A DNA stretch of 57,872 nucleotides from Candidatus Omnitrophota bacterium. GTDB lineage: Bacteria > Omnitrophota > Omnitrophia > Omnitrophales > Aquincolibacteriaceae. The stretch lies in assembly GCA_016930235.1 (NCBI GenBank), contig JAFGHI010000047.1:150215-208086 (forward strand), read 5' to 3'. A model generated the notes under the pieces. It did not search any database. It was not told the origin of the DNA and worked only from the letters and a program-made list of their open reading frames with translations. The stretch's first letter is position 1, and every line of letters starts with the position of its first letter. Positions 1 to 57,872 of the stretch are shown here, one piece after another. Both the position numbers and the translations under genes were made by a program.

Positions 1-2010
1 CTTGCCAACTTGCGCAAATTCAATCACAAGTGGACGGCCATAACGTTTCTGGTAGACTTGGGCCAGCCGGTAATAAAAAGAGACATCCTCCCGATTTAAC
101 GAGGAAACATTCTGCACCTCGCCAGGGATCATTTCTCTTTCTAGTGCTTCCTGGCCGGGTGAAATTACCCACCGATCCGTCTTAGGGGCAATTTGTTCAT
201 CCAGAATATTGTCTTCGCCCTCCATAATAATTAAATCGGCTTCCTTATCTTCCTGAACGGCCGCTGCAATACCATATCCGGCATTGATGGTTACTTTGTC
301 CCCCGCAACGGTCATCACGCCGGAAACATCCGCCGGGACCATTGATTGAATCAAGACGCTCATATAATTTCCGAAAAGATCCTGCCCCCGCATGGCCCGC
401 ACCGCTAAAGCTTGAGGGGTCCAATTAGACGCTATCACATCAAGGGATGCCTCCCATAAATTCCCTTCAAAAACCGCCAACCGGGACAGATGCGTCCCCG
501 GGAAAATTGAGGCTGAGCCTTCCGATTTTTCAGCCGACCGGACAGCATACCGGGAATAGGGGAAATTATCCTGATTCTTCCGGACAAAACTTAAAATACT
601 TTCTTCCAAAGTACCGCGTTCTGCGGGAGAAATTTCTTCTGAGAAAAATTTCCGAATTTGCTGATATCGCTGTTCATAAGACAACTCATCGTGCTTTAAA
701 ATATCCCGGATATCCTGTTCATACGGCCCCACCAACCTCCAATAAAAATGGCTGATTTCGACGGCTCCGCTCAGAGTTTCACCCGGCATATCGGGATCGC
801 TTTCCTTCAAGGCTGTCATCTCCCCTATTTCCCGCGCTTTCCCTCCGACGGCATCTAAGAGCGCAAAAGACTCCTCGGCCGAAACAAGCAATCGGCTGGC
901 CAAAACACCGTTTCGTCTTTTAACTCTCCTTCGAAGCATTTCTTCGAGGCGCTGGTAATCCTTTGTTTGATGAAGACCGAATTCCCGGGCGCGGTTAAGC
1001 GTCCGGGCGGCTCCGACCAAATCCAAAGCCTGAAAGCTTACCCTTTGGCTCAACTCTTGAAGGTCATCCCTGACCTGAAATTCAAGCTCTTTCCAACGCG
1101 CTTCCGCGGTCGCACGGAAATCCTCCCACGCCTTTCTGAGGTCCGGCATTTCCTGCATCCTCGCCCCCATCCGGTCCTTCAAAATAAAAACAAAATCCTC
1201 CAAATTTCGTCTCCGGGACCATCCTTCCATATAAAGGTTCAGGATCTCAAAAGGAAAGGATGAGGAAGAGACTCTAAAAGTGGCGTGCCTCAAGAAATCT
1301 TTTTTATCTCGTTTTAGGTCCTCAAACTTGATCGCAATTTCCTCTTCTGAAATACCCATTTGTTCTGTAGCCAAGGCGTACTTTTCGCTCCGGCTAAACA
1401 CAGAAGAGGTAAAGATCCTCTCAAGAAGATGCCTTCTCGCCGGAATGGATATCCCCTTGGCCGAAATCCTGGAAATAAACCCCTGCCTTTCTTCATTCTC
1501 GCTTGCTTCAGCTTGATTAAAAAACTGTATGTCGTTTGCCAATGTTTCATTCTCGCCGAGCACTTCGATTCGGCCTTTGCCATTAACAGACACAACGGCA
1601 TTCGCCTCAACTCCGACAATGACAATATAGGATATGTGATTAATCGGAGCCACGGCATACCCCCGTATTTCCAACGGTTTTTCAGGGTCCACCCTATCGA
1701 AATGCATGGCTAAAGGTACCGTTACGCTCTCTCTTCCATAATCAATGGTCACTGTTTGCGGTAAAGCCACGCGAACAACGCCAAGGCGTCTCAAGGCCAA
1801 ATTCACATGACTGGAGGTGTTGGCAATCCCCATCGGGGTTTGTAACACTCCCATGACCCGCTGTCGTCCGAAGCGTTGATTATCTTGGGCAATTTCCTCA
1901 ATTGTTTTTTCGCTGACCTGGCTCCGAATAAGAATGAATTGGTCATAGGGGGTGGCATTTTCCGGGATCTCATAAACAAGGCGGCCGACAACTTCCGGCG
2001 CATCCGGCGT
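1..2010 (-). other. Phosphohistidine swivelling domain followed by PPDK_N ATP-binding domain (GWD/PPS-like order), partial
   Basis: 'RVMGVLQTPMGIANTSSHVNLALRRLGVVRVALP' then 'SVLIQSMVPADVSGVMTVAGDKVTINAGYGIAAAV...YYRLAQVYQKRYGRPLVIEFAQVGK'. Confidence 0.7.
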
Positions 2011-5000
2011 AAAAGAACGCCCTTGAATGCTAAGCGACGGTTCTTGCGGTTTCCCCAATAATCCCATCTCTAAAATGCGGTTTGCCGCTTGCGTCGTCAA
2101 AGGCGGTTGATCGTTCTCCGGAAAAAACGTTTTTAAAGTTTGGTGAATCTCATCCTCGGAAATATTCGCATCATGTTCAAGAAAAGCCGCTACAAGTTGA
2201 GATCCTTGAGGCGTATAAAATCCATAAAAATTCCACTCCTGATCTGCCAGCTCGATACTGATCCGGGAAAAAACAAGTCCGCCCACATAAGCCAGCAGCT
2301 CTACCTTCATGTATTGGGGGTCAAATCCGTTAAGTATTCGAGCGACTCGTGCGGCATATGAGCGCGAGTCCTCATTTTCAATTAAATCCAGCATCTCGTT
2401 TAAAGGAGTTTCCAGAGAATCATACTCCGGGTTTTTCACAATCCCTTTTTCTGGATCTTGAATAAAGCGCCCGGACTGAAGGCCCGTTTCAACGGGAGAA
2501 AACAGGCGTTGCTTGAGAGTCGCTAAATTGATAAATTCCTTTTCCTTCGGAATAAGCGGCAGCCCCAAACCATCCAGCACCCGATTAAGAGTTTCCCGGA
2601 CAGCGCTCACCTGCCCGGGGGTTTGAAACATTCTCATTCTTTCATCAACCAACCTTTCAATTTTTTTAAAAATAATGGCATCCTTGTCATCGGTGGTTTC
2701 CTTAGCTTCTCTCAGGGTCAGATGCTCGGGAAGATTCCTCCAATCATTTCCCACCAGCAGACCCATGTCATAATCCACATCTTGTAAGCCCCCGGCTGAG
2801 GTAACCAACAAAGGAATAAGCTCAAGAACGGCAAAAGAAGAATGGGGCGATTGAGTTCTGAGGTTTCTCATGAGCCTTTCGGTCATCTCCGGGAAAATAG
2901 TCGTTCTTGGGATATTGCCCAGGTCTTCCCCGCCGCGCTCCACGCCGCCGCCGCCCAGAAGATTTGAAGAAATACCGCCTCCGTTACTCACAGGCTTGAT
3001 ATTGATCCTGAGCGACAAATGATGCGCGGCTTCGACGCCCGGATAAATATCCCCGAGAATCCACCTGTCGCTAAACCAAAGATGATCGCTCTCCGAAAGG
3101 CCCAGGTCCACGTTCCCAGAGGCGCGCTCCGGGTGATAGGTGGGTAAAATAACCTCCAGATAATACCTAAGTGATGAGGAAGCTGAGCCCGCCGAAAAGT
3201 CTCTTTTAAAATCCACAATCACCATGGGCTTCGTGCCTCTCTTGGTGTGCTGGGATTTCTTGGGGTAGACCACTTGTCCGTCAGGGCGGACCATAAGATT
3301 AAGGATCTGGCTCTCGATTCTGTTCCGGGAGAAAACCCCCAAACCTTTTTCATAATCGATACCTGTATCCTCAAAGGAAATATTTTTCAGCTGCGTCCTA
3401 AAGTAATTATGGAGGAAATTGATGAATTCGTTAAAACTTTGAACCTCGCTAACGCGCTCTTCCGGCCAACGCCTGACCCGCTCCCATTCGGGGCGAATTT
3501 TCTCTAAAACAGCTCGCTCGCCTAAGGCCCTTTCTTTTAGTTCCTCAAATTTCCTTCGGGCACTTTCCAACAACTTGCTTCGTTTGGAAAACAGGTCTTC
3601 GAATGCCCTCACCATCTCTTCCATCGCTTCATAAAATGCCTGCTGCTCTTTAGGCGGAAGCGCATCCCCTTCGCTATGCTTAATCAGCCCCCCCAATTTT
3701 TCCTTCGCCTGAGCGTGTTTGAGAAGGAATTGCCAGAGCCTTCTCCCGTCTACCTGCTGGTCGACCCAATAATAAGACATCATCCATACCGGTTCTTTCA
3801 CTTGAACATCCGGAAGCCTTTCAAAATGGGTTGCTATATTTTCGGGCACCGGGAACCACAAGCGATTTCCTTGTGTGTCCTGAGGAAATCCGACATACCG
3901 GATTTTCTTTAACTGAATGAGATTGCTTATCGTCGCCAAATTCCCGGAAATTCCCGCCACTTTTAAATTTTGAAGGAGATGGCGCACCCCTTCATACCCA
4001 CCAAAAGCGTTTAAAAGACCCTCAAGATTACCTTTCAAAGTCGCGGGCCGTATTCCTTTATCCATTAAAAGAAGGACGTGAAGCAATGCGCCCCATCCGG
4101 AATCTGTTTTTTCAACCGCTTCCTGAAAATACTTAAAGTCTTCTCTCGTCAAGCCGCTCGCTTCTCTTAAGGCCGGACAATGAACAGGTTTTATTTTTAA
4201 TCCCTTGAAAACCTCATGCTGCAATAACTCGACGGTTGAAGGTAAAACACCGTCAAACTCTTCCAGGAATTCTTTCGTGGCACGATAAAAGGAAACAATT
4301 TCCCCGGGAAAGCTTTGAAGATATCGGCCCAACTCCTCTTTTGCCTCTGCCTGGATATCAATTCGGTAAGCGTTAGCCCGGCGAACCAGATCTTGCATTT
4401 CTTCATGAGATAGAATCTCTTGATTTCTTAATTCAGACTTGGGCGGACGGATTTCGCGGGCGATTTCCCGCATTAAATCGTCTACGGGTTTTTTAGTCAC
4501 CATCCAAAAAGCATCGTTACCGAATTTTGTGATTTGAAAACCGGCAAGCTTTAGAGCTTTTTCTAAAACTGCGTTGTTGTCAAAACCAATGGCAAAAAGG
4601 GCCAATCCGTTTTCGGGCATTCGCCGGTCAAGCTCAGCCACAAAATTGGCGTAAGCTGATTCAAGCCCCTCGGGATAAAGTTCCGGACTTTGAGCCAGCG
4701 TTTCTGCACCTTTCAGCGCAAAGAAACTCAAAATGACTCGGACTTGTCTGTCATCATCAAACCAGGACTCTTGAAAACGTCTGCGGATAGCCCAGCTATC
4801 AGAGGAATTAATAAGCGCCGGATCCAAAGCATAAGCATTTTTGGCGTCATACCGTTCGCGCAAATGTCGGACAATTGCGGCGTGGTGTTCAGAACCCAAA
4901 TCGATAATGCTTTGACGGGCCATCCACGGAAAAACTTGTCTTTCAGAAATCGTTACGTGATCCGGAGAAAAAGAAGTCAAACGGCCGGCCAGCTGATCGA

Positions 5001-8000
5001 CCATCCTTCTCAGGGCATCAAACTGGTCCAGCTCTCTTAGTTCGCTTTTGCGGTTCCTGACAATTGGGAAATCGCCCTTTAAAACATATTGGATAATAAT
5101 TTGAATGGCTCGATCGATAATTTCGGGCAATGGCGATTCTTCGCTAAGTGCCTTTAGCATTTGTTTCACAATTTCAATTTCATGAGGAAGCAGATATTGT
5201 AAAGATTTCCCGCCCTTTCTGTAACTGCTTTCGATTAACATATCGCTAAGAAGATATTTTAAACGCGACACCTGCTCTAAATCTTCTGTGCGGAGTTTTT
5301 CTTCAATAAACCCGGCGGCTTCTTTTAAAGTTTGTTCGCTGGCACCAGATTGATTGTCATGATAAAGCTTCCCCGCTTTTCTTTTTTCCTCCTCCGTTAA
5401 AGACATTCTGGAAACAGTTTCATGAAAGTCGGTTCTTCCTTTAGGAATTTTATGAATGCCTTGGCGTATGGCATTGATAACCATCCGGGCTAGATAAGAG
5501 CGATAGGGTATAAGACCTTGGTCATCGACTGTTGTTCCTCCCTTATTCACTTCTGCTTCAACTTTCAACGTATCCATTAAGGTTAAAACGGTGGAGTCCC
5601 CAGAGTCACCGCGCAGTTCTGAGCGGTTTAGAGAACGGAAGGCTTTTTCTAAGCGAGGGCGAAGGCCCGGGTGGGTCTCTTCCTCGCCCGAAAGATGCCG
5701 GCCAATGTGTTCATCCATTTTTTGGGCAATCTCATTATCGGATTGAATCAAATAAGGAATGAGTTTCTGAATAATAAAATCGATGAGTTTATCGTTCGAG
5801 GCGTTAAGAAGTCCGTGAACAATCGTTTCAATTCCCGAATCGATGGTGTAGCCGTCGATCATCCATTCGTCGGCCACCTTTTTGCCTTTTCTACTTGTGC
5901 GGGCCCGATGGGTTGCCGCTGCTACTTCAAGGATCGGAAGAGCCTGGATTGTTCTCACACCAAGCATATCCCGGTATTTCGCACGGTAATTCTTTGCATG
6001 CGAAAGCCAGCGGTTATCCTGGATAAGATTCAAATACCTCAAGGTTCTCCAAGCATTCGGGGATTTGGCCTCTAAATCGTAATGAGACAAAAAGGACGCA
6101 AACCAGGCAACGGGATTAAATGTTTCAAAGCCTTCTTCGAAGTTCGTGGCCTCAGGTTCTACGGCTTCGCCGCTTAACAGAATCTCCAGCGGTAAATCTT
6201 CTGCATCTCTAAGTTTGATCTCACTATCAAGAGGACCGTCACGTTTGGTAATCTGCCTGGGGACTCCGAAACCTGCCGATTCCTCATTGCTTAAACCTCC
6301 TGGTTCGTAGAGCGACGGCATTCCAAAATCATCACCGCCCGCATAGATCAGGTTGTAACGCGGGTCATCGGTCTTGATCCATTGAGGATAATATTTGAAG
6401 CGCCTTCCATACTCGATGTCATTCCAAACCCGGGCAGCTATAACTCCGAATTTGTAATCAAAAAAACCGCCATATTTAACGCTTCCGGCAACTAAAATCT
6501 GAGCCCTTGGATTTAAGATCAGTGCCGCTTCCAAAGCTGATATCTGTCTTACATCGTGTCTGTAGGCATATAAAAGAAGAGGAATCACCGCAGGCGGCAG
6601 GGCATCCACATCATGTTCTCCGCCAAACAACAGCCGCGCAACTTCTAAGGTCGTGATTCGGGTCGCGTAAAGCTCAACCTTTTCCTGCACACCGGGATTT
6701 TTTTGGCGGGCCAAGCCCAAGATCTTTGCTTCGTCCTTCGGATACATCTCAAGAAGCTTTGAGACCAAGTGGGTTTCCTCAAGGTTTTCTCTTGGATAAC
6801 GTTCGGCAAGCTCTGCCAATGGAAGACTGAGCCCCTGATGTTCGAAGTTACCGCCGATCGTTTGGAGTTTGCCCGGATCGCTTCGATCCCAAACCTCCCA
6901 AAAAAGAAGATGATGGCCTTTCTGGCCCTGTTCGTCGATCCGGTGAAGCATCGAATAGACAAATTTATCCGGATCGGGTTCAAAACCCATAATCCTCTGC
7001 AGCCATTCTTTTTGAAGAGGCGATATGAAATCCAGCCAGAACTTCGCAAGAAGCTGCCTTTCTTCCTGGTGGCCGATTTCAAAGAAACTTCTGGCAGCCA
7101 CGGAGGGATCTTTCATAACTTCTTCAACCCACTTTCGATAGTCATCATCCTTAATAATTTTTCGAAATTTTTCTTCAACCGGAATTTGCCCCAAGGCTTT
7201 TTGGACACGAATTTTTAACTGATAAGAAAGAATCACCCGGAGAAAGGTCTGAAGCAGCAGTTTCATTCTCGCATGCTTGACTTCATCCAGATTCTGTAAG
7301 CCCCGGTGAAATCCTTCGGGACTTAACCCCGGCCGGGCAACCGCTAAGAATTGGTTAAACCGCTGATCGCTATAGGCAACGGCCATAAGATGGGCCAAAA
7401 CAGCGTCAGGATATCGGACGGACTCCTCAAGCATCCTTTCAAGGTTAGGATAATAATCATTTAACGGACTTTGAGCTAATACCGCTTGTGCCTGTTCCTT
7501 GGCTTTCGGGTTCTCTGAAAGCAACCTCTCCAAAAACCCTTTCTGCCTTTGGACTAAAGCAAATCCATTGGCTTCCCCATCGTAATTACCGCCCCCGTCT
7601 CCATATTGCCAATCCCTTCCGCGGACGGCACCCGGCTGTCTTCCTTGAGCATCTTTCCACCGGAGAACAGGGATCAAGCGGCCGAATTCCTCATTCATCA
7701 CCGCAATCCTGAAGGGATCATACTTTGAAGGATCAGCAATACTCCTTTCGTAATAACTTTGACCGACGGTCCGGTTGTGTTCGGCTGTCGCGAGCATGGT
7801 GTAAACCGGATTGATCATGCGCGGTTTCCCATCATAATCGGCGTTCGGAATATTCCGGTGATCTTCAGGAATACCGTCCAGGTGAGCGGCAAAACGAGGA
7901 TCCCTCGGATCAAAAACCAGAATGTCATAATCAGCATCAGGATCCAATCCAACATCGTGCGTGACCATATCCCGCCACTCCTGGTGAGTATGCCCCGACA

Positions 8001-11000
8001 TCTGCCCCTGAAATCCATACTGTAAGTTGTGGAGAACATTGATGACCTTTGCACGAGCTAAGTGATCATCTGAACGAAGATTCTGCGCTGCCGGATCAAT
8101 CCGCTCACGGCCTTCGAGGTAGGCTTTAAGCGGGAAGGTGCTCCAGTCGTTACCTTGAATGATACTGGCATTGATATTCATTTCGCGGATGGCAAGCAAT
8201 GCCCCGAGAGAAAGCATCCGGGCGAATCTCAACCGGTGAGGGTTCGCGCCATTATAAGCACTTGGTTCTCCTTCTCTTCCTTTTAATTGATTAAAATACC
8301 GGTCGTTTTTAAGTCCTAAGATGTTGACGCCATGGATGCGCTTCTTAAAAATCTGGGCGGTTTCGATTTCGTAACCGCCGTAATGATTTTGGCCGTAAGC
8401 GATGCGGATAGTTTTTCCCGTGTCGATTCCGGGATTTTTCGGATCAAAAAACTGCCCCGCTCCGTCATAGCTCTCATCTGAAAAAATCGGAATGATTACA
8501 GTCACTTGAAGTCCCATCTCAGCTAATTCCTGAGAAAGATCCGTCACCTGTAACGCAAGTCCTCCAGAACCGGACGTCCACAAAGTTTCCGGAGCGACCA
8601 AAACGACTTCGCCGATTTCAGCGCTTCGCAAGATTTTGACCGCGGCCCGTGAAGCTGTCGGGTTGCTCCGGCGCGAACTTACCGCGATGTCGATAAGTTC
8701 CTGCTGAAGTCTGGTTCGAAGTTCAGGCTCGATATCCTGAAGAAGATCGCTAAAGAGAACGGTCAAATCCCCGATTGCTAACGCTTTATTTTCACGCACA
8801 ATCTGTGAGAGCATCAAAAAGAGTTCCGAAAAGGAAAACCCTGTCGTGCCGGGATCCCGGCTAAGCATCTTCTTGAGTTCGCGCGCCACGAAACTATGTT
8901 TCTTGCGGTCTTTCGGTCCGTAGCGATGATACCGTTTGAGCGAATCCTTCAGCATGGCTTTGTAAAGATCGCTGCCGCGCTGCGGAATGCGGTTTTTCAT
9001 CACCCTCGAAATACGGTAAACATGAATTTGGTGAGCTTTAAGAGGATCCCGAGGCCCTAATCCCAGTCTGACCAATCCCCGGGCGCTTAACACCATTTGA
9101 TCGCCGGGTTTTTCTTCGCTCATGGCATTGGGGCGTTCGCTATCAAAAATCTGTTCGACAAGATAAACGGAACCTTCTTCATCTCGATCATCGTCCATGG
9201 CGCGGGCTAAATCTTCCGGGTCAATGATGTCGACGGGTTGAAAATTGATGCTCGCTGAATATTCAGTCCCTCCGGGATAACGCGGCCCCCGATGAATAAG
9301 GGTCAAGATACCATCCCCTTTTTCGCCTGGCCGGTAAGTCGCAATCACATGATCATGCCCAGCGTCTAATCCAACCGGATGTCCGGCATGATATTTCGCC
9401 ATAAGGGCCAACATCCGGTTTTGATGCCTGCCCAAATCCTTAAGATGAGGTTCGAAAGTTGCCTGTGTCGCCCCTAATTTCCCTGGCCAATCATACGCAT
9501 AGCTTTCGGCCGGGTTATCGCGTCCATCGACGACTTGAGCCGGTCCCACGCGGTTAACGGGAACACGCCAATGTTCGGCATAAGCCTTTTGCCAATCGAT
9601 ACTCCCGTCAGGACGAATAAAAGAATAATGAATGTGTTGAAGCGTCGCGCCATCGGAAGCAGCAGCAACGGCAGCTGCAGCAGGAAACGCCGAAAAGCCG
9701 AATCCATCTGCAAGAGGAACGTGTTCGTCGTGATTGGCGAAAACAGTAATCCGGCTTCCGCCGAAACGCGTCAGGATGTCGTTTTCATAGTTCATCGTCC
9801 CGGGAATGGAGGCCGTCGATTTACGTTCGCTTGTAATACGTGCCGTGATATCCCACAGGTTGGCAATCAAGGGATCATAAACATAATCCACCCAGGATTG
9901 GATAAGACGAGCTTCATGGCCATGCCAGTTTTCAGAAAGGAAATAAATATCTTCGCCTGTTTCAAGAGCAGCTTTTTTCGCTTCAAAAATAATCCAGGCA
10001 AGAGCACTATTGGGTTCCCATGTTCCTCTTAGATCCGTCGTAAGGTACCCACGCATCCGATTTCCACCGGGGGCAATCTCGCCCATCTCGCCCGTCACAA
10101 CTTCTCCCCGGATCTTCGCAAGTCCAATTGTTCCCGGATCCACCGGAAAGGTTGTATCAAAGTGATGTCCGACATCGATACGGAATCCAAAACCTAATCG
10201 GGCAAGGACTTTAATGTCTTCGATAAGATCTTCGATATTTCTTGAATCTGCAAAATTCCGAGCAGCACCATCCTGCCATTCCGGAGGAATCCCGTCGGTG
10301 GCTGCTCGGCGAACCAATTGACCTGTCGTGGAATCCACAATCCAAACAAAGGTCCGCGGTGCTTTTTCCTTTTGGGATCTTGATGTATGCGGAATAATAT
10401 CCAGGAGAATTTTCACGCCCACTTGCCGGGCAGCTTCTCTTACCTTCATCAAACCTTCCCAGCCGCCGATCTTAGCACTTATCCTCAAATGCCCGAGCGG
10501 CGAAAATTGGGAAGGATAAGGCCCCGCTTCGCCCGGCGCACCCGGTTCTAAAATTTGAAGATAAATGGCATCTCCGTGTTCCGCTATCGACGGCATTTGG
10601 CGGGCAATATCTTCGAGTGTGCCCAAATAAATATTCCCAGCTTCATCGACAAGCGGATGTCCCGATTCATCTAATCTCATATTGGAGACTTCCGGCCGAA
10701 AAGAGAGGACCCGTTGATGTTTTTGAACGCTTTGAAACTTCACAAGGCCGTTCACTTCCGATAGCGGTGCGTTGAGATCCGCTTTCGATGCGGCAAATCT
10801 CCACTCGCCGTCTGCCTTATCCTTAATCTGAGTCGCATAATGGATCCATCCTTCCTTCACAGGAATGCGCCACTGGTAAACAGCAACCTGATTGCCGTCG
10901 TCACCTTCAACCCGCTCAAGCTTTAATTCCGTTGAAGCGCGTATCTTCTTCGATCCGTTTTGTGCCCAGCGGATTTTCACCGCAGAAGGAGGATTCCTCT

Positions 11001-14000
11001 TAAACGGAATCCTAATCTCAACGACATGCGCTTTTGAACCCACATGCGAGTAATTATAGGTTGTTTGGGGAAATGCCTTCGGCCGGCCTGTGACGAGATC
11101 GAAGACCATTCGATTGAGCCTAATTCGAGTTCCCCAGTCCGGATGGGTCTTGGACTGCCCGAAAAGGATGTGGAAAGCAAAATGCCCACGATCGCTTCCA
11201 TTTTGATAAGGGTCGTTGGCAATTTGATATAACTCGCGCACGGTACGATGGACAAGGCTTGCATTCTGGCTATTAAGGCTATTCACATGCCGTATGAATT
11301 CCGGATACTTCGAGAACATTTCTCTTTCATAAATGATTTCCTTGGCCACCTTGTACGGATCTCGGACCATATCGGCCCGCAAACCCTGCTCGTTAAAAAC
11401 AGTGTGGGCTGTTTCTCTTGAAGCTGTCGCATCCTTGGTCCAACTGGGCGCTAATCGAATAATCTTGTGAACGCCGCCCGGGAGATCATAAACAAGATAC
11501 ACATGGGTCACTTTTTCTTGCGCAGATGTCGTATAAACCTCGCGATAAACGCGGGTGGGGGAACGCAACTGAATATTCCTGCGGGCAAAAACTTTTTGAG
11601 CTTCTTTGAGGAGGCGTTCTTCGAGGACGCCCGGCGTTCGGGAACCCTGAACTTCGGATAACTGGGTGTAAAGATCCTGCGCTACTTCGCCTTGAGCGAT
11701 TGTCTGCCAATGACTATCCAACTCAGTCAAAGAAAAGGCCTGCCGGATTGAAGCGAGCCATTCCCGGCCAAAAAAAGTTCCGAGATTTTCCTGATCCTGG
11801 GCCCAATGGAGCCAGGCGGTCGCGTATTCGTTATGATTTAAAGAAGCCAGGCGAAGTGTGTCTTGAAAAACTTCAGCGTCATGCGGTTGAGGAGTGTTAT
11901 GCCCGTCCAAACGGATATCGGGACTAAACCGGTCAATACTACGGCGAAGGGCGTGAAGAAGAATAAGAGAAAGAGCTAAATTGTAATCATGAAGCGTTTT
12001 GGTATCGCGTTTCTCCGCCGGCGGGCCCCTGAGCAGCCGTCCGCTTAAAATAATTTCTTGAGGTGTCCACTGGGCTTCTTCGGGCAAATTTTCTTCAACA
12101 CGTATCGCGATCGGCAATTCAATCCACTGTCCGGAATGATGTTGGATGCGGTTTCTTTTTTGGAAATGGTAAAGCTCATTCTTTTCTTCCAGCGACAAAT
12201 TCTGATAAGCCCGAAGGAGCGCCCACTCTAAACGCTGTTTGACCGCCGCTACGGACTCCTCATAGGTAAGCCCAGGAATCTCTTCCGCCCCAAGCGCTTC
12301 TTCGTGAACATAGAGATTCGGTCTCGGCGCCTCACCCGCATCCCAAGGATTTGCTTTTTCATGAAACCAGAAATGAGCGACCTGATTTTGAACAGTGCCC
12401 TGCAGTTTCTGAACCGCCTGCACAGAACGAAGTTCCGACCGAATACCACTCTTGGGTTCCTCATTCTCAAGATCAAACCGGTAAACATCATGACTCTCGC
12501 CGATCGTTTTCCCCAAAGCTTTTGAATCAAACCCCAATTTTTGCAGATCTTCTAAAGGAATGTTTTTTTGGATAACCGTCACATCCCGATAGCCGAACTG
12601 ATGAGCAAAAGGAATCAAATACTTTTGAAACCACCAGGCAAAGGTCGGGAATTGATAATCAGGATACCTTTCCTGATCACCGGGCAAATCCATCATCTTA
12701 CCGATCCCCAAAGCAAGACGTTTTTGTTCATAGCGGTCGTAAAGATTAATAGCAGCAAAAATCTTGCTGTCCCCCCGAAGAACAACCGTCAACCGCCTTT
12801 CGGAAGGATCCGTTTCCAGTTGGATAGTCAGAATGTTTTTTTTCTCCGATCCCGGCTTTTTCACTTCGTCTTGATGCCCCGGGATTTCCCAACGGATATC
12901 TTCGGTGTCATAGCCCTCCTGCTCGCGAAGATGCGCAAATAATTCTTGTGGAATTAACGAAACGGCTTCCTGTTTCAACTCGTTTAGCGCTGTCGTAAAT
13001 AACCTCGAACTTTGAGGTTGTTCTTCTAAAGGAGCGGCCGGTTTTAATTCGCCCTTCTGTATATATGTCAGCAATCTCTCGGCGGCTGCCTTCGAAAAGA
13101 ACGGGTCCCCTTCCCCGACATAAACCCTCGCATTATCGTTCCATTCTCCAGCAGCGGGGTAGGACGGTTCCCGAAGCCATATTTCCCGAGGTTTGAATTT
13201 TTCAGGATTTTTCTCATCGGGGATTAATAGAAATTTGAATTCATGAACTCCCAGAGGCACACTTTCCTCAGGGATTATGACCGACCATAAATCCGTATCA
13301 ACCTGCTCTAAACGAAATTTTGCCTGTTCCCTCCATCCAACGGTTCCGTTTGCCCAATAAATTTCCTTCACAGCAACTTCGGGGGGCACATAAATAAAAA
13401 AGAGCATGCCTCTTTCAATTTCGGATTTCGCGCGATACTTCAAAAGTCTCCCATCAATCACGTTGATTTTGCCGGGGATGGGGATGTACTGAGAAAATTG
13501 ATCCAGCTCGTTTTGCTGGTCTTGCGGACTTTCCCAAGCCTTTTGATCTTTGGGCGAAAAACGAACAATAATTTCGTTGAAGCCAGCTTCGTCAAGTTTT
13601 GCCGTCGACGAAAAACGGTAACGCCCCTGACCTAGATCTTCAACGTTTCCATCAATTCCAATCCATTGGGCTTTTCCGCTCCAACGGGATACAGTCAAAA
13701 GGCCCACCCCTAGGTCACCAGGAGCCAGCCCCTTTAAATCGGCTTCAAAGACGATGGGGATCTCATCATTTAAAAATGCATAATCGGGCAACTTGGCCCC
13801 GTCAGGTATTTCAATTTGTATCTTCTGGTTTAAACTCCTCTTTATTCTTTCTCTGATCTTCAAACGGTTTCTTACAACACTTTGGATATCCTGAAGAGTG
13901 GAGCCACTGCTTCGTCTGGCTGCGGGAAGATACATCTCGCGGACATAATCCCCGAGCATCCTTTCCATACCAAAACGGTAACTGGTGGAAAGAATCGACG

Positions 14001-29038: not shown

Positions 29039-30760
29039 ATGCGTTCTTGGGTCTTTTCATCCCTATTGGGATTTCCGCTTTTTGCTTTCGCAATCGGTCA
29101 ACCGGCCTGGCATAAACCGGTTCAGCCGCCGGCAGCGCATCAAATTATTTCGGTCATTGCGGATTCTGCGAATTCTTCCGCCATTCTCGCCGCAACGAAC
29201 CGTCAGCTTTTTCGTAAAGGAGAAATTGGACGCTGGGAAAAGATCTGCGATTTCCCTTCCCGCCTGGGCAATGTCACCCGCTTAATGACATTCCGACATC
29301 ATCCTGATTATGTTTATGCTTTAACCGACCGGGGAATTTTTAAAGGGCGTTACGATGGCACCCGGTGGGAATCTTTCTTCCGCGGAAAAAACGATCATGA
29401 AAATCATGTCTTGTCTCTCGTGACGATTACCGGAGAATCGACGATCTGGTTTGCCGGTACGCAAGGAGGGCTTTTCGAGTCACGCGACCAAGGCCGGCAT
29501 TGGAAGCAAATCGATTTTTTTGGCGAAGAAATGATTTCTCTCGTTTCACAAACCGGACAAGGGCTTTTCGTGATCCTCGATGACACGCTTTATGTTTCTG
29601 ATGATTGGGAACATTTTCAAAAATCACTGGCACTCTCCTCGGCCATCGAAGATGCCTTAAGTGGCGGAGAAGAAAATATCTTATCCGTTGCCGAAGTATC
29701 CTCTTCGGATTCAGGCCTCGGAACGAACGGCCCTTCCATTTTTGACCTCGCCGGCGAAGGCCAAACAACCTGGCTCGCAACAAAGAACGGCGTTTTTGAG
29801 CGCCAAGCTACCGGTAAGAGCTGGCGCAGGTTATCCGAAAGCGGCCTTTTGGATATTCGTGTCGAACACCTTGCGTTCGCCCCAATGTCAAAGCTCCTTT
29901 TTGCAGCCTCAAAAAACAGTATCTTTCAATACGATTCGGTATCTCAGCGATGGACAACTCTTCACAAAGGGTTTACACCCGCCAAAGTTTTTGATCTTTC
30001 CGTTATTGAACGTGAACAAGCTGAGGTGCTTCTTGCCTTAACCTCGGACGGGTTGATGGAATTCCCGGTGGTCCCGCCGGAAATAATCGCACCCGCGATT
30101 TGGATCCCGGCAGAAAACCAGATCAAACTCTTTGAAGAATTATTAGCACTCGAACCCACAGCCCGCGATGTTCAAAAAATGGTCATCGACTACGCCCATG
30201 TCAAAAACTCCAAAATCACGAGGTGGCATTGGTTGTCCCGTTTAAAGGCCCTCATCCCCAGCTTCGATTTCGGTTACGATGCTTCCCGCTCAAATAACAT
30301 CGATCTTGACCGAGGAAGCACCAATGACCCGGACGTTTACATCCTGGGCCCGGAAAATATTTCAAAAGGCTGGGATTGGAGTATCCATTGGCAGCTTGAG
30401 GACCTTCTTTTTAATTCGAGTCAAACGTCGATCGATTCGCGCGAAAAACTGATGGTGGAATTAAGACAAGATCTTCTTTCGGAAGCCACCCGCATTTATT
30501 ACGAGAGGCGCCGGCTCCAAACAGAGTTCGTTTTCTCTCCCGCAGAGTTTCATCAGGAACATTTGGACCGCTTAACCCGTTTGGATGAGCTGACTTCGCT
30601 TCTGGATGCATTCACTGACGGGGAGTTTGGGGAAAAGCTGGAGGAGATGTATGAAAGAAATCCGGCACTGAAAGGGCTGTGGAGTCTTAGTGGCGGCACA
30701 CCAGTGCACCAGAACACCATTGCACCAGCAAATCAAAATATTAAAAATCCTGCAGCATGA
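29039..30760 (+). CDS. Exported beta-propeller (Ycf48/BNR-like) repeat protein
   Basis: Start moved from 29006 to 29039 (SD AAGAGG; MRSWVFSSLLGFPLFAFAIG signal peptide). Repeats such as 'IWFAGTQGGLFESRDQGRHWKQI'. Confidence 0.7.
   Translation: MRSWVFSSLLGFPLFAFAIGQPAWHKPVQPPAAHQIISVIADSANSSAILAATNRQLFRKGEIGRWEKICDFPSRLGNVTRLMTFRHHPDYVYALTDRGIFKGRYDGTRWESFFRGKNDHENHVLSLVTITGESTIWFAGTQGGLFESRDQGRHWKQIDFFGEEMISLVSQTGQGLFVILDDTLYVSDDWEHFQKSLALSSAIEDALSGGEENILSVAEVSSSDSGLGTNGPSIFDLAGEGQTTWLATKNGVFERQATGKSWRRLSESGLLDIRVEHLAFAPMSKLLFAASKNSIFQYDSVSQRWTTLHKGFTPAKVFDLSVIEREQAEVLLALTSDGLMEFPVVPPEIIAPAIWIPAENQIKLFEELLALEPTARDVQKMVIDYAHVKNSKITRWHWLSRLKALIPSFDFGYDASRSNNIDLDRGSTNDPDVYILGPENISKGWDWSIHWQLEDLLFNSSQTSIDSREKLMVELRQDLLSEATRIYYERRRLQTEFVFSPAEFHQEHLDRLTRLDELTSLLDAFTDGEFGEKLEEMYERNPALKGLWSLSGGTPVHQNTIAPANQNIKNPAA
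30698..30729 (+). repeat. Left octamer-repeat arm flanking S23-family gene
   Basis: acaccagt gcaccaga acaccatt gcaccagc. Confidence 0.65.
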
Positions 30761-31107
30761 AAAAGGGTTATAAAAAACTGATTGTTTGGCAAAAAGCAAA
30801 TGCATTAGCTCTCGAAATTTATCTTTCGACAAAAAACTTTCCAAAAGAAGAAATTTACGGCATCACATCTCAGATTAGAAGATCTGCCCTTTCAGTACCA
30901 ACAAACATTGTTGAAGGGTATGGTCGACAAGGGAAAAGAGAGTTAAAATATTTCGTTAACATTGCCCTGGGCTCTCTGGCTGAAACAGAATATCTTCTCG
31001 GCTTTTGTAAGGATCTCGGTCATTTAGAATCAAGCTCATATCAAAAATTACACCAGCTCCGACAAGAAGTTGGCAATTTGTTGTGGCGATTTTACGAATG
31101 TCTTTAA
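30757..31107 (+). CDS. Four-helix-bundle protein, 23S rRNA intervening-sequence (S23) family
   Basis: 'YKKLIVWQKANALALEIYLSTKNFPKEEIYGITSQIRRSALSVPTNIVEGYGRQGKRELKYFVNIALGSLAETEYLL'. Confidence 0.92.
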   Translation: MKKGYKKLIVWQKANALALEIYLSTKNFPKEEIYGITSQIRRSALSVPTNIVEGYGRQGKRELKYFVNIALGSLAETEYLLGFCKDLGHLESSSYQKLHQLRQEVGNLLWRFYECL

Positions 31108-31137
31108 CTGATGTCTGGTGCTCTGGTGCGCCGGTGT
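31106..31137 (-). repeat. Right octamer-repeat arm, inverted relative to 30698-30729
   Basis: aactgatg/tctggtgc/tctggtgc/gccggtgt; reverse complement ACACCGGC GCACCAGA GCACCAGA CATCAGTT. Confidence 0.6.
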
Positions 31138-31160
31138 TCCTGCTTATATCGCTTCACTCT

Positions 31161-32222
31161 TCACGTTTCACGCCTTGCGTGATTCCGCGCGCTTTCGCGG
31201 GTGCGAAGCTGTCCGCATGCAGCATCGATATCCCGCCCGGCGGTTTGGCGGCAGGTCACGCGCACTCCTTTTTGTTCGAGAATCATCTGGAATTTTTTCA
31301 TCTGCTCCCTGGAAGGCGCCGGATAGGTAAATTCCTGAATGGGATTATACGGAATGAGATTGATCTTCGCCTTAAGCGTCTTGGCCAGCTTCGCTGCGGC
31401 CAACGCTTCTTCCCGGCTATCATTCATGCCCGGGATCAAGGTATATTCAAAGGTAATTTCTCTTTTTAAATCCCGGTGAACATTCAATAAAGTCTTCTTG
31501 AGATCGGCAACAGAATATTGACGGTTGACGGGAACCAATTGACTTCGGGTGGCCTCGATTGCGGAATGAAGCGACACGGATAATCTCACACGCCCTTTCG
31601 TCCTTCGAACAAATTCCAGTATTTTCTCCGGGATCCCGACCGTGGAAACGGTAATTCTTCGCGGCCCGAGCCCAAATCCTCGCGGTGCCGCGAGAATTTC
31701 AAGGGCTTTCATGACCGCTTCAAAATTATCAAGAGGCTCCCCCATCCCCATGAAAACGACGTTGGTTGCCTTCTCTTTCGTTTCCCTTTCAATCCATGCG
31801 ATTTGTTCGATTATTTCTCCGCAGGTCAAACTTCTCTCAAATTTCCCTTTGCCGCTTGCACAGAAAACACATTTTATCTTGCAGCCAAGCTGCGTCGACA
31901 CACAAATGGTCCGCCTGTCTTTTTGAACGATTAGAACGCTTTCGAGAATTTTTCCGTCTCTGTCGCAAAAAAGGTATTTGATCGACTGTTTGTCCCGGGA
32001 TGCCTTCTTTTCGCAAGGCGTCAATGTTAAAAGCGAATAATCCAAAGACAAGCTGTCCTTCAGGTCCGAAGGGAGATTGCCGGCCTCCTTAAGATCCGCG
32101 ATGTGCTTGCCATAAAGCCAGCCGATAAGCTGGGTTGCTCGGTAGGCGGGGAATTTCTTTTCCTCAACAACTTTTTTGATTTCTTCTTCGGTGAGCCCGT
32201 AAAGGGAGGGCTTTAAATCCAT
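31161..32222 (-). CDS. rlmN: 23S rRNA (adenine(2503)-C(2))-methyltransferase RlmN
   Basis: Radical SAM motif 'CKIKCVFCASG', 'NVVFMGMGEPLDNF', 'GRDIDAACGQL'. Start taken as MDLKPSLYGLT at 32222 rather than 32303. Confidence 0.93.
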   Translation of the reverse strand: MDLKPSLYGLTEEEIKKVVEEKKFPAYRATQLIGWLYGKHIADLKEAGNLPSDLKDSLSLDYSLLTLTPCEKKASRDKQSIKYLFCDRDGKILESVLIVQKDRRTICVSTQLGCKIKCVFCASGKGKFERSLTCGEIIEQIAWIERETKEKATNVVFMGMGEPLDNFEAVMKALEILAAPRGFGLGPRRITVSTVGIPEKILEFVRRTKGRVRLSVSLHSAIEATRSQLVPVNRQYSVADLKKTLLNVHRDLKREITFEYTLIPGMNDSREEALAAAKLAKTLKAKINLIPYNPIQEFTYPAPSREQMKKFQMILEQKGVRVTCRQTAGRDIDAACGQLRTRESARNHARRET

Positions 32223-33196
32223 TTCTTGAATTTCATCCACACGAGCATCGCAAGCGAGGACCCGATCGCCAAGGCAATGGAAAAGGGATACCCGAACCGC
32301 CAATCCAGTTCCGGCATGTTCGTGAAATTCATCCCGTAAATACCCCCGATAATCAAAGCTGGCATGGTGAGCGTTGCTAACACGGTAAGATGTTTTACAA
32401 CCTCATTCAGTTTGTGGGAAGAATAGGAAAAGTAAGCCTGCAGAATGCTTGAGAGATTTTCATGAAATCCTTCCGCGATCCCATGGATACGCTGCAGATG
32501 ATCAAAAATATCCCGGAAATAAATCATATGGCTTTGGCGGATAAAAGAAGTAGGGACTCTCGTCAAATAATTGACCGTGTCCCGCTGGGGCGAAACAATG
32601 CGCCTGAGATAAAAGATATCTTCTTTCGTCTGCATGACCGTCGAAATAAAATCAGCCGGAGGATTATTGAAAATTTCCTTTTCGAGATTATCGATCCTAT
32701 CTTCATATTGATTGAGGAGCGGCTGGTAACTATCCACCAAATTATCCAAAACGGCATGCACCAGAAAATCGGTCCCTTTCCCCGCAAATCGGTCCGGTTT
32801 TTTGCGAATGAGTTCCCTCACCTGCGCGACCGGTTTGATTGGAATTTTATGAACCGTCACAACATAATTTTTCCCAAAAAAGATATCGAGCTCGAGCGTC
32901 CCAAGCTCTTCTCTGCTGGTCTCCTCATTGGTCTTCATCGTCACCGCATGGGTCACCAAAAAGAGATATTCCTCATAATCATCCACCTTCGGCTGGGAAT
33001 GATCCGAAAAACAGTCCTCAACGGCAAGCGGATGGAAATTGAACATCTCCACAAGGCATTCGCTCTCGAATTCGCTTGGGCTTTCTAAATCCACCCAAAG
33101 GAGGCAATCTTTGTCATGGATCGCCGCAAGCATCTCGGCCCTGGAGATATCCGTTTGAAGCGACTTATCTTTTTTGAATAAAAAGGTTTGGAGCAT
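32213..33196 (-). CDS. corA: CorA family divalent cation transporter
   Basis: C-terminal 'IYGMNFTNMPELDWRFGYPFSIALAI...WMKFKKWI'. Confidence 0.93.
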   Translation of the reverse strand: MLQTFLFKKDKSLQTDISRAEMLAAIHDKDCLLWVDLESPSEFESECLVEMFNFHPLAVEDCFSDHSQPKVDDYEEYLFLVTHAVTMKTNEETSREELGTLELDIFFGKNYVVTVHKIPIKPVAQVRELIRKKPDRFAGKGTDFLVHAVLDNLVDSYQPLLNQYEDRIDNLEKEIFNNPPADFISTVMQTKEDIFYLRRIVSPQRDTVNYLTRVPTSFIRQSHMIYFRDIFDHLQRIHGIAEGFHENLSSILQAYFSYSSHKLNEVVKHLTVLATLTMPALIIGGIYGMNFTNMPELDWRFGYPFSIALAIGSSLAMLVWMKFKKWI

Positions 33197-33960
33197 TATT
33201 TCCTCAATTTAAATCCGATTCGAAACATATATACAGTAACTATAAACAATGAAAGAAACAACAAAAAAACGACCCACATGCTGAATCCGACCGAGGCATC
33301 GGAAACTCCAAGCATCCCGTAACGAATGCCGCTGACCATATAAAAAATGGGGTTGTACCTTGTGATCCATTGAAGTGCCTCGGGGACCATGTCCATGGAA
33401 TTGAAAACACCGCCGAGGAAAACAAGAGGTGTAATCACAAAGGTCGTCATAATCGTCAGATGCTCGAATTCCTCGGCAAAGAGCGCAATCATCATCCCAA
33501 CGGCCGAAAAAGTCAGCGAAACAAACACAAAAAAATAAAAAACCGTCAAAGGATGAGCTACCGGAAATTGAACAAAAAGAAGGGAGACGCCATAAACACC
33601 CGTTGCCACGACAAAACTCCGAACGAGACCTCCAATCAACATGGCCGCCACCATCTCCCAATAGGAAAGAGGCGTCACTAAAAGTTCCTCGATATTATTC
33701 GCCCATCGGGAAATAAAAAGGGAGCTTGAGGCATTGGTATACGATCCTTCAATGACATACATCATGATGAGGCCTGGAATAAGGAATGTCAGATAAGACA
33801 CCCCCTGAACCTCCTGGATCCTGGCACCCAGCGAAAAGCCGAAGATAAAGATATAAAGAAAGCTTGAAACAATCGGGGGAAAGATCGTCTGCGTAAAAAC
33901 CGACAGAAACCGGTAAATTTCTCTAATCACTAATGTTCTAAAGCCGACAAAGGTTCTCAT
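33196..33960 (-). CDS. ABC-2 type transporter permease
   Basis: Polytopic 254 aa, 'NNIEELLVTPLSYWEMVAAMLIGG', 'TPLVFLGGVFNSMDMVP'. Confidence 0.9.
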   Translation of the reverse strand: MRTFVGFRTLVIREIYRFLSVFTQTIFPPIVSSFLYIFIFGFSLGARIQEVQGVSYLTFLIPGLIMMYVIEGSYTNASSSLFISRWANNIEELLVTPLSYWEMVAAMLIGGLVRSFVVATGVYGVSLLFVQFPVAHPLTVFYFFVFVSLTFSAVGMMIALFAEEFEHLTIMTTFVITPLVFLGGVFNSMDMVPEALQWITRYNPIFYMVSGIRYGMLGVSDASVGFSMWVVFLLFLSLFIVTVYMFRIGFKLRK

Positions 33961-33961
33961 A

Positions 33962-34876
33962 TCACTTTTTCCTAATCAATTTCAGGAAAGCATCTTCCAG
34001 CGTAGGCCGTCGGACCCCGATCCGTTCGACTTCTGTCCCCCGATGACAGAGCGCCTTTAGCACTTTCGAGATCGCATCCCCCTTGTCCTCGAATCGAAGT
34101 TTTTTTCCGCCGTCTTCATAGATAAGGGACAACGATTCAAGTTCTTTCGGCCGTTCGGTGATTTTATTTTTTAAATAAAACTCGACCTCTTCCCCGCTCA
34201 TGGTACGGATAAGATTTTCGGTCGGCTCGAGCGCTACGATTTTCCCCTGATGAATCACACCGATGCGACTGCAAAGTTTTTCGGCCTCTTCAATATAATG
34301 CGTTGTCAAAAAAATGGTCGTCCCTTTCTGGTTCAACTCCCGGATAAAATCCCAAAGCCAGTAACGGAGCTCCAGATCAACGCCGGCAGTGGGTTCATCA
34401 AGGATAAGGATTTTGGGTTGATGCATGAGGGCGCGCGCAATCAAGAGCCTTCTTTTCATTCCGCCTGAGAGTTTTTTATAACCCTCTCGCCTTTTATCCC
34501 ATAGCCCGAAGAGATTCAAAAGTTCGTGCGCCCTTTTTCTTGCTTCCTCTCTTAAAAGGCCAAAATAGCCCGCCTCAAACGTAAGAATTTGCTCGGCCGA
34601 AAGGAACGGATCAAAATTAAACTCCTGAGGAACCAGCCCGATTTGTGCGCGGGCCAACCGGTAATCCCGGCGGACATCATGGCCCAGCACGCTGACACGT
34701 CCCCGCTGATAATTCGCAAGCCCCGTCACCACACTAATCGTGGTCGTTTTCCCGGCGCCGTTGGGACCCAGAAAACCAAAAAACTCTCCCGGTGCGACTT
34801 CAAACGAAATATCATCAATCGCCCGAAAGCGCCGGTAAAATTTGGTTAAATGCTGAATGGCTATGGCTGGTGTCAT
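33962..34876 (-). CDS. ABC transporter ATP-binding protein (daunorubicin/ABC-2 export type)
   Basis: 'GFLGPNGAGKTTTISVVTG', 'LSGGMKRRLLIARALMHQPKILILDEPTAGVD'. Confidence 0.95.
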   Translation of the reverse strand: MTPAIAIQHLTKFYRRFRAIDDISFEVAPGEFFGFLGPNGAGKTTTISVVTGLANYQRGRVSVLGHDVRRDYRLARAQIGLVPQEFNFDPFLSAEQILTFEAGYFGLLREEARKRAHELLNLFGLWDKRREGYKKLSGGMKRRLLIARALMHQPKILILDEPTAGVDLELRYWLWDFIRELNQKGTTIFLTTHYIEEAEKLCSRIGVIHQGKIVALEPTENLIRTMSGEEVEFYLKNKITERPKELESLSLIYEDGGKKLRFEDKGDAISKVLKALCHRGTEVERIGVRRPTLEDAFLKLIRKK

Positions 34877-34923
34877 TGTTAAATACCGCGTATTCAGTGC
34901 GGATCATGCCCGGATGTGCGTGT

Positions 34924-35187
34924 TTATTTGCTTAATTTCCCAAGGCTTTCCCGTAGTATTTGTTTTAAGGTCGTTTTCCCTTTTGCCGTTTTAAAATAGG
35001 TTTCACGCCTTATAGCATCTTTTTTGGACAGATGCGCTTCATCGTAAACTAATTCAAACGGCCTTCTTGGTGCCGTAGACTTCGTCTTGCCCGAGTTATG
35101 ATCATGTAATCGTTATTCCATATTATGAGTAAACCCGACATAAAACTTTCCGTCAAAGCTGCTCAGAAGAATATAAACGAAGTACAT
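34924..35187 (-). pseudogene. GIY-YIG nuclease-family protein interrupted by one in-frame TAA
   Basis: Translation MYFVYILLSSFDGKFYVGFTHNME*RLHDHNSGKTKSTAPRRPFELVYDEAHLSKKDAIRRETYFKTAKGKTTLKQILRESLGKLSK; stop at 35113-35115. Confidence 0.85.
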
Positions 35188-35210
35188 AAACTCGTCTTCC
35201 TGTTATTGCC

Positions 35211-35272
35211 CTGTACCAGTCGAACATCCAAAAAACACTGACTCCGGTACAGGGCTCGCCATGAACCTGAGC
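35211..35272. repeat. ~60-bp dispersed repeat, copy A
   Basis: ctgtaccagtcgaacatc...ctgactccggtacagggctcgccatgaacctgagc; second copy at 51550-51610. Confidence 0.75.
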
Positions 35273-35319
35273 TGCAAGATCAAGTCCAAGAATGGATCTT
35301 GCAGCTCAGGTTCATGGCG
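35257..35319. repeat. Perfect 25-bp inverted repeat (13-nt loop) overlapping the tRNA-Ser 3' end
   Basis: cgccatgaacctgagctgcaagatc / gatcttgcagctcaggttcatggcg. Confidence 0.9.
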
Positions 35320-35404
35320 GAGAGGAAGGGATTCGAACCCTTGAGACCTTGCGGTCTACTCGCTTTCCAAGCGAGCGCACTCGACCGGGCTATGCGACCT
35401 CTCC
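35315..35404 (-). tRNA. tRNA-Ser(GGA), CCA encoded
   Basis: GGAGAGGTCGCATAGCCCGGTCGAGTGCGCTCGCTTGGAAAGCGAGTAGACCGCAAGGTCTCAAGGGTTCGAATCCCTTCCTCTCCGCCA; class II with variable arm. Confidence 0.95.
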
Positions 35405-35410
35405 GCGTAA

Positions 35411-35446
35411 TAGACTCAAGACTACAGACCAAAGACCGCAGACTAA
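35411..35446 (-). repeat. Degenerate heptamer (GTCTNNN)n cluster upstream of tRNA-Ser(GGA)
   Basis: Minus: GTCTGCG GTCTTTG GTCTGTA GTCTTGA GTCTATT. Confidence 0.8.
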
Positions 35447-35567
35447 AAGATTTTTAATCCGCGCGGGCCCTTTTAATAATCTTTATATCACTGCTTTCAA
35501 AAGCAAAGGTCTCCTTCAAAACGGTAAAGCGCCAAAAACTTTTATAACAATCGATTCCTCTTTTGAT

Positions 35568-35600
35568 CTTTTGTCTTCGGTCTTCAGTCTTGGGTCTATC
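35568..35600 (+). repeat. Heptamer (GTCTNNN)n cluster in inverted orientation
   Basis: Plus: GTCTTCG GTCTTCA GTCTTGG GTCTATC. Confidence 0.75.
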
Positions 35601-35601
35601 T

Positions 35602-36093
35602 TTATCGTTTTTCTTTTCTCAAGCTGCGAAAGAACTCTTGAAGCAGGAACCTCGCTTCGTCTTCCAGCACGCCTCGAATCACATTGATTTGGTGATTCAG
35701 TCTTTCATCCGTCGGAATCCGGTAAAGACTTTCACAAGCGCCTGCCTTGGGGTCTTTGGCCCCATAAACAAGATTTTTACACTTCGAAAGAATAAGGGCT
35801 CCTGCGCACATCGTACACGGTTCAAGTGTCACGTAAAGTGTCGCCCCTTCCAAAGATCCCCGGTGTCCTTTCTTTCCTTCCGATAAAGTCTCGGCAGCCT
35901 GTGTAATGGCAATCATTTCCGCATGCGCCGTTGGATCCCTCAAGGTCTCCATCTGATTATGGGCGCGCGCAATGATGCGATTCCCATGAACGATAACAGC
36001 GCCAACCGGCACTTCCCCTTTATCGAGAGCAATGGCCGCCTGCTTCACAGCCTCTTTCATGAAATGCTCATGGATGGATGTTTTATTAGCCAT
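35602..36093 (-). CDS. tadA: tRNA-specific adenosine deaminase TadA
   Basis: 'PTAHAEMIAI' and 'LYVTLEPCTMCAGALILS' zinc/catalytic motifs. Confidence 0.93.
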   Translation of the reverse strand: MANKTSIHEHFMKEAVKQAAIALDKGEVPVGAVIVHGNRIIARAHNQMETLRDPTAHAEMIAITQAAETLSEGKKGHRGSLEGATLYVTLEPCTMCAGALILSKCKNLVYGAKDPKAGACESLYRIPTDERLNHQINVIRGVLEDEARFLLQEFFRSLRKEKR

Positions 36094-36102
36094 ATATAAG
36101 TC

Positions 36103-36236
36103 CGCGCCCGGAGAGGATTTTCCGCCATACTACTCGGCGGACCCGCCACGCTTTGTGGCGGGGAACCTGCAACCTTCTGAACCGTAAGCCCTTTCCGCCA
36201 ATCTTTCCGGCGGAAGACGCTCTGGTTCACACGGGA
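36103..36236 (-). pseudogene. tRNA-Arg copy interrupted by two palindromic inserts
   Basis: Matches the neighbouring tRNA-Arg in three blocks (AGAGCGTCT; TACGGnTCAGAAGGTTGCAGGTTC; AAATCCTnnCCGGGCGCG) separated by ~28- and 42-nt palindromic sequences. Confidence 0.8.
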
Positions 36237-36264
36237 CAGCTGTTAAAAAACAATTATGAAACCA

Positions 36265-36333
<69 letters not shown>

Positions 36334-36338
<5 letters not shown>

Positions 36339-36374
36339 AAAACTTTTAACTCTGTACCGCAAAAGTTTTGCGCC
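36334..36374. repeat. Perfect 14-bp inverted repeat overlapping the tRNA-Arg 5' end
   Basis: ggcgcaaaactttt / aaaagttttgcgcc, 13-nt loop. Confidence 0.9.
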
Positions 36375-37082
36375 TTGCGCTGTACGCGACTTCCTTGGTC
36401 GCGACAGCGTCGTACCTGCACACCGGTGCAGGTGCGGGCGCACACTTCTGCGATAACGAATAACTTATCAAAAGAACAACGCCTTTTCCCTCGGAATAAT
36501 CACCTTCCAGGGCGGGCGCTTGTTGCCTTACTAGATTCCCGCCCAAAACATGCGGGAATTACAAAATAACGATCACCACCATAATGCGTGAGAATGACTT
36601 TTATGCGCACTCCCCTTTACTTAGCCGTCCTACGAAGCTCCGAAGGAGCGTAGCAGGATGGGCACCCTTGCGTTTCTTGCGCAAGAAATGTGCCGTGACG
36701 GTTTAAGGAAAACCGTCTACGGCAGCTGCACTAACCTTTGAATACACAAACTATCTATAAGAACACTCTCCAATATAAGGGTAGGCATTATAACAGATGG
36801 GCTTATGTTTGCAAAAGGCTTAGGGATAGCACGTTACCTTACCTGAAAAATCCGCTTTTAAAGCGCTTCGGTTTCAATCGCCACCGCTCATAACTCATTC
36901 CCGCCTTACGTGTCACCTTTTATGCCTTCTTCTACCGTCGAGTCAACAGTTGAAAGGATGTCGACCTTTCTTGGAATAAGAACTTTCTCTGGGGCTTGCT
37001 CTCTTCTATAATAGCGCCATCTGTTTAGTTTATGATGGAATGAACGGTAACAAAAAGTTCTTTTCTCAAAAGGTCGCTTTAT

Positions 37083-38918
37083 ATGTGCGGTATATGCGGT
37101 TTTGTAGGGACCGGGGACGAGTCGGTTCTCGTAAGGATGCAGGATAAACTAGTCCACCGTGGTCCTGACGACAAAGGTCATCACTATCAAGCAGGATTGG
37201 GGCTTGCCAATCTCAGGCTGAGTATCATTGATCTCGAAGGCGGTCATCAACCTATCTACAATGAGGACGGGAAAATTTTTGTCGTCTACAACGGTGAAAT
37301 CTACAACTTCCAATCCCTCCAAAAAAGACTTGAAGCAAAAGGTCACCGCTTCCGCTCCAAGACAGATACAGAAGTCATCGTTCATGCCTATGAGGAATGG
37401 GGAGATGATTGCGTTAAGCAATTTCGGGGGATGTTTGCTTTCGCTCTCTGGGACGGGCACCAAAATCGCCTGTTTGCTGCGCGTGACCGCCTGGGTATCA
37501 AACCTTTCTTTTACGCCGCACCGGGGCGCAATTTTATCTTCGCTTCTGAAACAAAATCCTTGCTCGAACATCCTGAAGTTTCTGCAACGATCGACCCCCT
37601 TGCGTTTGATCTCTATATGCGTCTTTCATTCGTGCCAGCCCCCTTCACTATTTTCAGACAGGTAAAAAAACTACCTCCCGGCCATTCCCTTATTTGGAAA
37701 GATGGGGTTATGAAAATCCGACGCTATTGGCAATTGGCCTTTGAACAAACTCCTATGAGCGAAGCCGCTTGGCTGGACGCGTTGGAAGAAAAGATTTTTG
37801 AAACGGTTAGACGACATCTCATTTCTGACGTCCCGCTCGGCGCGTTCCTGAGCGGAGGCACGGACTCAACGGCGATTGTTTATGCCATGAGCCAATGTTT
37901 ACGCGAACCAGTCAAAACTTTTTCGATCGGGTTCGAAGATCCCTTGCATGATGAGCGTCAATATGCCCGGCAGGCCGCCGGTCTTTTTAAATCCGATCAC
38001 CAGGAATTTCTTGTCCCCCGAGGGATCGACGCCGAAACCTTTCAGAAAATTTTTCGGCACTTGGATGAACCGATGAGCGACACGTCCGTCATCCCAACCT
38101 ATGCTGTCTCCAAATTTGCTCGCCAACGGGTCCCCGTCGTTCTCACCGGAGACGGCGCTGATGAAACTTTCGGCGGATATTTTAAATACCATACATTGAA
38201 AAATTGGGAGGATCGATGGGGAAAATTCCCGCTTACGAAAGGCTTGATGAACACGATGGGGAAATTCCTGAGCCATACCCTGCCCTACGGGAAAAGAACC
38301 CTTACCGCTTTAACAAAGCATTCGGCTGAACGTTACGCGGAACTCACCTATGCCTTTTACTCTTTCGAATTTGATGTTCTCTATGGAGATGCCTTTCGAG
38401 ACGAAATCCACACGCGACGCCAGGAAGGCGATATATGGAAATCCCTGACTCCCCTGATCAAGGGCGAGGACATTTTGACAAGCCTCCAGCATTTGGATAT
38501 TCTGACTTATCTGCCTGATGATATCCTTGTCAAAGTTGACCGCATGAGCATGCTCAATTCCTTGGAGGTCCGAGTTCCATTTTTAGACCATGAATTTCAA
38601 GAACTCGTCGCAAAAATTCCCCCTGAAATAAAATGGAAACCCGACCGTCATAAATCTATTCTGAAAAAATTGCTGGAGCGGTGGGGATTTCCGCTTGAAA
38701 TGATCGACCGCAAAAAAATTGCCTTCACGCCTCCCTTGGAAAGCTATTGGCTGACCAATCAATGGATGAAAACAGCCCATGAGGAATTAATTTCGGGGAA
38801 GGCCCTTCGAAGCGGATTTCTGACAAGAAAAGGCATTGATACAATTTTTAAAAGAGGCAACCGCTCAAAGATGTGGAATCTTTGGATTTTTGAAACCTGG
38901 GGACGCCCTTATTTCTGA
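37083..38918 (+). CDS. asnB: Asparagine synthase (glutamine-hydrolyzing)
   Basis: 'MCGICGFVG', 'RLSIIDLEGGHQPIYNEDG', 'LGAFLSGGTDSTAIVY', 'DRMSMLNSLEVRVPFLDH'. Confidence 0.97.
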   Translation: MCGICGFVGTGDESVLVRMQDKLVHRGPDDKGHHYQAGLGLANLRLSIIDLEGGHQPIYNEDGKIFVVYNGEIYNFQSLQKRLEAKGHRFRSKTDTEVIVHAYEEWGDDCVKQFRGMFAFALWDGHQNRLFAARDRLGIKPFFYAAPGRNFIFASETKSLLEHPEVSATIDPLAFDLYMRLSFVPAPFTIFRQVKKLPPGHSLIWKDGVMKIRRYWQLAFEQTPMSEAAWLDALEEKIFETVRRHLISDVPLGAFLSGGTDSTAIVYAMSQCLREPVKTFSIGFEDPLHDERQYARQAAGLFKSDHQEFLVPRGIDAETFQKIFRHLDEPMSDTSVIPTYAVSKFARQRVPVVLTGDGADETFGGYFKYHTLKNWEDRWGKFPLTKGLMNTMGKFLSHTLPYGKRTLTALTKHSAERYAELTYAFYSFEFDVLYGDAFRDEIHTRRQEGDIWKSLTPLIKGEDILTSLQHLDILTYLPDDILVKVDRMSMLNSLEVRVPFLDHEFQELVAKIPPEIKWKPDRHKSILKKLLERWGFPLEMIDRKKIAFTPPLESYWLTNQWMKTAHEELISGKALRSGFLTRKGIDTIFKRGNRSKMWNLWIFETWGRPYF

Positions 38919-39092
38919 ACAGACTTGGCCGTTAATCCCAAGGAGTTTTTCTTTTGCTATAAATCCACAAACGGCCTAACATCCGGCGGTCGGTCAAGTG
39001 AACGATTATCCTGATCTTTCCTTCCTCGGAAACCAACTTTCGTTCCCGGCATCAGCTCTTCCAGTAAAAATTTATTCCCTTTCCTGACTAAA

Positions 39093-39458
39093 TCAAAATA
39101 TGGAGAAAATCAGGATCCCGAAGGTTGCTGCCACAAGGCCCAGCAGCCGGATCACAAGACTCGGCATTTCGCTATATGCCGTGATGAAAGTCCGCATCTT
39201 TTCAATGTCGGCGGCAAAAACGACAATCCCGCTCACAAGAAAGAGCACGCCCAAAGCCACTGCCGCAACGGGGACAACACTTTGAGAGGCAATGACAAGG
39301 AGCAGGAGGCCAATGAGAACACGAACGACTCCCGCAATATAAAGGTTCCTTCCTTCCTTAAAGAAGTTAAATAGTTTCTGAGAAAACTGCGGCGACGTAA
39401 AGACAGCCAACCCTAAAATGGTAATCGCCAAAGCAATGAGCTTAGCCAGGATAATCAT
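39093..39458 (-). CDS. Small polytopic membrane protein, unknown function
   Basis: 121 aa, hydrophobic segments. Confidence 0.65.
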   Translation of the reverse strand: MIILAKLIALAITILGLAVFTSPQFSQKLFNFFKEGRNLYIAGVVRVLIGLLLLVIASQSVVPVAAVALGVLFLVSGIVVFAADIEKMRTFITAYSEMPSLVIRLLGLVAATFGILIFSIF

Positions 39459-39488
39459 ATCGAACGCCCCTTTCTTTTTTTACCCGAT

Positions 39489-41015
39489 TCAACATACCGT
39501 CTCTTTTGCAACTTTTGATTTTGCTGAAAGAATTCCTACCATTAAAAACAATGTGGTCAGACTTGAAAAATAAAACCTTCTATCGACAATCCCTCCTATC
39601 TCGGGCAACAATGCCACAGCCGTCATTGCACCAAAGGCAAGAACCGTAAAAATCGTAATTTTCCTGCATTCCGAAAACATGAGCGGGATCAAGGAAAGAA
39701 GACAGTAATAGTAATGGCTCAGCAAAAAAACGCAGAAGATGAAAACCACCCCCCCAAAAAAAGCTTCGGCGCCGTGAGAGGCTCTCAAAAAACAAGCCAA
39801 CAGAAAAAGCATGGCTGCAACCGCTATGAAGAAAAAAGGCTTCCGCCCTTCGTAGGTTTTCTCGTTTTCCTCGATCCAGTTCAGCCGCTGCCCGTCCGGC
39901 CATGACTTTAAAACTTCCCGGACATTATGCTCATCCGAAAAAAAGAAAAGGTATCTGAGTCCGACTTTGTTCGTCGTCAGCTTTCCCCGGTGAAGTTCAA
40001 TTTGCCGGGCAAAGCCACGCCAGGGGTTTTCCCCTGCGGGCTTTGGGAGGATCGAGGTCATCAAAAAAATCAAGCCCCCTGCAACGAAAAACGATAAATA
40101 AAAACTCCGAACTGATTTCAACGCTTGCAACCTATCTTTTCTTAAAAGATGACTTAGAAAAAGACCCACAACGCAAAGGCCTGGAAATATTCTCAAAAGT
40201 CCGGATACTGCCACCAAAATCCCACTAAGGATAAACTGGTTTTTGCGGTAGAAGGCAATCCCTAACGCAAGCGCAACTAAATAAGAATACCGAAGGTACG
40301 CCCCCCCGATCATGAGATAGTCGTTTAAGGGATTGACCGCAAGACAAAATAGAAACACAAGCCCCGCCTCTAAACCTAAAAGTATTGCGATGAGCCCTCC
40401 GCATAAAAGGATCAGCAAGATATCCAAACAAGCAGCGATTTGGATGAAGTCTCGGGTTGAAAGAAAAGGCTGGGACGATAAAAAAGAAAGTATCGCTGTT
40501 ACAAAAGGTGTCCCATTATACCCGTGGTCCTGATAGCCGAATTTCACGCCCCAATTCGTCGGAGCTGTCAACCGAAAAACCGAAAGATCTTCCTTAAATT
40601 CCCTCCACCGTTCTTTTGTAAAAAGGCCGGCGATTTCGGATTTTCTCGCCAAAACCTCACTTCGAGGTTCGAGTTCGTATGTCTCAAGAGACCGGATTGC
40701 CAAATCGCCCCGAAAATAGGGATCGTCTTCGGAATCCGCGACGAGGGAAGCCTCATAAAGCTTCGTGTATCCAAGCTCCGGGAAATATTTAGACCCCATG
40801 TAATAGTGATAAATCTCAAGGTTGTGAAGATGCGTTCTCCCCCCATGAAAGAGAAAGAAATTGAAGTGTGCCGTAAAACCCAAAAGAGTCAGGAGGGCAA
40901 GAATCAAAACAAAATATTTCTTCAACCAGTTGTTTTCTTTTCGGAAATAGAAAACCACCGCAAAAATCAGGATGAGGACAATTTGCAAAACCTGCCGCTC
41001 CGCCAGATAGGTCAC
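39489..41015 (-). CDS. Polytopic membrane protein, possible GT87/DUF2029-type glycosyltransferase
   Basis: 508 aa, many TM segments; family call tentative. Confidence 0.6.
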   Translation of the reverse strand: MTYLAERQVLQIVLILIFAVVFYFRKENNWLKKYFVLILALLTLLGFTAHFNFFLFHGGRTHLHNLEIYHYYMGSKYFPELGYTKLYEASLVADSEDDPYFRGDLAIRSLETYELEPRSEVLARKSEIAGLFTKERWREFKEDLSVFRLTAPTNWGVKFGYQDHGYNGTPFVTAILSFLSSQPFLSTRDFIQIAACLDILLILLCGGLIAILLGLEAGLVFLFCLAVNPLNDYLMIGGAYLRYSYLVALALGIAFYRKNQFILSGILVAVSGLLRIFPGLCVVGLFLSHLLRKDRLQALKSVRSFYLSFFVAGGLIFLMTSILPKPAGENPWRGFARQIELHRGKLTTNKVGLRYLFFFSDEHNVREVLKSWPDGQRLNWIEENEKTYEGRKPFFFIAVAAMLFLLACFLRASHGAEAFFGGVVFIFCVFLLSHYYYCLLSLIPLMFSECRKITIFTVLAFGAMTAVALLPEIGGIVDRRFYFSSLTTLFLMVGILSAKSKVAKETVC

Positions 41016-41452
41016 CAGGAAACTCCCAAATCCCGCTCTGTCATTAGCGATTTAAAAAATTTTTGAAAGACTTTCTTATGCTTTATTGGCTGGATTATAC
41101 GTACTTGCTATGAGAATAACCAGTTTGTTTTACCTTGCTATATCTCAAATCCCACCTTTTAAGTTGAAAAAACGACTTCGAAATTATGTTTTACAAAGAT
41201 ATATAACCTTTTTACTATGTTTTTCTAATTCCTTACGTGGAAAAACGGAAATAATGCCTTTGCGTCTTGAAAAGCTATGCTATAATTACCGCTCTCCGCA
41301 GGACATGAGAGTTTTCATAAAAATTCGTTTTTTCTTTCTAGCAGTCCCAAGAATAGACGATATTTTTTTGCCGAATTACTTCACCGATTTTTGAAAGTAT
41401 CCGTTCACTTGACACTATAAGGAAGGAGCTTTTTGATCTTAAAGCAATAGCT

Positions 41453-44400
41453 ATGAAAAAACCAAACCAGACCCATCGTTATACTCAATCATTATTTCTA
41501 ACCCTTTTCGTCTTATTCGCAATATTTTCTCTTCCGGCCACCTTCGCGTTGGCCGAGGAAGCAATTTCCTACGATATTCTTGACGCAGGCCAAAGAGAAG
41601 TTGTAACGGTTGGTGATTCTAAAGGGCTCATGATTCCTTCCTACGATGCCATCAATGAAAGAGACATCGTAGAATTTGATTACACCTTATCCGAAAATTC
41701 ATCTGCCAGTTTGGTCGCGCGTGATTTCCCTGCGGCATTAAGTGCCGACACGATCGATTCTGTTAAAATCGGGGTCGAAACCTTGGACGCTGAACAAGTC
41801 AACCAGATCGCGGTAGAAGCAAAGTTAAAAGGCGACAAGGGGATCCAAAACATCCCCCTCGCGATTAAGCGCGGTTGGAAATCCCTTGAAGCAAGTATTG
41901 ATTGGAAAAATATCGGCTCTTTACGCGAAATTACTTTTACGGTTGCAACAAAAAACGATACTTTATCAGCGAAAGGAACCGTCTCTTTCGCGGTTCTTTT
42001 TGAAAAAAAATCTCCGGCAGATCAAGCCAAAACGGGTCCCAACATCCCGACCTCCTTCGGACTTTTGAGTTCCCGTGAGCGGGGCGTTTCCGGTGAGGGG
42101 GGCGCTGAAGGCAGCTTGCTTCCGACTTTCGACCAGGTCGTGGGAAAGGACATCCTCGAGGTTGATTACTCCATCCCCCAAGGTGGTCGTCTGAATGTCT
42201 GGTCAAAAAGTTTTCACACTGCGCTTGACGCCAACACTGCCGACACGGCAAGGGTTGGCATCCGGGCTTTTGACTCCAAGCAAATTAAAGATGTTGCCGT
42301 CAATCTTGAGTTAAAAGGAACCATCGGAAAACAAACAACGCCTCTCAACCTGAAGCCGGGTTGGAATTCCTTTCAAGAAACTGTGGACTGGGTTTCCGTG
42401 GGCGCTCTCAAAGAGGTTTGTTTTACCCTTGCGCCCCAAAAAGGGTCCGGTTTAGTTCATGGAACTTTGTCTTTCGCCCTTCAATTCGTCAAAGGAAATT
42501 CCGCCGATCAAATAAGCTCTGAATCACAATCCTTTACACCTTCGTTCAGTATTATGGATGCTGGCGTCCGCGGTATGTTTAATATCGGAGATGCGCAAGG
42601 TGTTATCGGTGTTGTTTTTGATGAAATCGTTGGGAAAGATGTTTTAAGCTTCGACTATTCGGCGCCCTCCGGCACACATGTTGGTATTTGGACTCAGGAA
42701 TACCCCGCCGAACTTAGCCCTGAAAGCGCCGATGCCGTGCGAATCGGTGTCATGGTCCCAACCGCTGCACAAGTGGATGAAGTTGCGGTTAAGGTTGAAA
42801 TTAAAGGCGAAACGAGCTGGCAGACTATCCCCCTCGAGCTCAAACCCGGATGGAACTCCGTTCTTGAATCCATTAACTGGTCGATGGTTGGTCATCTCAA
42901 GGAGGCTGTTTTTGTCGTCAGCCCAGTTGGCCAAGGCCCCACCATTTTGAGTCCAATGGGCGGGAGCCCTGTTGCGGTCAGCCGCGCTGAAGAAAACGAT
43001 CTGCTTGCCGGAACTCTCTATTTTGACCTTGAGTTCGGAAAACTTTCGCTCCTTCAAAAATATTTCACTTTTGTCAAGATCGGGCTTCTTCTTTTATTGA
43101 GCCTGCTCTTAGCCTTTTTCGTCGCGATTCTCAAGCGAAATTTCGGGAAAAATGGAGCTGAGGAATTTCAATCGTTCCGCCGCCGCGACGCGGAACTAGA
43201 CACCCCCGGGGATTCGCGCTCGCTGAAACTCCGCTGGGATCTTTTTTACGGTACAGTCGCCGTCCTCATTGTCGGCGTAGCCATTAAAATTTATTCTCTG
43301 GGGACCATCGGTTATTTGGACGATGGGCTGAACTTTACTTTCCTGGCAGTCGCCTTAACCGGCGCGGTGATAGCAGCCCTCTTAAAATACAAGCATACGG
43401 GGAAACACTTATCCCCCAGCGAAATCTTCCAGAATGTTCTCATTACCGGGCTCCTAGCTGCGTCATCGACAAAGCAAGACCTGCTTCAAGCGCCAGCAAC
43501 CTGGTCGCAATTATTTATGATTGCTAACCTGACGGCAACCATCGTTTTTTTGATTTATCACATTTCCAATGCGTGTTCGCTCGCTTCTTCGGGGAAACAT
43601 TTAAAACCTTTGACCGGAGCTTTGATCACCATCACTCCCTATCTCTTTGGCTGGTTGCTGCTGCTTGAAAATTCCAACCTTCTTCAAACGATCGCCAGCG
43701 TTCTTACTTTTGGCCTTCTCGCATCCTGGCCGATCGCCAACGAAATTTTTGGCCGGTTTATCGTCGTCCTCGTTTTCAACGAAGTCTTCACCAACGGCAT
43801 CAGCATGGCAACCAAGGGAAAGCTGGTCCGGACTGCCAAAGCCCATTGGGTCATTTTATTGGTTTCCTTGGGTGTTGTTGTCGCACCCTGGATTGCTGAT
43901 TTGGGATCCAGTGAAGCGGCTGCTTCTTTGCCGGGTATGCTCCCAGCCTTGGCCGCCATCCTGGCAACAATTCTTTCCTACGGCGGTCTTTGGGGTGAAG
44001 TTTACCTTATCACCGGCATCGCTCTCGACGGCGGCCACCGAACTGCACCCTCGAACGAATCTATCTCGCAACACGTATGGATTGGAACGAAAAAAGGCAT
44101 GGCGTATAGCGGCATTTTATTGTCCCTGCTTTTCCTTCTTTATATGCTGCTGAATTCCCCGGCTGCCCAAGCCGTGATGAATGCTATGCCACTTTTGGTT
44201 GGAATTCTTTCGGGAGCTCTCTTGTTCCCGCTTATTAAAACAATTATCGAAACCTTTGATGGCAGCCAGCCTTTCTTCGAGCGCACGGCCTACAGTTATC
44301 GTGATAAAACATTGTATGCCCGCGGCGCTGTGATCGGTTTCGGTTTTGCCTACATGATCACACAAAATATGTTTCAGCTCGCCATGTCAGACCGCATCAG

Positions 44401-47400
44401 CTTCGGTCTCATGATCGGTCTTTTGGCTTCCTCCGGTGTTAGCTTGTTAAGAGATATCGTTTACGCGATTCGAGGCGAGGGACGGGTTCAATCCTGGCGA
44501 CTTTATTTGACAGATGGACTGCTCGGGGCTTTTGTCGGCAGTGCGGCAGCTTTTTATTTGGATACGAGGCAAATCCCGGTCGTCATTCAAAAATTTAAGC
44601 TTTATACCAGCGCGGGATTCGACGCGGTTGAATACATCACCTATCCGCTGGTCAACAAGTGGGGACGTATCGATTTAGGAACTTATACCGGCGGGGCAAA
44701 ACTCCTTTTTACGGAATCGCTGGCGGGTGTTATTAACTGGGCCGTCGCGGCTTGGTTGTTCGCTATCAACAAAGTCTTCCTCCAAGCTTATTTCGATAAA
44801 GACACCACTCCCATCAAATTCTTTTTCTCCAAGGCCGGTTTTGCCACTTTGATTGAACATATGATCTATGTCTTACGGTGGGGCTTGTGGATGTCTCCGA
44901 TCATCTTCACCTTTCTGCGGATGATGCCAGACCCGACCTGGTATAACCAAGATGGCGCCATTCGGACACTGTTCGCAATTTACAATAACGCAACCATGTC
45001 TTCGGAAGCCTTCCGTGAATGGAGTTTAAATTTCTTCATCTACATCCTGGCGTTCGATTTCTTGCGCATCCTTATTTGGATGGATCATATGGGGCTGCGC
45101 GTTGCAACGCTTGTAAACCTTAGTTTCATCGGACTCGATAAACTGGATGAAAAGATCGCGCGCTTCATCGGACCTGCTGCCGCACAACGTTACATCCCTG
45201 AAGGCGTGAAGCGTTTCGCTACTTGGGCGCCTCTTTTAATTCCTTTTTACTTGCCTCGCGGCAAGGAATGGGATTTCGCCTGGAATGCCTCGGAAGCCAT
45301 TCAAAACGGATCCCGAGGAGGATTCCTTGAAATGCTTCAATCACTTTCCTTTGGGCAAATGGTGGGTTTAGTTATCTCGGCAATCCTTATTTCGGCGGGA
45401 ATTTCTTTTGTGATCCGACTTCTCGTACGGCGTGGGCGGCGGCGGCGTTTGGCTTGTTTCGAACTCGGTAACCGCGATTACAAGGTCGTTGTCAAAGAAA
45501 ATGGGGATATCTATAGTGAGGTTTATCATAAAAAGAGTACGGTGTACCCTCCCGAATACGATGTGACCCGAAAGTCTTATGACATGATTGACCCGTGCGG
45601 GCGAATCCTCTTTTTCGCCGAGGCAAAAAACGGGCAAAAAGAATCTTCCGTGACCTGGCCGGTCATTGGAAATTTCCCCCACGACGAATTCGAGGCCCCT
45701 CGCATAGAAAAGGGCGAGGATTCTCTTCGCATCATGAACACCTATAATGGGGTTAAAACGATTATTGAGATTACCCTGCCCGGAGAAGAATCAACGGCAG
45801 AGATTTGGGCGATTACGATTGAGAATCTCACCCACAAGGCACGCGAACTGAAAGTCGTTCCTTATGTGGAATGGGTCTTGAATGGCGGCCTTCATGACCG
45901 ATTTCATACACAATACGCACGTCTTTTCCCGGAAATGGAATATGTAAGCGGGGCCAACGCCATCTTGTCCTGGCAAAAAGGGACTAAATCGATGGGCGTT
46001 CTGGCCGCTGACCTTCCGCCGGAAGGATTTTTGACTTCACGTATGGATTTTATCGGGCGCGCCCGGAGTATCTGGACGCCAAGATCTCTCGAAACGTTTA
46101 ATTTCGAAGAAGCCCGGGACACTTCTCCTTACCCGACCTTCGACCCTATTGGAAGCCTGCTGATCAACATGAAACTCGCCCCCAAAGGGACTGAAACCTT
46201 ACGGCTCATGATTGGTTACGGGAAAAATAAGTCCTCAGCGCTTGATCTGGTAAAAGAATTCCTTAAACCTCGGGCGATAAATCCAAAACCCGAAGCGGAC
46301 ATCAAAAAATCGCCCTTGATCGGACATGGTGAGATCCCGAGCGGCACACCACAACCTTATTCCGAATATCAAGAGAACGGGAACAAACTTCTCGTCCGAA
46401 CACCTTACACAACAAGGCCTTATGATCATGCGCTGTCAAATGCCATGGGACATTCGGTCATGGTCACGAACCGGGGACTTCATACCTCCTGCAACGGAAA
46501 TTCTCAGCAGAATCGTCTGACCCCGGATTGGCCGGACACCGTCACTAAAGAAATTCCGACAGAGGCCATTTACCTTTACGACATAGACAGAAATGAATGG
46601 TACTCGCCCACCCATCACCCTCTTAATGAAACTGATGCAAAAAATGAGGCGGGGTTCAGCGTTGACGGGACTGCCGTCTTTAAAATGTCCCATCGCGCGA
46701 TTTCAACAGAGCTAACTGTTTTTGTTCCGCCCGAAGATCCGTTGGGCGTTTATCTCCTGAAAGTAAAAAACAATTCCAGCGCACCTAAAAGGATGCGCGT
46801 CGCACCTTACTTCCAAATGGTGCTTGCTTTTCAACCTGAAAAGTCGGGCCCGCTACAAATTCACCACGATAAAGTATTGGATGCGCTATTCTTTCAAAAT
46901 CCGCGCAACATGTTCCGTATCGGTTGGGCTTTTGCTTCCATGTCGGTTCCTGCAGACTGCGTTGAAACCAAGCGCGGTCGATTTTTCGGGGCCGAGCGCG
47001 GCGTCAAACATCCTTACATCGTCGAAAAAGGAGAGGCGGATAAATCCCAGCTTACAGACAGCGCGCAAATCGCAGGATTTGTCGGAACGCTTGAAATTCC
47101 AGCGAATGGCGAAGCCTCGGTAGCAATTATCATGGGGCAAGCCGACGAGCGTAAGGAGGCTCTCAAACTTGTCCAAAAATACAAGAACATGGAAAACGTG
47201 AGGAAGAGTCTCAGCGATACAAAAAAATGGTGGCTCTCTTTGATGAATACGGCGTCTATTGAATCCAACACTCCTGAATTTGACCGCTTGCTCAATTGGC
47301 TCAAATATCAGGCAATAGCAGAACGCATTTGGCCCAGGCGTGGATTTTACCAGACCAGCGGGGCATTTGGTTTCCGTGATCAGCTCCAGGATACCGTCAA

Positions 47401-57872: not shown

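Follow-up and report, generated by a model that had tools for sequence, protein, structure and literature searches.

In E. coli, the rtT of tyrT consists of tRNA 3' ends repeated downstream of the tRNA gene, and the mitochondria of Allomyces carry double-hairpin elements (DHEs). Double hairpins are mobile pieces of mitochondrial DNA, and the RHE of sponges is a related hairpin repeat (PMC2800124). In phages T4 and T6, the GIY-YIG homing endonuclease SegB is located in a tRNA cluster; it is often found beside tRNAs, cuts in tRNA-containing DNA, and drives repeats of tRNA plus segB (PMC2988022, PMC13096335).

We analyzed a 57,872-nucleotide stretch of a Candidatus Omnitrophota genome, referred to as the window (GenBank assembly GCA_016930235.1, contig JAFGHI010000047.1, positions 150,215 to 208,086), which holds a tRNA-Arg copy broken by two palindromic inserts. 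As in the rtT repeats, tRNA 3' ends are repeated 3' of a tRNA gene, but rtT has no palindromic insert, nuclease, or 5' pieces. The inserts resemble mitochondrial double-hairpin elements and RHE in being short, GC-rich, dispersed hairpins with many genome-specific variants, and they are also called DHEs here. However, the DHEs described here are bacterial, have the fixed arms TCCGCC/GGCGGA and CCCGCC/GGCGGG, are concentrated in partial tRNA copies, and are linked to GIY-YIG genes; the likeness is one of form, as the elements are too short for homology. With REP/REPIN sequences and their RAYT (Y1) transposases they share the character of short intergenic palindromes without target duplication, but they lack a GTAG-type foot, and Y1_Tnp is not visibly commoner in DHE genomes. 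The proximity of GIY-YIG and tRNA genes is reminiscent of the free-standing GIY-YIG homing endonucleases of T-even phages such as SegB, whereas the units described here lie in bacterial chromosomes, encode proteins of approximately 82 aa in which only the GIY-YIG domain is recognized, and place the gene between a palindrome-broken tRNA piece and a whole tRNA. We found no description of palindrome-split bacterial tRNA copies with GIY-YIG genes in the literature searched, although subscription papers were mostly outside the search and a prior description is possible.

The broken tRNA-Arg copy and its two inserts

The window contains an intact tRNA-Arg gene with the anticodon ACG at 36264-36339 on the minus strand (ARAGORN; Rfam RF00005, 66.8 bits). 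Between this gene and tadA, the gene for tRNA adenosine deaminase (35602-36093, minus strand; an open reading frame with a match in 38 of 40 relatives), sits a broken 3'-side copy of the same tRNA with two inserts, at 36104-36223 on the minus strand (alignment to the intact gene; blastn), which ends approximately 10 nt before the tadA start at 36093. A tRNA-Ser (GGA) gene is located at 35315-35404, also on the minus strand (ARAGORN, Rfam). The genes for tRNA-Arg(ACG), tadA, and tRNA-Ser are adjacent in several phyla (window 35315-36339; L062-L141), and TadA is thus linked with the gene for its substrate, tRNA-Arg(ACG).

Alignment to the intact gene resolves the copy into three homologous blocks at 36215-36223 (AGAGCGTCT), 36163-36186 (TACGGTTCAGAAGGTTGCAGGTTC), and 36104-36120 (AAATCC..CCGGGCGC), of which the middle block is identical to the intact tRNA-Arg at 23 of 24 positions. 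In blastn searches, this block alone gave an E value of 1.4e-4 against the whole 2.3-Mb genome and approximately 1e-6 when the search space was 1 kb. Because the blocks also follow the same order as in the intact gene, the similarity is not due to chance, and since neither the D-arm nor the 5' strand of the acceptor stem can be recognized, we regard it as a 3'-side copy. An earlier note, made from the letters of the window, had described a second tRNA-Arg copy in blocks, 3' of the intact gene and in the 5' region of tadA, and this observation is confirmed.

The two inserts differ in their makeup. The T-loop insert (36121-36162, plus strand; sequence and junction analysis) is a complete DHE of 42 nt, TCCGCC-N9-GGCGGA / CCCGCC-N9-GGCGGG, composed of TCCGCCATACTACTCGGCGGA plus CCCGCCACGCTTTGTGGCGGG and placed exactly at GGATTT^GAACC. 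Its two hairpins abut, their closing pairs differ, and the element is oriented antisense to the tRNA. The second insert (36187-36214) interrupts the anticodon stem on its 5' strand and consists of a single hairpin, TCCGCC-N9-GGCGGA (36194-36214, minus strand; from the sequence), at GTCT^GAC, beside a 7-nt filler, AAGGGCT (36187-36193, minus strand; from alignment to the intact gene), that replaces the three tRNA bases GAC. We read this hairpin as the first of a second DHE that would have lost its second hairpin; another locus (L258) carries a DHE at the same anticodon-stem site, GCT^GACTC. The earlier note's two inserts with a TCCGCC...GGCGGA hairpin in each were correct, with the refinement that one is a double hairpin and the other a single hairpin with filler. 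Upstream of the intact tRNA-Arg, inspection of the sequence revealed TGCGCCCG (36435-36442, minus strand) ahead of a palindrome; it may be a 5' remnant, but at 8 nt the match is weak and may be due to chance.

The copy does not look like a functional tRNA gene. Neither ARAGORN nor Rfam called a tRNA at 36103-36236, folding of the broken-copy strand did not produce a cloverleaf, and the anticodon stem is disrupted by the second insert. In the closest relative (G014), an intact tRNA-Arg lies 79 nt before tadA, and there is no second copy. These results speak against the suggestion of an unusual tRNA-like RNA with inserts in its loops. The earlier note had also named two findings that would count against its view, of which the lack of the second copy in a relative was indeed observed in G014, and a failure of the block similarity in statistical testing was not. 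Its interpretation is overall partly supported.

An element family in tRNA copies and other RNAs

The inserts are copies of a real element family. Within the source genome, TCCGCC..GGCGGA occurs nine times and CCCGCC..GGCGGG twenty times, compared to once each for the reversed patterns. The fixed double hairpin is present in 11 of 40 order-level relatives and in 69 of 392 genomes of the phylum, and the reversed-pattern control gave 0 in both sets. These genomes are assemblies, probably many of them from metagenomes; the pattern recurs in dozens, including one assembled as a single contig (G091). Altogether, we collected 144 distinct, dispersed copies made of two tandem short hairpins with fixed arms and loops of mostly 3 or 9 nt. 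Identical or near-identical copies are found at different sites within some genomes (G035, G091), and variants are genome specific and amplified. Covariation at the loop ends of the hairpins is weak, with one pair paired in 58% of copies versus 41% expected and none at the other pairs.

As a candidate mover of the element, we considered a Y1/RAYT transposase and rejected it, as no association with DHE genomes was visible: Y1_Tnp is present in 313 of the 392 genomes overall with no excess in DHE genomes visible by eye, and one genome with eight DHE copies (G035) has no Y1_Tnp. Carriage of the element by viruses was likewise rejected, since the viral_contigs set gave no exact DHE match.

DHEs are enriched in partial tRNA copies. 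When the flanks of each copy were joined, 49 of the 144 aligned to a tRNA across the insertion point, compared to 3 of 683 positions drawn at random from these loci, and one of these three control matches is the window copy itself. Of 42 resolved junctions, nearly all show exact, gap-free insertion, and target duplication is absent. Sites within the tRNA include the D-loop (TT^GG), D-stem (GTAGCT^CA), anticodon arm, and T-loop (TT^C), and each position of a YY^NR motif holds in more than 90% of all DHE copies. Another partial tRNA copy in the source genome, a 3' copy of tRNA-Leu, also has a DHE in its T-loop (GGGTT^CAAGTCCC). At one of its loci (L055, contig C29, 14770-15175), a tRNA-Leu(TAG) is preceded by a 5' piece (t1-22) and followed by two 3' pieces, one of which carries a DHE in its T-loop; the first two pieces together make up one split tRNA. 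The earlier note's view of a decayed copy struck twice by a tiny palindromic element is consistent with these results, as the same element is inserted cleanly into tRNA copies elsewhere in the genome and the phylum.

DHEs are often found in redundant tRNA copies and also in some other structured RNAs. In six genomes, a DHE occupies the same site, gaggatt^agagcc, of the RNase P RNA gene (L310, L285, L275, L271, L241, L286). The DHE-bearing RNase P RNAs still score 139-181 bits against Rfam, and thus the insert seems to be tolerated in an essential RNA. Further DHEs lie in or at two FMN, two TPP, and four c-di-GMP-I riboswitches identified with Rfam, some of them below the curated cutoff (L297, L289, L281, L330, L230, L312, L166, L259; sense orientation where checked). 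By eye, we also found DHEs in REP-like palindromes, short tandem repeats, and some coding DNA. Those in tandem arrays lie between the repeat units, for example GATAGCT or GACACCT (L244, L251, L273, L274, L276, L277). A general targeting of hairpin loops was rejected, since non-tRNA junctions fell in a predicted hairpin loop in 12% of cases versus 12% in the control, and no such preference was seen at 15 DHE sites in other RNAs. As the DHEs in RNase P RNA, riboswitches, repeats, and coding DNA occur without GIY-YIG genes, the element may move independently.

GIY-YIG genes and the layout of partial tRNA copies

Partial tRNA copies have a one-sided layout. Among copies with a cognate intact tRNA in the same locus, all 16 of the 5'-part copies lie upstream of that tRNA and all 10 of the 3'-part copies lie downstream (26/26). 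Homology extends outward from the DHE to the tRNA end and stops within approximately 5 nt in nearly all cases, and inward past the DHE it usually covers only 5-12 nt. The window copy is of the 3' type with two inserts; copies of tRNA-Met at L173/L336 are alike, with inserts in the D-loop and T-loop. One idea is that recombination between short repeats may underlie this layout, as it would restore an intact tRNA only with the outer end on the outer side.

At six loci (L160, L173, L261, L268, L291, L298), the 250-310 nt that separate the 5' piece from the intact tRNA are an open reading frame of approximately 82 aa for a GIY-YIG protein, and the domain was recognized in seven open reading frames with Pfam PF01541 (E values of 1e-12 to 1e-16). 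A search independent of DHEs identified small GIY-YIG genes in 55 of 59 genomes. Of 70 matches scoring at least 60, among which a few loci are counted twice, 36 are located no more than 150 nt from a tRNA, and this tRNA is always on the gene's own strand; of 33 weaker matches, 4 are this close to a tRNA. Thirty GIY-YIG genes are followed by a tRNA at a distance of 0-150 nt. Of these genes, 22 are preceded by a 5' piece of that tRNA, and at the remaining 8 no 5' piece was detectable. The breaks of the 5' pieces are marked by palindromes (median inverted-repeat score of 14 versus 8, p = 1e-9) that belong to several families, the DHE being one. At L305, L329, L360, and L366, palindromes without sequence relation to the DHE sit in the loops or arms of 5' tRNA pieces, in some cases as tandem arrays. 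In L379, L378, L336, L381, L362, and L369, a 3' piece is also present downstream, which places the GIY-YIG gene and complete tRNA as a unit inside a split tRNA. No known group I or II intron was detected with Rfam (E values up to 0.5) in 15 GIY-YIG/tRNA loci.

In many genomes of the phylum, the disrupted copies are part of a larger unit made up of a 5' piece, a palindrome, a small GIY-YIG gene, a complete tRNA, and sometimes a 3' piece. Partial copies, palindromes, and GIY-YIG genes thereby form one recurring layout, which goes beyond what the earlier note had in view. In the source genome, three of four small GIY-YIG genes adjoin tRNAs. One in the window (34945-35187, minus strand) lies downstream of tRNA-Ser and is decayed, with one in-frame TAA (PF01541, 55.8 bits; 96 bits with the HMM built here). 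It is 63% identical to the intact GIY-YIG protein of a named Omnitrophota MAG (L083), in which the gene lies between tRNA-Arg(ACG) and tadA. For the placement of the source genome this identity is no more than suggestive; in a comparison of TadA proteins, the order formed a clade of its own and fell inside none of the named phyla.

At most loci, the piece and the intact tRNA are nearly identical, but one case looks like the replacement of a tRNA gene. In G018 (L015/L379, compared with L017 and L020), the halves of a split tRNA-Ser have the acceptor stem GGAGAGG/CCTCTCC, whereas the intact tRNA-Ser(TGA) beside the nuclease has GGAGGCG/CGCCTCC. Two genomes of the same genus (G021, G007) have an intact tRNA-Ser(TGA) after tadA with GGAGAGG/CCTCTCC and no GIY-YIG gene there. 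In this one case, given the shared stem, the simplest reading is that the halves represent the resident gene and the intact copy its replacement.

A proposed origin of the copy and competing explanations

Taking these comparisons together, the feature in the window is probably a nonfunctional 3'-side copy of tRNA-Arg(ACG) with one complete and one partial DHE, left as the relic of a tRNA-splitting process involving a GIY-YIG nuclease. In such a process, the GIY-YIG protein would cut a tRNA gene at a loop, repair of the cut would bring in a unit marked by a palindrome, the cell would be rescued by the complete tRNA in this unit, and the broken pieces would stay behind and then erode. All that is left in the window is the eroded copy beside the intact tRNA and, approximately 900 nt away, the decayed GIY-YIG gene, which may or may not have acted here. 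A difficulty for the proposed process is that an intact tRNA next to an active nuclease should be cut as well, unless recognition needs the upstream flank.

More tentatively, the tRNA-linked GIY-YIG units could be natural cleave-and-rescue elements, in which the nuclease breaks an essential tRNA gene, the unit supplies the replacement, and the palindrome marks the cut in the disabled resident; the window would then be a dead remnant. We consider this a possibility rather than an expectation. If true, tiny nuclease units would have invaded tRNA genes across the whole phylum again and again, replacing them, and the puzzling fragments of tRNA, the palindromic repeats, and the stray GIY-YIG genes of these genomes would all be explained by one process. 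Such units would also be a natural counterpart, in bacterial chromosomes, of engineered cleave-and-rescue drives.

The strongest competitor to a tRNA-splitting origin, though a rather unlikely one, is plain decay, in which a redundant tandem duplicate of tRNA-Arg was struck twice by a selfish palindromic repeat and the association of GIY-YIG genes with tRNAs is unrelated. Consistent with this, the window has no GIY-YIG gene between the intact and broken tRNA-Arg, its decayed gene adjoining tRNA-Ser instead, and a full-length tRNA duplicate carrying a DHE exists at L228. Partial copies without a DHE occur beside tRNA-Leu, and the RNase P RNA and riboswitch insertions are likewise free of GIY-YIG genes. 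However, decay leaves unexplained why every partial copy in the layout count has its outer end on the outer side, and why in many genomes a GIY-YIG gene is exactly what separates the intact tRNA from the 5' piece.

It is very improbable that the copy is an attachment-site scar, that is, the displaced end of a tRNA-Arg used as a site by an integrative element. The 3' pieces do lie downstream and stop at or close to the 3' end of the tRNA, a pattern known from tRNA-integrating islands, but upstream 5' pieces, which classical tRNA integration does not give, are equally common, the spacers of mostly 15-300 nt are too short for an integrase, and a DHE is present at the junction. Least credible of all is a functional tRNA-like leader of tadA, in which the retained UACGG of the ACG anticodon would allow TadA to regulate its own mRNA by binding it; the closeness of the copy to tadA, its intact TACGG, and the general knowledge that this tRNA is the TadA substrate would suit such a role, but the same kind of copy is found at many tRNAs without relation to tadA, the broken anticodon stem and non-cloverleaf fold argue against it, and autoregulation through a tRNA mimic is not supported by conservation, the copy being absent from G014.

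Apart from the DHEs, palindromic 12-mers unrelated to them are overrepresented in 358 kb of the source genome, for example as GCAGCTCGGAGC repeats.
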